A model generated the notes under the pieces. The model worked only from the letters and a program-made list of their open reading frames with translations, made no database searches and was not told where the DNA came from. Of a stretch of 64,000 bases of DNA, positions 1 through 64,000 are shown piece by piece. A program made the translations under genes and the position numbers. Origin of the DNA: Saccharopolyspora sp. NFXS83 (GTDB lineage Bacteria; Actinomycetota; Actinomycetes; Mycobacteriales; Pseudonocardiaceae); assembly GCF_026241095.1 (NCBI RefSeq), contig NZ_JAPFGB010000010.1:122883-186882 (forward strand). Reading direction: 5' to 3'. Each line of letters opens with the position of its first letter. The first letter of the stretch is position 1.

Positions 1-2058
1 GGTGAACGGGTCGTAGGTGTAGGACTGCAGCTGGATCCGCTTGGCCGGGCCCAGCTCGGTGCCCGCTTCGGTGACCACGTCCATGTCGACGGTGAACTGC
101 CCGGCGCGGTGCACCTCGGTCTCCAGCCGGAAGTGCCTGCGCCCCTGCGCGGGCACCCGGATGACGCCGAGGTCGCGGGTCTCGATCCCGGCGGTCGCGG
201 GGATGCGCAACCGCACCGACACGGTCACCGGCAGGTCGTTGGTGACGGTCATCGGGATCGGCGCGTTCGACGCCGTGAGCGTGATCTTGCCCGCGAACTC
301 GTCGAGCCGGACGCGGGCGAGCACGCCGTTGAGGGTGTCGGTGGCGACCCGCACCCAGTGCCGCGCGGCGACCGGGTTGTCGCGCCAAGCGCTGGACGCA
401 CCGCGCAGCAGCCCGTTGCGCAGCGGCGTGGTGAGCGCGGCCGGGTCGAGGTCCGCGGCCGGGTCCTTCTGGCTGGAGCGGTAGAGGTCGCCGACCTTGT
501 AGTTCTGCTCCGCGAGCTGGTCGAGGACCGGCCGCGGGATCTCCTCCGCCGCGTTCTCCTGCGGGTAGTCCAGCCGGGACACCGGCAGCGCGGAATCGCT
601 CTGCTCGGCCTGCCCGGTGGTCTCCGGCAGCCCGGCGGGCCGCACGTAGCCGGCGTCGGCCAGGCCGCGCATCCCGTCGAGCAGCGCGCGCAGGTCCTCG
701 CCGCTGAGGTTCCACCGCCGCGGGGGCGCGAGCACCGAGGTCGCGCCGCCCTGCGCTCCGGCGGTGGCGCGGAACGCGAGCGCGCCGAGCGCGTTCTGCA
801 CGGTGGCGGCGCCGTTGCCGTCGGGCGACATCGCCGTGGTCTCCAGCGCGGAACCGTGCCTCGGGTCCAGCGCCTCGGACAGCAGCGGGTCGACGGGCAC
901 CGCCACCGGCCCGTCCTCGTAGAGCCGGGCCGGGGCCAGCGAATCGGTGGACATCGCGGACGGCTCCATCAGCATCGTGTCGATGCCGAAGCCGGCGAGC
1001 TTGCGGGCGGTGGACTCGTCCAGCGCGCCTTCGATGGGCCACAGCACGCTGCGGCGCGGTTCGACGCCCAGCACCTGCTGCACCACGCCCGCGCCGTCCA
1101 GCGAGCCCTTGATCAGGTCGGGGAGGTCGGCGTGGTCCAGCGCGGCCACGTCCGAGTCGGCGTAGGGCAGCGCCAGCACGCAGCGGCCTTCGGTGGCTTC
1201 GCGCAGCTTGTTCAGCCACAGCTGGGCCGAGGCCGAGCCGGTGCCGTCGCGCATCCCGCCGTCGGCCTGGCGCACCTGGTAGCCGCGGCTCATGGCCTGC
1301 ACGGTGGCCAGCAGGTCCGGGTCGATGGCGAAGCACAGGCCGTTGCCCAGCGGTGATCCGGCGCCCGCGTTGTCCACGACGGACTGCACGAGGTCGTAGA
1401 GCCGCCCGCCGGGGGTGAGCGAGCCCGCGAGCGCGTCGTCGGCGAGCACGGCGCGCTGGCCGGGCGTGCCCTCCTGCTGCATCCGCGGGTAGTCGACGAC
1501 CGGCAGCAGCATCGCGACGGGCGCGGGCTGCGCGGGTTTCGCGGGCGGGGCGCCGGGCGGCGCCAGCACCGGCAGCAGGAAGTGCGACTCGCCGATGCGA
1601 GCGCGGCCACCGTCCCCGGGCTGGCCGTTGACGTTGACCAGCAGCGGGAACACGCCGGGCTCGGTGATCTCCAGCGAGTCCGGGCCGTTGACCGGCACCC
1701 GCAGCTCGAACGGGGCCTGCTTCCCCGGCGCGAGGGTGTCGATCATGGGCCGGAAGCTGGTCTCGTTGACCGTGGCGGCGTTGCCGCGCAGCGCGTCCTG
1801 CGCGGCCGGGACGGACTGCGTCGGGTAGCCGCGCTGCACGCGGGCCTCGATGCCGTTGATCGTGTCGCCGGTCGTGTTCGTGATCCGGCCGCTGATCGTC
1901 ACTTCACCCGGCGCACCGGAGATCACCGATGGGGTGACCTTGGTCACTTCGAGCCGGGTCGTGCTCGAATCGCCCTGCGCGCTCGCCGTGCGGGCCGCGG
2001 TGATCGGAATCCCGCTGACCAGCAGGACCGCGACCACAGCGGCTAGCAGACACCTCAC
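1..2058 (-). CDS. DUF6049 family secreted/membrane protein, 3' part missing (window edge)
   Basis: The minus strand is open from a GTG at 2058 to the left edge, so about 686 codons are visible and the C-terminus is outside the window. The N-terminus ([18 protein letters not shown]...) is a signal peptide, followed by an Ig-like region ([20 protein letters not shown]) typical of DUF6049 proteins, the family that lies between the mutT4-like NUDIX gene and mviN/murJ in mycobacteria (Rv3909 position). The GTG overlaps the stop of the NUDIX gene in a GTGA, so the two are translationally coupled. Family members are predicted to be exported with a C-terminal membrane anchor; function is not established. 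MurJ would be expected just outside the left edge (inference). Confidence 0.8.
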
Positions 2059-2618
2059 CCCGGCTCCGTTCCCGTGTTCCGGGGAGGTTTCCGGCTCCCC
2101 GTCTCCGCCTCGCCCGTGCCCGGCTGCGCATCGCCGAGCAGCGTCAGCGCGTGCCGCACCAGACGCCGCTCGTCGGCGTAGGCCAGCACTTCGTCCAGTT
2201 CACCTAGCGGCACCCAAGCCACCTCGGTGACCTCCACGTCCTCGTCGGAAAGTTCTCCGCCGACCGCGTCCAGCAGGAAATGGTGCACCGTCTTGTGCAC
2301 GCGCCGGTTACCGGCGACGAACCAGTAGTCGATCGTGCCGATCGCCACCGTCACCCGTCCGATGATCCCCGTCTCTTCCGCGACCTCGCGCACCGCGGTC
2401 TGTTCCGGCGTCTCACCAGGCTCGATGTGGCCCTTCGGCAACGACCACAGCAATCGCCCTCTGCGGTCGGACCTACCGATGATCGCAGCGAGCCGTTCGG
2501 CTTCGGCGACCACCAGCCCCCCGGCCGAGGTCTCGTCCACGGTCCGCAGCCGCCGGCGTCGGCGCCGGTTCCGGCGCCCCGGCTGGGCGCCGCCGGAGCG
2601 GCCGGGCGACGGAGGCAT
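2055..2618 (-). CDS. NUDIX hydrolase, MutT4-like
   Basis: A 187-aa protein with a complete NUDIX box at about residues 63-85 ([20 protein letters not shown] then TGI), the Mg-binding helix that hydrolyses nucleoside diphosphates linked to another moiety. The N-terminus is a basic Arg-rich tail ([11 protein letters not shown]) of about 30 residues that could bind nucleic acid. It is divergent from the CCA-adding enzyme, with a 98-bp shared promoter region, and coupled by a GTGA overlap to the DUF6049 gene. This matches the mycobacterial mutT4-Rv3909 arrangement. The substrate cannot be read from sequence; mutT4 itself has been studied as a candidate antimutator. Confidence 0.9.
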
Positions 2619-2716
2619 GCGGCCGATGGTAATGCGATCAGCGCGGGTACCGGCGGTCGAACCGCTGCGGACCGAGGCCCGGAGATCCTCGGCTGAGCAG
2701 CCGATATCCTCCTCCC

Positions 2717-4213
2717 GTGGCCCCTTCGACCCGTGACGCCCCCGACGACGCCGACCTGCGCGCCCGCGAACGCGAGGCGCAGCGCAACGCGGTAGTCGAG
2801 CTCGTGAAGGTCGCCCCGGTGGCCGAGGAGCTCGCCGAGCGGTTCGCCGCGGCGGGCCACCGGCTGTACCTGGTCGGCGGCAGCGTCCGGGACGCGCTGC
2901 TGGGCAGGCTCGGCACCGACCTCGACTTCACCACCGCGGCCCGCCCGCAGCAGGTGCGGGAGCTGCTCGACGGGTGGGCGGAGACGATCTGGGACACCGG
3001 GATCGACTTCGGCACCCTCGGCGCCTACAAGCGCGGTACGACCGTGGAGATCACCACGTTCCGCGCCGACAGCTACGACGGCGTGACCCGCAACCCGGAG
3101 GTGGCGTTCGGCGACACCATCGAGGGCGATGTGCTGCGCCGCGACTTCACGGTGAACGCGATGGCCATCGAACTGGGCGAGCGCGAGTTCGTCGACCTGC
3201 ACGGCGGCATGGAGGACGTGGCCCTCGGCCGGTTGGACACGCCCGCGACGCCGCAGGAGTCGTTCGCCGACGATCCGCTGCGGATGCTGCGGGCCGCCCG
3301 GTTCGCGGCCCAGCTCGGGTTCGAACCGGCCGACCGCGTGCTCGCCGCGATGCGGGAGATGGCCGACGAGCTGGCCCGGATCACTCCGGAGCGGGTGCAG
3401 GCCGAGCTCTCGAAGCTGCTGTGCGGCGAGTTCCCCCGCAAGGGCGTGGAGCTGCTGGTGGAGACCGGGCTGGCCGAGCACGTGCTGCCCGAGGTCTCGG
3501 CGATGCGGCTGGAGATCGACGAGCACCACCAGCACAAGGACGTCTACGAGCACTCGCTGGTCGTGCTGGAGCAGGCCATCGACCTGGAGCGGGCGGCGGA
3601 CCCGGACGGCGAACCGGACCTGGTGCTGCGGCTGGCCGCGCTGCTGCACGACATCGGCAAGCCCGGCACGCGGCGGTTCGAGCCGGGCGGCGGGGTGAGC
3701 TTCCACCACCACGAGGTCGTCGGCGCCAAGATGGCCCGCAAGCGGCTGCGGGCGCTGCGCTACTCGAAGGAGATCGTCAGCCAGGTCTGCGACCTGGTGT
3801 ACCTGCACCTGCGGTTCCACGGTTACGGCGAAGGCCAGTGGACCGATTCGGCGGTGCGCCGCTACGTGACCGACGCGGGGCCGCTGCTGCCCCGGCTGCA
3901 CAAGCTGGTGCGGGCCGACTGCACGACCCGGAACAAGCGCAAGGCCAACGCGCTGCAGCGCTCCTACGACGACCTCGAGGAGCGGATCGCGCGGATCGCG
4001 GCGGACGAGGATCTGGCGCGGGTGCGACCGGACCTGGACGGCAACGAGATCATGCGGCTGCTCGGGGTGCCGCCGGGTCCGCAGGTGGGCCGGGCGTGGA
4101 AGCACTTGAAGGACGCCCGGTTGGATCGCGGCCCGATGGAGCGCGAGGAGGCCGTCGCGGAGCTGTACCGCTGGGCTGCCGAACAGGGCATCGAGGTCCC
4201 CGGCGAGGCCTGA
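2717..4213 (+). CDS. cca: CCA tRNA nucleotidyltransferase
   Basis: A 498-aa enzyme that builds or repairs the 3' CCA end of tRNAs from CTP and ATP. The class II nucleotidyltransferase motif is at about residues 50-75 ([20 protein letters not shown], with the catalytic DxD), followed by the [10 protein letters not shown] motif and the tRNA-binding head. A C-terminal HD domain is clear ([22 protein letters not shown]), as in mycobacterial PcnA. GTG start at 2717, which gives an N-terminus of normal length. It stands alone on the plus strand, divergent from the NUDIX gene, as in Mycobacterium (pcnA/mutT4). The HD domain suggests extra phosphohydrolase activity, known for some family members. Confidence 0.96.
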
Positions 4214-4503
4214 TCCGCGGGCCGCGCGGCGACGGCCGCGCGCGGTTGGCACCGAGTGGCGTTCGCGACTCCGCCGGATCGCGGAGCCCGGCCGCGCCCG
4301 GTGGCGCAGCGGTGGTGTCCGAGGATGCGCTGCTGCGTTTTCGCCGCTCAAGAGATTCTATTAATACTCAGATGGACAATTGAGTGCGCACCAATCACTG
4401 ATTTGAGCGGTTGGGCACGAGCGCGCGGCTGCACCGGGCGGAAATCCGCCGCGTTCGCGGCACGGTCACGCCAGGCGGGGCTCCGCTCTGCGATCATGCG
4501 GAG

Positions 4504-5076
4504 GTGGAATCAGACGCGGAGGTGGAGCCGGGGACCCTGCTGGTGGCTGCTCCGCAGCTGCTCGACATGAACTTCCGCCGGACGGTGGTCTACATCATCC
4601 ACCACCGGGGCGAGGGCACTCTCGGCGTCATCCTGAACCGGCCCAGCGAGGTGGCCGTCAGCGACGTGCTGCCGCAGTGGGCGCCGCACGCCAGCGAGCC
4701 GCCGTCGCTGTACGTCGGCGGGCCCGTGGAGCAGCGGACGGCGATCTGCCTGGCCGCGCTGCGCGCCGGGGAGGACGTCAAGCAGATCAGCGGCATGGTC
4801 GGGGTGCGCGGCCCGGTCGGGCTCGTCGACCTCGACGGCGATCCCGACGACCTGGTGCCGAGGGCGCGCGGGCTGCGGTTCTTCGCCGGCTACGCCGGGT
4901 GGGACGCCAAGCAGCTCGCCGGGGAGATCGAACGCGGCGACTGGATCATCGTGCTCGCCCTCCCCGACGACGTGATCGCCGCGCCCGGCGCGGACCTGTG
5001 GGGGCGCGTGCTGCGCCGCCAGAGCACCCCGCTGGCCTTCCTCGCCACCCACCCCGGCGACGTGAAGCTGAACTGA
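4504..5076 (+). CDS. YqgE/AlgH family protein (UPF0301)
   Basis: A UPF0301 protein of about 190 aa with the family motifs PGTLLVAAPQLLDMNFRRTV, GVILNRPS, the YVGGPV segment, and FAGYAGWDAKQLAGEIE. Molecular function is not established; a role in regulation has been proposed in proteobacteria. The reading frame is open back to 4411, but conservation begins after the GTG at 4504, so I use that; a GTG at 4522 is also possible. The 290 bp upstream hold a GC-rich inverted repeat just after cca and a strikingly AT-rich patch (about 4345-4405), probably the promoter. The mycobacterial equivalent (Rv0038) also lies a short way upstream of leuS. Confidence 0.88.
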   Translation: MESDAEVEPGTLLVAAPQLLDMNFRRTVVYIIHHRGEGTLGVILNRPSEVAVSDVLPQWAPHASEPPSLYVGGPVEQRTAICLAALRAGEDVKQISGMVGVRGPVGLVDLDGDPDDLVPRARGLRFFAGYAGWDAKQLAGEIERGDWIIVLALPDDVIAAPGADLWGRVLRRQSTPLAFLATHPGDVKLN

Positions 5077-5109
5077 CGGCCCGGACGACGAGCTCCCGGA
5101 ACAGCAGAA

Positions 5110-5138
5110 ACGCCCGCGACCGGGAGTCGCGGGCGTTC
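5110..5138. terminator. Bidirectional hairpin terminator between yqgE and the SdpI-like gene
   Basis: A perfect 12-bp stem (AACGCCCGCGAC / GTCGCGGGCGTT) with a 5-nt loop lies between two convergent stop codons. There is no real U-tract, as is usual for actinomycete terminators. Confidence 0.8.
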
Positions 5139-5152
5139 GTGTCGGTGGAGGG

Positions 5153-5581
5153 TCAGCCGCAGCAGCCGCCGGGGCAGCCGCCGCAACCGGCGGTCGCCGG
5201 GGCGGGAACGGCCTCAGCCGCCTTGTTGCCCAGGACGCCGCCGACGACCATCAGCGCGAACGCGCCGGCGATGCCGAGCACCGCGACGACGACCGCGCTG
5301 GTCACGGTGTTCAGCAGCGGCTCGGAGACGCCAGCGAGGATCGCCACGGCGCCACCGGCCAGCATCGCGGGCGCGGCGACCCGGTTGCCGAGTTCGAACG
5401 CCTCCTCGCTGCGCAGCGTCGCGGGCGTGCGGACTCCCACGTAGCGGTTCGGCGGCAGCTGGCTTCGCAGTCCGCGCCACCCGATGAACACCAGCGCCGC
5501 TCCGAGCACAACGAGCAGCGCGCACAAGATCACCTGCACAGCCATCACCTGGACAGGGTACGGCCGCTGCTTTTCCGACAT
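5153..5581 (-). CDS. SdpI-like membrane protein with Cys-rich tail
   Basis: A 142-aa membrane protein. Hydrophobic segments lie at about residues 12-32, 70-90 and 95-118. Between the first two sits the SdpI-family signature (GVRTPATLRSEEAFELGNRVA), which marks the Bacillus immunity/signal protein SdpI and its many actinobacterial relatives. The protein ends in a short Gly/Cys tail (CGGCPGGCCG) with four Cys, absent from typical SdpI; it could bind metal or form disulphides (inference). It has fewer membrane passes than Bacillus SdpI, and no SdpC-like toxin gene is adjacent, so a classical immunity role is not supported. Convergent with yqgE. Confidence 0.8.
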   Translation of the reverse strand: MSEKQRPYPVQVMAVQVILCALLVVLGAALVFIGWRGLRSQLPPNRYVGVRTPATLRSEEAFELGNRVAAPAMLAGGAVAILAGVSEPLLNTVTSAVVVAVLGIAGAFALMVVGGVLGNKAAEAVPAPATAGCGGCPGGCCG

Positions 5582-5615
5582 CTGTTCGCTACCTGGCTGA
5601 GGTTCGCTGGATCAC

Positions 5616-6731
5616 ATGAGCTCGAACAGGTTCCCCGTCGCGCTGGCCGCCGCGGTGCTCGCGATGACCGCGGCGCCGGTGGCGTGCGCCGCGCCCGCGA
5701 AGCCCGCTCCCCCGGACGGGGTTCGCCTGCTGGGCGAGCGGACCCTGCCGTGGGCGACAACGTTCCAGGGCACCGCCGTCGGCGGCCTCTCCGGCGTGGA
5801 CCACGACCCGCGCACCGGGCGGTGGGTGTTCCTCAGCGACGACCGCTCGGAGCAGGACCCGGCGCGCTTCTACACCGCCGACGTCGAGGTCCGGCCCGAC
5901 GGCCTCGGGGCGTGGACCCTCACCGGGACCCACCCGTTCCGGCGGCCCGACGGCGCCACCTACCCGCCGATCTCCGCCGGTGACGGCACCACCGTCGACC
6001 CGGAGGAGATCCGCTTCGACCCGTGGTCGCACGACGTGTGGTGGACCAGCGAAGGCGAACGGGATCCGCTGCTGATCGACCCGTCGATCCGCTCGGCCGC
6101 CCCGGACGGCTCGTTCCGGGCCGAGCTGCCGCTTGCGCCCAACCTGGCCCACCGCCCGGACTCGGGACCGCGGCGCAACGAGTCGCTGGAGTCCCTCGCG
6201 TTCGCCGCGGGCGGTTCGCTGGTGGTCGACGCGGTCGAGTCCGCGCTGCTGCAGGACGGCGACCCGCCGACGACCGAGCACGGCGCGCTCAGCCGGATCA
6301 CCGTGCAGGACCGCGGCGGGCGGGTGCTCTCGCAGCACGCCTACCCGGTCGATCCGGTGTTCGCCGAGTCCGACGGCGAGCCCGGCGACAACGGGATCGC
6401 ATCCCTGCTGGCCGCGGGCGACGACCGCTACCTCGTGCTGGAACGGGCCTACGTCGAAGGCGTCGGCAACTCCGTCCGGATCTACGAGGCGGACCTGCGC
6501 GGCTCGGACGACGTCCAGGACGTGCCGTCGCTGCGCGACGCACCGGTGCGCCCGGTGCACAAGCGGCTGCTCGCGGACCTGTCGTCGTTCGGCCTCGGCA
6601 CCGTCGACAACGTCGAAGGCCTCGCGTGGGGCCCGCGGCTGCCCACCGGTGAGCGCACCCTCGCCCTGGTCAGCGACAACAACTTCTCCCCCACCCAGAC
6701 GACCCAGCTCATCGTGCTGGCGCTGCGGTGA
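5616..6731 (+). CDS. Secreted esterase-like/phytase-like beta-propeller protein
   Basis: A 371-aa protein with a signal peptide (residues about 1-25, VALAAAVLAMTAAPVACAAP) and the phytase-like fold family signature: LSGVDHDPRTGRWVFLSDDR near the N-terminus, then DPEEIRFD, RNESLESLAFA, and the closing VDNVEGLAWGPRL with LVSDNNF. These acidic and Asn residues resemble calcium- and phosphate-binding positions of the family. The Cys at the end of the signal sequence could be a lipobox (PVACAA), giving either a lipoprotein or a secreted protein. Substrate unknown. It stops 5 bp before the convergent Abi-like gene, with no room for a terminator between them. Confidence 0.85.
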   Translation: MSSNRFPVALAAAVLAMTAAPVACAAPAKPAPPDGVRLLGERTLPWATTFQGTAVGGLSGVDHDPRTGRWVFLSDDRSEQDPARFYTADVEVRPDGLGAWTLTGTHPFRRPDGATYPPISAGDGTTVDPEEIRFDPWSHDVWWTSEGERDPLLIDPSIRSAAPDGSFRAELPLAPNLAHRPDSGPRRNESLESLAFAAGGSLVVDAVESALLQDGDPPTTEHGALSRITVQDRGGRVLSQHAYPVDPVFAESDGEPGDNGIASLLAAGDDRYLVLERAYVEGVGNSVRIYEADLRGSDDVQDVPSLRDAPVRPVHKRLLADLSSFGLGTVDNVEGLAWGPRLPTGERTLALVSDNNFSPTQTTQLIVLALR

Positions 6732-6735
6732 GCGG

Positions 6736-7389
6736 TCACCGCGGGGAGAGGTCGCGCGGGCGCTCGTCCCAGAGCTCCGGGACGCGGTCGTAGCGCCGGG
6801 CCTGTTCGGGCAGCGTCGGCGACAGGTGGTCGAGCACCCGGTAGATCTCCGCCCGCTGCGCCTGCAGATCCAAGTGGAAGATCGGCTCGTGGTGCATGAT
6901 GCGGTTGCGCAGCTCCAGCAGGCCGGACAGCCGCTCGTGCAGGTCCCGCCGCGGGCCGCGGAACCGCGGGAACGCGCCGTGCAGGGCGGGCACCCAGAGC
7001 GTCCGGTCGTAACCGCGCCCCTTGCTCGTCAGCGACACCCAGAAGCCCAGCGACAACTTCGCCACCACGTCGTCGGCGGTGCAACCGGCCTGCTTCTGCC
7101 GCTTCAGCTTGGCGTGCTCCTTCATGACCGCTCGCCTGCCGTAGTCGGTCAGCTGCACGGATTCCCACCACTGCCCGCTGCCGAAGTGCGCCCGCAGCCG
7201 CTCGTGCACCCCGTTGCGCAGGCCGATCTCCAGCCAGTGCAGCGGCGCGTAGAAGGCTGCCGAGACGTCCAGGTTCCACTGGTAGAGCCGGAGGGCGTCG
7301 GCGTGCTCGCCGTTCGCGGCGGTCAGGTACCGCTGGAAGCGAGCCGCGGACAGCGTGCTGTGGATCCAGGCGGGCTGGTCGCCGGACAT
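6736..7389 (-). CDS. Abi family protein (HEPN-like, abortive-infection type)
   Basis: A 217-aa protein related to the Abi_2/AbiD-F family. It begins with a helical region (WIHSTLSAARFQRYLTAANG), has the family segment APLHWLEIGLRNGVHERL at about residues 65-82, and carries a C-terminal RNRIMHHEPI motif, which fits the R-x4-H signature of HEPN ribonucleases (R at about residue 165, H five positions on). ATG at 7389 with a GGGGGA ribosome site. Family members act in phage-triggered cell shutdown in Lactococcus, but many chromosomal actinobacterial copies are solitary, as this one is: no antitoxin or restriction gene is adjacent. Defence is therefore plausible but not shown. Confidence 0.75.
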   Translation of the reverse strand: MSGDQPAWIHSTLSAARFQRYLTAANGEHADALRLYQWNLDVSAAFYAPLHWLEIGLRNGVHERLRAHFGSGQWWESVQLTDYGRRAVMKEHAKLKRQKQAGCTADDVVAKLSLGFWVSLTSKGRGYDRTLWVPALHGAFPRFRGPRRDLHERLSGLLELRNRIMHHEPIFHLDLQAQRAEIYRVLDHLSPTLPEQARRYDRVPELWDERPRDLSPR

Positions 7390-7436
7390 CGGAGTCCCCC
7401 GAATCGTGGAGTGATCGGGATGCGCCGGAGTCGTGC

Positions 7437-7505
7437 TAAGGTGGCCGCGTAAGCCCCAGGTTCGCCTCTGCGATCAGTTCGCATGCCACCTGGGGCGTTT
7501 TGCGT
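7437..7505 (+). ncRNA. Candidate small structured RNA or leuS leader with terminator-like hairpin
   Basis: The 305-bp gap between the Abi-like gene and leuS holds a good -10 element (TGCTAAGGT, TAAGGT at 7437-7442). About 10 nt downstream starts a nested fold: a perfect 9-bp stem GCCCCAGGT (7453-7461) / ACCTGGGGC (7488-7496) enclosing a second stem TGCGA (7469-7473) / TCGCA (7479-7483), followed by GTTTTG. A transcript of about 50 nt ending here would be a small RNA. If polymerase reads through, it is an attenuator in the leader of leuS, 190 bp downstream. An 11-codon ATG reading frame ending TAA at 7452 abuts the hairpin. It matches no RNA family I know. Confidence 0.45.
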
Positions 7506-7694
7506 CTGCATCCCGCTGGTGATGATCAGGTTAGGGAGTTCCGCGCCCGCGCTGTCAATCCGCGTCCGGCCGCGGTGTTCCCGACCGGCCCGGCGGCCCG
7601 GCCTCGGTCAGGGGCGGGCCGCGGAAAACCGGTTGGAGGTGGGCGGCACACTGGGGGTGTGCGATCCGCGCGGTGAGCAGGGAAGGAAACGCAG

Positions 7695-10631
7695 GTGATG
7701 AGCGGCCAGGCAGCAGGCGTGACGAGCGAGCCGACGGGAGATCCGTCGACGGGGAGCTCGGCGAACGGGAGTGAGGAGACGCCCCGGTTCCGCTACACCG
7801 CGGAGACGGCGGCGCAGGTCGAGCAGCGCTGGCAGCAGCGGTGGGAAGAGCTCGGCACCTTCCACGCGCCGAACCCGGCCGGTCCGCTGAGCACCGGTTC
7901 CGACCTGGACGCGGCCAACAAGCTGTTCATCCAGGACATGTTCCCGTACCCGTCCGGTTCGGGGCTGCACGTCGGGCACCCGCTGGGCTTCATCGGCACC
8001 GACGTCTACGCCCGCTTCCACCGGATGTTGGGCCGCAACGTGCTGCACACGATGGGCTTCGACGCGTTCGGCCTGCCCGCGGAGCAGTACGCGGTGCAGA
8101 CCGGCACGCACCCGCGCACCACGACCGAGCAGAACATCGAGCGCTACCTGCGCCAGATCCGCAGGCTGGGCCTGGGCCACGACGAGCGCCGGCGGATCGC
8201 GACCACCGACATCGAGTTCTACAAGTGGACGCAGTGGATCTTCCTGCAGGTCTTCCACGCCTGGTACGACACCGAGGCCGACGGCGGCAAGGGCCGGGCG
8301 CGGCCCATCTCCGAGCTGGAGGAGCAGTTCGCCGACGGTGAGCGCGCCACCCCGGACGGCAGGCCGTGGAGCGAGCTGAGCCGCACCGAGCAGCGCGAGC
8401 TGGTCGACTCCTACCGGCTGGCGTACCTGTCGGAGGCGCCGGTGAACTGGGCGCCCGGCCTGGGCACGGTCGTGGCGAACGAGGAGGTCACCGCCGACGG
8501 CCTGACCGAACGCGGCAACTTCCCGGTGTTCCGCCGGAACCTGAAGCAGTGGATGATGCGGATCACCGCGTACTCCGACCGCCTGGTCGACGACCTGGAC
8601 CGGCTGGACTGGCCGGACAAGGTCAAGAGCATGCAGCGGAACTGGATCGGCCGCTCGCAGGGCGCGAACGTCACGTTCGAGCTGGACGGGTCCGCCGAGC
8701 GCGTCGAGGTGTTCACCACCCGGCCGGACACGCTGTTCGGCGTGACCTACCTGGTGCTGGCTCCGGAGCACCCGCTGGTGGACGAGCTGACCGCCGCCGA
8801 GTGGCCCGAGGGCACCCGGGACGGGTGGACCGGTGGCGCGCCGACCCCGGTGCAGGCGGTCGCGGACTACCGGCGCACCGCGTCGATGAAGTCCGACATG
8901 GACCGCCAGGAGAACAAGGACAAGACCGGCGTGTTCACCGGCGCCTGGGCCACCAACCCGGTCAACGGCAGCCGGATCCCGGTCTTCGTCGCCGACTACG
9001 TGCTGATGGGCTACGGCACCGGCGCGATCATGGCGGTGCCCGGCGAGGACACCCGCGACTGGGACTTCGCGCAGGCCTTCGAGCTGCCGGTGGTGCGCAC
9101 CGTGCAGCCCGCCGACGACCACGTCGACGGCGCGTTCACCGGCGACGGCCCGCGGATCAACTCCGCGAACCCGGAAGCCGGGCTGGACCTCAACGACCTG
9201 GGCTTGGACGAGGCCAAGAGCACCGTCATCGACTGGCTCGCCGAGCGCGGCCACGGCACCGGCACGGTCCAGTACAAGCTGCGCGACTGGCTGTTCGCCC
9301 GGCAGCGCTACTGGGGCGAGCCCTTCCCCATCGTCTACGGCGAGGACGGCGAGCCGCTGGGCGTTCCGGAGAGCTCGCTGCCCGTGGTGCTGCCGGAGGT
9401 CGAGGACTACTCGCCGCGCACCTTCGGCCCGGAGGACGCCGACAGCCGTCCCGAACCGCCGCTGGCGAAGGCCACCGAGTGGGCCGAGGTGGAGCTGGAC
9501 CTGGGCGACGGGCTCAAGGACTACCGCCGCGACACCAACGTCATGCCGCAGTGGGCCGGCTCCTGCTGGTACCAGCTGCGCTACATCGACCCGGTGAACG
9601 ACTCCGAGTTCGTCGACCCCGCCAACGAGCGCTACTGGATGGGGCCCCGGCCGCAGACGCACGGCGCGAACGATCCGGGCGGGCTGGACCTGTACGTCGG
9701 CGGCGTGGAGCACGCGGTGCTGCACCTGCTGTACTCCCGCTTCTGGCACAAGGTGCTGTTCGACCTGGGCTTCCTGAGCTCGGAGGAGCCGTACCGGCGG
9801 CTCTACAACCAGGGCTACATCCAGGCGTTCGCCTACACCGACTCCCGCGGCGTGTACGTGCCCGCGGACGAGGTCGAGGAGCGCGACGGCAAGTTCTTCT
9901 TCGGTGCCGAGGAGGTGCGCCGCGAGTACGGGAAGATGGGCAAGAGCCTGAAGAACTCCGTCTCCCCGGACGAGATGGCCGACGCCTACGGCGCGGACAC
10001 GCTGCGGCTCTACGAGATGGCGATGGGCCCGCTGGACACTTCGCGGCCGTGGGCGACCAAGGACGTCGTCGGCTCGCACCGGTTCCTGCAGCGGCTGTGG
10101 CGCAACGTCGTCGACGAGAGCACCGGTGAGCTGCGCGTCACCGACGAGCAGCCCGACGAGGAGGTGCTGCGCGCCCTGCACAAGACGATCGAGGGGGTGC
10201 GCGAGGACTTCGACGCGCTGCGCTTCAACACCGCGGTGGCGAAGCTGATCGAGCTGAACAACCGCGTCACCAAGACGTACTCCGGCGCGGCGGGCACGCC
10301 GCGCCAGGTGGTGGAGCCGCTGGTGCTGATGGTGGCCCCGCTGACTCCGCACCTGGCCGAGGAGCTGTGGTCGCGGCTGGGCAACGAGGGCGGCTTGGCC
10401 CACGGCCCGTTCCCGGTGGCGGCGCAGGAGTACCTGGTCGAGGACACGGTCGAGTACCCGATCCAGATCAACGGCAAGGTCCGGTCGCGGGTCGTGGTGC
10501 CCGCGTCGGCGTCCCAGGACGAGGTGCGCACGGCGGCGCTGGCCGACGAGAAGGTGGTGGCCGCGTTGGAAGGCGCGGAGCCGCGCAAGGTCATCGTCGT
10601 TCCCGGCCGCCTGGTCAACGTCGTCGCCTGA
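7695..10631 (+). CDS. leuS: Leucyl-tRNA synthetase
   Basis: A class Ia synthetase of 978 aa that charges tRNA-Leu. The HIGH motif appears as HVGHP at residues 92-96 (after FPYPSGSG) and the KMSKS motif as KMGKS at about 747-751. The CP1 editing domain lies between ([20 protein letters not shown] and the [20 protein letters not shown] editing motif). The C-terminal anticodon-binding and leucine-specific parts are present and end in [14 protein letters not shown]. An N-terminal tail of about 30 polar residues precedes the family start. GTG at 7695 with GGAAGG 8 nt upstream; the next codon, ATG at 7698, is equally possible. Confidence 0.98.
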
Positions 10632-10649
10632 CCTTCCGGACCGATGCGC

Positions 10650-10689
10650 ACGGCCCGCTCACCTGGTTTCCCGGGTGGGCGGGCCGTTT
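10650..10689 (+). terminator. leuS terminator hairpin
   Basis: A perfect outer stem ACGGCCCGC (10650-10658) / GCGGGCCGT (10679-10687), extended inward by TCACC/GGGTG-type pairing and followed by TT, lies 18 bp after the leuS stop. Confidence 0.8.
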
Positions 10690-10728
10690 CGCGTTGATCC
10701 TCAAAGGTGGCGAGAGACGTCACATGGC

Positions 10729-10749
10729 TAACCTACTGGCGAGTAGTTA
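10729..10749. promoter_or_regulatory. Palindromic operator upstream of the acyl-CoA dehydrogenase gene
   Basis: TAACCTACT-GGCG-AGTAGTTA is a near-perfect inverted repeat (TACT/AGTA core with TAA/TTA ends, one extra base on the left arm). It lies 39 bp before the ATG at 10788. Size and symmetry fit a TetR-family lipid-metabolism repressor. The bound protein is not identified; a TetR gene lies 4 kb downstream. Confidence 0.55.
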
Positions 10750-10787
10750 AGCTTGATCGAGACGGCACCAGACCTGTGGAGGCTGGC

Positions 10788-12752
10788 ATGGACATCCCGA
10801 AGACACCGGTCCGGTTCGACGCGACCGAACTGGCGACCCTGCTCGACGGGCGCTGGGCCGGGGTCCGCGCCAAGGTGCGCGAGGCGCTCGACGGCACCGA
10901 GCTGCCCCCCGGCGACCACCTGGACACCGAGTCGCACCGCGCGCACACGCTCGAACAGCTGCACCTGCTGGTCGACAGCGGGATCCCCGAGATCGGCTTC
11001 CCCGCCGCGCAGGGCGGCCAGGGCGACGTCGGCGGCTCCGTCGTCTCGCTGGAGATGCTGGCCGGGAACCTGTCGCTGATGGTCAAGGCCGGTGTGCAGT
11101 GGGGCCTGTTCGGCGGCGCGGTGCAGGCGCTGGGCACCGAACGCCACCACGAGCGCTACCTGCCGTCGATCATGAGCCTGGAGCTGCCTGGCTGCTTCGC
11201 GATGACCGAGACCGGGCACGGTTCCGACGTGCAGCACCTGCGCACCACCGCCGAGTACGACCCGGCGACCGAGGAGTTCGTGGTGCACACCCCGCACGAG
11301 TCGGCGCGCAAGGAGTACATCGGCAACGCCGCCCGCGACGGCCGGATGGCGGTGGTGTTCGCCCAGCTCATCACCGGCGGCGAGCGCCACGGCGTGCACG
11401 CGCTGATGGTGCCGATCCGGGACGGGGCCGGCGCCGCCCTGCCCGGAGTGCACCTGTCCGACTGCGGCCGGAAGGCCGGGCTCAACGGCGTCGACAACGG
11501 GCGCATCACCTTCGACCAGGTGCGGGTCCCGCGCGAGGCGCTGCTCAACCGCTACGGCGACGTGGCCGCGGACGGCACCTACAGCAGCCCGATCGGGAGC
11601 ACCGGCAAGCGGTTCTTCACCATGCTCGGCACCCTCATCCGCGGCCGGATCTCGGTGGCGGGCACCGCGGGCAGCGCCGCGAAGCTCGCCTTGGAGATCG
11701 CGCTGCGCTACGGCACGGCGCGCAGGCAGTTCGACCGCCCGGGCACCGCCGAGGAGACCGTCGTCCTCGACTACCTCGGCCACCAGCGCAAGCTGCTGCC
11801 AGCGCTGGCGAAGTCCTACGCGCTGCACTTCGCGCAGGAACAGCTGGTGCAGACGCTGCACGAGGTGTCGGGCTCCGGAGACGAACGCGCGCAGCGGGAG
11901 CTGGAGTCGCGGGCCGCCGGGCTCAAGGCGCTGACCACCTGGCACGCGACGAGCACCATCCAGGCCGCCCGCGAGGCGTGCGGCGGTGCCGGCTACCTGG
12001 CGGAGAACCAGCTGCCGCAGCTGAAGGCCGACACCGACGTGTTCACCACCTTCGAGGGTGACAACACGGTCCTGCTGCAGCTGGTCGCGAAGGGGCTGCT
12101 GACCGACTACAAGGACCAGTTCGGCGAGCTCGGCACCCTCGAGGTGGCGCGGTTCGTCGCCGATCAGTTCGTCGGCGCGGTCATCGAGCGCACCGCCGCG
12201 AAGTCGCTGGTGCAGCGCTTGGTCGACGCCGCGCAGCGGGACGACGAGGAGGCGGTGTTCGACCGCGGCTGGCAGCTCAAGCTGTTCGACGACCGCGAGC
12301 GCCACGTCCTCGACGGCGTCGCCCGCAGGCTGCGGCGGGCCACCGGCAAGGACGCGGATCCGTTCGAGGTGTTCAACAACGCCCAGGACCACGTGCTGCG
12401 GGCGGCCCGGGTGCACGTCGACCGGGTGGTGCTGGAGGCGTTCGTCGCGGGCATCGAGCGCTGCTCTGACGGCCCGACCGCGCAGCTGCTGGACCGGGTC
12501 TGCGATCTGCACGTGCTCGCCACGATCGAGGAGGACCGGGGCTGGTTCCTGGAGCACGAGCGGATCACGCCGCGTCGCGCGAAGGCGGTGACGGAGGCGG
12601 TGAACGGCCTGTGCCAGGGGCTCCGGCCGCACGCGGTGGAGCTGGTGGAGGCGTTCGGCCTGCCTCGCCAGTGGCTCACGGCTCCGATCGCGACCGGGGC
12701 GGAGGCGACCCGGCAGGACGCCCAGCGCGCGCACGACACGACGCTCGCCTGA
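10788..12752 (+). CDS. Acyl-CoA dehydrogenase/oxidase, ACOX-like
   Basis: A 654-aa flavoprotein of the acyl-CoA oxidase/dehydrogenase superfamily that oxidises acyl-CoA to 2-enoyl-CoA using FAD. The FAD/substrate region is clear (GCFAMTETGHGSDVQHLRT at about residues 135-153), then GRISVAGTAGSAAKLALEIA, RYGTARRQFDRPG, and the segment with REACGGAGYLAENQLPQLKA and FTTFEGDNTVLLQLVAKGLL typical of ACOX-type enzymes. The long C-terminal domain (from about residue 460) is the ACOX C-terminal helical domain, so the protein is longer than the 380-aa mitochondrial-type enzymes. The frame is open from 10707, but ATG 10788 has GTGGAGG upstream and gives the expected N-terminus. Likely repressed through the palindrome at 10729-10749. 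Confidence 0.9.
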   Translation: MDIPKTPVRFDATELATLLDGRWAGVRAKVREALDGTELPPGDHLDTESHRAHTLEQLHLLVDSGIPEIGFPAAQGGQGDVGGSVVSLEMLAGNLSLMVKAGVQWGLFGGAVQALGTERHHERYLPSIMSLELPGCFAMTETGHGSDVQHLRTTAEYDPATEEFVVHTPHESARKEYIGNAARDGRMAVVFAQLITGGERHGVHALMVPIRDGAGAALPGVHLSDCGRKAGLNGVDNGRITFDQVRVPREALLNRYGDVAADGTYSSPIGSTGKRFFTMLGTLIRGRISVAGTAGSAAKLALEIALRYGTARRQFDRPGTAEETVVLDYLGHQRKLLPALAKSYALHFAQEQLVQTLHEVSGSGDERAQRELESRAAGLKALTTWHATSTIQAAREACGGAGYLAENQLPQLKADTDVFTTFEGDNTVLLQLVAKGLLTDYKDQFGELGTLEVARFVADQFVGAVIERTAAKSLVQRLVDAAQRDDEEAVFDRGWQLKLFDDRERHVLDGVARRLRRATGKDADPFEVFNNAQDHVLRAARVHVDRVVLEAFVAGIERCSDGPTAQLLDRVCDLHVLATIEEDRGWFLEHERITPRRAKAVTEAVNGLCQGLRPHAVELVEAFGLPRQWLTAPIATGAEATRQDAQRAHDTTLA

Positions 12753-12764
12753 TCCTTTTCCGCG

Positions 12765-12804
12765 ATGGCCCGTTCGACCTGGTTCATTCGGTCGAACGGG
12801 CCAT
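12765..12804 (+). terminator. Terminator after the acyl-CoA dehydrogenase gene
   Basis: A 15-bp perfect stem (ATGGCCCGTTCGACC / GGTCGAACGGGCCAT) with a 10-nt loop, followed by TTCTTCTCC. The rest of the 12753-13066 gap holds only the promoter of the next gene. Confidence 0.88.
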
Positions 12805-13001
12805 TTCTTCTCCCCGATCTCGTCGGTGAACGACGATGCCGATCGATCCGCTCGGTCGAACGAGGAATTCGATCGTTCTCAATCGGGTGAGGCCGCTGCC
12901 GATGCTCCGTTGATTCGAGACCCGGTCGTGGCGGATTCGCGCAATGTTCGTTCGTCCGTGTGGGTTAAAAGATCGACAGAGATTTGAGCACGGATAGTGT
13001 C

Positions 13002-13029
13002 TTGATCTGTGTCTCGGGGCACATATAAC
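13002..13029 (+). promoter_or_regulatory. Candidate sigma70-type promoter of the CAP-domain gene
   Basis: TTGATC (13002-13007) and TATAAC (13024-13029) are separated by 16 bp, about 38 bp before the ATG at 13067, in a locally AT-rich stretch. This is sequence matching only. Confidence 0.5.
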
Positions 13030-13066
13030 GGAACTATCTCACTCGGCTTGGGTAGTTTGCGACCCC

Positions 13067-13537
13067 ATGGCATGGACCAATTTGCAACGTTCCGTAATCG
13101 CGTCGGGGCTCGCAGCGGTAGCGCTCGGAGCCGGTGCCGCGATTCCGGCGCAGGCCTTCGCCGCCGACACCGGGCAGCAGCAGCGCGTCGTCGAGCTGGT
13201 GAACGAGGCTCGGGCGGGAGCCGGCTGCGAACCGCTCACCGAGGACGAGCGGCTGACCACCGCCGCGAACGGGCACAGCGATGACATGTCCGCCCGCGAC
13301 TACTTCTCGCACACCACGCCCGAGGGCGCGACCTTCGACCAGCGGATCAAGAACGCCGGTCACCCGTCACCCGGCGCGGAGAACATCGCCGCCGGGCAGA
13401 CCAGCGCCGAACAGGTCATGGACGCCTGGATGAAATCCGACGGGCACAAGCGCAACATCCTGGACTGCTCCCTCAAGAGCATCGGAGTCGGAGTGCAGAC
13501 CGACGGCTGGTACTGGACCCAGGACTTCGGCCGCTGA
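13067..13537 (+). CDS. Secreted CAP (SCP/PR1) domain protein
   Basis: A 156-aa exported protein. The signal peptide covers about residues 1-33 (VIASGLAAVALGAGAAIPAQAFA, cleavage after AFAA). The CAP domain follows with its motifs: VVELVNEARAGAGCEPLTED, the HSDDMSARDYFSHTTPEG segment carrying the first cavity His, AGHPSPGAENIAAGQ, and VMDAWMKSDGHKRNILDCSL with the second. Two Cys (in GCEPL and LDCSL) probably form the usual disulphide. Bacterial CAP proteins are secreted or wall-associated, and their activity is mostly undefined. It is monocistronic, convergent with the DUF4232 gene. Confidence 0.93.
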   Translation: MAWTNLQRSVIASGLAAVALGAGAAIPAQAFAADTGQQQRVVELVNEARAGAGCEPLTEDERLTTAANGHSDDMSARDYFSHTTPEGATFDQRIKNAGHPSPGAENIAAGQTSAEQVMDAWMKSDGHKRNILDCSLKSIGVGVQTDGWYWTQDFGR

Positions 13538-13650
13538 ACCTCCGAAAAGACCTGATCCGGCGTGGAATCCGCATCGCCCCGAAGAATGCGGCCGAATCAC
13601 GCCGAATCAAGCAAGACCCGGTCGGGCCGGGAAAATAAAGGGGTGTCACA

Positions 13651-13698
13651 CGTGCGGCCAGGGATCCGCTGCTCCCTCTCGCGGGCCCTGGCCGCACG
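13651..13698. terminator. Bidirectional terminator between CAP and DUF4232 genes
   Basis: A perfect 13-bp stem (CGTGCGGCCAGGG at 13651-13663 / CCCTGGCCGCACG at 13686-13698) with a 22-nt loop lies between convergent genes. Confidence 0.8.
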
Positions 13699-13716
13699 CT
13701 CCCCCGCTCCCCTGGC

Positions 13717-14217
13717 TCAACTCACCTGCGGGCCGATGTTCCCGACGCGCACCGGGCCGTCGATCGCGCTCGGCCACGCCGCGCTGATGCCGCCGCGGGA
13801 CGGCAGGTCGAACGTGATCGAGGAGACCGGGGCCGGGGCGGACGACTCCGCGGGCGCCGCCACGTAGGCGACGCCGGGGTGCTGCTCGTCGATCGTGTAG
13901 GGCTGTGCGGACCCCGGCTCCGGGGAGATCACCTCGATGCCCTGCACCGTCTCGCCGTTGAAGAAGGTCAGGCCGGACGGCGCGCCCTCGACCGTGCAGG
14001 ACACCCCCGGCTTCGCCTCGAAGGTGATCGCGAACAGCCGGCCGTCGTTCGGCGCGTGGCCCTCGGTCACCGAGACGTTCAGATCGGTCGGCACGCACCG
14101 GGACGGCTCGGCGGGCGCCGCGGTGGCCGCGCCGGCGGTGAGCAGCGCACCGCCGCCGACCAGGGCGCTGAGCGCGGTCGCGGTGGCGGCGCGGCGGAAC
14201 TTCGACGAGATGGCCAT
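13717..14217 (-). CDS. Secreted DUF4232 protein
   Basis: A 166-aa protein with a signal peptide (residues about 1-33, ALSALVGGGALLTAGAATAAPAEP) and a DUF4232 domain: RCVPTDLNVSVTEGHAPNDG at the start, then FAITFEAKPGVSCTVEGAPSG and a C-terminal beta-strand region. DUF4232 is common in actinomycete exported and lipoproteins; no activity is known. The two Cys (in RCVPT and VSCTV) are the conserved pair. ATG at 14217 with GGAGCAACC upstream. It stands alone between the convergent CAP gene and the co-oriented TetR gene. Confidence 0.85.
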   Translation of the reverse strand: MAISSKFRRAATATALSALVGGGALLTAGAATAAPAEPSRCVPTDLNVSVTEGHAPNDGRLFAITFEAKPGVSCTVEGAPSGLTFFNGETVQGIEVISPEPGSAQPYTIDEQHPGVAYVAAPAESSAPAPVSSITFDLPSRGGISAAWPSAIDGPVRVGNIGPQVS

Positions 14218-14375
14218 GGTTGCTCCTAGCGGTCGGTGTAGCTGTTTGTGACCACTAGGACGCGCTCCGGCGCCGGGGGATGTCCGCCGCCGGGAAGAAG
14301 TGAGATCCCGGACCCCGAGGCAACCTCACCCCGCTTCGGACGTCCCTCGCGGCGCTTCCGCCGGGCGACCCGGGC

Positions 14376-15113
14376 TCAGGCGATGCCGATCTCCTTGGCC
14401 AGTTCGTCGAGCAGCGACTCGTAGAGCAGGTCCGAGTTGATCAGGGTGAACGGGAAGCGCCCGAACACCTCCAGCGCCACGTGCCCGTACAACCGCACCC
14501 ACCAGCGGAGCAGGACGAACACCGCGGTGGTGTCCAGGGCCTCCGCGGGCATCTCGATGCCTTCGTCGGAGAAGGCGTGCGCCAGCGCCTGCTGGTTCGA
14601 CGTGAGTTCGCCGCGCAGGCCGGCGGGCGCGGCCTCGTGGTTCACCAGGTTCGTGGCCTCCACCATCAGCGGGCCGATGATGCGCATGAACACGCTCGCG
14701 AACCGGTCCTCGAAGCCTTCCGGGTGCGCGGCCCCGCCCTCCGGCTCGGAGGTCTCGTCGGCGCGGGTGGCGAAGACCAGCGCGAACTCCTTCGGGTGCG
14801 CCAGCGCCCAGCGGCGGAAGCCGTGGCACACCGTGTTCAGCTTGCCGCGGAAGTCGACGGCGTCCACGCCCCGCACCCGTTCGGTGAGCTCGGTGACGAG
14901 GTCGGTGCAGATGTCGTCGCCCAGCTGGCGGAGCAGGTCCTCCCGCGAGTCGTAGTAGCGGTACAGCGCGGGAGCGGTGATGCCGAGCTCGCGGGCGATC
15001 GCCCGCAGGGTCACGGCGTCGCGTCCCTTGGTGACGAGGAGCGCGCGAGCGTGCTCGCGGATCTCCATTTCGGTCGCCGCGCGGATGCGTTCGCGCCGAG
15101 TGCCCTGGCTCAT
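14376..15113 (-). CDS. TetR/AcrR family transcriptional regulator
   Basis: A 245-aa regulator. The N-terminal helix-turn-helix is complete (RRERIRAATEMEIREHARAL at about residues 6-25, then VTLRAIARELGITAPALYRY). The C-terminal ligand domain has a Trp-Ala-rich motif (FRRWALAHPKEFALVFATRA) of the WHG-type TetR C-terminal family. The neighbouring genes face other ways, so its target is unclear: it could regulate itself or the divergent glutaredoxin-like gene, or act on the palindrome at 10729-10749. None of these is demonstrated. Confidence 0.9.
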   Translation of the reverse strand: MSQGTRRERIRAATEMEIREHARALLVTKGRDAVTLRAIARELGITAPALYRYYDSREDLLRQLGDDICTDLVTELTERVRGVDAVDFRGKLNTVCHGFRRWALAHPKEFALVFATRADETSEPEGGAAHPEGFEDRFASVFMRIIGPLMVEATNLVNHEAAPAGLRGELTSNQQALAHAFSDEGIEMPAEALDTTAVFVLLRWWVRLYGHVALEVFGRFPFTLINSDLLYESLLDELAKEIGIA

Positions 15114-15323
15114 CGTGGGTGTGCTCCATCAAGTCTGCCGCCGCACGGGTGGCGCGGATTGACGACGTCGCACGCACCGTAACGGTTCGTAGCGGCCGGA
15201 TCGCCGGAGTGGCTCGTTCCCGCTGCACCGGAATAACCCGGTCCGCCGCGGTGTTGCGCGAGCGAGGGGCAGTGGATCATCGGTGTACCCGCGGTGATCA
15301 CCCGGAACAGGAAGGTGCGGTCG

Positions 15324-15692
15324 ATGAGCGCGGTGCAACCGGACGGTGAGCGGACCGACGAGGGCGGGACCGGCGCGGAGCTGATCGTCTACACCAGGCC
15401 GGGCTGCCCGTTCTGCACCTCGTTGCGCGCGGGGCTGCGGCGACAGGACTTGGAGTTCCGGGAGATCGACATCTGGCAGGAGCAGGGCGCCGCCGCCGCG
15501 GTGCGCGCGATCGCCGACGGCAACGAGACGGTGCCGACCGTCGTGCTGGGCGACTGGTCCGCGGTCAACCCCTCGGCCTCGCAGGTGCTGGACGCGGTGC
15601 GCGAGCACGCGCCCGAACTGCTCCCGGAGAGCAAGCCCGGACTCGTGTCCGGAGCGCTCAACGCCTTGGGCCTGCGCCAGAACGAGCGCTGA
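15324..15692 (+). CDS. Glutaredoxin/mycoredoxin-like protein
   Basis: A 122-aa thioredoxin-fold protein with a CPFC redox motif (LIVYTRPGCPFCTSLRAGLR, about residues 28-47), the REIDIWQEQGAAAAVRAIAD helix, and the cis-Pro motif ETVPTVVLGDW. Actinobacterial members of this family (mycoredoxins) reduce mycothiol mixed disulphides; the mycothiol partner is inferred from taxonomy. The C-terminal extension (ELLPESKPGLVSGALNALGL) is longer than in mycoredoxin-1. ATG at 15324 with AGGAAGG 9 nt upstream; the frame is open further upstream but without conservation. Confidence 0.88.
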   Translation: MSAVQPDGERTDEGGTGAELIVYTRPGCPFCTSLRAGLRRQDLEFREIDIWQEQGAAAAVRAIADGNETVPTVVLGDWSAVNPSASQVLDAVREHAPELLPESKPGLVSGALNALGLRQNER

Positions 15693-16045
15693 TCCCGGCG
15701 GTTCCGCCGCTGGGCTCGGCGGGGTGCGCGTCGGTGAAGTAGACCAGGGCCGGCCGCACGGGGGGCGTCACGGCCGGCGCCTGGGGTTGCGATCGCCGGT
15801 GGCGCGATACCGGCGAGCAGCAACTCACCCAGTCTGACGTGTGTGCGTGCCCGGTGGATGCCTCTTGGTCAAGAACTACGCCCGAAAGGGTGGGGCGGCT
15901 GGTGTTCGGCGGTGCGTGCTGCACCGAATGCTCGGCCGCCGGTGCGGAGCTCGGCCTGTTCGCGGCGCGATCCAGTCGATTTGTCGACATGGCGACATGT
16001 TCGTTCGCCGACAGGTCGACGCATCGACCTGTCGGCGAGCGGGCC
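15693..16045. other. Intergenic region with a strong hairpin near its right end
   Basis: This 353-bp gap between convergent genes shows no convincing gene. A perfect 14-bp stem (CGCCGACAGGTCGA at 16006-16019 / TCGACCTGTCGGCG at 16024-16037) with a 4-nt loop ends 9 bp before the stop of the DUF2339 gene and is probably its terminator. Near 15743-15780 a looser GGGCCGG...CCGGCGCC repeat may terminate the glutaredoxin gene. I see nothing else in it. Confidence 0.65.
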
Positions 16046-18364
16046 TCACGCCTCGCGCGCGTCGCGCTCGGCGATCAACCGCGCGTAGCGGGTTCCCCCG
16101 GCCAGCAGGATGAGCCCGGCCGCGAGGAACACCAGCACCCGGACCAGCCCGGACAGCGCCCCGAGGTCGAACACCAGCAGCTTCGCCAGCGCCACTCCCA
16201 CCAGCACGAACCCGGCGACGCGCGCCGGCACCGAGTGGATGCCGCGCAGCAGCGACAGGAACGCCAGCACCATCCACGACACGGTGATCAGGGCGTGGCC
16301 CGCCAGGAAACCGGTGTCGCCCGGCGCGACCAGCAGGCTCAGCGTCAGCACCGCCCCTCCCCCGCCGTAGAGCAGGCCGACCGCGGCGGGCAGCACCGCC
16401 CGCGGGGTGCGCGCCAGCACGCCCAGCCGGATCGCGGACCAGGTGGTGGCGGTGGTGCTCGCCCCGATCAGCAGGAACGCCGCCAGCCCGGAGATCATCG
16501 CCGCGGTCCCGCCCGACAGGTACGGCTCGGCGGCGAACGCCAGGAACAGCGTCGGCGGCACCTCCGACACCAGCGCGATCAGCACTCCGGCCGCGCCGAA
16601 CAGCGCGGAGCCCAGCAGCAGTCCCTTGCCGCGCAACCGGTGTGCGAGCAGCGCCAGCAGCAGCGCTTCCGCGAGCAGGCTCAGCGAACGGCCCGAACCA
16701 CCGGCCACCAGCAGCGTCGCCTGGAAGGCGGTGGCGGCGCCGACGCCCCCGGCGATGATCCCGAGCGGGCCGGGCAGCCTGCCTGCGCGGCCCGCGCACC
16801 AGACGGCGAAGTGCAGCGCGGCGACGAACGCGAGGACTCCCAGGGCGGGGAGGCGCCCCAGCATCGGCGCGGCCAGCAGCGTCGGGGTCGCGGCGGTGAT
16901 GAGCAGCGCGATCGCGAGCGGATCGCGGGGACGGCGGCGCGCGGTGAGCACGGCGAGCGCGAGACCGGCGGCGGTGACCGCGAGCGCGGCGCACGCCGCG
17001 GGCCACGGCGTTCCCGCGACGAGGGCGTGGCCGTCGCCCACGAGGGCGGCGAGGATCGCCGGGACGGCGGAGGCCGCGGTGAGCCCGCGCCAGGCCCGGC
17101 GCACCTGCACCGGCGTCGCGGCGATCTTCAGCACGACCAGGAACGCGGTCAGCAGCGCGGTGGCGGGGGGCTCGCGCAGCACCGGGCCGAACAGCAGCGG
17201 CGCGCACAGCGCGCAGCCGAGCACCACGCCGACCGCCAGCGCCTGCGACCGCCAGCGGTCGGCGAGCCAGAGCCCGAGCACGCCCAGCACCAGCGCGGTG
17301 GCGAGACCGGCCGGGGCGGGCAGGAAGTCGTAGAGCGCGGTCGCCGCGAGCACGTCCAGGTACAGCACGGCGATCCCGGTGGCGGCCAGCGCGAAGGCAC
17401 CGGCGACGGCCGAGCGGTGCCGGACCCAGAACGCGCTGCCGAGCAGGACCGCGCCGAGCGCGGCGCCACCGGCGACCCGGCCGAGCGGGCCGATCCACCC
17501 GTTCTGCACCGCCATCACCATCAGCAGCACGACCCCGAGCAGGGTGATCGCGGCGCCGGACCAGGCGAGCACGCGGGTTCCTTGCCGGGACGTCCAGTTC
17601 GCGAGCCGGTCCAGCATCGGGGGCTTCGGCGGGAGCAGCGGCGGCGCGGGCGGCATCGCGCAGCCGGGCGGCGGTGCCTGCTCGCCACCGCCGACGGGCC
17701 GGTTCAGCCAGGTCAGGAAGCCGTCGGGCTGCTGCCCGCGGGCGCTCGCGGGCGAACTCGCCGCGTATCGCGCGAATTCGTGCTCCGAGGCGAGGTTCGC
17801 GGCCGGTCGCTCCGAGCCGGCGCGGCGCGGGTGCGGCGCGGTGCCGGGACGGTCGTGCGCGCCTTGCGGTGCGCCGCCGTCCTGGTGCGCGCGGTCCTGC
17901 TGGGCGGGAACGGCCCCCGAATGCGGGGCAGCCCCGGCCGCTTGCGCGGCCGGGGTCTGCGTCGGTTCTGCGAAACTGGTGTCGACGGGCTCTCCGGGGA
18001 CCGGTGCGGATCCGGTGCGGATCGTCGCCTCCGGGAACGGGATCCGGTCCGGGACGGCCGGTCGCGCCCGTCTGCTCCCCGGCGCCGGGCCGGGTGGTTC
18101 TGGTCGGTCGGGTGGTGCGGCGGCGTGGCCGCCGCGCTGGATGCTGCGTTCCCCAGTGATCACGGTTTCACCTTCGGTGTTCGTCGTGCTTTCCCCATTG
18201 GTTGTTGCGCGCTCCGCGTTCGGCCCGCGAAGCTGCTCCCCGAGCACACCGAGTTCGGTCCCCAGCTCGGCGAACATCACGGCGATCCGGTCGATCGGAT
18301 CGGCGAGCTTGTCGAGGTCGGAAGTGGGGCCTGCGATCGTGCGTGCTGTGCGCTGTGTTGCCAT
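16046..18364 (-). CDS. DUF2339 polytopic membrane protein
   Basis: A 772-aa protein. The first 230 residues are hydrophilic and disordered (many Pro, Arg, Ala, Gln) with a helical start (TSDLDKLADPIDRIAVMFAE); this may lie in the cytoplasm. From about residue 245 (RVLAWSGAAITLLGVVLLMV) the protein is almost entirely membrane-embedded, with about 18-20 hydrophobic segments ending in LVRVLVFLAAGLILLAGGTR. This matches DUF2339, a family of giant bacterial membrane proteins of unknown function. I place the start at ATG 18364 (MATQRTARTIAG) rather than the upstream start at 18385, because it is closer to conserved sequence. It is divergent from ptsI. Confidence 0.85.
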   Translation of the reverse strand: MATQRTARTIAGPTSDLDKLADPIDRIAVMFAELGTELGVLGEQLRGPNAERATTNGESTTNTEGETVITGERSIQRGGHAAAPPDRPEPPGPAPGSRRARPAVPDRIPFPEATIRTGSAPVPGEPVDTSFAEPTQTPAAQAAGAAPHSGAVPAQQDRAHQDGGAPQGAHDRPGTAPHPRRAGSERPAANLASEHEFARYAASSPASARGQQPDGFLTWLNRPVGGGEQAPPPGCAMPPAPPLLPPKPPMLDRLANWTSRQGTRVLAWSGAAITLLGVVLLMVMAVQNGWIGPLGRVAGGAALGAVLLGSAFWVRHRSAVAGAFALAATGIAVLYLDVLAATALYDFLPAPAGLATALVLGVLGLWLADRWRSQALAVGVVLGCALCAPLLFGPVLREPPATALLTAFLVVLKIAATPVQVRRAWRGLTAASAVPAILAALVGDGHALVAGTPWPAACAALAVTAAGLALAVLTARRRPRDPLAIALLITAATPTLLAAPMLGRLPALGVLAFVAALHFAVWCAGRAGRLPGPLGIIAGGVGAATAFQATLLVAGGSGRSLSLLAEALLLALLAHRLRGKGLLLGSALFGAAGVLIALVSEVPPTLFLAFAAEPYLSGGTAAMISGLAAFLLIGASTTATTWSAIRLGVLARTPRAVLPAAVGLLYGGGGAVLTLSLLVAPGDTGFLAGHALITVSWMVLAFLSLLRGIHSVPARVAGFVLVGVALAKLLVFDLGALSGLVRVLVFLAAGLILLAGGTRYARLIAERDAREA

Positions 18365-18562
18365 GAGCACACTCTGTCGGCCCAAGGGGTCCGGCGGGAT
18401 CCGTATGGCTACTCATCGGTTACTCATCGGTTAGTGGAATCGCTGGTCCGTACGGGTACGTAACGGATCGCGATTTCACCTGGCGTGCCCGTTCAGGCGG
18501 TGTGTTTCCAGGCCGATCGGATGAGCGGTGCCTACGATCGAGGAGAGGCCGCAAGAGAAGGG

Positions 18563-18578
18563 TATGGTCTAGACCATG
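18563..18578. promoter_or_regulatory. DasR-type operator (dre site) overlapping the ptsI start codon
   Basis: TATGGTCTAGACCATG contains the perfect palindrome ATGGTCTAGACCAT, with the 12-bp core TGGTCTAGACCA of the Streptomyces dre consensus (about AGTGGTCTAGACCACT). Its last three bases are the ptsI ATG. In Streptomyces and Saccharopolyspora, DasR (GntR family) represses GlcNAc uptake and PTS genes through such sites and is released by amino-sugar phosphates. Confidence 0.85.
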
Positions 18579-20213
18579 TCGCTGTTCACTGGTGTCGGAG
18601 TGAGTTCCGGCCGAGCATCCGGCCCGGTCGCCAGGGTCGCCGAACCCCTACCCGAACCGGCCGCCGCCCCCGCGCCCGCCGACGCCGCAGCGGAGGCGCG
18701 CCGCATCCGCCCGGCCGCCGAAGCCGTCGCGAACCGGCTGTTCGAGCGGGCGGGCGCCGTCGGCGGTGAGGCCAAGGCCGTCCTGGAGACCACGGCCGCC
18801 ATGGCGCTGGATCCAGCGCTGCTGTCCCAAGCCGAGCAACTCGTCACCAACAACGCGCTGCCCGCGCCGCGCGCGGTCCACGAGGCCGCGAACGGATTCG
18901 CCGACGCGCTGCGCAACGCGGGCGGCTACCTGGCCGAACGCGTCCGCGACATCCACGACGTGCGGGACCGGGTCATCGCCGAGCTGCTCGGCGCCACCCC
19001 GCCCGGCGTCCCCGACCTGGACCGGCCGAGCGTGCTGATCGCCCGCGACCTCGCGCCCGCCGACACCGCCGACCTCGACCCGCGGCTGGTGCTCGCGCTG
19101 GTCACCGAAGAAGGCGGGCCGACCAGCCACACCGCGATCCTGGCGCGCGCGCTCGGCATCCCCGCCGTCGTCGCCGCCCGCGGCATCCTCGCCGCAGCAC
19201 CCGTCGTCGGCGTCCTCGTCGACGGCGACACCGGCAGCGTCGAGACCTCCGGCGAGCCCGTGCGCACCCAGGCCGCGGAACGCGATGCGCAGATCGACTG
19301 GAACGGCACCGGCGGCACCGCCGACGGGCACGCCGTGTCCATCCTCGCCAACGTCGGTTCCGCTTCGGACGCGCGGCTGGCCGTGGACGCCGGGGCGCAG
19401 GGCGTCGGCCTGTTCCGCACCGAGTTCTGCTACCTCGGCGCCGACGAGGAACCGGACGTGCGCACCCAGCGCACCGCTTACACCGAGGTGCTAGCCCCGT
19501 TCGCCGGTCGCCCCGTCGTCGTGCGCACCCTCGACGCGGGCGCCGACAAACCGCTGTCGTTCCTGGACATGGGCACCGAACCGAACCCGGCGCTCGGGGT
19601 GCGCGGGCTGCGGGTGTGCTTCGAACGCCCCGGCGTGCTCGACCGGCAGCTGGAGGCCATCGCCGGCGCCGAGCAGGACTCCGGCGCGAAGGTGTCGGTG
19701 ATGGCCCCGATGGTCGCCACCGCGGACGAGGCGGCGTGGTTCGCCGACCGGGTCCGCGCCGCCGGGCTGGGCCGGGCGGGCGCGATGATCGAGGTCCCGG
19801 CGGCGGCGCTGACCGCTGACGAGCTGCTCGACGCCGTCGACTTCGTCAGCGTCGGCACCAACGACCTCGCGCAGTACGTGTTCGCCGCCGACCGCATGTC
19901 GGGCGCGCTGGCCGGGCTCAACGACCCGTGGCAGCCCGCGCTGCTGCGGCTGGTGGCACTGATCGGGCAGGCCGGGCACCGCCTCGGCAAGCCGGTCGGC
20001 GTCTGCGGCGAGGCGGCGTCGGACCCGCTGCTGGCGGGAGTGCTCGCCGGCCTCGGCGTCAGCAGCCTGTCGATGGCCGCCGCCGCCGTTCCCGCCGTCG
20101 GCTCGGCGCTGGCGGCGCACACGCTCGTCGACTACCAGAAGGCGGCGGAAGAGGCCAAGAACGCCCCCAACGCGGCGCGAGCCCGGGAGTCCGCCTTCGC
20201 CACCCTCCAGTGA
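18576..20213 (+). CDS. ptsI: PTS enzyme I (phosphoenolpyruvate-protein phosphotransferase)
   Basis: A 545-aa protein that moves phosphate from PEP to HPr, the first step of sugar PTS uptake. The HPr-binding helical part is at residues about 30-130. The phospho-His is H185 in GGPTSHTAILARALGIPAVV. The PEP-binding barrel follows, with GVGLFRTEFCYL, FDADK-like TLDAGADKPLSFL, DFVSVGTNDLAQYVFAADR, and the active-site Cys C477 in GVCGEAASDP. No HPr or EIIA gene is adjacent, so partners must be elsewhere. AGAGAAGGG lies 8-14 nt before the ATG. Expression should respond to DasR and GlcNAc through the palindrome that covers the start codon. Confidence 0.96.
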   Translation: MSLFTGVGVSSGRASGPVARVAEPLPEPAAAPAPADAAAEARRIRPAAEAVANRLFERAGAVGGEAKAVLETTAAMALDPALLSQAEQLVTNNALPAPRAVHEAANGFADALRNAGGYLAERVRDIHDVRDRVIAELLGATPPGVPDLDRPSVLIARDLAPADTADLDPRLVLALVTEEGGPTSHTAILARALGIPAVVAARGILAAAPVVGVLVDGDTGSVETSGEPVRTQAAERDAQIDWNGTGGTADGHAVSILANVGSASDARLAVDAGAQGVGLFRTEFCYLGADEEPDVRTQRTAYTEVLAPFAGRPVVVRTLDAGADKPLSFLDMGTEPNPALGVRGLRVCFERPGVLDRQLEAIAGAEQDSGAKVSVMAPMVATADEAAWFADRVRAAGLGRAGAMIEVPAAALTADELLDAVDFVSVGTNDLAQYVFAADRMSGALAGLNDPWQPALLRLVALIGQAGHRLGKPVGVCGEAASDPLLAGVLAGLGVSSLSMAAAAVPAVGSALAAHTLVDYQKAAEEAKNAPNAARARESAFATLQ

Positions 20214-20260
20214 GGGCGAGCCGCTCCAGCGGTGACCGCCGGAGCGGACCTCCCGCGCGA

Positions 20261-20293
20261 CCGGGGGTGAGGTGCCCGGCACCTCACCCCCGG
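20261..20293. terminator. ptsI terminator (bidirectional)
   Basis: A perfect 15-bp stem (CCGGGGGTGAGGTGC / GCACCTCACCCCCGG) with a 3-nt loop, between the convergent ptsI and SARP genes. A smaller hairpin (CGGATGCC/GGCATCCG) sits at 20372-20391 by the SARP stop. Confidence 0.85.
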
Positions 20294-20393
20294 TGACCGG
20301 CCGCGTCCCGGTGGGGCAGTACCGGGACGAGGCGGACGGCGAGCTCCATCCCCAGCGGAGCCCGTCGTCCACGGATGCCGCGAGGCATCCGCG

Positions 20394-21164
20394 TCAGGCC
20401 CGGACGTGGTCACCGAGCATCGGCCGCACCAGCTCCCGCAGGCGCCGCGACGGTTCGATGCCCAGCTCCCGGTCCAGCAGCTGCTCGTAGCGCCGGTAGT
20501 GGCGCAGCGCCTGCGCCGGGTTCGACTGCTTGAGCAGCACCTCCACCACCGCGCAGTGCGCGGTCTCGCGGAACGGTTCGACGACGGTCGCCGCCTGCGC
20601 GACCTCCAGCGCCGTCGCCAGCTGGCTGGACTGCACCAGCCGCTCCGCTGCGATCTCCAGCGCGTGCACCTGGAGCTGCTGGAGCCGTTCCCGCTCGGCC
20701 AGCACCCAGTCCTCGTACCAGCCGGGCAGCAGCGGGTCCTGCTTGGCCAGGGTGTGCCCGATCGCGGCCCAGTCCGCGATCGGCTCCACCGGGTCCTCCC
20801 GCAGCAACCGCTCCCCCGTGGACGTCAGCTCGTGCACGTCCACCGAGACCTGGCTCCCCAGCTCGATCTCCGCGCCGTTGCCGACGATGGCTCCCCCCAC
20901 CCGCCTGCGCACCCGCCACAGCGTGGTCCGCAGGTTCGCCAGCGCGCTCTGGTCGTCGTTGGCCGGCCACAGCGTCCCGGCGACGAGGTCCCGCTGCGTC
21001 CGCCCGCGCAGTGCCAGCAGCGCCAGCAGCCGCTGCCCGTTGCTGGAGACGGGCACCCCGGCGCCGTCGCAGTGCAGCGACCACCCACCGAGCAGTGCCA
21101 GCTGCAACCGCTCCACGGCGTGCGGCCGTGGGAGCGGGATCGGGCGCGCAGGTCCCTCGCTCAT
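20394..21164 (-). CDS. SARP-family transcriptional activator (BTAD domain)
   Basis: A 256-aa regulator of the Streptomyces antibiotic regulatory protein type. Residues about 20-95 form an OmpR-like winged helix (LQLALLGGWSLHCDGAGVPV, then LRGRTQRDLVAGTLWP and ALANLRTTLWRVRRRVGG). Residues about 100-250 are the BTAD helical domain (VSVDVHELTSTGERLL to YRRYEQLLDRELGIEPSRRL). There is no ATPase domain, so it is a small SARP. ATG at 21164 with AAGGGGGA upstream. It is the last gene of the minus-strand peptide locus. The three 11-bp-spaced heptamers upstream of the first peptide gene are an ideal target for it, which would make the locus self-activated (inference). Confidence 0.92.
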   Translation of the reverse strand: MSEGPARPIPLPRPHAVERLQLALLGGWSLHCDGAGVPVSSNGQRLLALLALRGRTQRDLVAGTLWPANDDQSALANLRTTLWRVRRRVGGAIVGNGAEIELGSQVSVDVHELTSTGERLLREDPVEPIADWAAIGHTLAKQDPLLPGWYEDWVLAERERLQQLQVHALEIAAERLVQSSQLATALEVAQAATVVEPFRETAHCAVVEVLLKQSNPAQALRHYRRYEQLLDRELGIEPSRRLRELVRPMLGDHVRA

Positions 21165-21280
21165 GGTTCCCCCTTCGTCCGGCAAAGACCGGCCGCACCC
21201 GAGGCGCAGCCTGTCACCGGTGGCGTCGCAGGCATGGCGGTGTGCCGTTACAGGCCTACGCACCGTGACAGATCCGCAGG

Positions 21281-22783
21281 TCACGAGGTGCGAAGGCCGA
21301 AGCGGTTGCGGGTGACCGGGGCGCGGTGGCGCGGCACGTGGCGGGGGTGTTTGCGGCGGTACCACTTGCCGATCTTGCTCCCGATGCGGATGACGAACGC
21401 GATACCGCCCATCCACGGCAGCAGCAGCACGAACAACGACAGGACTGCCACCAGCCCGATGAGCACGTGGCCCTGCTGGAATCCGGCGAGACCCCAGAGC
21501 CAGAACTCGTGCCCGCGCTCCAGCGCCGTGCCCAGGTACCGGGGCACCCGCACGAACAGCGTCAGCAAGGACAGGAACAGCACCGGCACCACGACCGCCA
21601 CCCAGCAGGTGACCAGCAACCGGACCTGGGGGCGCAGCCCCGCGCCGACCTGCTCCCCGGGCTGCTGCCTGCCGAGCAGCTTGCGCAGGAACGGCCGCAC
21701 GTGCGCGAACAGGTTCGGCACTCCCACCAGGTCACCGAGGATGTAGTAGCCGTCCAGCCGGATCAGCGGCAGCAGCTGCTGGAGCATCTGCATGTGGCTG
21801 AGCACGATGAACACCGCCAGCGGTGCGAAGCCCGTCGCCCAGAACAAACCGGCCATGACGAGGATGTAGATCGCGTTGAAGTACAACCCGCCCAGGTCGG
21901 TGCGCAACCGGCCGGCCCGGTCGAGCCGGTAGGCGTCGGTGACGTTGGTGTAGAACGCCGGGAAGATCAGCAGGATGCCGAAGCCGATCGCACCGGGCCG
22001 CCCACCGCCGTAGTGGCACCCGGCGGCGTGCCCGCTCTCGTGGAACAAGGTGGACGTGACGATCAGCAGGATCAGCATCAGCAGGTGCGCCGGGTCGCCC
22101 ACGGACGCTTGGAACGCCGGATCCAGCGAACCGGAGGCCACCAGCGCCACGTCCGCCACGACCATCGCGCACAGCACGCTGACCACGATGACCGGCTGGA
22201 ACAGCGGGGCCAGCACCGCGGCCAGCGCGCGCACCACGACCGCGGGCAGCAGGACGCCGCGCATCGCCAGCGAGATCAGCGGGTCCGCCCGCGGCGCCTC
22301 CGCCACCGGTTCGTCCAGCGCGGCCACGCCCAGCTTGTGCAGCTTGTCGCCGATCAGGAAACCCACCCCGGCCGCGGAGATCTGCGAGCCGCAGGCCGCG
22401 GTGACCCGTTCGGCGATCTCGCGCAGGTCTCGGTGTCCGTCGATCTGCGAGGCGACCAGGTAGAGCAGCTCGGACACCAGGATCATCTGCCCGTCGGCGC
22501 GGCCGATGAGGAAGCGCGGATCGGTGTACCCGGCGCCTTCGTACCGGCCGCACAGCTCGACGCCGTCCGCGAGCTGCGGCACGGAGCGCTCGTCCGCCTC
22601 GGCGAGCGGAGCGGGATCTCCGGGCGCGGCGGTGGCGGCCGGTGCTGCGGTCTCCCCGCTGGTGCGGGCCGCGTCCGGCCGGTCGGGTGCGGCGCCTTGC
22701 GCGGGCACGACGGGCAGAGCGGGCTCGGTGGGAAGGTCGGGTTCGGTGGGTGCTGCCTGCCCGACCTGGGGCGCTTCTGACAT
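21281..22783 (-). CDS. M50-type membrane zinc metalloprotease with PqqD-like N-terminal region
   Basis: A 500-aa protein of the putative peptide zinc metalloprotease type. Residues 1-70 are Pro/Ala-rich. Residues about 75-155 resemble PqqD/RiPP-recognition folds (PRFLIGRADGQMILVSELLY, DGHRDLREIAERV, GFLIGDKLHKLGV). Then come about eight to ten membrane segments. The HExxH zinc motif is HESGH at 248-252 in TLFHESGHAAGCHYGG, and the third ligand is probably D344 in LIRLDGYYILGD, as in site-2 proteases. ATG at 22783 with a GGAGGGG site. It directly follows three small peptide genes and precedes a SARP gene. I infer that it binds the peptides through the N-terminal region and cleaves or exports them. 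The fold assignment is by eye. Confidence 0.85.
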   Translation of the reverse strand: MSEAPQVGQAAPTEPDLPTEPALPVVPAQGAAPDRPDAARTSGETAAPAATAAPGDPAPLAEADERSVPQLADGVELCGRYEGAGYTDPRFLIGRADGQMILVSELLYLVASQIDGHRDLREIAERVTAACGSQISAAGVGFLIGDKLHKLGVAALDEPVAEAPRADPLISLAMRGVLLPAVVVRALAAVLAPLFQPVIVVSVLCAMVVADVALVASGSLDPAFQASVGDPAHLLMLILLIVTSTLFHESGHAAGCHYGGGRPGAIGFGILLIFPAFYTNVTDAYRLDRAGRLRTDLGGLYFNAIYILVMAGLFWATGFAPLAVFIVLSHMQMLQQLLPLIRLDGYYILGDLVGVPNLFAHVRPFLRKLLGRQQPGEQVGAGLRPQVRLLVTCWVAVVVPVLFLSLLTLFVRVPRYLGTALERGHEFWLWGLAGFQQGHVLIGLVAVLSLFVLLLPWMGGIAFVIRIGSKIGKWYRRKHPRHVPRHRAPVTRNRFGLRTS

Positions 22784-22801
22784 GGTTCCCCTCCAGGAAA
22801 A

Positions 22802-22837
22802 CCGGCCGGAGACGGAAGAGCTTCCGTCCCCGGCCGG
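22802..22837 (-). terminator. Long hairpin between third peptide gene and protease gene
   Basis: CCGGCCGG-A-GACGGAAG / CTTCCGTC-C-CCGGCCGG forms a 16-bp stem with one mismatch and a 2-nt loop. It lies in the 76-bp spacer upstream of the protease gene. It may partly terminate transcription or stabilise the peptide mRNA, giving far more peptide than protease. Confidence 0.65.
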
Positions 22838-22859
22838 CCGGCACGTCCGATATCCGCTT

Positions 22860-23027
22860 TTACTTTCCGTATCCGTACTGGTTGGCGAGCGCGAGGGCGT
22901 CACCACCGACGGCGGTCGCGACGGCGATGTTCACCGGCACGTTGACGTTGACGTTGACGAGGCCGCCGAGCGCCTCGCGGGCGGGCAGCAGCTCGGCCGG
23001 TTGCGCGGCCAGCTCCAAGCGGTCCAT
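22860..23027 (-). CDS. Small leader-type peptide 3 (55 aa)
   Basis: A 55-aa peptide gene with ATG at 23027 and a strong GAGGA site 5 nt upstream. It starts MDRLELAAQPAELLPAREAL, shares AELLPxREALGG with peptides 1 and 2, and ends with the related TAVGGDALALANQ. The segment after the GG is different: VNVNVNVPVNIAVATAV, a strictly alternating polar/hydrophobic strand, then an aromatic-Gly end (QYGYGK). There is no Cys and no Sec signal. The alternating tract recalls amyloid-forming strands and the VPVNV segment of chaplins, though chaplins have signal peptides and Cys. Product class unknown; RiPP-like precursor or surface peptide are possibilities. Confidence 0.8.
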   Translation of the reverse strand: MDRLELAAQPAELLPAREALGGLVNVNVNVPVNIAVATAVGGDALALANQYGYGK

Positions 23028-23046
23028 TGATCCTCCTCAGTGGTGT

Positions 23047-23085
23047 CCGGCCGTGCGCCGCTGGTTTTCAACGGCGCACGGCCGG
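23047..23085 (-). terminator. Hairpin between peptide genes 2 and 3
   Basis: A perfect 14-bp stem (CCGGCCGTGCGCCG / CGGCGCACGGCCGG) with an 11-nt loop fills the 76-bp spacer. Like the other spacers of this cassette, it has no U-tract, so mRNA stabilisation is as likely as termination. Confidence 0.65.
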
Positions 23086-23103
23086 GAACTCGGTCAGGAA
23101 AGG

Positions 23104-23289
23104 TCAGTCCTGGCTGAGGTCGATGTGCTGGTCGGCGTTGGCCTCGGCGTCGCCGCCGAGGGCGACGGCGGTGGCGGTGTTCTGCGCCGCCACCACGGCG
23201 AAGTACTCGTTGAAGTTGAGGCCGCCCAGCGCTTCGCGCTTCGGCAGCAGCTCGGCGGAGACTTGCAGTTCGGAGATCTCGAACTTCAC
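23104..23289 (-). CDS. Small leader-type peptide 2 (61 aa)
   Basis: A 61-aa peptide starting at GTG 23289 (MKFEISELQVSAELLPKREA) with AGGAG 7 nt upstream. Residues 1-23 look like an amphipathic leader ending in LGG; the rest (LNFNEYFAVVAAQNTATAVA, then LGGDAEANADQHIDLSQD) is nearly identical in layout to peptide 1. There is no Cys, few basic residues, no signal peptide, and an acidic C-terminus. The double-Gly end of the conserved block is like a leader cleavage site, but no C39 peptidase-transporter is present; the neighbouring M50 protease is the only candidate processing enzyme. Paralogous to peptides 1 and 3, suggesting local duplication. Confidence 0.85.
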   Translation of the reverse strand: MKFEISELQVSAELLPKREALGGLNFNEYFAVVAAQNTATAVALGGDAEANADQHIDLSQD

Positions 23290-23353
23290 GATGCGCTCCT
23301 ACGAAGTAGAGATGATGAGAACAGGTCGCGGCGTCGGCGCCGCGGGAAAGGTG

Positions 23354-23375
23354 CCTCGGGGCAGGGGCCCCGAGG
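23354..23375 (-). terminator. Hairpin between peptide genes 1 and 2
   Basis: A perfect 9-bp stem CCTCGGGGC / GCCCCGAGG with a 4-nt loop, with partial GGTG/CACC extension, in the 130-bp spacer between the two most similar peptide genes. Confidence 0.6.
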
Positions 23376-23419
23376 TCACCTCACGGCCCGGACCACGGAC
23401 TCGGTGGTCACGAACCAGG

Positions 23420-23608
23420 TCAGCCCTGGCCGAGGTCGATGTCCTGGTGGGCGTTGGCCTCGGCGTCGCCGCCGATGCCCACGGCGGTGGCGTTGTTCTC
23501 CGCGGCCACCACGGCGAAGTACTCGTTGAAGTTGAAGCCGCCCAGGGCCTCGCGCTTCGGCAGCAGCTCGGCGGACACTTCCAGCTCGGAGATCTCGAAA
23601 ACGCTCAC
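23420..23608 (-). CDS. Small leader-type peptide 1 (62 aa)
   Basis: A 62-aa peptide, the first of three. An ATG at 23623 is in frame, but the AGGAG at that ATG sits ideally for GTG 23608, and starting there gives MSVFEISELEVSAELLPKRE, which aligns end to end with peptide 2. After the conserved REALGG come FNFNEYFAVVAAENNATAVG and IGGDAEANAHQDIDLGQG. There is no Cys or signal peptide. The conserved columns across the three peptides are AELLPxREALGG, an Asn-rich start of the second half, and TAV...GGDAxAxAxQ. The SARP-like operator lies 81-109 bp upstream, so this promoter should drive the peptide-protease-SARP series. Confidence 0.85.
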   Translation of the reverse strand: MSVFEISELEVSAELLPKREALGGFNFNEYFAVVAAENNATAVGIGGDAEANAHQDIDLGQG

Positions 23609-23688
23609 GGTCGTACTCCTCATCGAGTTGACGAACTTTGTTGAACGGCGACGTTGTTCGCCGCTGCCGCGAAGTACGCCAGACCCGG

Positions 23689-23717
23689 CGTCACCGGCCC
23701 GTCACCCGTCCGTCACG
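23689..23717 (-). promoter_or_regulatory. SARP-type operator: three heptamers at 11-bp spacing
   Basis: CGTCACC (23689-23695), CGTCACC (23700-23706) and CGTCACG (23711-23717) start exactly 11 bp apart, one helical turn. On the coding (minus) strand they read GGTGACG. This is the typical architecture of SARP binding sites. It lies upstream of peptide gene 1; a possible -10 (TACTTC, 23676-23671) follows 12 bp after the last heptamer. Confidence 0.75.
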
Positions 23718-23824
23718 GTGCGCGGTCGGCACTCTGGTGGGCGACCGGCAGGGAGTGCTCGATCACCTGCGGTGAAATGTGCCGCTGTGCAGCGAAAATC
23801 GTGAGGAGTGGCCGGAAGACAACA

Positions 23825-23853
23825 GACCCGGCGACCGTCGTGGTCGCCGGGTC
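23825..23853 (-). terminator. Terminator after the response regulator gene
   Basis: A perfect 12-bp stem GACCCGGCGACC / GGTCGCCGGGTC with a 5-nt loop, followed on the minus strand by TGTTGTCTT. It separates the two-component genes from the peptide genes, which therefore need their own promoter. Confidence 0.8.
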
Positions 23854-23890
23854 GGGTGAATCGGGCGGGATCTTGCGGAAGGACCGCCGG

Positions 23891-24565
23891 TCAGTCCTGG
23901 GAGGCCTCGCCGTCGGCGTCCAGGCCGTGCTCGATGGCGTAGCGCGCCAGCTCGACGCGGTTGTGCAACTGGAGCTTGCGCAGCGTGGACTGCACGTGGT
24001 TCTCCACCGTCCGGTGCGAGATGACCAGCTTGTTCGCGATCTGCCGCGCGGTGAGGCCCTTCGCGACTTGGCGCAGCACCTCGGTCTCCCGGTCGGTGAG
24101 CTGCGGCGCCTGCGACTCCGCGCCCGGCGAGATCGCCATCCGCCGGTACTCGCCCAGCACCAGCCCGGCGAGGCCCGCGGTGAACACGGCGTCCCCGGCG
24201 GCGGTGCGGCGCACGGCGTCCACCAGCTCGTCCACCGAAGCGGACTTGACCAGGTAGCCGGAGGCGCCGGCCTTCACCGCCTCCAGCACGTCGCTGTGCT
24301 CGCCGCTGGCCGACAGCACCAGCACCCGCGTGCCGGGGATCTCCTGGGTGATCTGCCGGGAGGCGTCCACCCCGGAGGTGTCGCCGAGGTTGAGGTCCAT
24401 CAGCACCACGTCGGGCCGCACGGTCCGCGCGATGCGCAGCGCGGACACCGCGTCCCCGCTGGTGGCGCGGATCTCGAAGCCGCGTTCGGCGAGATCCCGC
24501 GACACCCCGTCGCGCCACATCGGGTGGTCGTCGACCACCATCACCGACACGTGCGGCTCGGTCAT
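23891..24565 (-). CDS. NarL/FixJ-type response regulator
   Basis: A 224-aa two-component regulator. The receiver domain has VVDDHPMWRDG at the N-terminus, the phospho-acceptor D57 in VVLMDLNLG, and the conserved Lys in GASGYLVKSAS. The C-terminal LuxR-type HTH (LTDRETEVLRQVAKGLTARQ, then NKLVISHRTVENHVQSTLRK) binds DNA. Its ATG overlaps the stop of the histidine kinase gene in an ATGA, so the pair is translationally coupled. It lies just upstream of the peptide cassette and is a candidate upstream trigger, although a terminator separates them. Other targets are equally possible; MacS/MacR-type systems of actinomycetes control envelope and morphology genes. Confidence 0.95.
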   Translation of the reverse strand: MTEPHVSVMVVDDHPMWRDGVSRDLAERGFEIRATSGDAVSALRIARTVRPDVVLMDLNLGDTSGVDASRQITQEIPGTRVLVLSASGEHSDVLEAVKAGASGYLVKSASVDELVDAVRRTAAGDAVFTAGLAGLVLGEYRRMAISPGAESQAPQLTDRETEVLRQVAKGLTARQIANKLVISHRTVENHVQSTLRKLQLHNRVELARYAIEHGLDADGEASQD

Positions 24566-25902
24566 CCTTCTCCTCCTCCGCGCGGTGCCGGGTCGGCTCG
24601 CTGGTCCTCCGGGTCCGTCCGTTCGGATCCCGGCGGTGGCTCGGGCTGCGGGTCCGCGATGTCCGGGTGGGCGGCCGGTGCCGTCCGCCGGGTGAACATC
24701 CGCTTCGCCGCCGTTCTCGTCCGCCCGCCCGCCGCCCGGCCGGGCGGCGTGTTCGGGCGCGGTAACCGGATCTCCCACTCGGTGCCCTCGCCCGGAGTGG
24801 TGTCCAGGGCGATCGTGCCGCCGAGGTGGTCGACCCGGCCGCGGATGGATTGGGCCACGCCCATGCGTCCCTCCGCCGCCGCCTCGTCCAGCCTGCCTTC
24901 GGCGATGCCCGGTCCATCGTCCCGGACACTGATCACGATCTCGTTCGGCAGCTCTTCGAGCAAGACCCAGGCGCGGGCATCCGGTCCCGCGTGCCGGTCC
25001 GCGTTCTCCAACGCCTCCCGCACGATCGAGAGCACGTCGGATCCGATCTGCTCCGGCAACCGGACCTCGGTGGCCGGGACCGACACCTGGACCTTGCCGG
25101 TGCGCAGCACCTGGAGGCGGGCGACCAGGTCGATCTCGCCGCCCGGATCGTGGTCCGGCGGCCCGGCCGCCACCAGCGAGCGCAGCGCGATCTCCTGCTC
25201 CCCGGCGAGCCGGGCGAGCTCGGCGGCCTCGCCGCCCATCTCGACGCCGCGGTTGCGCACCCGCGCCAGCACTTGCAGCACGCTGTCGTGGATGGAGCGG
25301 GCGAGGCGTTCCCGCTCGGCGGTCGCCGCCTCGGTGCGCAACGCCTGGCTGAGCCGCTCGGTGGAGCTGCGGGCGGTGTCGGCGGCCAGGCCGAACAGCA
25401 GGCCGCAGCCGATCAAGAGCACGGCGTCCTGGAACATCAGCGGTTCGACGCTGTCCCGGATCAGGAAGTTGATCAGTGCCGAGACCGCGCCGGACACGCC
25501 ACCGCCGAGCCAGCCCCACTGCACCGCCGCCAGCGTCACCATCGACGGCTGCCACATGGTGGTCACCGAGGGGATGAGCGCGTTCATCTGCTCCTCGGTC
25601 ATGATCAGCTCGTTGCCGAGGAACAGCGCGGAGATCAGCACCTGGTCGACGAGCACCAGCGCGTTCGTCCGGCCCTCCCGGTGCCGGAACCGCCACACGG
25701 TGAACACGGTCCAGCCGATCATGATCACGAGTTCGAGGGCCGCCAGCGCCGGTCGCGCGTAGTGCGGGACCTGCATCCCGAACCACACGATCGCGTAAAC
25801 GAGCCCGACGGAGCGGAAGAAGTTGTGCGCGCGCCACAACGGTGAGCGTCCATCGGCGACGCGGGGGCGTTGTGGTGGCGAGGTGGACTTCGGCATGGCC
25901 AC
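24562..25902 (-). CDS. MacS-type membrane histidine kinase
   Basis: A 446-aa sensor kinase. About five or six membrane segments occupy residues 30-180 (the MacS/DUF5931 sensor region, starting PLWRAHNFFRSVGLVYAIVW). The dimerisation/phospho-acceptor helix is RLARSIHDSVLQVLARVRNR with H205, of the HisKA_3 type. The HATPase domain follows (IVREALENADRHA, N box; ISVRDDGPGIAEGRLD, G1; RMGVAQSIRGRVDHLGG, G2). A Pro-rich cytoplasmic tail of about 60 residues ends the protein. I choose GTG 25902 because GGAAGGAG lies 5-6 nt upstream; ATG 25896 is also possible. It overlaps its response regulator by 4 nt. Confidence 0.93.
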   Translation of the reverse strand: MAMPKSTSPPQRPRVADGRSPLWRAHNFFRSVGLVYAIVWFGMQVPHYARPALAALELVIMIGWTVFTVWRFRHREGRTNALVLVDQVLISALFLGNELIMTEEQMNALIPSVTTMWQPSMVTLAAVQWGWLGGGVSGAVSALINFLIRDSVEPLMFQDAVLLIGCGLLFGLAADTARSSTERLSQALRTEAATAERERLARSIHDSVLQVLARVRNRGVEMGGEAAELARLAGEQEIALRSLVAAGPPDHDPGGEIDLVARLQVLRTGKVQVSVPATEVRLPEQIGSDVLSIVREALENADRHAGPDARAWVLLEELPNEIVISVRDDGPGIAEGRLDEAAAEGRMGVAQSIRGRVDHLGGTIALDTTPGEGTEWEIRLPRPNTPPGRAAGGRTRTAAKRMFTRRTAPAAHPDIADPQPEPPPGSERTDPEDQRADPAPRGGGEG

Positions 25903-26176
25903 GGTTGCTCCTTCCCGATCGACCATCCTGCCGTATCGATCGAGTTCCGTGGCGCGATCACCGATCAACACGCTCAGTGTTTGTCGTCACCGACAGGGAT
26001 TACCCAAATGGAGCCAAGAGCCGGGTTTCCGAGCAAGATCGGGCTATGCCAGGCTCAGGAGAAGTAACCCGATCCGGTAGTTGGCTGAGGTACGACACCG
26101 CCATTCGCACGCATTCGGAATGCCACCGGATCATGGCCCGCTCGCCCGTCCAGGCGAGGAAGAGACGTGAGGAATC

Positions 26177-27373
26177 ATGGCGCCGTGGCCCTTGTGGCGG
26201 CTCCGGGCACCAGCACTCGTCTACGTGCTGCTCACCCAAGCCGTGGCCTTCGGGCTGGTCGTCCTGGTGCTGTCGCTGAATTCGCCGCCCACGCTCGAGG
26301 AGTGGTTCCGGTTCGCGATGCTCGGCGGCACCGCGGCCGCGGTCATCGTCGCCACCTCCGTGTCCATCCACCTGCGCAGCGGAATCCGGCGCGACCCGTG
26401 GACGGTGCACATCGCCTACCTGGCGGCGGGCGGCCTCGCCCTGCCGCCGAACCTGCTGTTCCTCCTGCTGCTGGGGCCCGCGCTGCACGGCGTGCTGGAG
26501 GCCCGGCCCGATCCGCACCGCTGGTTGTTCGTGACGGCGGCGACGACGCTGGCGGTGTTCGTCGGCCGAAGCATCGTCGGCTGGCACGACCCCGCGTGGA
26601 ATCCGCTCCTGGTGCTGCTCGGCGGCGTGGCGCTGCTGCTGGTGCGGGCGCTGGTGGTCGCCGCCGGGCTGCGGTTGCGCGAGCCCACCGCCGCGCGCGG
26701 GGACGTGTTCGGGGAGCCGATCGACGTGCTGCTGGGCGCCGTGGCCGCCAGCTTCGGCGGGGTGCTGGGCATGGCGATGCTGCGGGAGCCGACCGTCGCC
26801 GTGCTGGGCGGGCCGATGCTGGCGCTGCTCGACCTGGCGGGCCAGCTGCCGCACTGGCGGCGATCGGCGCAGCGCGACGGCAAGACGGGGCTCGCGAACG
26901 CGCTGCACTGGGACCGGGTCGCCCGCGTGGAGCTGCGGCGGGCTCGCTCGCGCCAGCGCGGCGCGGCGGTGCTGCTGCTGGACCTCGACCACTTCAAGCG
27001 CGTCAACGACGAGGTGGGCCACCTGGCGGGCGACGCGGTGCTGGCCGCGATCGGGGTGATGCTGCGCGACAGCGTGCGCAAGGAGGACCTGGTCGGCAGG
27101 TTCGGCGGCGAGGAGTTCGTCGTGCTGCTCCCGAACGCCTGCCTGGAGGTGGCGCACGCAGTGGCGGAGCGGGTGCGGCTGTCCACCGCGGCGTTGTCCG
27201 TGCCGACCCACGACACCTTGGGCGCGCCGCGTGAACTCGGCGGCCTGACGGTGAGCATCGGAGTGGCCACCACGACGCGATTCGGCTACGAATTGCCCGA
27301 CCTGCTGGTGGCGGCGGATGCCGCGCTGCTGGCCGCGAAAGCCTCCGGGCGCAATGCGGTCATGTTCGCGTGA
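26177..27373 (+). CDS. Membrane diguanylate cyclase (GGDEF) with inhibitory site
   Basis: A 398-aa protein that should make c-di-GMP from two GTP. Seven or eight membrane segments fill residues about 8-225 (LVYVLLTQAVAFGLVVLVLS first), forming the sensor part. The GGDEF domain occupies residues about 235-398: DGKTGLANALHW, the metal-binding LLLDLDHFKRVNDEVGH, and GGEEF at 310-314. The I-site RxxD is present as RKED, five residues before GGEEF, so product inhibition is expected. ATG at 26177; AGAGACGTGAGG lies upstream. The 274-bp gap to the kinase gene on the other strand must hold both promoters. Convergent with the AI-2E family gene. Confidence 0.92.
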   Translation: MAPWPLWRLRAPALVYVLLTQAVAFGLVVLVLSLNSPPTLEEWFRFAMLGGTAAAVIVATSVSIHLRSGIRRDPWTVHIAYLAAGGLALPPNLLFLLLLGPALHGVLEARPDPHRWLFVTAATTLAVFVGRSIVGWHDPAWNPLLVLLGGVALLLVRALVVAAGLRLREPTAARGDVFGEPIDVLLGAVAASFGGVLGMAMLREPTVAVLGGPMLALLDLAGQLPHWRRSAQRDGKTGLANALHWDRVARVELRRARSRQRGAAVLLLDLDHFKRVNDEVGHLAGDAVLAAIGVMLRDSVRKEDLVGRFGGEEFVVLLPNACLEVAHAVAERVRLSTAALSVPTHDTLGAPRELGGLTVSIGVATTTRFGYELPDLLVAADAALLAAKASGRNAVMFA

Positions 27374-27434
27374 GTTCGAGATTCTCGGCGAACGAACATT
27401 CTCACGAGCGGAATGCACGGCCGTTGAAACAGTT

Positions 27435-27478
27435 CGAGTCCGGGCCGAGAAGGCGTCCGCCTTATCGACCCGGACTCG
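27435..27478. terminator. Bidirectional terminator between GGDEF and AI-2E family genes
   Basis: A perfect 10-bp stem CGAGTCCGGG (27435-27444) / CCCGGACTCG (27469-27478) encloses a second stem AAGGCG/CGCCTT-type pairing; it is followed by TTTCG on the plus side. Confidence 0.8.
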
Positions 27479-27493
27479 TTTCGAATGTGGGGG

Positions 27494-28729
27494 CTATTCG
27501 ATCGCGGTCGATCCGGAACCCGAATCGGTCCGGCCGGAGTCCTCGCCGGAGTCCGCGCCCGACTTCGCCGGCTCCCCGGATCCGGTGTCCTCGGCGGAGT
27601 CGCGGGCCGGTGGTTCCGCCTCGTGCGGATCGGTCGGATCGACCGGGGTCTGCGATCCCTCCCCCGCGGCCAGCGAGCGGATCGCCGAGTTCAGCACCGC
27701 GACCAGCGGCACCGCCAGCAGCGCGCCGACGATGCCCGCGAGCACCACGCCCGCGCTGATCGCCAGCACCACCGCCAGCGCGTGCACCTGCACCGCGCGG
27801 CCCAGCAGCAGCGGCTGCAGCACGTTGCCCTCGATCTGCTGCACCAGCAGCACCACGAGCACGACCAGCAGCGCGTCCACCGGCCCGTTGGTGACCAGCG
27901 CGATCAGCACCGCGACCGAACCGGAGGCCACAGCGCCGACGATCGGCACGAACCCGCCGAGGAACACCAGCGCCGCCAGCGGCAGCGCCAGCGGAACTCC
28001 GATGATCGCCAGGCCGATCCCGATGCCCACCGCGTCGGCGACCGCCACCAGCGTGGTCGCCCGCACGTAGCCGACCAGCGAGGCGAACCCGCGCACCCCG
28101 GCGACGTCGACCCGGTCCCGCACGTGGGACGGCACCAGCCCGAGCATGAACAGCCACACCCGGCGGCCGTCGTGCAAGAAGAAGATCAAGGTGAACAGCG
28201 CCAGCACGAGGCCGGTGAGGAAGTTGCCGAAGGTGGACGCGGTCGACAGCGCCCCGCTGGTCAGCGCGGCCTGGTTCTCCTGCAGCCAGTCCGCGGCCTG
28301 CCCCAGGTACTGGTCGATCTGCTCCTCGCGCAGGTGCAGCGGTCCCGACAGCAGCCAGCCCCGGATCTGCCCGAGGCTGCGCAGGATCTGCCGCTGCAGC
28401 TCGGGGAAACCGTTGACGAACGCGTTGATCACGAAGGTGAGCACGCCGCCCACCAGCGCCAGCCCGCCGACGAGCACCACGGCGGTCGAGATCGCCCTCG
28501 GCACCCGCAGCCGCGCGAGCCAGGACACCGCGGGCGCCAGCAGCGCCGCCAGCAGCAGTGCGATGGCCACCGGGATGACCACCACGTTGAGCCTGCCGAC
28601 CGCCTCGCTGAGCACGTACAACATGCCGAGCACCACCAGCAGTCGCCAGCACACGGCGGCGGTGACTCGCAAGACCAGCGGTACGTGGGTGGCGGCGTCG
28701 TCCGGCGCGGTGATCTTCGAGTTGCTCAC
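27494..28729 (-). CDS. AI-2E family transporter (UPF0118)
   Basis: A 411-aa membrane protein of the AI-2E/PerM family. It has the eight-helix layout: VTAAVCWRLLVVLGMLYVLS and NVVVIPVAIALLLAALLAPA at the N-terminus, a helical soluble part (LREEQIDQYLGQAADWLQEN), then IALVTNGPVDALLVVLVVLL with the conserved QQIEGNVLQPLLLGRAVQVH motif near residue 330. An acidic Ser/Gly/Asp-rich tail of about 60 residues follows. Family members export varied substrates; autoinducer-2 export is shown only for TqsA. The frame is open to 28810; GTG 28729 (MSNSKITAPDD) gives the usual length. Nothing nearby identifies its substrate. Confidence 0.9.
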   Translation of the reverse strand: MSNSKITAPDDAATHVPLVLRVTAAVCWRLLVVLGMLYVLSEAVGRLNVVVIPVAIALLLAALLAPAVSWLARLRVPRAISTAVVLVGGLALVGGVLTFVINAFVNGFPELQRQILRSLGQIRGWLLSGPLHLREEQIDQYLGQAADWLQENQAALTSGALSTASTFGNFLTGLVLALFTLIFFLHDGRRVWLFMLGLVPSHVRDRVDVAGVRGFASLVGYVRATTLVAVADAVGIGIGLAIIGVPLALPLAALVFLGGFVPIVGAVASGSVAVLIALVTNGPVDALLVVLVVLLVQQIEGNVLQPLLLGRAVQVHALAVVLAISAGVVLAGIVGALLAVPLVAVLNSAIRSLAAGEGSQTPVDPTDPHEAEPPARDSAEDTGSGEPAKSGADSGEDSGRTDSGSGSTAIE

Positions 28730-28979
28730 CAGGCCACCGTAACCGCGTCGGAGCGCGCTCAGGTGAGGTCGGGCTGATCTCGTGCCGTCGAGGAGACGGC
28801 CGCCTGTCACTCGATCCGGGAGTGTTCGGCGAGATCACTACCTCTGCGGCGCGGCTGCTGACAGAGTGCCCGTCGGCAGTGGACGTCGATCAAGCCGCCG
28901 AACGGCTCAACATTCCCGTTCGAACGGCCGATCGCCACGTCGAATGCATCCGCGACGGAAAGTGGAACCGGGCCAGCAG

Positions 28980-30035
28980 ATGTCGGACAGCCTCCGGAGA
29001 ACAGGCGGTGGTCGCGGTTGGCGGCTGCTCGCCCGAACTCTGGTCGTGGCGGGAGCCGCCGCGGCGGGGACGTCCGCGGGCTGGTTCGCCGGGCACGCCG
29101 GGGCGGACCCCGCGGTGCTCGACCTGCCCGGACCGGTGCTCGCCGCTCCGGACGACTCCGCGGGTGAGCGGACCGCCGAGGACCGGCCGGAGCCGTCCGG
29201 CTCGTCGCCGATCCAGCGCCCGGTCGGCACCGTCGTGCACCACATCGTCGAACCGCTGACCCGCGCCGCCGCGCCGGATTCCGCGGGGGGCGAGGAAGTT
29301 CCGGACGGCTCCGCCGACGACGGAGGAGCGGCCGAAGCCGGGCCCACTCAGTCCGAAGTGGACGGCGGGAGCCCGGAGTCCGCCGATCCCGGCCGGTTCT
29401 CGCTCGACTCCCTCGCGCCGCAGCACCTCGTCGGCCGGGTGGCCGAGGCGGAACCCGTGACGACCGTGGTGCACGGCGCCGGTTCGCTGCTGGAACCGGT
29501 GCGCGGCGCGCTCGTCGCGGAACCGGGCGGCGAACGCCCCGGCCCGCCGCTGGGCGGCCTGACCCGCCCGGTGGCGCACGGACTCCACCAGCTGACGAGT
29601 CCACTGTGGAATCGACCGGCCCCGGAGCCGCCTGCGACCGCACCCCAGGTGCCCGTCGAGACCGCTCCCGTCGCCGAGATCCCGCCGGCTCCGCAGGGCG
29701 GACCGGCCGCGCAGATGATCTCCCACCCGGCGCCCGCAGCCGCGACGACCGCCGCGTTCACCGCGGACGACACCGACGGCCCCGTCACCGCCGCGCCCGC
29801 CGCGCCGCGCCAGGACCGGCCGTGGACGCCGGGCAAAGCGGCCACCCCGCCGCTGCCCGCGGGCGGAGCCACCGGGCACGCGGGCGACGGCTCCGGCGGT
29901 CCCGGCGGAGTCGGGCTGACCTGGCCGATGGCGGACGCGTCCGCGCACCTCGCGGCACTCCGCTCGCTCGACCGGACCGCGATCGCCGCGCCCGGCAGCG
30001 CCTTCGCCGCTTCGCCCGGCGCCACCCCCGACTGA
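28980..30035 (+). CDS. Exported Ala/Pro-rich protein of unknown function
   Basis: A 351-aa protein with a Tat- or Sec-like signal (RRTGGGRGWRLLARTLVVAG then AAAAGTSAGWFAGHAGADPA, about residues 6-45). The mature part is low-complexity, acidic and Pro/Ala-rich. Two related segments are visible: PVGTVVHHIVEPLTRAA near residue 85 and VTTVVHGAGSLLEPVRGALV near 165; a third, GGLTRPVAHGLHQLTSPLW, near 195. These look like amphipathic repeats, not a known domain. The start is chosen at ATG 28980, where the signal begins; the upstream frame to 28782 looks non-coding. It precedes another exported unknown by 142 bp in the same direction and may work with it. Confidence 0.65.
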   Translation: MSDSLRRTGGGRGWRLLARTLVVAGAAAAGTSAGWFAGHAGADPAVLDLPGPVLAAPDDSAGERTAEDRPEPSGSSPIQRPVGTVVHHIVEPLTRAAAPDSAGGEEVPDGSADDGGAAEAGPTQSEVDGGSPESADPGRFSLDSLAPQHLVGRVAEAEPVTTVVHGAGSLLEPVRGALVAEPGGERPGPPLGGLTRPVAHGLHQLTSPLWNRPAPEPPATAPQVPVETAPVAEIPPAPQGGPAAQMISHPAPAAATTAAFTADDTDGPVTAAPAAPRQDRPWTPGKAATPPLPAGGATGHAGDGSGGPGGVGLTWPMADASAHLAALRSLDRTAIAAPGSAFAASPGATPD

Positions 30036-30177
30036 TCCGCGGCGTGCGGCGCGCGTGCGCCGCAGACGACCGCACGTTGCCCCCGAGCCGCCGCGACCCA
30101 TGGTCGACATCCGATGACGGCGCGCCTCGAACCATTGCTTTCCCCGCTCGCACGGGGAAATATCCGAAGGAGACCGC

Positions 30178-31599
30178 ATGCAGACTTGGGCGAAGCGAGG
30201 CGTTCGTGCCGCGCTGGTCACCGGTGGTGTGCTGGCCGTGGGAACGACCATGGCGGCAGCCGAAGGCGCCGGCCCGTCCCGGCCTTCCGGAAACGGGAAC
30301 CACGGCAGCCTGGGCACCCGATACGATCAGTCGCCAGCAGATCCGGGACGGGGAGATTCCGTGTTGCCCGCGTTCGACGCCGACGGCACCACTCGGCCGC
30401 ACCTGGGACAGGCGTTCCCGGCGCACCGCGACGCGGACGCCGGGCGCTACCGGGCGCTGGTCCTGACCGGGAAGATCGACCCGGTGCGGGACCTGCTGCC
30501 CGCCGTCGAGCACGACATGACCCAGGAGATCCCGGTCCTGCGCGACCTGGACCGGCACACCCCGCGGCACCCGGACATGCAGCTCGCGGGCTGGGTCGGC
30601 GACCCCGCCACCGCGCGTCCCGCGCCGAGCGACGGGCGGCACAGCCTGCGGTTCGGCAACACCGGGACGTCGCGGCACACGATGCGCACCCCGTCCGAGG
30701 GGTTCCACCGCTCGCTGAGCTGGGCCGGTCCGATCGGCGGCATCATCCGCAACGGCCACGGACACCCCGCCGAGGCGCAGGTGCCCGAGGTGACGGGCGA
30801 ACTGATCACCCCGCTGGCGGACCCGGCCACGGTCGACCCCGAGGACGGCATCGTCGCCCTGTGGCACGGCGCCCTCGGGAACGGCGAAGCGGGACGGGCG
30901 CCGTTCGACGCGGCCGAACCCGCCATGGCCGGCACCGGCCTGCTCGACTCCGCTGACGTCGACCTCACGTCCGGTGAACTTTCGGGCCCGGTCACCCGCC
31001 TGTACCAGGTGCCGCCGTCGCTGCTCGCCGTCGCCCTCGCCGACGCTCCGCACGTCCCCGCCGCACGCGCGGAGACCGTGGCGCTGCAGGTGCCCGGTGA
31101 GCACCAGGACTTCCCCGAAGTGCCGCCCGCGCTGGCCGATCCGCTCGTGCTCGACGGGCCCGCTCCGCGCGACGGTGCCGAGCCCGGCCTGCACGCGCCG
31201 CTGCCCGTCCTCGGCGAGCTCTCCGCGTTCGGCGGCGGTCAGCTCAGCGGCCCGACCTTCGGGCGGCTGACCGAGGCGCTCGGCGAAGTGGGGCCGCGCG
31301 CCGACGACCGGCCCACGGTGTCGTTCCTCGCCGCGATCCCCCGGTTCAGCACCACGCCGGAGGACGTGCCGGTGCGGGTGGAGGTCCTCGACGAGCTCGA
31401 CGCCGCCACGCCCGAAGGCCGGCGGATCCTCAGCCACCCGCTGCCGCCCGAGCCGCGGGCCGCCGAACCGGCAGGCGTGGAGCTGCCGCTCCTCGGCGGG
31501 CTGCCCTCGATCAGCGCGGCCCAGGGGCACACCGTCCCGATCCCGGGCATCAGCGCGCAGCGCAACTTCGACGACACCGTCGAGTTCCAGCGCATCTGA
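30178..31599 (+). CDS. Exported protein of unknown function (473 aa)
   Basis: A 473-aa protein with a signal peptide (residues about 1-28, RGVRAALVTGGVLAVGTTMAAAE) and a perfect GAAGGAGA site 8 nt before ATG 30178. I recognise no domain. The mature protein is rich in Pro, Ala, Asp and His with little predicted secondary structure; conserved-looking stretches are RYRALVLTGKIDPVRDLLPA (about 90-110), GPIGGIIRNGHGHPAE (about 185-200) and short repeats of the type LPVLGELSAFGGGQL, LPLLGGLPSISAAQG. No Cys is seen. Codon use is like its neighbours. It shares orientation and composition with the preceding exported protein. A surface or developmental role is possible but not shown. Confidence 0.65.
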   Translation: MQTWAKRGVRAALVTGGVLAVGTTMAAAEGAGPSRPSGNGNHGSLGTRYDQSPADPGRGDSVLPAFDADGTTRPHLGQAFPAHRDADAGRYRALVLTGKIDPVRDLLPAVEHDMTQEIPVLRDLDRHTPRHPDMQLAGWVGDPATARPAPSDGRHSLRFGNTGTSRHTMRTPSEGFHRSLSWAGPIGGIIRNGHGHPAEAQVPEVTGELITPLADPATVDPEDGIVALWHGALGNGEAGRAPFDAAEPAMAGTGLLDSADVDLTSGELSGPVTRLYQVPPSLLAVALADAPHVPAARAETVALQVPGEHQDFPEVPPALADPLVLDGPAPRDGAEPGLHAPLPVLGELSAFGGGQLSGPTFGRLTEALGEVGPRADDRPTVSFLAAIPRFSTTPEDVPVRVEVLDELDAATPEGRRILSHPLPPEPRAAEPAGVELPLLGGLPSISAAQGHTVPIPGISAQRNFDDTVEFQRI

Positions 31600-31614
31600 C
31601 GCACCCGCACACCG

Positions 31615-31653
31615 AAACGGCCGCCGGACCACACCAGGTCCGGCGGCCGTTTC
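31615..31653. terminator. Strong bidirectional terminator
   Basis: A perfect 16-bp stem AAACGGCCGCCGGACC / GGTCCGGCGGCCGTTT with a 6-nt loop between two convergent genes; A- and T-runs at the ends serve both directions. Confidence 0.9.
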
Positions 31654-31681
31654 GCGTGCCGTGCGGGGTTCTCCGCGCCGA

Positions 31682-32998
31682 TCAGGCGGGAGCGGAGACC
31701 TGCGGTTCGTCCGGTTCGGACGAGCGGCTCGCGAGGCGGTGCGAGCGCCACAGGCCGTAGGCGTAGTACGCCAGCAGCGCCAGCCCGAAGTACACGTAGG
31801 CGTTGCCCACCAGGTGTTCCAGCACGTTCCAGCGCAGTTCCCGGCCCTTGCCCTGCGGCACCTTCCACATCGGCCCGAGGGTGAAGAACGACGCGGCCAG
31901 CCCGGACATCATCAGCAGTCCCCAGTCCTGGCGGCGCACCGCGGCCCCCGCCAGCAGCACCAGACCGGGAATCGCCCACACCCAGTGGTGCGACCAGGAG
32001 ATCGGCGAGATCATCAGCGACAGCAACCCGTTGAGGGTCATCGCCATCGGCAGGTCCCGCTGCCGCAGCGCGTGCACCATGGCCGCGACCGCCAGCGCCA
32101 GCACCAGCAGCGCCACCACCACGAACACCATCGACACGTGCCCGACGCCGAGCTTGGTCAGCACCGACCGCACCGACTGGTTGCCCGCGTACACCGAGGC
32201 GTTGCCGGTGAAGGTGGGGCCGAACGACACGTTCCCGGTGGCCATCACCTCGTGCAGCCAGTACTTCCGGGTGCCCTCGAACGCCAGCACCAGCCCGATC
32301 AGCACCGTGCCGAGGAAGCCCGCGATCGCCGTCGCGATCGGCTTGAAGTCCTTGCGCAGCAGGAAGAACAGCAGGAACGCCGCCGGGGTGAGCTTGATCC
32401 CGGCCGCGATGCCGATCAGCAGTCCGCGCGGGTACGGGAGCTTGCGGCCGGGTTCGGTGCGCCACAGGCAGTCCACCGCGACCAGCGCCATCAGCACCAG
32501 GTTGATCTGCGCGTAGGTGAGCGTCTCCATGACCGGCTCGGACAGCGTCGCCAGCGGCAGCACCACCGCGGTCCACAGCACGACGCGGTCCCGCTGCCCG
32601 TGCAGGAAGGTCGACGCGTTGAACACCAGGTACAAGGTGACCAGCAGCGCGATGTGCGAGAGCAGCATGATGATCACGACGGCCGGGATCTTCGGGACCA
32701 GCCCGAGCGGGCTGAACAGGATCGCGGCGAACGGCGGGTAGATGAACGGCAGCTTCAGCCCGGACTCCGTCGCGGGCAGCGGGCCGTACATGTCCCCGCC
32801 CTGCAGCCAGGCGCGGGCTCCCAGCCGGTAGACCTCGCCGTCGATGTGGTCGTGCGGGCTGATCGTGGAGACCATGAGCACCGCGAGCAGTTCGGCGACG
32901 CCGATCGCGATCAGCAGCCTGCGGTGCTCGTGGGACAGCTCTCGTATCAGGTCGCCGAAGGGTCGTCGCGTCGCGTCGTCCGGTCCGCTCACGGCCAC
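31682..32998 (-). CDS. GT87-family membrane mannosyltransferase-like protein
   Basis: A 438-aa GT-C fold protein of the GT87/DUF2029 family (polyprenol-phosphate-mannose-dependent transferases such as mycobacterial PimE). It has about ten membrane segments. The first periplasmic loop carries an acidic site typical of GT-C enzymes (ISPHDHIDGEVYRLGARAWL, with the Asp pair) and the motif LPFIYPPFAAILFSPLGLV. Later landmarks are GIAAGIKLTPAAFLLFFLLR and LISPISWSHHWVWAIPGLVL. GTG at 32998, with a second GTG 2 codons on equally possible. It probably elaborates phosphatidylinositol mannosides or lipomannan-type glycolipids; the linkage cannot be read from the sequence. Confidence 0.85.
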   Translation of the reverse strand: MAVSGPDDATRRPFGDLIRELSHEHRRLLIAIGVAELLAVLMVSTISPHDHIDGEVYRLGARAWLQGGDMYGPLPATESGLKLPFIYPPFAAILFSPLGLVPKIPAVVIIMLLSHIALLVTLYLVFNASTFLHGQRDRVVLWTAVVLPLATLSEPVMETLTYAQINLVLMALVAVDCLWRTEPGRKLPYPRGLLIGIAAGIKLTPAAFLLFFLLRKDFKPIATAIAGFLGTVLIGLVLAFEGTRKYWLHEVMATGNVSFGPTFTGNASVYAGNQSVRSVLTKLGVGHVSMVFVVVALLVLALAVAAMVHALRQRDLPMAMTLNGLLSLMISPISWSHHWVWAIPGLVLLAGAAVRRQDWGLLMMSGLAASFFTLGPMWKVPQGKGRELRWNVLEHLVGNAYVYFGLALLAYYAYGLWRSHRLASRSSEPDEPQVSAPA

Positions 32999-33326
32999 GG
33001 GGGTTCACCGTCCTGGTCATCGATGCGGGGGTGCCGCCGATCTCGAGCGGCCCGCACCAGCGTAGAGGCAGCCCGTGATCGCACCGGAGCCCGGCGGAAC
33101 CGGAACGGCCCGGAGGGCGGTCCGCAATCGAAGATCATCCGTCTTCTGGACGGCTCGTTTCCCGCATCGGGTGGTCCTTCGTGGTTGACCCGGGTAGTTG
33201 CTGACGCAGCGTTATTCGCGCTCGGTAAATACCACCATTACGGGTGGTAGTGATGCTCTTGAATTCAGACCTCTCCGCAGAGGAGAGTCCAGTGGACTGC
33301 TCCGTTTGGTGGGGAGGAGGGGCCGA
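32999..33326. other. Divergent intergenic region with an inverted repeat
   Basis: This 328-bp gap separates the divergent GT87 and GGDEF genes and holds no gene I can support. An AT-richer segment at 33185-33260 contains a TTGACC (33185) and the inverted repeat TACCACC (33230-33236) / GGTGGTA (33243-33249), a plausible regulator site ahead of the GGDEF gene. Confidence 0.5.
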
Positions 33327-34175
33327 ATGAGTGTCCTCGACGTGACCGCACCGTCCCAGCTGCCGCCGATCTGGGACGAGCTGATCACCGGGCTTACCGT
33401 GGGCGTGCTGCTCACGGACGAGCGCGGCCAGGTGCTCGCCACCAACGACGTCGCCGCGGACCTCATGCAATTGACGAAGTCCGATCTGCTCACCGGCGCG
33501 CGTCCCAGCGGCTGGAAGGTGCGCGACGACACCGGTGCGGCGATGCCGGACTGGTCCGAGCTGGCCGGGCAAGTGCTGCGCGCGGGCTCACCGCTGTCCA
33601 CCCCGATGGTCGTCGAGCGCGGTGGGCACCCGACCCGGCTCTGGGCCGACTACCACGCCGTGCGCGCGCAGGGGAAGCGCCGCGTCCTGATCCTGCTGCA
33701 GGCCGTGCAGACCGACGTCGGCCACAGCCGCGGCCTGCTCGACCCGCTCACCGGGCTGCCCGGCCGCGCGCTGCTGCTGGACCGCCTGGAGCAGTCCCTG
33801 GTGCGGGCTCGCACTCGCGGCATGCTCACCACGCTGGTCCTGCTCGACGTGCACCGGCTCGCGGTGTTCAACACCGAGCACGGGTTCGCCCGCGGCGACG
33901 AACTGCTCGGCACCCTCGCGGGACGGCTCCGCCAAGGCATGTCCGACGAGCACACCGTCGCCCGCTACGGCGGCGACGAGTTCGCGCTCGTGGCCGACCA
34001 CCCGCACGGCAACGGCGAAGCCATCGCCCAGCAGGCCCGCCGGATGGCGAGCTGGCCGATGCGCATCGGCTCCACCCGGATCCGCCCCAACCTCCGCGTC
34101 TCCTGGGTGACCACCAACGGCAACGCCACGGCCCACGCGGTCCTCTCCAGAGCAGAACAACAACTCCAGCACTGA
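33327..34175 (+). CDS. PAS-like plus GGDEF protein, partly degenerate
   Basis: A 282-aa cytoplasmic protein. Residues about 12-110 look like a PAS sensor (ITGLTVGVLLTDERGQVLAT, then NDVAADLMQLTKSDLL). Residues about 125-282 are a GGDEF domain with DPLTGLPGRALLLDRL and an intact RYGGDEFALV. However, the usual DxDxFKxxND segment is LLDVHRLAVFNTEHG, so the second acidic and the Lys and Asp positions are lost, and there is no RxxD inhibitory site (SDEH instead). It may have low or no cyclase activity and act as a c-di-GMP or GTP sensor. ATG at 33327 with GGAGGAG upstream. It does not share an operon with the other GGDEF gene. Confidence 0.85.
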   Translation: MSVLDVTAPSQLPPIWDELITGLTVGVLLTDERGQVLATNDVAADLMQLTKSDLLTGARPSGWKVRDDTGAAMPDWSELAGQVLRAGSPLSTPMVVERGGHPTRLWADYHAVRAQGKRRVLILLQAVQTDVGHSRGLLDPLTGLPGRALLLDRLEQSLVRARTRGMLTTLVLLDVHRLAVFNTEHGFARGDELLGTLAGRLRQGMSDEHTVARYGGDEFALVADHPHGNGEAIAQQARRMASWPMRIGSTRIRPNLRVSWVTTNGNATAHAVLSRAEQQLQH

Positions 34176-34181
34176 CCCCGG

Positions 34182-34357
34182 GCAAGCGAAGCGAAGCCTG
34201 CCTTGCGGCCGAAGGCCGTGCCTGTATGCGCGTCAGCGCATAGCCCACGTCGAAAAGCCCTCGCCGGCGGGTTCTCAGTGAGCCTCTCGCGAGGACAGCT
34301 TTTCCCTCGTGGCGGCGCCACTTGGGAAAAAGACCCCGCAGCGAGAGGCTCACTGAG
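34182..34357. repeat. Stack of four hairpins in the GGDEF-ino1 intergenic region
   Basis: Four stem-loops are packed into 176 bp: GCAAG/CTTGC (34182-34206), CGGCC-gaa-GGCCG (34206-34218), TATGCGC-gtca-GCGCATA (34225-34242), and a long nested one. The last has a perfect 17-bp outer stem CTCAGTGAGCCTCTCGC (34274-34290) / GCGAGAGGCTCACTGAG (34341-34357), an inner CTTTTCCC/GGGAAAAAG, and a core GTGGC/GCCAC. It may end transcription for both convergent genes, but the complexity suggests a dispersed palindromic repeat element. Confidence 0.7.
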
Positions 34358-34398
34358 GTTCCGCTACCCGGACACCCGGGCAGAACGACCGCTGGAAC

Positions 34399-35487
34399 TC
34401 ACTCCCCGCGAATAAAAGACTCCACCGCTTCGTAGGCTTCGGAGTCGGAGTACTGCTCGGGCGGCGACTTCATGAAGTACGACGAAGCGGACAGGATGGG
34501 GCCACCGATCCCCCGGTCCTTCGCGATCTTCGCCGCCCGCAGCGCGTCGATGATGATCCCCGCCGAGTTCGGCGAGTCCCACACCTCCAGCTTGTACTCC
34601 AGGTTCAGCGGCACGTCGCCGAACGCGCGCCCCTCCAGCCGGATGTAGGCCCACTTGCGGTCGTCGAGCCACGGCACGTAGTCCGACGGCCCGATGTGCA
34701 CGTTGCGCTTGTCGAGGTCGCGCTGGACCTGCGAGGTGACCGACTGGGTCTTGGACTTCTTCTTCGACTCCAGCCGCTCCAGTTCCTTCATGTTCAGGAA
34801 GTCCATGTTGCCGCCGACGTTGAGCTGCATCGTGCGGTCCACGTGCACGCCGCGGTCTTCGAACAGCTTCGCGAGCACCCGGTGCGTGATGGTGGCGCCG
34901 ACCTGGGACTTGATGTCGTCGCCGACGATCGGCACGCCGGCCTCGGTGAACTTCGCGGCCCATTCCGGGTCGGAGGCGATGAACACGGGCAGCGCGTTGA
35001 CGAACGCGACTCCGGCGTCGAGCGCGGCCTGCGCGTAGAACTTGCCCGCGTCGTCGGAACCCACCGGCAGGTACGACACCAGCACGTCGACCTCGGCGTC
35101 GCGCAGCGCCTGCGCCACGTCGACCGGCGACTCGTCGGACTCGGTGATCGTCTCGCGGTAGAACCGGCCGAGCCCGTCGTGGGTGTGGCCGCGCTGCACG
35201 GGCACGCCCAGCGGCGGCACGTCGGCGATCTTGATGGTGTTGTTCTCGCTGGCGACGATGGCTTCGGAGAGGTCCCTGCCGACCTTCTTCGCGTCCACGT
35301 CGAACGCGGCCACGAACTGGACGTCGCGCACGTGGTACTTGCCGAACTGGACGTGCATGAGGCCGGGCACGCGGGCGTCCGGGTCGGCGTCGGCGTAGTA
35401 CTGGACGCCCTGCACCAGGGATGCGGCGCAGTTGCCCACGCCGGCGATCGCCACTCGAACCGCGCCCTCGCGACGGTCTGTGCTCAT
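34399..35487 (-). CDS. ino1: Inositol-3-phosphate synthase
   Basis: A 362-aa NAD-dependent enzyme that converts glucose 6-phosphate to 1L-myo-inositol 1-phosphate, the entry to phosphatidylinositol and mycothiol. It has the actinobacterial form: [20 protein letters not shown] (Rossmann nucleotide binding), [20 protein letters not shown], the [14 protein letters not shown] motif, [19 protein letters not shown], and the C-terminal [12 protein letters not shown] and [10 protein letters not shown] with [20 protein letters not shown]. Start at ATG 35487 with GGAGGACC upstream. In mycobacteria a PadR-type gene and one more gene sit between ino1 and the DUF5318 gene; here both are absent. The GT87 genes nearby use the inositol lipids that depend on this product. 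Confidence 0.96.
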
Positions 35488-36214
35488 GGCAGGGTCCTCC
35501 TTGTTGATCATGTGTTGTCCTTCTTCTCGCTCATCCGCGCCTGGGGGCCGCCGAGGTGCGCGCGGGTCGTGAGGGGAGAGCGACGACGTCGACGTTCTCC
35601 CCTCGGCAAGCCGTTGACCGGTGTCGCGTGGTCACCGCGGGCTCCCGCCGCCCTTCGGTGACCGGCGCGCGCACCGGTCTCCCCTGCGACAACCGCCGGT
35701 CGTCGCGCGCTGTTCCCGGAAATCGGGGGCTGTTCGTCGGGATCGGCCGGAATCGTCCGATCCGTCCCGTGCCGTCGGTCACGTTCGCCGGGCGGTGCGC
35801 GGAGCGGCGGGCTCCGCGCGGCGCGGGACCGGTCCGATTGGTCCCGAAACCTGCGCCGCTGCCGAGTTTCAAGATCAACCCGGCGTGCGGGTGCGGAGCC
35901 GATGTCCGGTAGAACATCCTGCAGCGCGACACCCGGCGGTCGCGGTCGCCCGGAGGGCGTCGTCGCAGTTCGGGCCCGGTCGGCCGGGCGTGCTGCGGGA
36001 TCTCGGGCATGGCGAGTTCGCGCACCCGCACCTCCCGCGCTCGAGCCGTCCCAGCCGTACTTGCCCGAGAAAGGAGTATATCTTCGGCCCTCCCCTGGTA
36101 ATCCCAGGTCGAGACCAACCTCGCTGCTGACGACATCCCAGGTCACGCGATGGAAGCAGGCCCTGCCCCTAACGGCGCATGGAGCACCGGCATCGGACAC
36201 GTACCCTGTTCCTC
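35488..36214. other. Gene-free 0.7-kb divergent region upstream of ino1
   Basis: Both strands are open in several frames, but none gives a recognisable or compositionally convincing protein: the translations are Arg/Pro/Thr-rich, as expected of GC-rich spacers. A PadR-type regulator would be expected here by synteny, but no PadR winged-helix sequence is found. Near 36068-36085 is an AGGAGTATATCTT stretch, one of the few AT-rich patches and a candidate operator or promoter; CCCAGG repeats flank it. I see no RNA gene. Confidence 0.6.
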
Positions 36215-36619
36215 GTGCGGACCCAACGGCAAGTGGTGGATTACGCGTTGCAGCGCAGGTCGCTGCTAGCGCAGGTCCACGCTGGTCGAGTCGGGGTGAC
36301 AGAGGTCTGCGATGCCAATCCGTACCTGCTGCGGGCGGCGAAGTACCACGGTCAGCCCAGCGAGGTCCCCTGCCCGGTCTGCCGCAAGGAACCCCTCACG
36401 CTGGTCTCGTGGATCTTCGGCGACGAGCTCAAGCACGCGTCGGGCTCCGCCCGCGGTCCTGACGAGCTGGAACGGCTGGCAGGCCTGTTCACGGAGTTCA
36501 CCGTGCATGTCGTCGAAGTTTGCCGCACATGCAGTTGGAACCACCTGGTGCAGTCATACGTCCTCGGAAACGGCGACTTGAACAATCGCCGCCCCCGGCG
36601 CAAGACTGCGGCCGAGTGA
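36215..36619 (+). CDS. DUF5318 family protein with two CxxC motifs
   Basis: A protein of about 134 aa equivalent to mycobacterial Rv0049. It has VDYALQRRSLLAQVHAGRVG, then VCDANPYLLRAAKYHGQPSE, and two CxxC pairs, CPVC at about residue 62 and CRTC at about 108, which probably bind one zinc ion. Function unknown; it is conserved upstream of ponA1 in actinobacteria, so an envelope- or division-linked role is inferred. The frame is open to ATG 36179, but GTG 36215 begins the conserved part. It precedes ponA by 102 bp in the same direction, so co-transcription is likely. Confidence 0.85.
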   Translation: MRTQRQVVDYALQRRSLLAQVHAGRVGVTEVCDANPYLLRAAKYHGQPSEVPCPVCRKEPLTLVSWIFGDELKHASGSARGPDELERLAGLFTEFTVHVVEVCRTCSWNHLVQSYVLGNGDLNNRRPRRKTAAE

Positions 36620-36721
36620 ACCGGCCGTGACCGCAAGAAGCACCGCCCCGCAGGATGCGGGGTTACCCCGACGTGAATGCATCACCTGGCGTCGTACGAC
36701 GCCTGTCCTGGAGGCCAACTC

Positions 36722-39700
36722 GTGAACGACGAGCGTGACGACCCAGCTCGTGGCCGCCACTCCCGGCAGCCCGAAGGTCGCAACCCCGGTTCCCCCGACG
36801 ACCGGGCCACGCCCCCCACGTCCCGGCAGCAGGCTCCGCGCTCGCAGGGGCCGCCGCCTTCGGGCGGCACGCCGCCGGGCGCTCGGCCGCCCGGACCGCA
36901 GAACCCGAACCCCGCACCGCCAGGCGGCCAGCAGCCCGGCGGCCAGCGACCCGGTGGGCAGCAGCAGCGCCCGCAGGGTCCGCCGCCCGGTGCGCCGCAG
37001 AACCCGCCGCCGCAGAACCAGCCAGGGCGCGGCGCCGGGCAGCGGCCCGCGGGTCCGCCACCCGGCCAAGGTCAGGGCGGCGCCCAGCAGCGGCCGGGCG
37101 AGGGCACGCGTCAGCAGCCTCCGCCCGGACGGCCGCGCCAGGGCGGCGAGCAGCCGCAGTGGCCCGGCGAGAGCGCGCCGCCGCGCGGACCCGGCAAGGA
37201 CGCCGAGGCTCCGAGCGAGCAGACCGGCGCCTGGACCCCGTCGTTCGACGACGAGGACGACGCGCCCACCGGCAAGCGCGCCGCCGCGGACTCCGGTGAG
37301 AGCGGTCGCAAGCTCGACCTGCCCACCTCGTTCACGAAGCAGCCGCCGCCCGCACCCGACCAGCGCACGCAGCGCCAGGCCGGTGCCGGGCAGCAGGGAC
37401 AGCCCGGTTCCGCCCAGCAGTCGGGTGCTGCTCAGCAGCCCGCGTCGCCGGATCAGCAGAGCACCCAGCAGTTCGAGCCGCCGCGCCCCGGCCAGCAGTC
37501 GACCCGGCAGGTGCCTCCGCCGCCGCCCGGCCAGCAGAGCACTCGGCAGGTCCCGCAGCCGCCCGGCAGGCCCTCGCAGGCCGCGGTGCCTCCCGGCGAG
37601 CGGCCCACGGAGAACATCCCGCAGACCCCCGGCGACGGCAAGGACCAGGGCCGCGGCCGTGGTCGCGGAGCCGCCGCGGCCGGTGGCGTCGTCGGCGGGG
37701 TGGCCGGTGCCGCAGCGCTCGGCGGAGCCGCCGCTGCCGCCGGTGGCGGTGCCGCGGGTGGAGCCGCGGGTGCCGCAGGCGGTGCCGCGGGTGCTGCGGG
37801 AGCCGGTGCCGCGGGCATGGGCGCGGGCAGCGGTGCCTCCGGCGGAGACACCCCGCGCGAACCGCAGCTGCTGACCCACGAGGCCACGCAGAGCTCCTAT
37901 GACTACTACTCGTCCGACCCGTACTCCGAGAGTGGCCGGTACGACGACTACGACGACGGCTACGACGACGGCCGGTACGACGACGGCCGGTACGGGGACG
38001 GCGGGCATGGTGATGACGGGTACGGCCCCGACGACGAGCTGCTCGACCCGGACGACGAGTTGAGCGCCCGCAAGGCCAAGCGCAAGGTGATCTGGCGTCG
38101 CGTCCGCCGCAGCTGCTACGTCGCCGCCGCGGCGATGCTGCTGCTCGGCATCGGCACCTTCGCCTACGGCTACGCCATGTGGCCGGTGCCGAACCCGGAG
38201 GAGATCGCCAGCAAGACCGAGCAGACGATCACGATCAACTACGCGAACGGCCAGGAGCTCACCCGGGTGGAGCCCGAGGGCGGTTCGATGACGATGATCC
38301 GGGACCTCGACGCCGAGGTCTCGAAGCCGATGCGCGACGCGACCGTCGCGGCCGAGGACGCGACCTTCTACACCAACCCCGGCTTCTCCATCCGAGGCAT
38401 CCTGGTCGCGGTCTACAACCAGATCGCCGGTGGCGCCGGTGGTGGTTCCACGCTGACCCAGCAGTACGTGAAGCTGGCGCTCGACGCGGACGAGTACTCG
38501 ATCACTCGTAAGGTCAAGGAAGTCGTCGTCGCCTACAAGGTGACCAACCAGCAGTCGAAGGACGACATCCTCAAGGCGTACATGAACACCGCCTACTACG
38601 GTCGCGGCGCCAACGGCATCCACGCCGCGGCGGAGGCGTACTTCGGCAAGCTGCCGAAGGACCTGAACCCGAGCGAGGCCGCGGTGCTCGCCGGCATGGT
38701 GCAGCGCCCCACCGACAACGACCCGAGGGTCGACCCGGAGCAAGGCCAGTGGCGCTGGACCTACGTCGCCGACCAGATGTTGAAGAACAAGTTCGTCACC
38801 CAGGACGTCCGCGCCGGCATGGCTCTGCCCGAGACCCGCGAGCGCGACGCGTGGAAGAGCAAGCCCGACGGCAACGCCTCCCAGCTGCACATCCGCAAGC
38901 AGGTCCTCGCCGAGCTGGAGCGGGAGGGCTACGACGAGCAGGCGCTGACCCTCGGCGGCTACACGATCACCACGACCATCGATCCGGCCGCGCAGAAGAG
39001 CGCCGAGGACGCGGTCAACAAGGTGCTCAACGGTCAGCCGACGAACCTGCGCACCTCGCTGGTCGCGGTCGATCCGAAGACCGGCGGTGTCCGCGCCTAC
39101 TACGGCGGCGGCAATGAGGTGTACTTCGACTACGCCGACTCGCCGCAGCCGCCGGGTTCGTCGTTCAAGCCGTTCGTGGTGATGGCCGGCCTGGAGAAGG
39201 ACTACGGCATCGGCGAGTACTACGACGGCAGCGACCACCAGGAGATCCTGGGCACCACGTTCGGCAACGCGCCCGGTTCGGTGTGCGACAACCCGAAGTA
39301 CTGCGGTGTCCGCGAGGCCATGAACAAGTCGGTGAACACCGTCTTCGTGCGCATGGCGGAGAAGTTCGGGACCCCGTCGGTGCGCGACGCCGCGATCCAG
39401 GCCGGCATCCCGGCCGAGTACAACGGCGAACCGACCCTGCAGAACGAGAGCGGCGGCGTCGACGCCGGTATCGCGCTCGGCGCCTACCCGGTGCGGACCA
39501 TCGACATGGCCGCCGCTTACGGCACGTTCGCGAACGAGGGCAAGCAGGTGCACCCGCAGTTCGTGCAGAAGATCCAGAACGCGGTCAAGACCGAGGAGTT
39601 CGCGCCGGAACCTTCGAAGCCCGCGTTCGCCGACAGCGCCTCCGAGAGCAAGAACCTCGCGGCGAACGTCATCGAGTCGATGCTCGGGGTGGCCGAGCAC

Positions 39701-40261
39701 TCCAAGCTGCCGTTGGACAAGGACCGGCCGGTCGCGTCGAAGACCGGTACGCACCAGTACTTCGACACGGAGAAGAACCAGAACGCGTGGATGATCGGCA
39801 CCACGCCGCAGCTGTCCGCGGCGGTCGGCATGCTCGCCGACGTGGACGGCAAGCCGGTGCCGGTCGAGGAAGCCAGCGGCAAGATCATCTACGGCAGTGG
39901 CCTGCCCGGTGACATCTGGCAGGAATTCATGAACAGCTACCACCAGAACCTTCCGGTGGAGAAGTTCCCGAAGCCGGATCCGATCGGCCAGTTCGAGCAG
40001 AAGCTGCCGCCGACGCCGACCACGACGAGCGCGCCGCCGCCCCCGCCGCCGACCTCGGCGCCGTCGGAGCCGCCCTCGTTGCCGCCGACCAGCAGCGAGA
40101 GCGAGACCTCGGAAAGCGAGTCGGAAGGGTCCGACCCGTCCGGCGACTGCGGTTGGCTCGGTTGCCCGCCCGGCAGCGGCAACGACGAGGACGGTCCCGG
40201 CAACGACGGTCCGGGCGGCGCGAACGGCGTCGGCCCGACCCGCGGACGCGACGGAGAATGA
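36722..40261 (+). CDS. ponA: Bifunctional class A penicillin-binding protein
   Basis: A 1179-aa membrane enzyme that polymerises and cross-links peptidoglycan. Residues 1-370 are a Pro/Gln/Gly-rich cytoplasmic extension with repeats such as PGQQSTRQV, followed by an Ala/Gly stretch and an acidic Asp/Tyr patch, far longer than in Mycobacterium PonA1. One membrane helix lies at about 466-487 (VAAAAMLLLGIGTFAYGYAM). The GT51 transglycosylase domain has E545 in VAAEDATFY and GGGSTLTQQYVK. The transpeptidase has SSFK (S813), SVN (S870) and KTGT (K1007). A Ser/Pro tail ends it. GTG 36722 has GGAGG 8 nt upstream. The order DUF5318-ponA-GT87-rpsF matches Rv0049-Rv0053. Confidence 0.96.
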   Translation: MNDERDDPARGRHSRQPEGRNPGSPDDRATPPTSRQQAPRSQGPPPSGGTPPGARPPGPQNPNPAPPGGQQPGGQRPGGQQQRPQGPPPGAPQNPPPQNQPGRGAGQRPAGPPPGQGQGGAQQRPGEGTRQQPPPGRPRQGGEQPQWPGESAPPRGPGKDAEAPSEQTGAWTPSFDDEDDAPTGKRAAADSGESGRKLDLPTSFTKQPPPAPDQRTQRQAGAGQQGQPGSAQQSGAAQQPASPDQQSTQQFEPPRPGQQSTRQVPPPPPGQQSTRQVPQPPGRPSQAAVPPGERPTENIPQTPGDGKDQGRGRGRGAAAAGGVVGGVAGAAALGGAAAAAGGGAAGGAAGAAGGAAGAAGAGAAGMGAGSGASGGDTPREPQLLTHEATQSSYDYYSSDPYSESGRYDDYDDGYDDGRYDDGRYGDGGHGDDGYGPDDELLDPDDELSARKAKRKVIWRRVRRSCYVAAAAMLLLGIGTFAYGYAMWPVPNPEEIASKTEQTITINYANGQELTRVEPEGGSMTMIRDLDAEVSKPMRDATVAAEDATFYTNPGFSIRGILVAVYNQIAGGAGGGSTLTQQYVKLALDADEYSITRKVKEVVVAYKVTNQQSKDDILKAYMNTAYYGRGANGIHAAAEAYFGKLPKDLNPSEAAVLAGMVQRPTDNDPRVDPEQGQWRWTYVADQMLKNKFVTQDVRAGMALPETRERDAWKSKPDGNASQLHIRKQVLAELEREGYDEQALTLGGYTITTTIDPAAQKSAEDAVNKVLNGQPTNLRTSLVAVDPKTGGVRAYYGGGNEVYFDYADSPQPPGSSFKPFVVMAGLEKDYGIGEYYDGSDHQEILGTTFGNAPGSVCDNPKYCGVREAMNKSVNTVFVRMAEKFGTPSVRDAAIQAGIPAEYNGEPTLQNESGGVDAGIALGAYPVRTIDMAAAYGTFANEGKQVHPQFVQKIQNAVKTEEFAPEPSKPAFADSASESKNLAANVIESMLGVAEHSKLPLDKDRPVASKTGTHQYFDTEKNQNAWMIGTTPQLSAAVGMLADVDGKPVPVEEASGKIIYGSGLPGDIWQEFMNSYHQNLPVEKFPKPDPIGQFEQKLPPTPTTTSAPPPPPPTSAPSEPPSLPPTSSESETSESESEGSDPSGDCGWLGCPPGSGNDEDGPGNDGPGGANGVGPTRGRDGE

Positions 40262-40266
40262 TCCCG

Positions 40267-40305
40267 GCCCGCACCGGGTGGCGCGCGAAGCCACCCGGTG
40301 CGGGC
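40267..40305 (+). terminator. ponA terminator
   Basis: A perfect 16-bp stem GCCCGCACCGGGTGGC / GCCACCCGGTGCGGGC with a 7-nt loop, 6 bp after the ponA stop. The next gene must start its own transcript within about 35 bp. Confidence 0.82.
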
Positions 40306-40340
40306 GTGGGCGAACCACTCGAACGTCGTAGCATCCGGGC

Positions 40341-42011
40341 GTGTCCACCAAGCCCGAGCACACCGTCACCGAGCCCGAGGAGCCCGACAAGGTGAGCGCG
40401 GCAGTGGACGGCGACTCGCTGGACGCGGCCGAGCGGGTCGCACCGACCTGGACCGAGCCCCTCGCTGCGGCGTTGTCCCGCCCCCTCGGAGGCGCGCTCG
40501 GACGGCACGCCCAAGTCGGCAGGCAGTGGTTCTGGACCCCGCTGCGCGTGCTGCTGCTGCTGGCGATGATCACCCTCGCCGCGGCGTGGCTGTTCAAGGC
40601 ACCGTGCCTGCAGACCTACGACACCTCGCAGGGCACCCAGCTGGACTGGCGGGCGAACCGCCAGTACACGGCGATGTGCTATTCCGACATCATCCCCCGC
40701 TTCGGCATGGGCGATCTGGCCCCGGACGGGGTGTTCCCGTACAAGACGCCGTGGACGCAGAGCCCCGGAACGGCGCCGCAACAGCAGCAGTACATGGAAT
40801 ACCCGGTGGTCACCGGCATCTTCCAGTGGCTCAACGCGAAGATCACCGATGGCTGGGCGACGCTGGCCGGGATGGGCCTGCTGCCCTCGGCGATGATCAC
40901 CGTCCTGTACTTCAACGTCACCGCCTTCTGGCTCACCGGAGCCTGGCTGGTCACCGTGTGGGCGGTCATGGGACTGGCCGGCCGCCGGGTGTGGGACGCG
41001 GCGCTGGTGGCGCTCAGTCCGCTCGTGTTCGTGCACGCCTTCACCAACTTCGACGCGCTCGCCGCCGCGTTCGCCGTCAGCGGCCTGCTGGCGTGGTCCC
41101 GACGACGACCCTGGCTGGCCGGGGTGCTGATCGGCCTCGGCGGCGCGGCGAAGCTGTACCCGCTGCTGTTCCTCGGCCCGCTGCTGATCCTCTGCCTGCG
41201 GTCCGGGCGGTTGCGCGCCGGCGGGCGCGCGGTCGCCGGCGCGGTCGCCGCGTGGCTCGTCGTGAACCTGCCGATCCTGCTGCTCTACCCCGTGGGCTGG
41301 GGCGAGTTCTACCGGCTCAACGCCTCGCGCGCCGCCGACCCCGACTCGCTCTACAACGCGCTGGCCTACTTCACCGGCTGGGCCGGGTTCGACGGGCCGC
41401 TCGCCGCCGGGCAGGCACCGGTGGTGCTCAACGCGGTGTCGCTCGCGCTGTTCGCGCTGGCTTGCGCCGTGATCGGCTGGCTGGCGCTGGCCGCGCCGGT
41501 GCGGCCCCGGCTGGCGCAGCTGTGCTTCCTGGTCGTGGCCGCGTTCCTGCTCACCAACAAGGTGTGGAGCCCGCAGTACTCGTTGTGGCTGGTGCCGCTG
41601 GCGGTGCTGGCCGTGGCGCGCTGGCGCTGGGTGCTGAGCTGGATGATCGTCGACGCCGCGGTGTGGGCGCCGCGGATGTACTACTACCTGGGCACCGGCA
41701 ACAAGGGCCTGCCCGAAGGCTGGTTCCTCGGCGCCGTGCTGATCCGCGACCTCGTGGTGATCGTGCTGTGCGCGCTCGTGGTGCACGAGATCCTGAACCC
41801 GGCCACCGACCGGGTGCGCCGCGCGCTGGAACCCGCGGGCTCGCGCGGCCGGGCGGCGGTGGACGACCCGTCGGGCGGCTTCCTCGACGCGGCGCCGGAC
41901 CGGGTCACGCTGCCGTGGCCGCGAGGCACGGCGCAGCGCCTCGGCGCCTGGGCGCGCACCGTCGGCGGACCGGCCCGCTCACGTGCTCAGCGCGCGGGAC
42001 GCGTCGGCTGA
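40341..42011 (+). CDS. GT87-family membrane glycosyltransferase (Rv0051-like)
   Basis: A 556-aa polytopic protein with about ten membrane segments from residue 70 (LRVLLLLAMITLAAAWLFKA). The large extracytoplasmic loop after the first segment has two Cys (CLQTYDTSQGTQ and AMCYSDIIPRFG) and YMEYPVVTGIFQWL. Later motifs are FTNFDALAAAFAVSGLLAWS, GGAAKLYPLLFLGPLLILCL and LTNKVWSPQYSLWLVPLAVL, all typical of GT87/DUF2029 proteins. The Rv0051 position next to ponA is conserved. It probably uses a polyprenyl-phosphate sugar donor on the outer membrane face. GTG at 40341. Its last 33 bp overlap the end of the convergent paralogue. Confidence 0.87.
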   Translation: MSTKPEHTVTEPEEPDKVSAAVDGDSLDAAERVAPTWTEPLAAALSRPLGGALGRHAQVGRQWFWTPLRVLLLLAMITLAAAWLFKAPCLQTYDTSQGTQLDWRANRQYTAMCYSDIIPRFGMGDLAPDGVFPYKTPWTQSPGTAPQQQQYMEYPVVTGIFQWLNAKITDGWATLAGMGLLPSAMITVLYFNVTAFWLTGAWLVTVWAVMGLAGRRVWDAALVALSPLVFVHAFTNFDALAAAFAVSGLLAWSRRRPWLAGVLIGLGGAAKLYPLLFLGPLLILCLRSGRLRAGGRAVAGAVAAWLVVNLPILLLYPVGWGEFYRLNASRAADPDSLYNALAYFTGWAGFDGPLAAGQAPVVLNAVSLALFALACAVIGWLALAAPVRPRLAQLCFLVVAAFLLTNKVWSPQYSLWLVPLAVLAVARWRWVLSWMIVDAAVWAPRMYYYLGTGNKGLPEGWFLGAVLIRDLVVIVLCALVVHEILNPATDRVRRALEPAGSRGRAAVDDPSGGFLDAAPDRVTLPWPRGTAQRLGAWARTVGGPARSRAQRAGRVG

Positions 42012-43376
42012 ACCGCGCTCGGCGGTGACGCCGGCGGAGCGCTCGTCCTCGTCGACGGTGGACGTCGAGCCCAGGAACGCGGGGAACAAGCCGACCAGCA
42101 GCGCCGCCCGGCCCCAGACCCCGATCATCAGGGCCTGCGCGGTGAACCCGTCGCTGATCCCGTCCGCCTCGCCCAGCCACCGGAAGATGCTGATGCCCAT
42201 CGCCAGATCGGCCAGCAGGTACGCGGCGATCCAACCCCAGCGCACCCGCAGCAGCACGAAGAACGGCAGCAGCCACAACGTGTACTGCGGCGAGTGCACC
42301 TTGTGCAGCAGCAGGAATCCGCACAGCATCGCCGCCGACACCTGGATCCACGGGTAGGTCCCGGTCCGCCGCTGCACCCACCGCCCGGCCAGGCACGCGG
42401 CGGCGAACGACAGCAGCATCGCCACCGGGGAGATGACGCTCATCGCCTCCTGGAACCCGTCGACGTCGGAGAAACCGCGCGCCCCCCAGTACCAGATGGA
42501 GTTCGTGCTCAGGTCGACGTCGCGGTCGGACTGGAACTCGAACGAGGCCCACCAGCCGCGGAACCCGGCGAGCGCGAACGGCAGGTTCGCCAGCACCGCC
42601 GTCCCCGCCGAGGCCGCCACGACGGCGAGCGCACCCCGCACGTCGACCCGCTTGCCCGCGGGCAGCGCCGCCCCGTCCCGGCCACCGGTGAGCACGAACA
42701 GCGCCAACGGCAGCACGAACAGGCCCGGGTAGATCTTGAACGCGAACCCGGCACCGAGCAGCACCGCACCCCACACCGCCCGGCGCCGCAGGCACGCCCC
42801 GCCGCGGTGCACCACGAGCACCGCCGCGACCGCGCACGCCACCACCGGCAGGTCCCAGTTGTGGAACGCGTAGAGCACCAACGGCGGGCTCAACGCCCAC
42901 AGCAACGCCCGCCACCCGCTCAACCGGCCCAGCCACCACGCCACCGCCAGCCCGAACGGAGCCATGATCAGCGCGGACGCGGCGAGAAACCCGGCGTCGG
43001 TGTCCACGAACACCGCGCCCAGCCAGATGAGCAGCCCGGACAGCACCGGGTACTCGACGACGCCGCCGTAGAGCGAGCCGTCCTCGTCGATCCCGCCGTG
43101 CACGTACGGGAAGACGTGCCGGTCGATGTCCCGGCCGATCCACAGGTTCTGGATGTCGGAGTAGCAGACCTCGGTGTAGGCCCGCTCCTGGTACGCCGGT
43201 TCGGAACGGCCCCACTCGTTGAACTCGGGGCCGGTGCAGCGGGCCTTGTTCGCATAGCCCGCCGCCAACGTCAGCGCGGTGATCAGGCATAACAGTGCCA
43301 GCGCCGCGAAGGTGAGGCGCCGCCCGGCGCGCCAGGGACCGCCGGCCGCCGGTTCGGCCGGGAGCTGCTCGCGCAT
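41979..43376 (-). CDS. GT87-family membrane glycosyltransferase, convergent paralogue
   Basis: A 465-aa polytopic protein clearly related to the convergent gene at 40341-42011: the same loop CYSDI (here EVCYSDIQNLWIGRDIDRHV), VVEYPVLSGLLIWLG against MEYPVVTGIFQWL, FHNWDLPVVACAVAAVLVV against FTNFDALAAAFAVSGLLAW, GAGFAFKIYPGLFVLPLALF, and LLHKVHSPQYTLWLLPFFVL. About ten membrane segments. ATG at 43376. The two genes overlap tail to tail by 33 bp, so they form a convergent paralogous pair. The likely role is again transfer from a polyprenyl-phosphate sugar to an envelope glycolipid or glycan. Confidence 0.85.
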   Translation of the reverse strand: MREQLPAEPAAGGPWRAGRRLTFAALALLCLITALTLAAGYANKARCTGPEFNEWGRSEPAYQERAYTEVCYSDIQNLWIGRDIDRHVFPYVHGGIDEDGSLYGGVVEYPVLSGLLIWLGAVFVDTDAGFLAASALIMAPFGLAVAWWLGRLSGWRALLWALSPPLVLYAFHNWDLPVVACAVAAVLVVHRGGACLRRRAVWGAVLLGAGFAFKIYPGLFVLPLALFVLTGGRDGAALPAGKRVDVRGALAVVAASAGTAVLANLPFALAGFRGWWASFEFQSDRDVDLSTNSIWYWGARGFSDVDGFQEAMSVISPVAMLLSFAAACLAGRWVQRRTGTYPWIQVSAAMLCGFLLLHKVHSPQYTLWLLPFFVLLRVRWGWIAAYLLADLAMGISIFRWLGEADGISDGFTAQALMIGVWGRAALLVGLFPAFLGSTSTVDEDERSAGVTAERGSADASRALST

Positions 43377-43472
43377 CGGTGTCCTTCCCCGCCGGGTCCG
43401 GTCCGCGATGCGTCCGCGCCGAGTGGGGCCGCGCCTCGCGTCGTCCCCGCCGACCCTAGCGGCCGGTGCGGA

Positions 43473-44243
43473 TCAGCCGCGCACCTTGTCGCGGAGGTAA
43501 CCGATGTCGTCGGCCTGGCCGTCCCCGGGCGTCTCCACCACGACCGGCGCGTCCGCCGTGTCGCACACGGCCACCAGCACGTCCGGATCGATCTCACCGG
43601 CGCCGATGTTGGCGTGCCGGTCCCGGGACGAACCGAACGCGTCGCGCGAATCGTTGAGGTGCACCAGGTCGATGCGGCCGGTGATCGACCGCACCCGCTC
43701 GGCGATGCCCGGCAGGTCCTCCCCCGCGGCGTGCGCGTGGCAGGTGTCCAGGCAGAACCCCGCGCCGAACTCGCCGACCGCGTCCCACAGCCGGGAGAGC
43801 ACGTCGAAGCGGCGGGCCATCGCGTTGGCGCCGCCCGCGGTGTTCTCGATCAGCACCGGCACCGCGAAGCCGCCCTCCTCGGCCTGGCGCTCGAACAGCT
43901 TGCGCCAGTTCGCGATGCCCTCGGCGGGGTCGTCGTCCTTGGTGACGTGCCCGCCGTGCACGACCAGCCCCTGCGCGCCGACCTCGGCCGCGGCCTTCGC
44001 CTGCTGCGCCACGGCCTTGCGGGAGGGGATGCGGATCCGGTTGTTCAGCGAGGCCACGTTGATCACGTACGGCGAGTGGATGAACACCGCGAGGTCGCTG
44101 TCGCGCAGCTCGGCGGCCTGCGGGTGCGGTTTCGGGGCTTTCCAGCCCTGCGGGTCGGACAGGAAGAACTGCACGATCTCCGCGCCCCGCTCCGCGGCGG
44201 CGGTGATCGGATCGTCGTCCCGAACGTGAGCCCCAATGCGCAT
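43473..44243 (-). CDS. nfo: Deoxyribonuclease IV (AP endonuclease family 2)
   Basis: A 256-aa zinc enzyme of the Nfo family that incises DNA 5' to abasic sites in base-excision repair. The TIM-barrel metal ligands are in place: MRIGAHV start, VFIHSPYVINVASLN, VVHGGHV, PVLIENTAGGANAMA, GFCLDTCHAHAAGEDL, DLVHLNDSRDAFGSSRDRHA followed by NIGAGEI, and VVVETPG. ATG at 44243. It is monocistronic, with a 230-bp divergent region before the surface-protein gene. Its length is a little below E. coli Nfo and similar to mycobacterial End. Confidence 0.94.
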   Translation of the reverse strand: MRIGAHVRDDDPITAAAERGAEIVQFFLSDPQGWKAPKPHPQAAELRDSDLAVFIHSPYVINVASLNNRIRIPSRKAVAQQAKAAAEVGAQGLVVHGGHVTKDDDPAEGIANWRKLFERQAEEGGFAVPVLIENTAGGANAMARRFDVLSRLWDAVGEFGAGFCLDTCHAHAAGEDLPGIAERVRSITGRIDLVHLNDSRDAFGSSRDRHANIGAGEIDPDVLVAVCDTADAPVVVETPGDGQADDIGYLRDKVRG

Positions 44244-44326
44244 TCCCGCAGCTTAACCGCCGGGGCGGGGCCTCCTCGTCCGGCGGGTGCGGGGCGCGGC
44301 GGCACGGGCTTTTCGCTCGGTGAGCT

Positions 44327-44356
44327 GATCGGGTTTCTCGATCGATCAGGTTTCTC
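44327..44356. repeat. Tandem 13-bp direct repeat in a divergent promoter region
   Basis: GATCGGGTTTCTC (44327-44339) and GATCAGGTTTCTC (44344-44356) differ at one base and start 17 bp apart, joined by GATC. They lie between nfo and the divergent surface-protein gene, about 120 bp before the latter's ATG, and may be a regulator site. Confidence 0.5.
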
Positions 44357-44472
44357 AAGATGCGGATTCTGCGAAGTTTTCATGTGCAGGCCGTCACCAT
44401 TGCCATGGTTCACACGTTATTTTCCTTAGAAGAGTGAACGGGTGTCACGGGGTTGTGAGGCGGGGAGGAACC

Positions 44473-45471
44473 ATGAGTGACGAAGGCATGCGTCCTGATC
44501 GGGGTCCGTCGTCCCAGGCCAACCCGTTGATCCGCAGGAGCCGCGCGAGCCGGTCCGGCCTCGGCCGGGTGCTCGCCGCGGGCACCGTCGGCGCTCTGGT
44601 CACCGCGAGCAGCCTGCTCGGCGCCGGTACCGCGGGTGCCGCCGGTTCGGTCGTCGTCGAGAAGTGCGGCGGGACGACCGACAGCACCGAGTTCGGCCAG
44701 AGCATCCTGGCCTCCCCGGCCACGCTGGACGACAAGGTGCACCAGGCGACGCTGCTGGTGTTCCCGTTCGGCTTCGACGTCGCCGACCAGGCGAAGGAGG
44801 AGTTCGCCGGGACCGGCGCGATCTCGCTGGGCACGGTCACCGAGGAGACCCAGAAGTTCAGCGGCAAGAACCTGGCCCAGGCGTTCACCCCGCAGATCGA
44901 CGGCCTGTCGTCGTTGCAGGGCCGCGGCGCCGAGGTGAGCAAGCACGTCCGCAACCTCGCCGCGCTCGGCTGCTTCGGCGCGAAGGTCACCGGGCAGGAG
45001 CAGCCCGCGCCGCCGCCCCCGTCCCCGTCCCCGGAGCCCGAGCCCACCGAACCGCCCGCGCCGCCGTCCAGCGGTCAGCCCACCGCGCCGGGCGTGCAGC
45101 CGACCGCGCCGGGATCGGCCGTGCCGAGCGTCCCCGGCTACGGGACGGGCGCCCCGGTCGTCGTCGTGCCGCCGAGCTACGCCTCCGGCGCTCCCGGCAT
45201 GCCCGGTGCGCTGCCGCCGTGGGCGCAGGCCCAGTTCGGCGCCGTGCCCGGATTCACGCCGTACGTCGGTGACCTGCGCGAGCAGGCCGCGGCGCGGGAG
45301 CGCGAGCGGGCCGAGCATGCCGCGCAGGAAGAGGTCCGCGCCGCGGGCAAGGCGGAGGCGCTGCCGATGGGGCAGGGCAACCGGGTGGCGCTGCCGGTGC
45401 TGATCGCCGCGATCTCGCTGGCGGGCGTGACCGCCGCGCTCGTGCGCACCTGGGTGCTGCGCCGCGCTTGA
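44473..45471 (+). CDS. Exported, C-terminally anchored Pro-rich protein of unknown function
   Basis: A 332-aa protein. Residues about 30-58 are a signal sequence (LGRVLAAGTVGALVTASSLL then GAGTAGAAG). A globular part of about 120 residues (VVVEKCGGTTDSTEFGQSIL to VRNLAALGCFGAKV, two Cys) follows, then a Pro-rich spacer, a charged helix (REQAAARERERAEHAAQEEV), and a C-terminal membrane helix (VLIAAISLAGVTAALVRTWV) with a short basic end. The layout is that of a surface-displayed, membrane-tethered protein spanning the wall. No family recognised. ATG 44473 has GGGAGGAA upstream. It lies just before rpsF but has its own terminator. Confidence 0.72.
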   Translation: MSDEGMRPDRGPSSQANPLIRRSRASRSGLGRVLAAGTVGALVTASSLLGAGTAGAAGSVVVEKCGGTTDSTEFGQSILASPATLDDKVHQATLLVFPFGFDVADQAKEEFAGTGAISLGTVTEETQKFSGKNLAQAFTPQIDGLSSLQGRGAEVSKHVRNLAALGCFGAKVTGQEQPAPPPPSPSPEPEPTEPPAPPSSGQPTAPGVQPTAPGSAVPSVPGYGTGAPVVVVPPSYASGAPGMPGALPPWAQAQFGAVPGFTPYVGDLREQAAARERERAEHAAQEEVRAAGKAEALPMGQGNRVALPVLIAAISLAGVTAALVRTWVLRRA

Positions 45472-45518
45472 TGCCGCGCGGCGATCCGCGCGTGGTCGCG
45501 CGATGAGTCGTGCAGATC

Positions 45519-45561
45519 GAATTCGGCATTTCCGATCCCCGTGAGCGGAAATGTCGAATTC
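45519..45561 (+). terminator. Terminator before the rpsF operon
   Basis: A 16-bp stem GAATTCGGCATTTCCG / CGGAAATGTCGAATTC (one G-U pair) with an 11-nt loop separates the surface-protein gene from rpsF. Confidence 0.82.
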
Positions 45562-45650
45562 ATCGATTCCGCTCGTTCCGGCGGAGGTTCGGCACCCGGC
45601 TCGCCAGGTCGTCGGACCAGGTTGCTAGCCTTGTCGAGTTCGTGAACGAC

Positions 45651-45692
45651 CCTCCTGCCACGGAAAGTCCGTGGCCGTGAGTCCACAGGAGG
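45651..45692 (+). promoter_or_regulatory. S6:S18-type autoregulatory leader of rpsF
   Basis: CCTCCTG (45651-45657) pairs with CAGGAGG (45686-45692), which contains the rpsF Shine-Dalgarno. Inside, CCACGGA (45658-45664) pairs with TCCGTGG (45668-45674). The 3' side leaves an 11-nt bulge that begins CCG (45675-45677). A stem-loop with a CCG-bearing bulge just before rpsF is the described S6:S18 binding motif of many bacteria. Here binding would stabilise a fold that hides the ribosome site. Motif match by eye. Confidence 0.65.
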
Positions 45693-45704
45693 TGAGTGGT
45701 CTTC

Positions 45705-46070
45705 ATGCGTCATTACGAGCTCATGGTCATCCTCGACCCGAGCCTGGACGAGCGCACTGTGCCTCAGTCCCTGGAAAACTTCCTCAAGGTCATCCGCAAC
45801 GACGGTGGCAGCGTCGAGAAGCTCGATGTGTGGGGCCGTCGTCGCCTCGCCTTCGAGATCGAGAAGCAGGCCGAGGGCATCTACGTCGTGGTCGACCTCA
45901 ACAGCGAGCCGGCCTCGGTCAAGGAGCTGGACCGCCAGCTGAACTTGAACGAGACGGTGCTGCGCACCAAGGTGCAGCGGCGCGTCGCCGAACCGCGCAA
46001 GGCGGCCCGCGTCGCCCGTGCGGCGGCGAAGGCGACCAAGCACGCCAACCGCTCCGAGGCCTCGGCCTGA
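45705..46070 (+). CDS. rpsF: 30S ribosomal protein S6
   Basis: A 121-aa S6 protein that pairs with S18 on the 30S platform. It has the canonical start [19 protein letters not shown], the [20 protein letters not shown] strand region, and [14 protein letters not shown], followed by a basic Ala/Lys/Arg-rich tail ([20 protein letters not shown]). I use ATG 45705 because S6 proteins begin MRxYE; the in-frame GTG 45696 lies too close (3 nt) to the AGGAGG. First gene of rpsF-ssb-rpsR-rplI. Translation is probably controlled by the S6:S18 leader directly upstream. Confidence 0.97.
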
Positions 46071-46169
46071 GCGACCGCGACCGGAATCTTCCGGTTCGCA
46101 GGCAGGCGATCCGCACTCAGGTGACCCGCATTTCAAGAGACCTCGCATGTCAAGGACGGAGTCCAGGCG

Positions 46170-46667
46170 ATGGCCGGTGAAACGGTAATCACGGTGGTCG
46201 GCAACCTCACCGCCGACCCGGAACTGCGCTTCACGCCCTCCGGCGCGGCCGTGGCGAACTTCACGATCGCCTCGACCCCGCGCACCTTCGACCGCCAGTC
46301 CGGCGAGTGGAAGGACGGCGAGGCGCTGTTCCTGCGCTGCAACATCTGGCGTCAGGCCGCGGAGAACGTGGCCGAGACGCTGACCCGCGGCATGCGGGTC
46401 GTGGCGCAGGGCCGGTTGCGCCAGCGTTCCTTCGACACGAAGGAAGGCGAGAAGCGCACCGTCGTCGAGCTCGAGGTCGACGAGATCGGGCCAGCCCTGA
46501 AGTACGCGACCGCCAAGGTGAACAAGGTCAGCCGCAGCGGTGGCGGCGGCGGTGGTTTCGGTGGCGGTGGTGGCGGTGCGTCCGCGCCGCCCGCCGACGA
46601 CCCGTGGGGTTCGGCTCCGCCCGCCGGTTCTTCCGGTGGCGGATTCAGCGACGAACCGCCGTTCTGA
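46170..46667 (+). CDS. ssb: Single-stranded DNA-binding protein
   Basis: A 165-aa SSB. The OB fold covers residues 1-115: [59 protein letters not shown] and [19 protein letters not shown] Gly-rich linker (about residues 122-140) leads to the acidic tip SDEPPF, close to the DDDIPF-like tip that recruits DNA-repair and replication partners. Between rpsF and rpsR as in most bacteria, and a few genes before dnaB, consistent with a replication role. Confidence 0.97.
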
Positions 46668-46714
46668 CGCCCGCGCGCTCACTCGACTCGTATTAGCTTT
46701 TCAGGAGGAAGACC

Positions 46715-46954
46715 ATGGCCAAGGCGCCTGTGCGCAAGCCGAAGAAAAAGGTCTGCGTGTTCTGCAAGGACCGCGCGGCGCAGAGCATCGACTACAAGGA
46801 CACGACGCTGCTGCGGAAGTACATCTCCGACCGCGGCAAGATCCGTGCCCGTCGGGTGACCGGCAACTGCAGCCAGCACCAGCGCGACGTCGCCATCGCG
46901 GTGAAGAACGCCCGCGAGATGGCGCTGCTGCCCTACACCTCGACCGCCCGCTGA
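46715..46954 (+). CDS. rpsR: 30S ribosomal protein S18, zinc-type (C+)
   Basis: A 79-aa S18 with the signature [20 protein letters not shown]. It retains CVFC near residue 14-17 and a third Cys and His (GNCSQHQRD), the C+ zinc-binding pattern. Actinobacteria often carry a second, Cys-free S18 repressed by Zur; this copy is the zinc-replete version. A perfect AGGAGG lies 8 nt before the ATG. S18 partners S6 both in the ribosome and in autoregulating rpsF. Confidence 0.97.
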
Positions 46955-47044
46955 TTCGAGACCGCTCATCCGCTCCGCGCCGCCACGTGCTGCGCGGATC
47001 CGGATGCCCGCGGCCTCGTGAGAGACGCTAGAAGGAGACACGTC

Positions 47045-47497
47045 GTGAAGATCATTCTGACTGCTGACGTGACCGGCCTGGGCGAGTCGGGTGACATCGT
47101 CGAGGTCAAGGACGGCTACGCACGCAACCTGCTGCTGCCGCGCGGCCTGGCGATCGTCGCCACCAAGGGCGCGCAGAAGCAGGTCGAGACGATCCGTCGC
47201 ACCCAGGAGGCGCGCCGGGTTCGCAACCTGGAGCACGCGCAGGAGCTGAAGGCCCAGCTGCAGGAGCTCGGCGCGGTCACGCTGACCGCGAAGGTCTCCA
47301 AGCAGGGCAAGCTGTTCGGCTCGATCACCGCCGCCGACGTCGTGGCCGCGGTGCGCAAGGCCGGTGGCCCGAACCTGGACAAGCGTTCGGTGGACCTGCG
47401 CGGGCACATCAAGGACCTCGGCAAGCACGGCGTCGAAGTCCGGCTGCACCCCGACGTCAAGGCGTCGGTGAACGTCCAGGTGTCGGCCGCGAGCTGA
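47045..47497 (+). CDS. rplI: 50S ribosomal protein L9
   Basis: A 150-aa L9 with the two-domain layout: N-terminal [40 protein letters not shown], a long connecting helix (about residues 40-75), and the C-terminal [20 protein letters not shown] and [21 protein letters not shown] 47045 with AGAAGGAGA upstream; the open frame to 47018 adds no conserved residue. Last gene of the operon, ended by a clear hairpin. Confidence 0.96.
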
Positions 47498-47518
47498 CCT
47501 GGCACGCATTCGGTGGAC

Positions 47519-47546
47519 GGAAGTCCGGGCGCTGGCCCGGACTTCC
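47519..47546 (+). terminator. rplI operon terminator
   Basis: A perfect 11-bp stem GGAAGTCCGGG / CCCGGACTTCC with a 6-nt loop, 21 bp after the rplI stop. Confidence 0.85.
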
Positions 47547-47800
47547 GGTTCCGGTCGCTGACCCGTTCGCCTCGGTTTCCGGGCGGGCCGGGTCAGCGTT
47601 CCGCGCGGTGCGGGCAGCGGGGCGATCGACCCGCGAGTCCGCTCCACCGCGTGGTTCGCGGGTGTCCGGCTGCTTCGGCCGTGACCACGGTGATCACCTG
47701 ATCGTCGGCTTGACGGTCACGGAAATGGTTCGTGTGCCATCGAACTCGACACGCCGAATAGGCAACTTCCCCGGGACACGCCGGGAGTTTTTCAACAGTT

Positions 47801-47953
47801 TTTTCCACAAGTAGTCCACATGGGCTGACCTGCACTTTCCGGATGATCTTGGTCGGTTGTCCCCAGGTTGTCCCCATCGGTTCCACCGAGTTGTCCCCAG
47901 GTATCCCCAACCTGTCCCCAGGGATCCACAGGTTGTCCCGATGCTTGTCCACA
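47801..47953 (+). repeat. Cluster of ten DnaA-box-like nonamers upstream of dnaB
   Basis: The 657-bp gap between rplI and dnaB has no gene. From 47801 ten same-strand nonamers occur: TTTTCCACA 47801, TAGTCCACA 47812, TTGTCCCCA 47857, 47868 and 47891, GTATCCCCA 47901, CTGTCCCCA 47912, GGATCCACA 47922, TTGTCCCGA 47933, TTGTCCACA 47945. The last is a perfect actinobacterial DnaA box; the CCCCA versions differ at one or two bases. Several start 10-12 bp apart (one helical turn). A T-rich stretch (47788-47806) lies beside the first box. Confidence 0.75.
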
Positions 47954-48154
47954 GCTCGGTTTGCTTGGTCCATGCGGGCGATCTAGCTTCGCCGACGCGC
48001 CCGCGCGTGACGGTTCGTGATCAGGTGGCGCGGCGCGACGGCCCGCCGCCGCACGCCGTCGGCGAGCGCGGTCGAAGGCGTCGGCATGGATCGCGCGACC
48101 AGTAAGGCCGCCCGCAGCGGTGGCGGGCGACGGTGTCGGAGGTGACGGGTACCG

Positions 48155-50548
48155 GTGGCGTTGGCAGACGAACGAGGCGCTCAACCCGCGTCGAACGGGG
48201 ATCACGGCTTCGAACGCCAGCCCCCGCAGGACCTGGCGGCGGAGCAGTCCGTGCTCGGCGGCATGATGCTCAGCAAGGACGCCATCGCCGACGTCGTCGA
48301 AGTGCTCACGCCGAACGACTTCTACCGCCCGGCGCACCAGGCCATCTACGACTGCGTCCTGGACCTCTACGGCCGCGGTGAGCCCGCCGACGCGATCACC
48401 GTCTCCGCCGAACTCGAGCGCCGCCAGGAGTTGCAGCGCATCGGCGGCGCCCCCTACATGCACACGCTGATCGCCAGCGTGCCCACCGCCGCCAACGCCG
48501 GCTACTACGCGGAGATCGTCGCCGAGAAGGCCGTGCTGCGCCGCCTCGTCGAAGCGGGCACCCGCATCGTGCAGCTCGGCTACCACGGTGCCGAGGGCTC
48601 CGCGATCGAAGAGGTCGTCGACCGCGCCCAGTCCGCCATCTACGACGTGACGGAGAAGCGCACCAGCGAGGACTACGCGGCGCTGGAAGACCTGCTGCAG
48701 CCCACGATGGACGAGATCGACGCCATCGCCTCGCGCGGCGGCGAGTCCCAGGGCATCCCCACCGGCTTCACCGACCTGGACGAGGTCACCAACGGCCTGC
48801 ACCCCGGTCAGATGATCATCGTCGCGGCGCGTCCCGGTGTCGGCAAGGCGCTCGCGCTGGACACGCCGCTGCCCACCCCCGGCGGCTGGACCACGATGGG
48901 CGAGGTCGCGGTCGGCGACGAGCTCATCGGTTCCGCGGGCCGCCCGGTGCGGGTGCTGCGCGCGACGGAGGTGCTCGCCGACCGCCCGTGCTACGAGATC
49001 GAGTTCTCCGACGGCGGTGTGATCGTCGCCGACGCCGAGCACCAGTGGCGGCTGGCCGACGGCGCCGTGCGGACCACCGCGGACCTCGCGGCCGACGGCG
49101 CTCGCCCGGAACTGCCCCCGCACGGCGGGTTCCGGCTGCCCCAGCAGGAGCTGCCGGTGGCGCCCTACGCGCTCGGCGTGTGGCTCGCGGCGGGCGACGA
49201 CTCCGGTGAGGTGCTGCACGGCGACCAGGAGCTGCTGGAGCTCGCCGGACTGGCCCACGCCTCGGAATCGGAAGGTGCGCAGGTCACCACCGTCGGCGCC
49301 GTCGTCGAGTTCCCGGCGGGGCAGCTCCCGGGCGAGACCGGCGAGCCGGACGACTCCCCCGCGCCCGACGACTCGGCGAAACCCGCCTTCGGCGTCGACA
49401 TCCCCGCCGCGCTCGGCCGGTTCGGCGCGTGGGACGACCACGACCTGCCGCTGGTCTACCTGCGCGCCAGCGAGGAGCAGCGCCGGGCGCTGCTCGCCGG
49501 GCTGCTCGACGCGGCCGGTTCGGTCAGCGCCGACGGCGCGCTGCGCCTGGAGATCAGCGAACCGCTGTCGGTGCGGGTCCGGGAACTCGTGCTCAGCCTC
49601 GGCTACACCTGCGGAGCCCGGATCGCCGAGTCCGAGCAGGGCGATTTCGACCGGGTCGCGCTCGTCTTCGACAGCGGCGCCGACGAGGTGTTCCGGCTGC
49701 CCGCGAAGAACACCGAGCACAAGAGGGCCCGGCAGGACCACGAGCTGCCGCTGCGCGCCGTCGTCGGCATCCGCGAGGTGCCGAGCGTGCCGGTGCGCTG
49801 CGTCGAGGTCGACGCGCCGGACCACCTGTACCTGGCCGGTCGCGGCATGGTGCCCACGCACAACTCCACGCTCGGCCTGGACTTCGCCCGCACGGTGTCG
49901 ATCAAGCACGGCATGGCCAGCGTCATCTTCTCGCTGGAGATGGGCAAGACCGAGATCGTGATGCGCATGCTCTCCGCGGAGGCGCGCATCCGGCTCGGCG
50001 ACATGCGCGGTGGCCGCATGACCGACGACGACTGGACCCGGCTGGCCCGCCGGATGAGCGAGATCAGCGAAGCGCCGCTGTACGTGGACGACTCGCCGAA
50101 CCTGACCATGATGGAGATCCGGGCGAAGGCGCGGCGGCTCAAGCAGCGCGCGGACATCCAACTGGTGGTGCTCGACTACATGCAGCTGATGACCTCGGGC
50201 AAGCGCGTCGAATCGCGGCAGCAGGAGGTCTCGGAGTTCTCCCGAAACCTCAAGCTGCTCGCGAAGGAGCTCGAAGTCCCCGTCGTCGCGATCTCCCAGC
50301 TCAACCGAGGTCCCGAACAGCGCAACGACAAGCGCCCGCAGCTCTCCGACCTCCGTGAATCCGGTTCGCTGGAACAGGACGCCGACATGGTGATCTTGAT
50401 TCACCGGCCTGACGCGTTCGAGCGGGACGACCCGCGGATGGGCGAGGCGGACCTGATCCTGGCGAAGCACCGCGCCGGTCCGACCAGCACGATCACCGTC
50501 GCGCACCAGCTGCACTACAGCCGCTTCGTGGACATGGCCCCGGAGTAG
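48155..50548 (+). CDS. dnaB: Replicative DNA helicase DnaB with an inserted intein
   Basis: A 797-aa precursor of the replicative helicase. The N-terminal primase-interacting domain (PQDLAAEQSVLGGMMLSKDA to VPTAANAGYYAEIV) and linker precede a RecA-like motor interrupted in its P-loop: ARPGVGK (residues 225-231) is separated from STLGLDFAR (from 571) by 339 residues of intein. Walker B and later motifs are intact (IQLVVLDYMQLM, VPVVAISQLNRGPEQR, MVILIHRPDAFE). Spliced length is 458 aa, normal for DnaB. GTG start at 48155. Without splicing the ATPase would be dead, so helicase activity depends on the intein. Mycobacterium tuberculosis DnaB also carries an intein. Confidence 0.96.
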   Translation: MALADERGAQPASNGDHGFERQPPQDLAAEQSVLGGMMLSKDAIADVVEVLTPNDFYRPAHQAIYDCVLDLYGRGEPADAITVSAELERRQELQRIGGAPYMHTLIASVPTAANAGYYAEIVAEKAVLRRLVEAGTRIVQLGYHGAEGSAIEEVVDRAQSAIYDVTEKRTSEDYAALEDLLQPTMDEIDAIASRGGESQGIPTGFTDLDEVTNGLHPGQMIIVAARPGVGKALALDTPLPTPGGWTTMGEVAVGDELIGSAGRPVRVLRATEVLADRPCYEIEFSDGGVIVADAEHQWRLADGAVRTTADLAADGARPELPPHGGFRLPQQELPVAPYALGVWLAAGDDSGEVLHGDQELLELAGLAHASESEGAQVTTVGAVVEFPAGQLPGETGEPDDSPAPDDSAKPAFGVDIPAALGRFGAWDDHDLPLVYLRASEEQRRALLAGLLDAAGSVSADGALRLEISEPLSVRVRELVLSLGYTCGARIAESEQGDFDRVALVFDSGADEVFRLPAKNTEHKRARQDHELPLRAVVGIREVPSVPVRCVEVDAPDHLYLAGRGMVPTHNSTLGLDFARTVSIKHGMASVIFSLEMGKTEIVMRMLSAEARIRLGDMRGGRMTDDDWTRLARRMSEISEAPLYVDDSPNLTMMEIRAKARRLKQRADIQLVVLDYMQLMTSGKRVESRQQEVSEFSRNLKLLAKELEVPVVAISQLNRGPEQRNDKRPQLSDLRESGSLEQDADMVILIHRPDAFERDDPRMGEADLILAKHRAGPTSTITVAHQLHYSRFVDMAPE
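48848..49864 (+). mobile_element. Class 3-type intein in the DnaB P-loop, homing endonuclease decayed
   Basis: A 339-aa intein (DnaB residues 232-570) lies between GVGK and STLG. It starts with Ala (ALALDTPLPTPGGW), not Cys or Ser. The W-C-T set of class 3 inteins is present: Trp298 in DAEHQWRL (block B), Cys549 in VPVRCVEVD (block F), Thr568 in VPTHN (block G). The end is His-Asn followed by Ser571. In such inteins the block F Cys is the first nucleophile. The LAGLIDADG pair is visible but mutated: LGVWLAAGD (from residue 340) and LLAGLLDAAGS (from 446) both lack the catalytic Asp. An acidic low-complexity stretch (GEPDDSPAPDDSA) lies between them. So splicing is probably active and homing is not. 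Confidence 0.88.
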
Positions 50549-50594
50549 CACCGCGCCGACCGGCCCGGATGCAGGGGCTCGAATCGGATGTCCC

Positions 50595-50646
50595 ATTCTC
50601 AGTTCCGATGTCCGCTGTCCGTCCGAACGGACATCGGACTGAGAAT
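50595..50646 (+). terminator. dnaB terminator
   Basis: A 19-bp stem with one bulged base: ATTCTCAGTTCCGATGTCCG (50595-50614) / CGGACATCGGACTGAGAAT (50628-50646), 47 bp after the dnaB stop. Confidence 0.85.
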
Positions 50647-51130
50647 TCGGTCATGGGTCGCTTGACCGGGTGATCGCGTAGGCCGTCCGCCTCTCGCGCA
50701 CCACGCGGTCCACTTCCCCACTTCCGCAGATCCGACAGCAGGTAGGCGGCGAGGGGCGGGCTGTCGGTGACGACGCCGTCGCAGCATCCGCTCGACCTCT
50801 GTCCTCGGGAACCACGTTTGGCTTTGCTCCGTCTCCTCGCGGTTCGGCTCGCCCCGCACCGGAGGGCGCCGTCGGCACCTGCTCGCGGGCGGACCCGATC
50901 CGCGCCGACGAGCCGCGCTCCGCCGTTGTCGGGATCATGACCTGCGTGGACGGTACTGTTGTCAGGCCCGCGTGCGACGCTGGCGGACACATCACCGATG
51001 GCGACGTGCACCGCACGCGCTCGGCGTGTCCGCGCGCGGGTGGAGGGGAGCTGAGGGGCACCGCCCCACGCCGATCGGATCAGGTGACGCGGACCGCGAA
51101 GGCGGGCCCGCGCGACGCGACGGAGACGCG
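50647..51130. other. Intergenic region before the uvrA-like gene
   Basis: This stretch of 484 bp has no frame I can support as a gene; translations on both strands are Arg/Pro-rich. A TACTGT element (50954-50959) could be a -10 for the downstream gene, leaving a leader of about 165 nt. I see no structured RNA. Confidence 0.45.
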
Positions 51131-53509
<2,379 letters not shown>

Positions 53510-53512
53510 GGG

Positions 53513-54001
53513 TCAGAACGGGCAGTGCATGACGTGCAGGCCGATCCGGCCGAGGTTCGGGTCGGCGAAGGCGCCGGGCACGGTGCCGATGATCGTGAAG
53601 CCGAGGCGCTCGTAGAGCCTGATCGCCGAGCGGTTCGACTCGACGACCGCGTTGAACTGCATCCCCGCGTAGCCCTCGTCGCGGGCCCAGCTCAGGGTGT
53701 CCTCGCAGAGCGCGGCGCCGACGCCGCGCCCGCGCGCGTCGGCGGCGACCATGAAGCTCGCGGTGGAGACGTGCGCGCCCGGTCCGGCGCGGTTCGGGCC
53801 GCTCTTCGCGGTGCCCAGCACGCGGCCGTCGTCGTCGACGGCGACGACGGTGCGGCCGGGGGCGGTCTCCAGCCACAGGTCGCGGGCCTGCTCGGGGGTG
53901 AGGTCCGGGTCGTAGCAGAACGTGTCCTGGGCGCGGGCGATCTCCCGGATGATCGGCCACACCTGGGCCCAGTCGGCTTCGGCGAACTCCCGGATCAGCA
54001 T
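53513..54001 (-). CDS. GNAT family N-acetyltransferase
   Basis: A 162-aa GCN5-type acetyltransferase. It starts MLIREFAEADWAQVWPIIRE, has the acetyl-CoA binding motif A (SFMVAADARGRGVGAALCED, with the RGRGVG pyrophosphate loop at about residues 90-95) and motif B (AVVESNRSAIRLYERLGFTI). The substrate cannot be inferred; related proteins acetylate phosphinothricin-like amines or act as housekeeping enzymes. Only 3 bp separate its stop from that of the convergent uvrA-like gene. ATG 54001 is chosen because conservation starts there. Confidence 0.9.
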   Translation of the reverse strand: MLIREFAEADWAQVWPIIREIARAQDTFCYDPDLTPEQARDLWLETAPGRTVVAVDDDGRVLGTAKSGPNRAGPGAHVSTASFMVAADARGRGVGAALCEDTLSWARDEGYAGMQFNAVVESNRSAIRLYERLGFTIIGTVPGAFADPNLGRIGLHVMHCPF

Positions 54002-54190
54002 GCCGCGAACGCTAGTGCGGCCCGGTCGGGTGAACAATCGGATTTCCGTCACCCCTGTGAACTGCGGCGATCGCTGCGAGGCGTGCACCAGGGGGATTCG
54101 GTCCGACACGCCGACGCGGTCGCTGCCGGAGTGATCAACGCGGGCTCCCTACCCTCGACCGCATCGACTTCCGGGCGAAGGGCGGAGTAG

Positions 54191-55993
54191 ATGCGCACCG
54201 TTTTCCTGCACGGCGACGGCGACCGCTTCGCCGCGTCCGCCGCGGCGCTGTCCGATCGGTTCGGCGCGCGTCCCGAGGCCCCGGACCTGGTCGACGTGCT
54301 GCTGCGGGACAAGTGCGCGCGGGACGGGTTGCTGGCGCGGTGGACCGCAGCGGACCTGACCCGGTTCCTGACCGAGGTGGTGCCCCGGCACCTGGTGCTG
54401 CCGCGCTGGTCGGCGGTGCCGGAGCTGCTGCACGACTGGGTCGGCTTCCTCGACGCCGAGGGGCTGCTGATGGTGGGCGGCGATCCGGTGCGGGCGCTGC
54501 ACGCCGCGATCGACCGGGCGGTGCCCGCCTACCTCGCGGCGATGGCCGAGCCCGCGGAGTGGGGGCCGGAGAAGTTCTGGGCGCTGAGCGCGCGGGAGCA
54601 CGGCGTCGACCTCGGGGCGGAGGGCGCGTTCGAGCGGTTCGTGCAGCGGGTGGAGGGCGGTGAGGCCGCCGTCGACCGGGAGCTGCTGCGCGGGATCGAG
54701 GAGCGGGCCGAGCGGGAGCCGCTGCCGGTCCCGGCGCACTGGCTGCCGCCGATGCGCGTGCCGGAGGAGACGACGCCGGAGGCGGAGGCGGCGCGGTCTC
54801 CGATCGCGGGGTTGATGGCGGCGCTGCACGGCTGGGCGGGTCCGGGGCGGGTGCTCGGCGAGGGCGTGGAGCTGGCCGCGGAGCTGGACTGCGGCCCGGA
54901 GGTGGCGCTGCTGTGCGCGGCGTGGGCGGAGCGCGTGCACCTCGTGCGGATCATCGACGGCCGGGTGGTGCCGGGGGCGATCGGGACCGCGCTGCTCGCC
55001 GAGCCGGGGGTGCTGTGGACGCGGTTGTGGCAGTCCTTCGTGCTGCTCGACGAGGTCGTCGGTCCGGAGGCGGCGGCGCTGGACGGGCTGCTCGACGGGG
55101 AGGACGCGTTCCCCGAGCTGGTGCAGGCGGTGCTCACGGCCCTCTACACCCACACCGACGCGGTGCCGTTCGAGCAGGTGGTGAGCCTGGTGCTGCACGC
55201 GCTCGCCGAGGACGGCGGCGAGGAGCGGCCTGCTGTGGCGCGGGTGGTGGAGCGGGTGCTCGCCTTGTGGGAGCGGATGGGCGTGCTGCGCCGCTACCGC
55301 ACCGAGCTGCCGGAGGCGGTGGCTCGGATCGAGGCGTTCGCGCCGGTGGCGGCGGACCGCACGATGGTGGAGCTGCTGCCGCTGGGCGTGTGGGCGGCGC
55401 ACGGGTCGCTGCGCGCCTTCGGCTTCGTCGCCCCGACGGTGCTGGAGGCGGTGGCGTTGCCCGCGGAGGTGGTGGTGCTGGCGCTGCCGGGCAGCCCGCC
55501 CGACGTGGTGGAGGAGGTCGTATCGGGCTGGGTCGCGGCGCGGGGCCGGTCGGCCGCGGCAGCGGAGCTCGGGGACCTGCTGCGCCGGGTGGACGATCCG
55601 GAGCTGCGGCTGGGCGCGTTGTGGTTGCTGGAGCACACCGGGGACGAGGGCGTCTCGGCGGTGCGCGGGCTGCGCGAGGATCCGGTGTGCGGTCCGGCGG
55701 CCCGGATGTGGCTGCGGGTGCGGCCGGGTGCGCAGGAGGTGCCGCTGCTGCCCGGCGACGAGCTGGTGGTCGCGCTGGACGCGATGGCGGTGACGGCGCA
55801 GACGGATGCGGCGGCGTTCCTCGTGGACTTCCGGACCCGGTCCACCCCGGATCAGCTGGCGGTCCTCGACGAGCTCGTCCGCGCCGAGCACGTCAGGGCC
55901 GATCTGGTGCTGGGCGTGGTCGCGGCCGAGCACCCGGACGAGCAGGTCTCGCGGGCCGCCCGGCGATGCTTGGACCGCTTGGACACCGCGTAG
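54191..55993 (+). CDS. Unknown conserved-type protein, 600 aa, helical
   Basis: A soluble 600-aa protein without signal peptide or membrane segment, which I do not recognise. It looks mostly alpha-helical and acidic, with many Glu/Leu/Val/Ala. The first half contains LLRDKCARDGLLARWTAADL and VLPRWSAVPELLHDWVGFLD. The last third may contain HEAT-like helical pairs (DDPELRLGALWLLEHTGDEG; HPDEQVSRAARRCLDRL). A related architecture is common in actinomycete genomes as hypothetical proteins. It could be a scaffold. ATG at 54191 with GGGCGGAG upstream. Composition and codon use match neighbours, so it is probably native. Confidence 0.75.
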   Translation: MRTVFLHGDGDRFAASAAALSDRFGARPEAPDLVDVLLRDKCARDGLLARWTAADLTRFLTEVVPRHLVLPRWSAVPELLHDWVGFLDAEGLLMVGGDPVRALHAAIDRAVPAYLAAMAEPAEWGPEKFWALSAREHGVDLGAEGAFERFVQRVEGGEAAVDRELLRGIEERAEREPLPVPAHWLPPMRVPEETTPEAEAARSPIAGLMAALHGWAGPGRVLGEGVELAAELDCGPEVALLCAAWAERVHLVRIIDGRVVPGAIGTALLAEPGVLWTRLWQSFVLLDEVVGPEAAALDGLLDGEDAFPELVQAVLTALYTHTDAVPFEQVVSLVLHALAEDGGEERPAVARVVERVLALWERMGVLRRYRTELPEAVARIEAFAPVAADRTMVELLPLGVWAAHGSLRAFGFVAPTVLEAVALPAEVVVLALPGSPPDVVEEVVSGWVAARGRSAAAAELGDLLRRVDDPELRLGALWLLEHTGDEGVSAVRGLREDPVCGPAARMWLRVRPGAQEVPLLPGDELVVALDAMAVTAQTDAAAFLVDFRTRSTPDQLAVLDELVRAEHVRADLVLGVVAAEHPDEQVSRAARRCLDRLDTA

Positions 55994-55994
55994 C

Positions 55995-56028
55995 GGAGCC
56001 CGCCCGGCGGGTGTGCCGGGCGGGCTCC
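55995..56028. terminator. Bidirectional terminator
   Basis: A perfect 14-bp stem GGAGCCCGCCCGGC / GCCGGGCGGGCTCC with a 6-nt loop between convergent genes. Confidence 0.85.
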
Positions 56029-56042
56029 TGGCGCGGTCGTGA

Positions 56043-57536
56043 TCAGCTCGCGGCGCAGGACACGTCCTGGTCGGGGCGTGTGCCGTCGACCAGGAACGCG
56101 GTGGTGACGGCCGAGGCACAGGCGTTGCCGCTGTTCATGTAGGTGCCGTGGCCGGACTCGTCCGCGCTCACCAGCCGGGCGCGGTCCCCGAACTTCTCGC
56201 GGAGCAGTTCGGCGCCGCGGTGCGGGGTGACCGGGTCGCGGCGGTTCTGCAGGATGAGCACGTTGTCCGGTCCGTCGGCGAGCACGGGCACCGGCGGTTC
56301 GGCGGGCTCGTGCGACCAGAACGCGCAGGGCAGCACGTTCGCGGTGGCGGCGCCGTACACCGGGTACTTCTCGCGGTCCTCGGCGACGCCGCGCCGGTAG
56401 GTCTCGACGTCCTCGGGCCAGGCGACGTCGTTGCAGGTCACCGAGAGGAACACCGACAGCGAGTTGTCGACCACCGACGGCTCGGCGGGGGTGGCTTCGG
56501 CGAGCTGGCGGCGCACCGCCGCTTCGTCGGACCGGTGCAGCGACTGCCAGAGCTGCGCGGTCCTGCCGTAGGCGGGTTCGCCGAACAGCCCGCCGAAGGT
56601 GACCAGCCGGAACACGCCGCCGTCCACGTCGGCCATGGGGTGCGCGTCGAGGCGTTCGGCGAGTTCGAAGTAGGTCCGGCGCACCTGTTCGGGTGTGCTG
56701 CCCAGGCCGTAGGACCCGTGCCGTTCGGCGACCCACGCCGCGAAGTCGGGGAAGGTCTCCTCGGTGCCGAGCGCGTAGCGGCGCATCCCGTCGCGGTCCA
56801 GGACGGTGTCGCCGATGTTGCTGTCGAGCACGACCCGGTCGGCGCGCTCCGGGAACATCGAGGCGTAGGCGGCGCCGAGCGCGGTGCCGTAGGACGCCCC
56901 GTAGAGGCTGGCCTTCTCCTCGCCGAGCGCGGCCCGGACCCGGTCCAGGTCGCGGGCCATGTTCGCGGTGGTGAGGCTGCGCAGCACGCCGTCCTGGTCG
57001 TGCTGGGCGCACTGGTCGGCGATCGTGCGGGCGGCCTCGGCTCGTTCGTCGACCGCCGCGTCGTCGACCGCGTAGGGCGGGATGTTGCCGTACTTGGCCT
57101 GCTCATCGGTGAATCCGCAGCTCACCGGTGCGGAGTGCCCGACTCCCCTGGTGTCCATCCCGATCAGGTCGTAGCCCTCCATGACCGACGCGGGCAGCCC
57201 CTGGTTGGCGAGGTCGACCGAGAAGGACAGGCCGGAGCCGCCCGGTCCGCCTTGGTTGAGCAGCATCACTCCGCGCCGCCGGTCGGGCCGGTCACTGGCC
57301 AGCCGCGAGATCATGAGGTCGATCTGCGGACCGTCGGGGTCCGCGTAGTTCACCGGCACCGGCACCGTGGTGCATTGCAGGGGGTAGGCCCCGGCCGCGA
57401 CGTCCGCGGGGCACGGGCCCCACGTCGGTTCGGGTGCCGCCCCCTCGGCCGTGCTCGGTACCGCCAGCAGCGAGCCCGCCAGGCCCGCCGCGATCAACGT
57501 GGCCGCGCTTCGGCCCACGCTCTTCCTGAGATCCAT
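56043..57536 (-). CDS. Secreted alpha/beta-hydrolase peptidase (TAP-like)
   Basis: A 497-aa exported hydrolase of the tripeptidyl-aminopeptidase/SlpD type. The signal peptide spans about residues 1-33 (SAATLIAAGLAGSLLAVPST). The oxyanion region is LLNQGGPGGSGLSF, the nucleophile elbow is LYGASYGTALGAAYAS (Ser at about residue 222), and the C-terminal TAP-like domain holds the Asp (ILQNRRDPVTPHRG) and His (ADESGHGTYMNSGNAC). Such enzymes remove N-terminal tripeptides from secreted proteins in Streptomyces. ATG at 57536. Monocistronic, with the HAD gene 92 bp upstream in the same direction. Confidence 0.9.
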   Translation of the reverse strand: MDLRKSVGRSAATLIAAGLAGSLLAVPSTAEGAAPEPTWGPCPADVAAGAYPLQCTTVPVPVNYADPDGPQIDLMISRLASDRPDRRRGVMLLNQGGPGGSGLSFSVDLANQGLPASVMEGYDLIGMDTRGVGHSAPVSCGFTDEQAKYGNIPPYAVDDAAVDERAEAARTIADQCAQHDQDGVLRSLTTANMARDLDRVRAALGEEKASLYGASYGTALGAAYASMFPERADRVVLDSNIGDTVLDRDGMRRYALGTEETFPDFAAWVAERHGSYGLGSTPEQVRRTYFELAERLDAHPMADVDGGVFRLVTFGGLFGEPAYGRTAQLWQSLHRSDEAAVRRQLAEATPAEPSVVDNSLSVFLSVTCNDVAWPEDVETYRRGVAEDREKYPVYGAATANVLPCAFWSHEPAEPPVPVLADGPDNVLILQNRRDPVTPHRGAELLREKFGDRARLVSADESGHGTYMNSGNACASAVTTAFLVDGTRPDQDVSCAAS

Positions 57537-57628
57537 CTCCGCCCCTCATCCCCGGGTTCGTCTCCAGGGGTGGACTCAAGGACGTGCCCTCAGGGCCAGG
57601 TCAACAGCGGCGGGCGGAGTTGCTCCGT

Positions 57629-58276
57629 TCAGCCGAGCCGGTCGAGCGCGGCGGGGAGTTCGGAAATCTCGCCGAGGACGAGGTGCGCGCCGGCGAGGGC
57701 GTCGTCGGCCGGCGGGAAGTGCGGGTTGGGCACGGCGAACACGGTGGCGCCGGAGGCGGTGGCGGCGCGCAGGCCGTTGCTGGAGTCCTCGACGGCGGCG
57801 CACTCGGGCGCGGTGGTGCCGAGCAACCGCGCGGCCTCCAAGTACACGTCTGGGGCGGGTTTGCCCGCGCCGACCTGTTCGCTGGAGAGGGTGGCACCGA
57901 CTTCGAGCCCGGTGCTGTCGAGGAACGCGCGGATGATGCGCGGTGGCGCGGAGCTGGCGATGGCGATGGGGAACTTCGCGGCGACGGCGCGCACGGCCGC
58001 CACGGCGCCGGGCAGCACGGGCGCGTCGTCGGCGTAGACGCGGGCCATCTCGGTGATGACGGTGTCGGCGGCTTCATCGGCGGTGAGCCGGGCGCCGAGG
58101 TCGTCGACCAGGTAGCGGGCCCACTCCGGCGTGCTCATGCCCTGCATGGCTTCGGTGGCGCCGTCGGCCCACTGTCCGCCGTGGGCGGCGACGACGTCGC
58201 GGCGGATGCGGTCCCAGAGTTGTTCGGAGTCGACGAGGACGCCGTCGAGGTCGAAGAGCACGGCTGCGGGTGGCAC
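57629..58276 (-). CDS. HAD-superfamily phosphatase (beta-phosphoglucomutase-like)
   Basis: A 215-aa HAD subfamily IA hydrolase. Motif I is AVLFDLDGVLVDSEQLWDRI (nucleophile Asp at about residue 9), the cap includes MQGMSTPEWARYLVDDLGA, motif II is IAIASSAPPRIIRAF, motif III is GAGKPAPDVYLEAARLLGTT, and motif IV ECAAVEDSSNGLRAATASGA. This set is typical of sugar-phosphate phosphatases or mutases; the substrate is unknown. Its start lies 248 bp from the divergent MFS gene, and a half-palindrome GTTAGC-atg-GCAAAC (58426-58440) sits in that shared region. Confidence 0.9.
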   Translation of the reverse strand: MPPAAVLFDLDGVLVDSEQLWDRIRRDVVAAHGGQWADGATEAMQGMSTPEWARYLVDDLGARLTADEAADTVITEMARVYADDAPVLPGAVAAVRAVAAKFPIAIASSAPPRIIRAFLDSTGLEVGATLSSEQVGAGKPAPDVYLEAARLLGTTAPECAAVEDSSNGLRAATASGATVFAVPNPHFPPADDALAGAHLVLGEISELPAALDRLG

Positions 58277-58523
58277 GCCGCCGATCGTAGGAGCTCGGGC
58301 GCGGTGTCCGCTCCTGCCGGGCGGCGCGCCGCCGAATTGCTCCGATCGCGCGCCCGCGCTGCGTCGATCGGACCTGCTGCGGTTGTGGGCCTGCTCATGG
58401 TGGCTGGCCGGAGCTCCACCAGAAAGTTAGCATGGCAAACGAAATAATCGGTGGGCGTTCACCTTGCGAGGTTCGCGGCGCGGAACGGCTCACCCCGTTT
58501 CGAGAACCGAGGAGTGGCGGCCG

Positions 58524-59750
58524 ATGAGCGGCACGCACGACGTCCGGCTGCTGGACGTCTTCAAGGGCCAGCCCAAGGCGGTGTGGATCACGGCGTTCGC
58601 CGCGGTGATCGCCTTCATGGGCATCGGGCTGGTCGACCCGATCCTGCTTTCCATCGCAGAAGCCCTGCACGCCGGGCCCGAGCAGGTGACCTTGCTGTTC
58701 TCGTCCTACCTGGGCGTTCAGGTCGTCGCGATGCTCATCACCGGCGCGTTCAGCGCCCGCTTCGGCCCGAAGCGGACCGTGGTGACCGGCCTGGTCCTGA
58801 TCGTGCTGGCCACCGTCGCCTGCGCGCTCGCCGCTTCGATCGGGCAGCTCGTGGCGCTGCGGGCGGTGTGGGGCCTGGGCAACGCGTTCTTCATCGCCAC
58901 CGCCCTGTCGGTGATCGTCGGCGCGGCCAGCGGCGGCCAGCAGGCGGCGATCCTGCTCTACGAGGCGGCGCTCGGCATCGGCCTGTCCACCGGCCCGCTA
59001 CTCGGCGCGCTGCTAGGCAACATCTCCTGGCGCGGCCCGTTCGCCGGGACGGCGGTGCTGATGGCCATCGCGCTGGTGCTCTCGGCCGGTTTCCTGCCCC
59101 CCGACGAGAAGGACCCGGCGAAGCGGCCGAAGGTACGGCTGCTCGACCCGCTGCGCGCCCTCAAGCACGGCGGCCTGCTGCGCACGGCGCTCGGATCGGC
59201 GTTCTACACGGCGGCGTTCTTCGTGGTGCTGGCCTGGGCGCCGTTCGTGCTGGAGTTCGGCGCCATCGCCGTCGGCCTGGTGTTCTTCAGCTGGGGCCTG
59301 TGCGTGGCGGTCGCGGGCGTGACGCTCGCCCCGAAGCTCGCCGCCCGGTTCGGCGATGCGGGCGGCACGGTGATCGCGGTGCTGCTCTACGCGGTGCTGC
59401 TGGCGGTGATGGCGATCGGGCCGAAGCCGGTCGTGGTGGTGGCGGTGATCCTCAGCGGCATCGCCTCCGGCCTGCTCAACACCTTGTTCACCGGGACCGC
59501 GATGAGCGTGAGCGACGCGCCGCGCCCGGTCGCCAGCGCCGGGTACAACTTCTGCCGCTGGTTCGGCGGGGCCGTGGCGGCGACCTTGGTCGGGCACGTC
59601 GCGGACTGGTTCGGTTCGCCGCACGCCCCGTTCGCGGTGGCGGCGGTGCTGTGCGTGATCTCGGCGTGCCTGCTGGTGGCGGACCTGCGCAAGCGCGAGG
59701 ACCCGCACCGCATCCCGGTGGAGGCCGCCGCCGTCGGCGAGGAGTTCTGA
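58524..59750 (+). CDS. MFS transporter, 12-TM drug exporter type
   Basis: A 408-aa major facilitator with 12 predicted membrane segments. The first is AVWITAFAAVIAFMGIGLVD; the loop 2-3 motif A is GAFSARFGPKRTVVTGLVLI, and motif C-like GIGLSTGPLLGALLGNISWR lies in helix 5, which marks exporters. The short central loop has LPPDEKDPAKRPKVRLLDPL. ATG 58524 has GAGGAG 8 nt upstream; the frame is open to 58464. The substrate is unknown. A perfect 19-bp terminator follows. Regulation may act through the inverted repeat at 58426-58440 shared with the HAD gene. Confidence 0.92.
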   Translation: MSGTHDVRLLDVFKGQPKAVWITAFAAVIAFMGIGLVDPILLSIAEALHAGPEQVTLLFSSYLGVQVVAMLITGAFSARFGPKRTVVTGLVLIVLATVACALAASIGQLVALRAVWGLGNAFFIATALSVIVGAASGGQQAAILLYEAALGIGLSTGPLLGALLGNISWRGPFAGTAVLMAIALVLSAGFLPPDEKDPAKRPKVRLLDPLRALKHGGLLRTALGSAFYTAAFFVVLAWAPFVLEFGAIAVGLVFFSWGLCVAVAGVTLAPKLAARFGDAGGTVIAVLLYAVLLAVMAIGPKPVVVVAVILSGIASGLLNTLFTGTAMSVSDAPRPVASAGYNFCRWFGGAVAATLVGHVADWFGSPHAPFAVAAVLCVISACLLVADLRKREDPHRIPVEAAAVGEEF

Positions 59751-59768
59751 CCCGAACCACGAACCCGG

Positions 59769-59815
59769 GTGAACGGACCGTTCGTCCTATCCGCTTGGAC
59801 GAACGGTCCGTTCAC
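59769..59815 (+). terminator. MFS gene terminator
   Basis: A perfect 19-bp stem GTGAACGGACCGTTCGTCC / GGACGAACGGTCCGTTCAC with a 9-nt loop, 18 bp after the stop; followed by TCCTG without a U-tract. Confidence 0.9.
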
Positions 59816-60030
59816 TCCTGTCGCGGAGCGGTGGGCGGCGGGATCATGCGGAGTGCCGGTCATAGCGCAGAGTGAGCAAGTCACGCGAACCAGCGACCGA
59901 AACGACCGCTCCACGCGAAACGTGAGCGACCTAGCGTCATGATTTCGGGTGTTGTTCACCTTCTTGTCCAGGAACTCTCGCCTGATCGGCATAGCGTCAC
60001 GGTGTTCCTGACTGACATTTGGAGGTCCGT

Positions 60031-62088
60031 TTGCCTTCCCGACCGGACAGCGGGCGGGTCGTCCCGCTCCCACTTCTGTCGAACCACTCCGCGCGCCGCG
60101 CCTCGGCGACCTGCAAGTACCGCTGCGGCAACGCGTGCGCCCACGAAGCGCCGAACACCTCGGACAACGGCTACTTCGGCGACATCGTGGAGAGCGTCCT
60201 CGACCGCCGCGGCGCGCTCAAAGCGAGCGGCGTGCTGGCGCTCGCCGTCGGCGGGGCCTCCGCGCTGTCCAGCACCGCCGCTGCCGCCGCACCGTCGGCG
60301 ACCGCGGGCGGACCGGTGGTGCCGGGAACCGACTTCGCGCCGGTCGCGCCGAACAAGGAAGACCGCGTCACGATCCCCGAGGGCTACGAGCAGGGCATCG
60401 TGATCCGCTGGGGCGACCCGCTGCTCGAAGGCGCGCCGGAGTTCGACTTCCACGGCCAGACCGCCGAGGCCCAGGAGAAGCAGTTCGGCTACAACAACGA
60501 CTTCGCCGGGCTCGTCCCGCTGGACGGCTCCGGCAGGCGCGGCCTGCTCGTGGTCAACCACGAGTACACCACCGAGTCGCACATGTTCTCGAACTACGAT
60601 GAGAACAACCCCACCGAGCAGCAGGTCCGCATCTCGTGGGCCGCGCACGGCCTGTCCGTGGTGTACGTGGAGAAGGACCGCGCCAAGGGCCTCGTGCCGA
60701 AGCCCAGCGAGTACAACCGGCGGATCACCCTGAACACCGAGTTCGAGGTGCGCGGGCCCGCGGCGGGCAGCGACCACCTGAAGACCTCGGCGGACCCCAC
60801 CGGCACCAAGGTGTTCGGCACCCAGAACAACTGCGCGGGCGGCGTCACCCCGTGGGGCACGATCCTGTCCGGCGAGGAGAACTTCCACCAGTACTTCGGG
60901 CACTCCGAGCTGATCACCGACCCGGTCGCCGCGAAGCGCTACGAGCGCTACGCCGTCGGCACTGGTGAGACCGACCGCAAGTGGGAGCGGTTCGACAAGC
61001 GTTGGGACGTCTCCCAGGAGCCGAACGAGGCGCACCGCTTCGGCTGGATCGTGGAGATCGACCCGAACGACCCGGAGTCGACGCCGATCAAGCACACCGC
61101 GCTGGGCCGCTTCAAGCACGAAGGCGCGACCATCAAGATCGCCGACGACGGCCGGGTCGTCGCCTACTCCGGCGACGACGAGCGCTTCGACTACATCTAC
61201 AAGTACGTCTCGCACGGCCGCTTCAAGCCCGGCAAGAGCGCGCACGCGCGGCGGCACAACTCGGCGCTGCTCGACGACGGCACCCTCTACGTCGCCAAGT
61301 TCAGCGGCAACAGCCCCGCCGAGGAGATCGACGGCACCGGCGAGCTGCCCGCGGACGGGCACTTCGACGGCACCGGTGAGTGGCTGAAGCTGGCCAGCGG
61401 CACCGAGTCCTTCGTGCCCGGCTTCACCGCCGACGAGGTCTACGTGTTCACCCGGCTCGCCGCCGACGCGCTCGGCGCGACGAAGATGGACCGCCCGGAG
61501 GACATCGAGCCCAACCCGGTCAACGGCCGCATCTACTGCGCCCTGACGAACAACTCCAACCGCGGTTCCGAGGGCAACGCGGCGCCGGACGAGGCCAACC
61601 CGCGCGTCGGCAACAAGCACGGGCACGTCCTGGAGTTCGACGACGACACCACCGGCACCGAGTTCCGCTGGAACCTGCTGCTGGTCTGCGGCGACCCGAA
61701 CGACCCGGGCACCTACTTCGGCGGTTTCGACAAGTCCCAGGTCAGTCCGATCTCCTGCCCGGACAACGTGACCTTCGACCGGTTCGGCAACCTGTGGATC
61801 ACGACCGACGGCAACGAGCTCGGCTCCAACGACGGCCTGTTCGCGGTGCCGGTCGAGGGGCCGGAGCGCGGCAAGGTGAAGCAGTTCCTCACCGTGCCGG
61901 TGGGCGCCGAGACCTGCGGGCCCGTGGTGCTCGACGACCTGATCACGGTCAACGTGCAGCACCCCGGTGAGGACGCCGAGGACGCCCAGCACCCCACCTC
62001 GCACTGGCCGGACGGCGGCGACTCGCAGCCCCGGCCGTCGGTGGCGGTGGTGTGGCGCCAGGACGGCGGTGAGATCGGCCGACGCTGA
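60031..62088 (+). CDS. PhoX-type alkaline phosphatase (DUF839), TTG start
   Basis: A 685-aa Tat-exported phosphatase. The N-terminus has the PhoX-family CKYRCGNACAHEAPNTSDNG, then a Tat-like signal (LDRRGALKASGVLALAVGGA). The mature domain has FGYNNDFAGLVPL, LLVVNHEYTTESHMF, NCAGGVTPWGTILSGEENFH, GRIYCALTNNSNRG and CPDNVTFDRFGNLWITTDGN, all hallmarks of this Ca/Fe enzyme that frees phosphate from esters. The only Shine-Dalgarno, GGAGG (60021-60025), lies 5 nt before TTG 60031, so I start there rather than at TTG 60019. GTTCACC (59954) in the upstream 280 bp is one unit of a PHO box, so PhoP control is possible but weakly supported. Confidence 0.92.
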   Translation: MPSRPDSGRVVPLPLLSNHSARRASATCKYRCGNACAHEAPNTSDNGYFGDIVESVLDRRGALKASGVLALAVGGASALSSTAAAAAPSATAGGPVVPGTDFAPVAPNKEDRVTIPEGYEQGIVIRWGDPLLEGAPEFDFHGQTAEAQEKQFGYNNDFAGLVPLDGSGRRGLLVVNHEYTTESHMFSNYDENNPTEQQVRISWAAHGLSVVYVEKDRAKGLVPKPSEYNRRITLNTEFEVRGPAAGSDHLKTSADPTGTKVFGTQNNCAGGVTPWGTILSGEENFHQYFGHSELITDPVAAKRYERYAVGTGETDRKWERFDKRWDVSQEPNEAHRFGWIVEIDPNDPESTPIKHTALGRFKHEGATIKIADDGRVVAYSGDDERFDYIYKYVSHGRFKPGKSAHARRHNSALLDDGTLYVAKFSGNSPAEEIDGTGELPADGHFDGTGEWLKLASGTESFVPGFTADEVYVFTRLAADALGATKMDRPEDIEPNPVNGRIYCALTNNSNRGSEGNAAPDEANPRVGNKHGHVLEFDDDTTGTEFRWNLLLVCGDPNDPGTYFGGFDKSQVSPISCPDNVTFDRFGNLWITTDGNELGSNDGLFAVPVEGPERGKVKQFLTVPVGAETCGPVVLDDLITVNVQHPGEDAEDAQHPTSHWPDGGDSQPRPSVAVVWRQDGGEIGRR

Positions 62089-62106
62089 TCCCACCTGCGA
62101 GCGCGG

Positions 62107-62130
62107 GGGCCTTCCGAATTCGGGAGGCCC
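62107..62130 (+). terminator. PhoX gene terminator hairpin
   Basis: GGGCCTTCCGAA / TTCGGGAGGCCC is a near-perfect 24-bp palindrome (one internal mismatch pair), 18 bp after the stop codon. The loop is minimal. Confidence 0.65.
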
Positions 62131-62338
62131 TCGTTGCGCTCGTCAGTCCTCCAGCGGAGTCGGATGCCGGTGGGCATCGGCCGGACCGCGACCTTGCGCA
62201 GGATGCGGTCGCCCGTTGCGGGCGCGGCGGCGCTGGCGCTGCTCACCGGATCGCGTTAGTCGCCCGTCTGGTCGAGGTCAAGCCCGTCCAGCGGAGTGGG
62301 ACGACCGGCGACCGTGCGCGATCGTGCGACGGATACGA

Positions 62339-62355
62339 TTCAGACCATGTCTGAA
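62339..62355. promoter_or_regulatory. Palindrome over the SDR start codon
   Basis: TTCAGAC-CAT-GTCTGAA, two perfect 7-bp arms around 3 bp, covers the ATG at 62347. A -10-like TACGAT (62334-62339) places transcription start at or next to the ATG, so the mRNA is probably leaderless and a bound repressor would block polymerase directly. Confidence 0.6.
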
Positions 62356-63030
62356 CGTCCGATCGCCCTGGTCACGGGTGCTTCCCGTGGCGTCGGGGCC
62401 GCCGTTGCCCGCGCCCTCTCCGAAACCCACGACGTGCTGCTCGGCGGCCGGGACGGCGAGGCGCTGCGCGCGCTGGCGGCGGAGATCGACGGCGCCCGGC
62501 CGTGGCCGGTGGAACTGACCGACGACGACGCGGTGGCCGCGGCGGTGCGCGACATCGACCGGCTGGACGTGCTGGTGCACAGCGCCGGTCTCGTCGAGCT
62601 CGGTGCGGTCGCGGAGACCGGGGTGGACTCGTGGCGGCGCACCTTCGAGCTGAACCTGTTCGCCGTGACCGAGCTGACCCGGCTGCTGCTGCCCGAGCTG
62701 CGCGCCGCCTCCGGCCACGTGGTGCTGATCAACTCAGGTGCGGGCCGGGAGGCGAAGCCGAACTGGGGCTCCTACGCGGCGAGCAAGTTCGCGCTGCGCG
62801 CGTTCGCCGACGTGCTGCGCGCCGAGGAAGCGACCAACGGCGTGCGGGTGACCTCGGTCTTCCCCGGCCGGATCAACACCGACATGCAGCGCGAGGTGCG
62901 CGACGCCGAGTGCGGCGAGTTCCAGCCGGAGCGCTACCTGCGCCCGGAGTCGGTCGCCGGGCCGGTCTGCTCCGCCGTGCGCGCCGCCGCCGACGCGCAC
63001 CTCACCGAGATCGTCGTCCGCCCCTCCTGA
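62347..63030 (+). CDS. Short-chain dehydrogenase/reductase
   Basis: A 227-aa SDR. The NADP-binding TGASRGVGAAVARAL is at residues 10-24, with the Arg after the Gly-rich loop favouring NADP; LDVLVHSAGLVELG carries the NAG-like motif; the catalytic Ser is in VVLINSGAGREAKPNWGSYA and the YAASK Tyr/Lys pair follows (about residues 141 and 145); PGRINTDMQ is the usual C-terminal motif. Substrate unknown. ATG at 62347 with no Shine-Dalgarno, in keeping with a leaderless transcript. The palindrome across the start points to a dedicated repressor not found next to it. Confidence 0.92.
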   Translation: MSERPIALVTGASRGVGAAVARALSETHDVLLGGRDGEALRALAAEIDGARPWPVELTDDDAVAAAVRDIDRLDVLVHSAGLVELGAVAETGVDSWRRTFELNLFAVTELTRLLLPELRAASGHVVLINSGAGREAKPNWGSYAASKFALRAFADVLRAEEATNGVRVTSVFPGRINTDMQREVRDAECGEFQPERYLRPESVAGPVCSAVRAAADAHLTEIVVRPS

Positions 63031-63078
63031 GCCGCACCCGACGACCCCGCGCGGGGTGCCCCCGCCTAGCGTGACGAC

Positions 63079-63411
63079 GTGACCGTGCTGCGTTCGATCG
63101 TGCTGTTCGCCCTGGCCGCCGTGGCGGAGATCGGCGGGGCCTGGCTGGTCTGGCAGGGAGTGCGCGAGCACAAGGGCCTGCTGTGGATGGGCGCGGGCGT
63201 GCTCGCGCTCGGCGCCTACGGTTTCGTGGCCACGTTGCAGCCGGACGCGAACTTCGGGCGCATCCTCGCCGCGTACGGCGGTGTCTTCGTCGCGGGCTCG
63301 CTCGGCTGGGCGATGCTGCTGGACGGGTTCCGCCCGGACCGCTGGGACCTCGCGGGCGCCGCCCTCTGCCTGCTCGGCGTCGCCGTGATCATGTACGCGC
63401 CCCGGTCTTGA
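63079..63411 (+). CDS. YnfA family membrane protein (UPF0060)
   Basis: A 110-aa protein with four membrane helices, matching UPF0060/Ynf[21 protein letters not shown], then [20 protein letters not shown] with [20 protein letters not shown], and the final [20 protein letters not shown]. The family has the SMR-transporter fold, and some members export cationic compounds. GTG at 63079, 48 bp after the SDR gene; co-transcription is possible. Confidence 0.93.
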
Positions 63412-63479
63412 GCTCGCGGTCCGAGACCGGGCAGCGGGCTCCGGTCGCCACGGCCGGCGCGCCGAACCCGCAACCGGGC

Positions 63480-63523
63480 GCGAGAACGGGAGGGCGTCCA
63501 CGCGGACGCCCTCCCGTTCTCGC
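63480..63523. terminator. Bidirectional 20-bp terminator
   Basis: A perfect 20-bp stem GCGAGAACGGGAGGGCGTCC / GGACGCCCTCCCGTTCTCGC with a 4-nt loop between the convergent YnfA and OmpA-domain genes. Confidence 0.92.
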
Positions 63524-63535
63524 CACGACGAGCCG

Positions 63536-64000
63536 TTACTGAACGCTGATCGTCGCGTGCCGATCGGTCTCCTGCCCGCCTTCGGCGGGTCCCTTGCCGA
63601 CGACCTCCAGCCGTTCGACGGGCACGCCCGCCTCCGCGAACTTGTCCGCGACGGCTTGCGCCCGCTGCTGGGAGAGCTGCTGGTCCTCGGGCGACGGGCT
63701 GCCGGTGTTGGCGACGAAGCCCGTGACGGTGAACTTCAGCTCCTGCGGGGCGCTCTTGGCCAGTTCCGCCGCCTTCTGCGCGGTCTGCTCGCCCTGCTCG
63801 GTCAGCTCCGGACTGTCGGCCTGGAACGTGATCGGGCTCTGCTGCAGCGCCTGGTCGATCTGCTGTTGCAGCGCGGCCTTCGCCGCGGCCGGGTCGGGGC
63901 CGGGAGGAGGCGGTGGTGGTGCTTGTTCCTGCTGCTGCTCCAGCGGCGGGAACCAAGGACAAGGGGGCCAGGAAGGCCAGGTACCGGCCCCGGCCCCGCC
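63536..64000 (-). CDS. OmpA-family C-terminal domain protein, 5' part missing (window edge)
   Basis: The minus strand is open from the right edge to TAA at 63536, about 154 residues. The visible C-terminal part is an OmpA-like peptidoglycan-binding domain: ITFQADSPELTEQGEQTAQK, FTVTGFVANTGSPSPEDQQL and LSQQRAQAVADKFAEAGVPV with the canonical SxxRAxAV pattern, ending GGQETDRHATISVQ. Before it come a Gln/Pro-rich linker (EQQQEQAPPPPPPGPDPA) and a Trp/Pro segment (TWPSWPPCPWFPP). The upstream part probably holds a membrane anchor or BON domains, as in related actinobacterial proteins, but is not visible. It should act in the cell wall. Confidence 0.82.
   Translation of the reverse strand, partial: GGAGAGTWPSWPPCPWFPPLEQQQEQAPPPPPPGPDPAAAKAALQQQIDQALQQSPITFQADSPELTEQGEQTAQKAAELAKSAPQELKFTVTGFVANTGSPSPEDQQLSQQRAQAVADKFAEAGVPVERLEVVGKGPAEGGQETDRHATISVQ

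Follow-up and report, generated by a model that had tools for sequence, protein, structure and literature searches.

A recurrent actinobacterial pairing of short leader peptides with a site-2-type protease predicted to carry an RRE-like domain, and its possible role in surface assembly

Genes for short leader-bearing peptides and for a membrane protease of the site-2 (M50) type adjoin each other across the actinobacterial phylum. The locus described here belongs to Saccharopolyspora sp. NFXS83 and lies in a stretch of 64,000 nucleotides, hereafter “the window”; it encodes three such peptides (P1, P2 and P3) upstream of a protease whose N-terminus is predicted to fold like a RiPP recognition element (RRE). 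The reading that we favor, with somewhat better than even confidence, is that P1–P3 are precursors, that the RRE-like domain of the protease takes their leader, and that the protease cuts them, setting free β-strand-rich tails for assembly on the surface of the cell.

The genes form a minus-strand block at positions 20394-25899 of the window, with the following features in order of transcription:

24562-25899, minus strand: MacS sensor kinase, flanking and probably outside the module (NF047322, 452 bits, cutoff 300)
23891-24565, minus strand: response regulator of the MacRS pair, flanking and probably outside the module
23420-23608, minus strand: P1, putative leader–tail precursor peptide, 62 aa (GTG start; an ATG five codons upstream is possible)
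23104-23289, minus strand: P2, paralog of P1, 61 aa
22860-23027, minus strand: P3, divergent paralog, 55 aa, with the tail VNVNVNVPVNIAVATAVGGDALALANQ
21281-22783, minus strand: RRE-M50 (site-2-type) membrane protease, 500 aa (NF041824 below cutoff)
22268-22576, minus strand: RRE (PqqD-like) domain of the protease, residues 70-172, predicted from a structure model
22028-22042, minus strand: HESGH zinc motif of the protease, residues 248-252 (H248, E249, G251 and H252 invariant in 20/20 aligned relatives)
21749-21754, minus strand: distal Asp-Gly of the protease, residues 344-345 (invariant in 20/20 aligned relatives)
20394-21164, minus strand: SARP-family regulator (BTAD, E=2.8e-17)

The first-pass annotation had described three consecutive short genes (62, 61, and 55 aa) sharing AELLPxREALGG and a second block; these were confirmed on the minus strand, the motif reading AELLP(K/A)REALGG, as was the absence of cysteine from every peptide in the window, and the HESGH membrane protease and the SARP lie where that annotation had placed them. 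Purine-rich ribosome sites precede all three peptide genes (ATGAGGAGTACGACC, GTAGGAGCGCATC, and TGAGGAGGATCA), and the peptides terminate in G, D, and K. The window neighbors of the module are ordinary, comprising an acyl-CoA oxidase, a CAP protein, a TetR, a glutaredoxin, a DUF2339 protein, a PEP-utilising enzyme, two GGDEF proteins, an AI-2E-type transporter, a GT87 protein and two genes without a family at E 1e-5. In the scanned genes of the window, family profiles matched neither a modifying enzyme nor an ABC transporter (two of ten in one batch being familyless at E 1e-5), nor any radical SAM family; the claim that the locus contains neither modifying enzyme nor ABC transporter thus holds for the scanned window genes, and none is recurrent in the relatives.

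Across the peptides the leader is almost constant and the tails vary widely. All of 38 aligned peptides keep the L, P and R of the leader motif and differ in their tails, and in relatives the leader ends in ELLPxRxxL or in the variants QLPDREQM and ALPDKEVY; a conserved leader followed by a variable core, the mark of RRE-dependent RiPP precursors, is therefore found in these peptides. Cleavage at ALGG, as had been suggested, is not general, because GG follows the motif in 25 of 218 distinct tails (SL in 67, GR in 49). The three-peptide set was found in 5/5 same-genus genomes fetched (L033-L037), with P1 orthologs at 11131-11319 of L033 and 8179-8367 of L034. Codon comparison with the G120 ortholog of P3 gave seven synonymous and no non-synonymous changes, a conserved tail, and the differences of P1 and P2 from G120 are confined to the tail (3 and 8 residues). 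Against G137 non-synonymous changes outnumber synonymous ones (12 and 2 for P1, 16 and 5 for P2), so the P1 and P2 tails evolve fast. Modules contain from one to at least four peptides, those of Streptomyces having regular pairs of 71 and 72 aa. No Pfam family matches P1–P3, and a simple hydrophobic count detected no signal- or membrane-like stretch in the leaders or tails of the 218 distinct peptides.

The features that define a site-2 protease (M50), an HExxH motif (H248, E249, H252) together with D344 and G345, are present in 20/20 aligned relatives of the window protease; the distal Asp-Gly sits where we take site-2 proteases to have their third zinc ligand, and a multi-pass membrane topology was judged by eye. 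The closest named relative is from Saccharopolyspora gloriosae (85% identity). Pfam gave no family above cutoff for the window protease, M50 being unmatched there and below cutoff on two relatives, and two more specific profiles also scored below their cutoffs: NF041824 (E=1e-30, 107.2 bits, cutoff 300) and NF058609 (E=1e-12, 48.1 bits, cutoff 225). A structure prediction of the N-terminus alone had been called for in the first-pass annotation, and the AlphaFold model of residues 70-172 (pLDDT 87.7, pTM 0.80) has an RRE-like fold over residues 70-158. Its best Foldseek matches are lasso RREs, led by one solved with its leader (E 0.018), although all of these lie at E > 0.001 and an unrelated winged helix ties by Z. 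The RRE-like region suspected at the protease N-terminus is thereby upheld as a prediction.

The recurrence of the pair was examined in 34 stretches from genomes of the family and in 79 named loci, drawn from the best 80 of 538 confirmed candidates, with genes called by our own gene caller. We recognized 116 protease genes in 111 of the 114 loci, window included, and a search for leader-motif peptides next to HESGH proteases, also called for earlier, found the expected co-occurrence: a gene with the loose leader motif lies within 4 kb of 113 of the 116 proteases, and 109 of these are upstream on the same strand. The 116 proteases are not independent cases because some loci repeat one genome, at least seven named loci being duplicates of fetched genomes (L066/L037, L073/L038, L069/L039, L078/L041, L114/L043, L144/L048, and L141/L060). 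Peptide genes near the protease exceed chance: among genes of up to 150 aa the strict leader regex is matched by 218/423 within 2.5 kb of the protease versus 10/163 beyond 4 kb, and the loose regex by 228/423 versus 17/163. Matches to the protease occur in 27/150 genomes of the family, 83/394 of the class and 46/296 of the phylum, of which those poorer than roughly 1e-30 may represent other M50 proteases. Hosts named among the best 80 of the 538 candidates include Streptomyces, Streptacidiphilus, Kribbella, Amycolatopsis, Pseudonocardia, Rubrobacteraceae, Thermoleophilia, Acidimicrobiia, and one Chloroflexi bin. A viral origin was set aside, as a single-protein query found no relative in viral contigs.

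The loose regex collected 218 distinct tails, 211 of which sit near a protease. The N-x-A-x-A…A-x-A-x-Q type accounts for 151 of them, with 15 expected after shuffling; the others are a PGRS-like type plus a few of further kinds. Judged by sequence, most tails appear to be alternating β-strand sequences and others PGRS-like. In the non-glycine tails β periodicity is raised (z +6.7) and helical periodicity falls below shuffled sequences (z -2.3); these tails tend to be acidic, at net -2.1 on average, and 48/84 have neither Lys nor Arg. P1–P3 follow the same trend (z 3.8 at 170° and -1.9 at 100°, n=3). Pfam holds no curlin-type repeat family that matches P1–P3 or three tandem-tail relatives, PF03777 (chaplin) has no match in P1–P3, and one search for chaplins gave 0 matches in the organism's own genome, the same search being positive in 15/98 genomes of the class.

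Many loci encode a further protein that resembles the tails. In 47 loci the gene directly after the protease belongs to one CxxC family (51 members in all), whose N-termini resemble signal sequences by eye and whose repeats, N-x-A-x-A-x-N…C-x-x-C…A-x-A-x-Q, are similar to the tails; some proteases in the collected loci carry the CxxC domain fused at their C-terminus, sharing the tail repeat. A first hhalign comparison of tails with partners (75%) was dropped as circular, because both sides had been chosen by regex. The profiles used in its place were unselected for the motif, and their profile-to-profile agreement is weaker (16.8%, score 22.3, against 14.6 when reversed and at most 14.2 in 30 column-shuffled comparisons). 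We also searched the 1,604 proteins of all the loci with a profile of 84 tails that had not been picked for the N-x-A motif. Leader peptides and short ORFs of up to 89 aa aside, it found only five matches at E ≤0.05, every one a CxxC protein (three of them free partners and two protease C-terminal fusions, E 8e-4 to 0.049), the best score in reversed sequences being E 0.078; none of the remaining CxxC proteins reached E 0.05 or better. The profile also matches three short leaderless ORFs that stand outside the model, of 66 aa in L098 (E 6e-4), 75 aa in L085 and 80 aa in L079. The model of one CxxC partner (residues 31-170, pLDDT 92-98) has three two-strand repeats and a helical hairpin; it has no match in the PDB at E 0.001, and several of its weak matches are β-solenoids or fibrils (SufB, ice-binding proteins, CsgA, and FapC).

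Loci with Gly-rich tails have a different partner, either a secreted Gly-rich protein or a lipoprotein with a lipobox, a PGRS-like linker and DUF2807 (PF10988; 7.6e-26 in L048 and 3.7e-28 in L143, the two lipoproteins scanned); two Gly-rich partner proteins scanned have no Pfam family. Partner type goes with tail type. The CxxC partner is found in 51/96 loci with N-x-A or other tails and in 0/17 with Gly tails, whereas the Gly protein is found in 13/17 Gly-tail loci and 4/96 of the others, counts in which related genomes are taken separately and the events are not independent. Within the 13/17, L058 and L062 were scored on extra-peptide fragments, yet both have a Gly-linker lipoprotein whose start was cut short by the gene caller; L050, one of the four Gly-tail loci scored as having no Gly protein, does have such a lipoprotein, its start cut short in the same way. 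Eight loci from other lineages have an additional gene next in line, and in several of these a lipobox can be seen. The window locus showed no partner in a survey of its genes at 10000-36000, and the CxxC family is absent from the organism's own genome.

A sequence of steps that would connect these observations begins with ribosomal peptides that have no secretion signal and may be captured by their leader at the RRE of the protease. The HExxH center of the M50 protease would then cut off the leader, and the tail would be exported by or with the protease, by analogy with what is thought for EpeP (PMC10885120). Outside the cell the β-strand or glycine-rich tails could self-assemble, a partner, where encoded, offering a matching surface for their assembly. 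Of the signaling, surface or antimicrobial product that had been envisaged, the surface is favored over the other two by the tail sequences and the matching secreted partners.

The alternative that the peptides are antimicrobial or RiPP precursors, matured in the manner of MpaP or EpeP with modifying enzymes or a transporter elsewhere in the genome, we consider doubtful, and it draws on close parallels. The protease resembles the daptide and epipeptide proteases (NF041824, 1e-30; NF058609, 1e-12), the Streptomyces pairs of 71 and 72 aa recall two-peptide bacteriocins, and the rapidly changing tails of P1 and P2 would fit an arms race as well. The nearest known relative of the system is the daptide protease MpaP: as described for daptides, a class itself found through such fusions, an RRE is joined to the N-terminus of a site-2 protease and several short leader peptides adjoin it (PMC10036551). 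Daptide leaders, however, are given there as ELExMEAP with an invariant C-terminal Thr (PMC10036551), whereas the leader here is ELLPxREAL and no such Thr is present; the window protease reaches 107 of the 300 bits demanded by NF041824, no recurrent ABC transporter or daptide (Dmp-forming) enzymes were seen near the proteases, and the tails are β-strand repeats or glycine-rich, with partners of matching repeats. EpeP/YydH is likewise a membrane M50 protease; it strips off a leader and is believed both to cleave and to aid export (PMC10885120). It differs in that NF058609 scores 48 of 225 bits here, no radical SAM gene was seen to adjoin, and an RRE-like domain is present. The view that no known RiPP class fits therefore needs qualifying: the daptide and epipeptide features tested are absent, but the fusion of an RRE to a site-2 protease was already known from daptides (PMC10036551). 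Another site-2-type leader protease, that of TMcin from Staphylococcus, comes with an ABC transporter (PMC13252029, a 2026 preprint). No published description of the peptide–protease pair was found among the matches listed from the open PMC literature, nor did term searches of RRE-Finder (PMC7470986) and of the RRE papers of 2025 (PMC12710340) and 2026 (PMC13381572) show any mention of M50.

The neighborhoods of the relatives argue against RiPP maturation. Ten recurrent neighbor clusters comprise regulators, MacS, a Bax-inhibitor-like protein, oxidoreductases of some relatives, a transposase fragment and unknowns; 28 rarer clusters, of 174 listed, contain no RiPP enzyme among the 25 families seen, of 49; no recurrent modifying enzyme was seen near the proteases in either set, and by regex an ABC ATPase lies within three genes of 1/116 proteases. 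The peptides are apparently unmodified. Also at odds with bacteriocins are the acidity, the scarcity of Lys and Arg and the depressed helical periodicity of the non-glycine tails, and tails with at least 25% Gly and partners with matching repeats would not be expected of them.

The regulators bear on a different possibility, quite unlikely in our estimation, that the peptides are secreted pheromones freed by the protease, that a sensor (MacS might be the one) detects them, and that the SARP carries out the response. The SARP accompanies the module in Saccharopolyspora, Amycolatopsis, Gandjariella, and Kribbella, and the two-component pair adjoins it in Saccharopolyspora. In families built by BLAST linkage, SARP relatives are present in 24 loci, of which six have no MacS (Gandjariella twice, two Amycolatopsis, and two Kribbella), whereas MacS occurs in 18 loci and never without the SARP; MacS relatives of at least 271 bits are found in 37/40 genomes of the family versus the protease in 27/150, and in G017 MacS and the protease are on different contigs. 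From these counts the SARP belongs with the module, as the first-pass annotation had it, and MacRS is a conserved Saccharopolyspora neighbor; the response regulator and kinase described there are indeed present, but their membership in the locus is not supported, given the spread of MacS without the module and the separate contigs in G017. Control of the peptides by MacR was also discarded, the MacR box having 0 matches at up to three mismatches in the window. A review describes an effect of MacRS on morphogenesis genes and on antibiotics in Streptomyces (PMC10345050). Near-universal MacS in a family that often lacks the module speaks against a pheromone, as do repetitive tails of widely differing length and composition that agree in type with the partner. 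Under the favored surface-assembly reading, expression would be timed by the SARP. Very unlikely is a regulatory site-2 protease acting on other membrane proteins, with the peptides as regulators or RRE baits and not the product: regulated proteolysis is a frequent role of site-2 proteases and no part of the peptides is more constant than the leader, but a module may hold anything from one peptide to at least four, the tail of P3 is conserved, tails agree in type with the partner, and some proteases bear a fused CxxC domain that has the tail repeat.

Among known surface systems, the curli proteins CsgA and CsgB consist of short strand-turn-strand repeats with alternating Asn/Gln and Ala/Val, small subunits being accompanied by a related nucleating protein. 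The tails share strand-type repeats with this alternation, and small subunits here likewise have a related protein that could nucleate; unlike curli, they have no Pfam curlin match, are single-repeat peptides with a leader and an RRE protease, and occur in Gram-positive hosts. PE_PGRS proteins have Gly-Gly-Asx-rich sequence, as do the tails of one peptide branch and its partners, but these tails follow an ELLPAR leader and adjoin an RRE protease, and the two Gly-rich partners scanned have no Pfam family. Chaplins match PF03777 and have Sec signals, whereas the window peptides have neither a Pfam match nor a counted signal-like stretch. What the chaplins, rodlins and SapB of Streptomyces have in common with them is that they are small secreted actinomycete proteins with surface-active or amyloid character, some of which come as paralogous sets (PMC4255298). 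Our widest proposal is tentative, and we hold it to be possible rather than probable: an undescribed phylum-wide assembly system in which an RRE–site-2 protease would cut and free leader-tagged bricks, each a single β-arch repeat or else polyglycine, with no need of Sec, an ABC transporter or chemical modification. The bricks would polymerize on a dedicated nucleator, secreted or lipid-anchored, with the same repeat, combining a curli-like logic with a RiPP-like route.

RRE domains and leader peptides serve in genome mining for antibiotics. If the RREs here serve to supply structural parts, some of the orphan RRE-protease hits would turn out to be loci for surface assembly. Should the proposal be true, actinobacteria would own a widespread extracellular matrix system besides the chaplins, and it would point to a way of export for which the genes nearby supply no membrane component other than a site-2 protease.

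The genome of Saccharopolyspora sp. NFXS83 carries a second module (G000:C70; L003:10254-14607), whose RRE-M50 protease is 41% identical to that of the window. Its two peptides each join a VEFLPAR leader to a glycine-rich tail; they are encoded on opposite strands, with a secreted PGRS-like protein between them. Close to each of the two modules lies a gene for a small secreted protein, and the two products are related to each other:

Window 13717-14217: small secreted protein, DUF4232-like, below cutoff
L003 9463-9963: small secreted protein, immediately 3' of the protease

Gandjariella has a tandem array of three peptide-protease units (L041:4065-13161), together with a SARP and a CxxC partner, the protein often encoded just after the protease, from whose first repeat the cysteines have gone. 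Glycine-rich peptides in six loci (L048, L050, L057, L058, L062, L143) are accompanied by a protease-adjoining lipoprotein with a lipobox, a glycine-rich linker and a DUF2807 adhesin-type domain. Ahead of the Streptomyces modules (L084 4242-5056 and about 34 other loci) lie genes for a conserved helix-turn-helix regulator and for a protein of 86-91 aa without assigned function.

Some module loci also contain ORFs of 66-80 aa in which a basic N-terminus replaces the leader and is followed by a tail-like stretch; their products may act on the tails in the cytoplasm, as a chaperone or a decoy:

L079:5540-5782: leaderless tail-like ORF
L085:1837-2064: leaderless tail-like ORF
L098:2894-3094: leaderless tail-like ORF

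The protease itself can be extended at its C-terminus. The CxxC partner domain is found there in L045, L046, L047, L049 and L065, in proteases of 742-801 aa adjoined by a peptide of 211-219 aa with two tail repeats. In Kribbella and relatives (L083:5941-8310; P0059-P0066), the fused domain is a MinD/ParA-like ATPase (PF13614, PF01656), possibly a module for energy or positioning.
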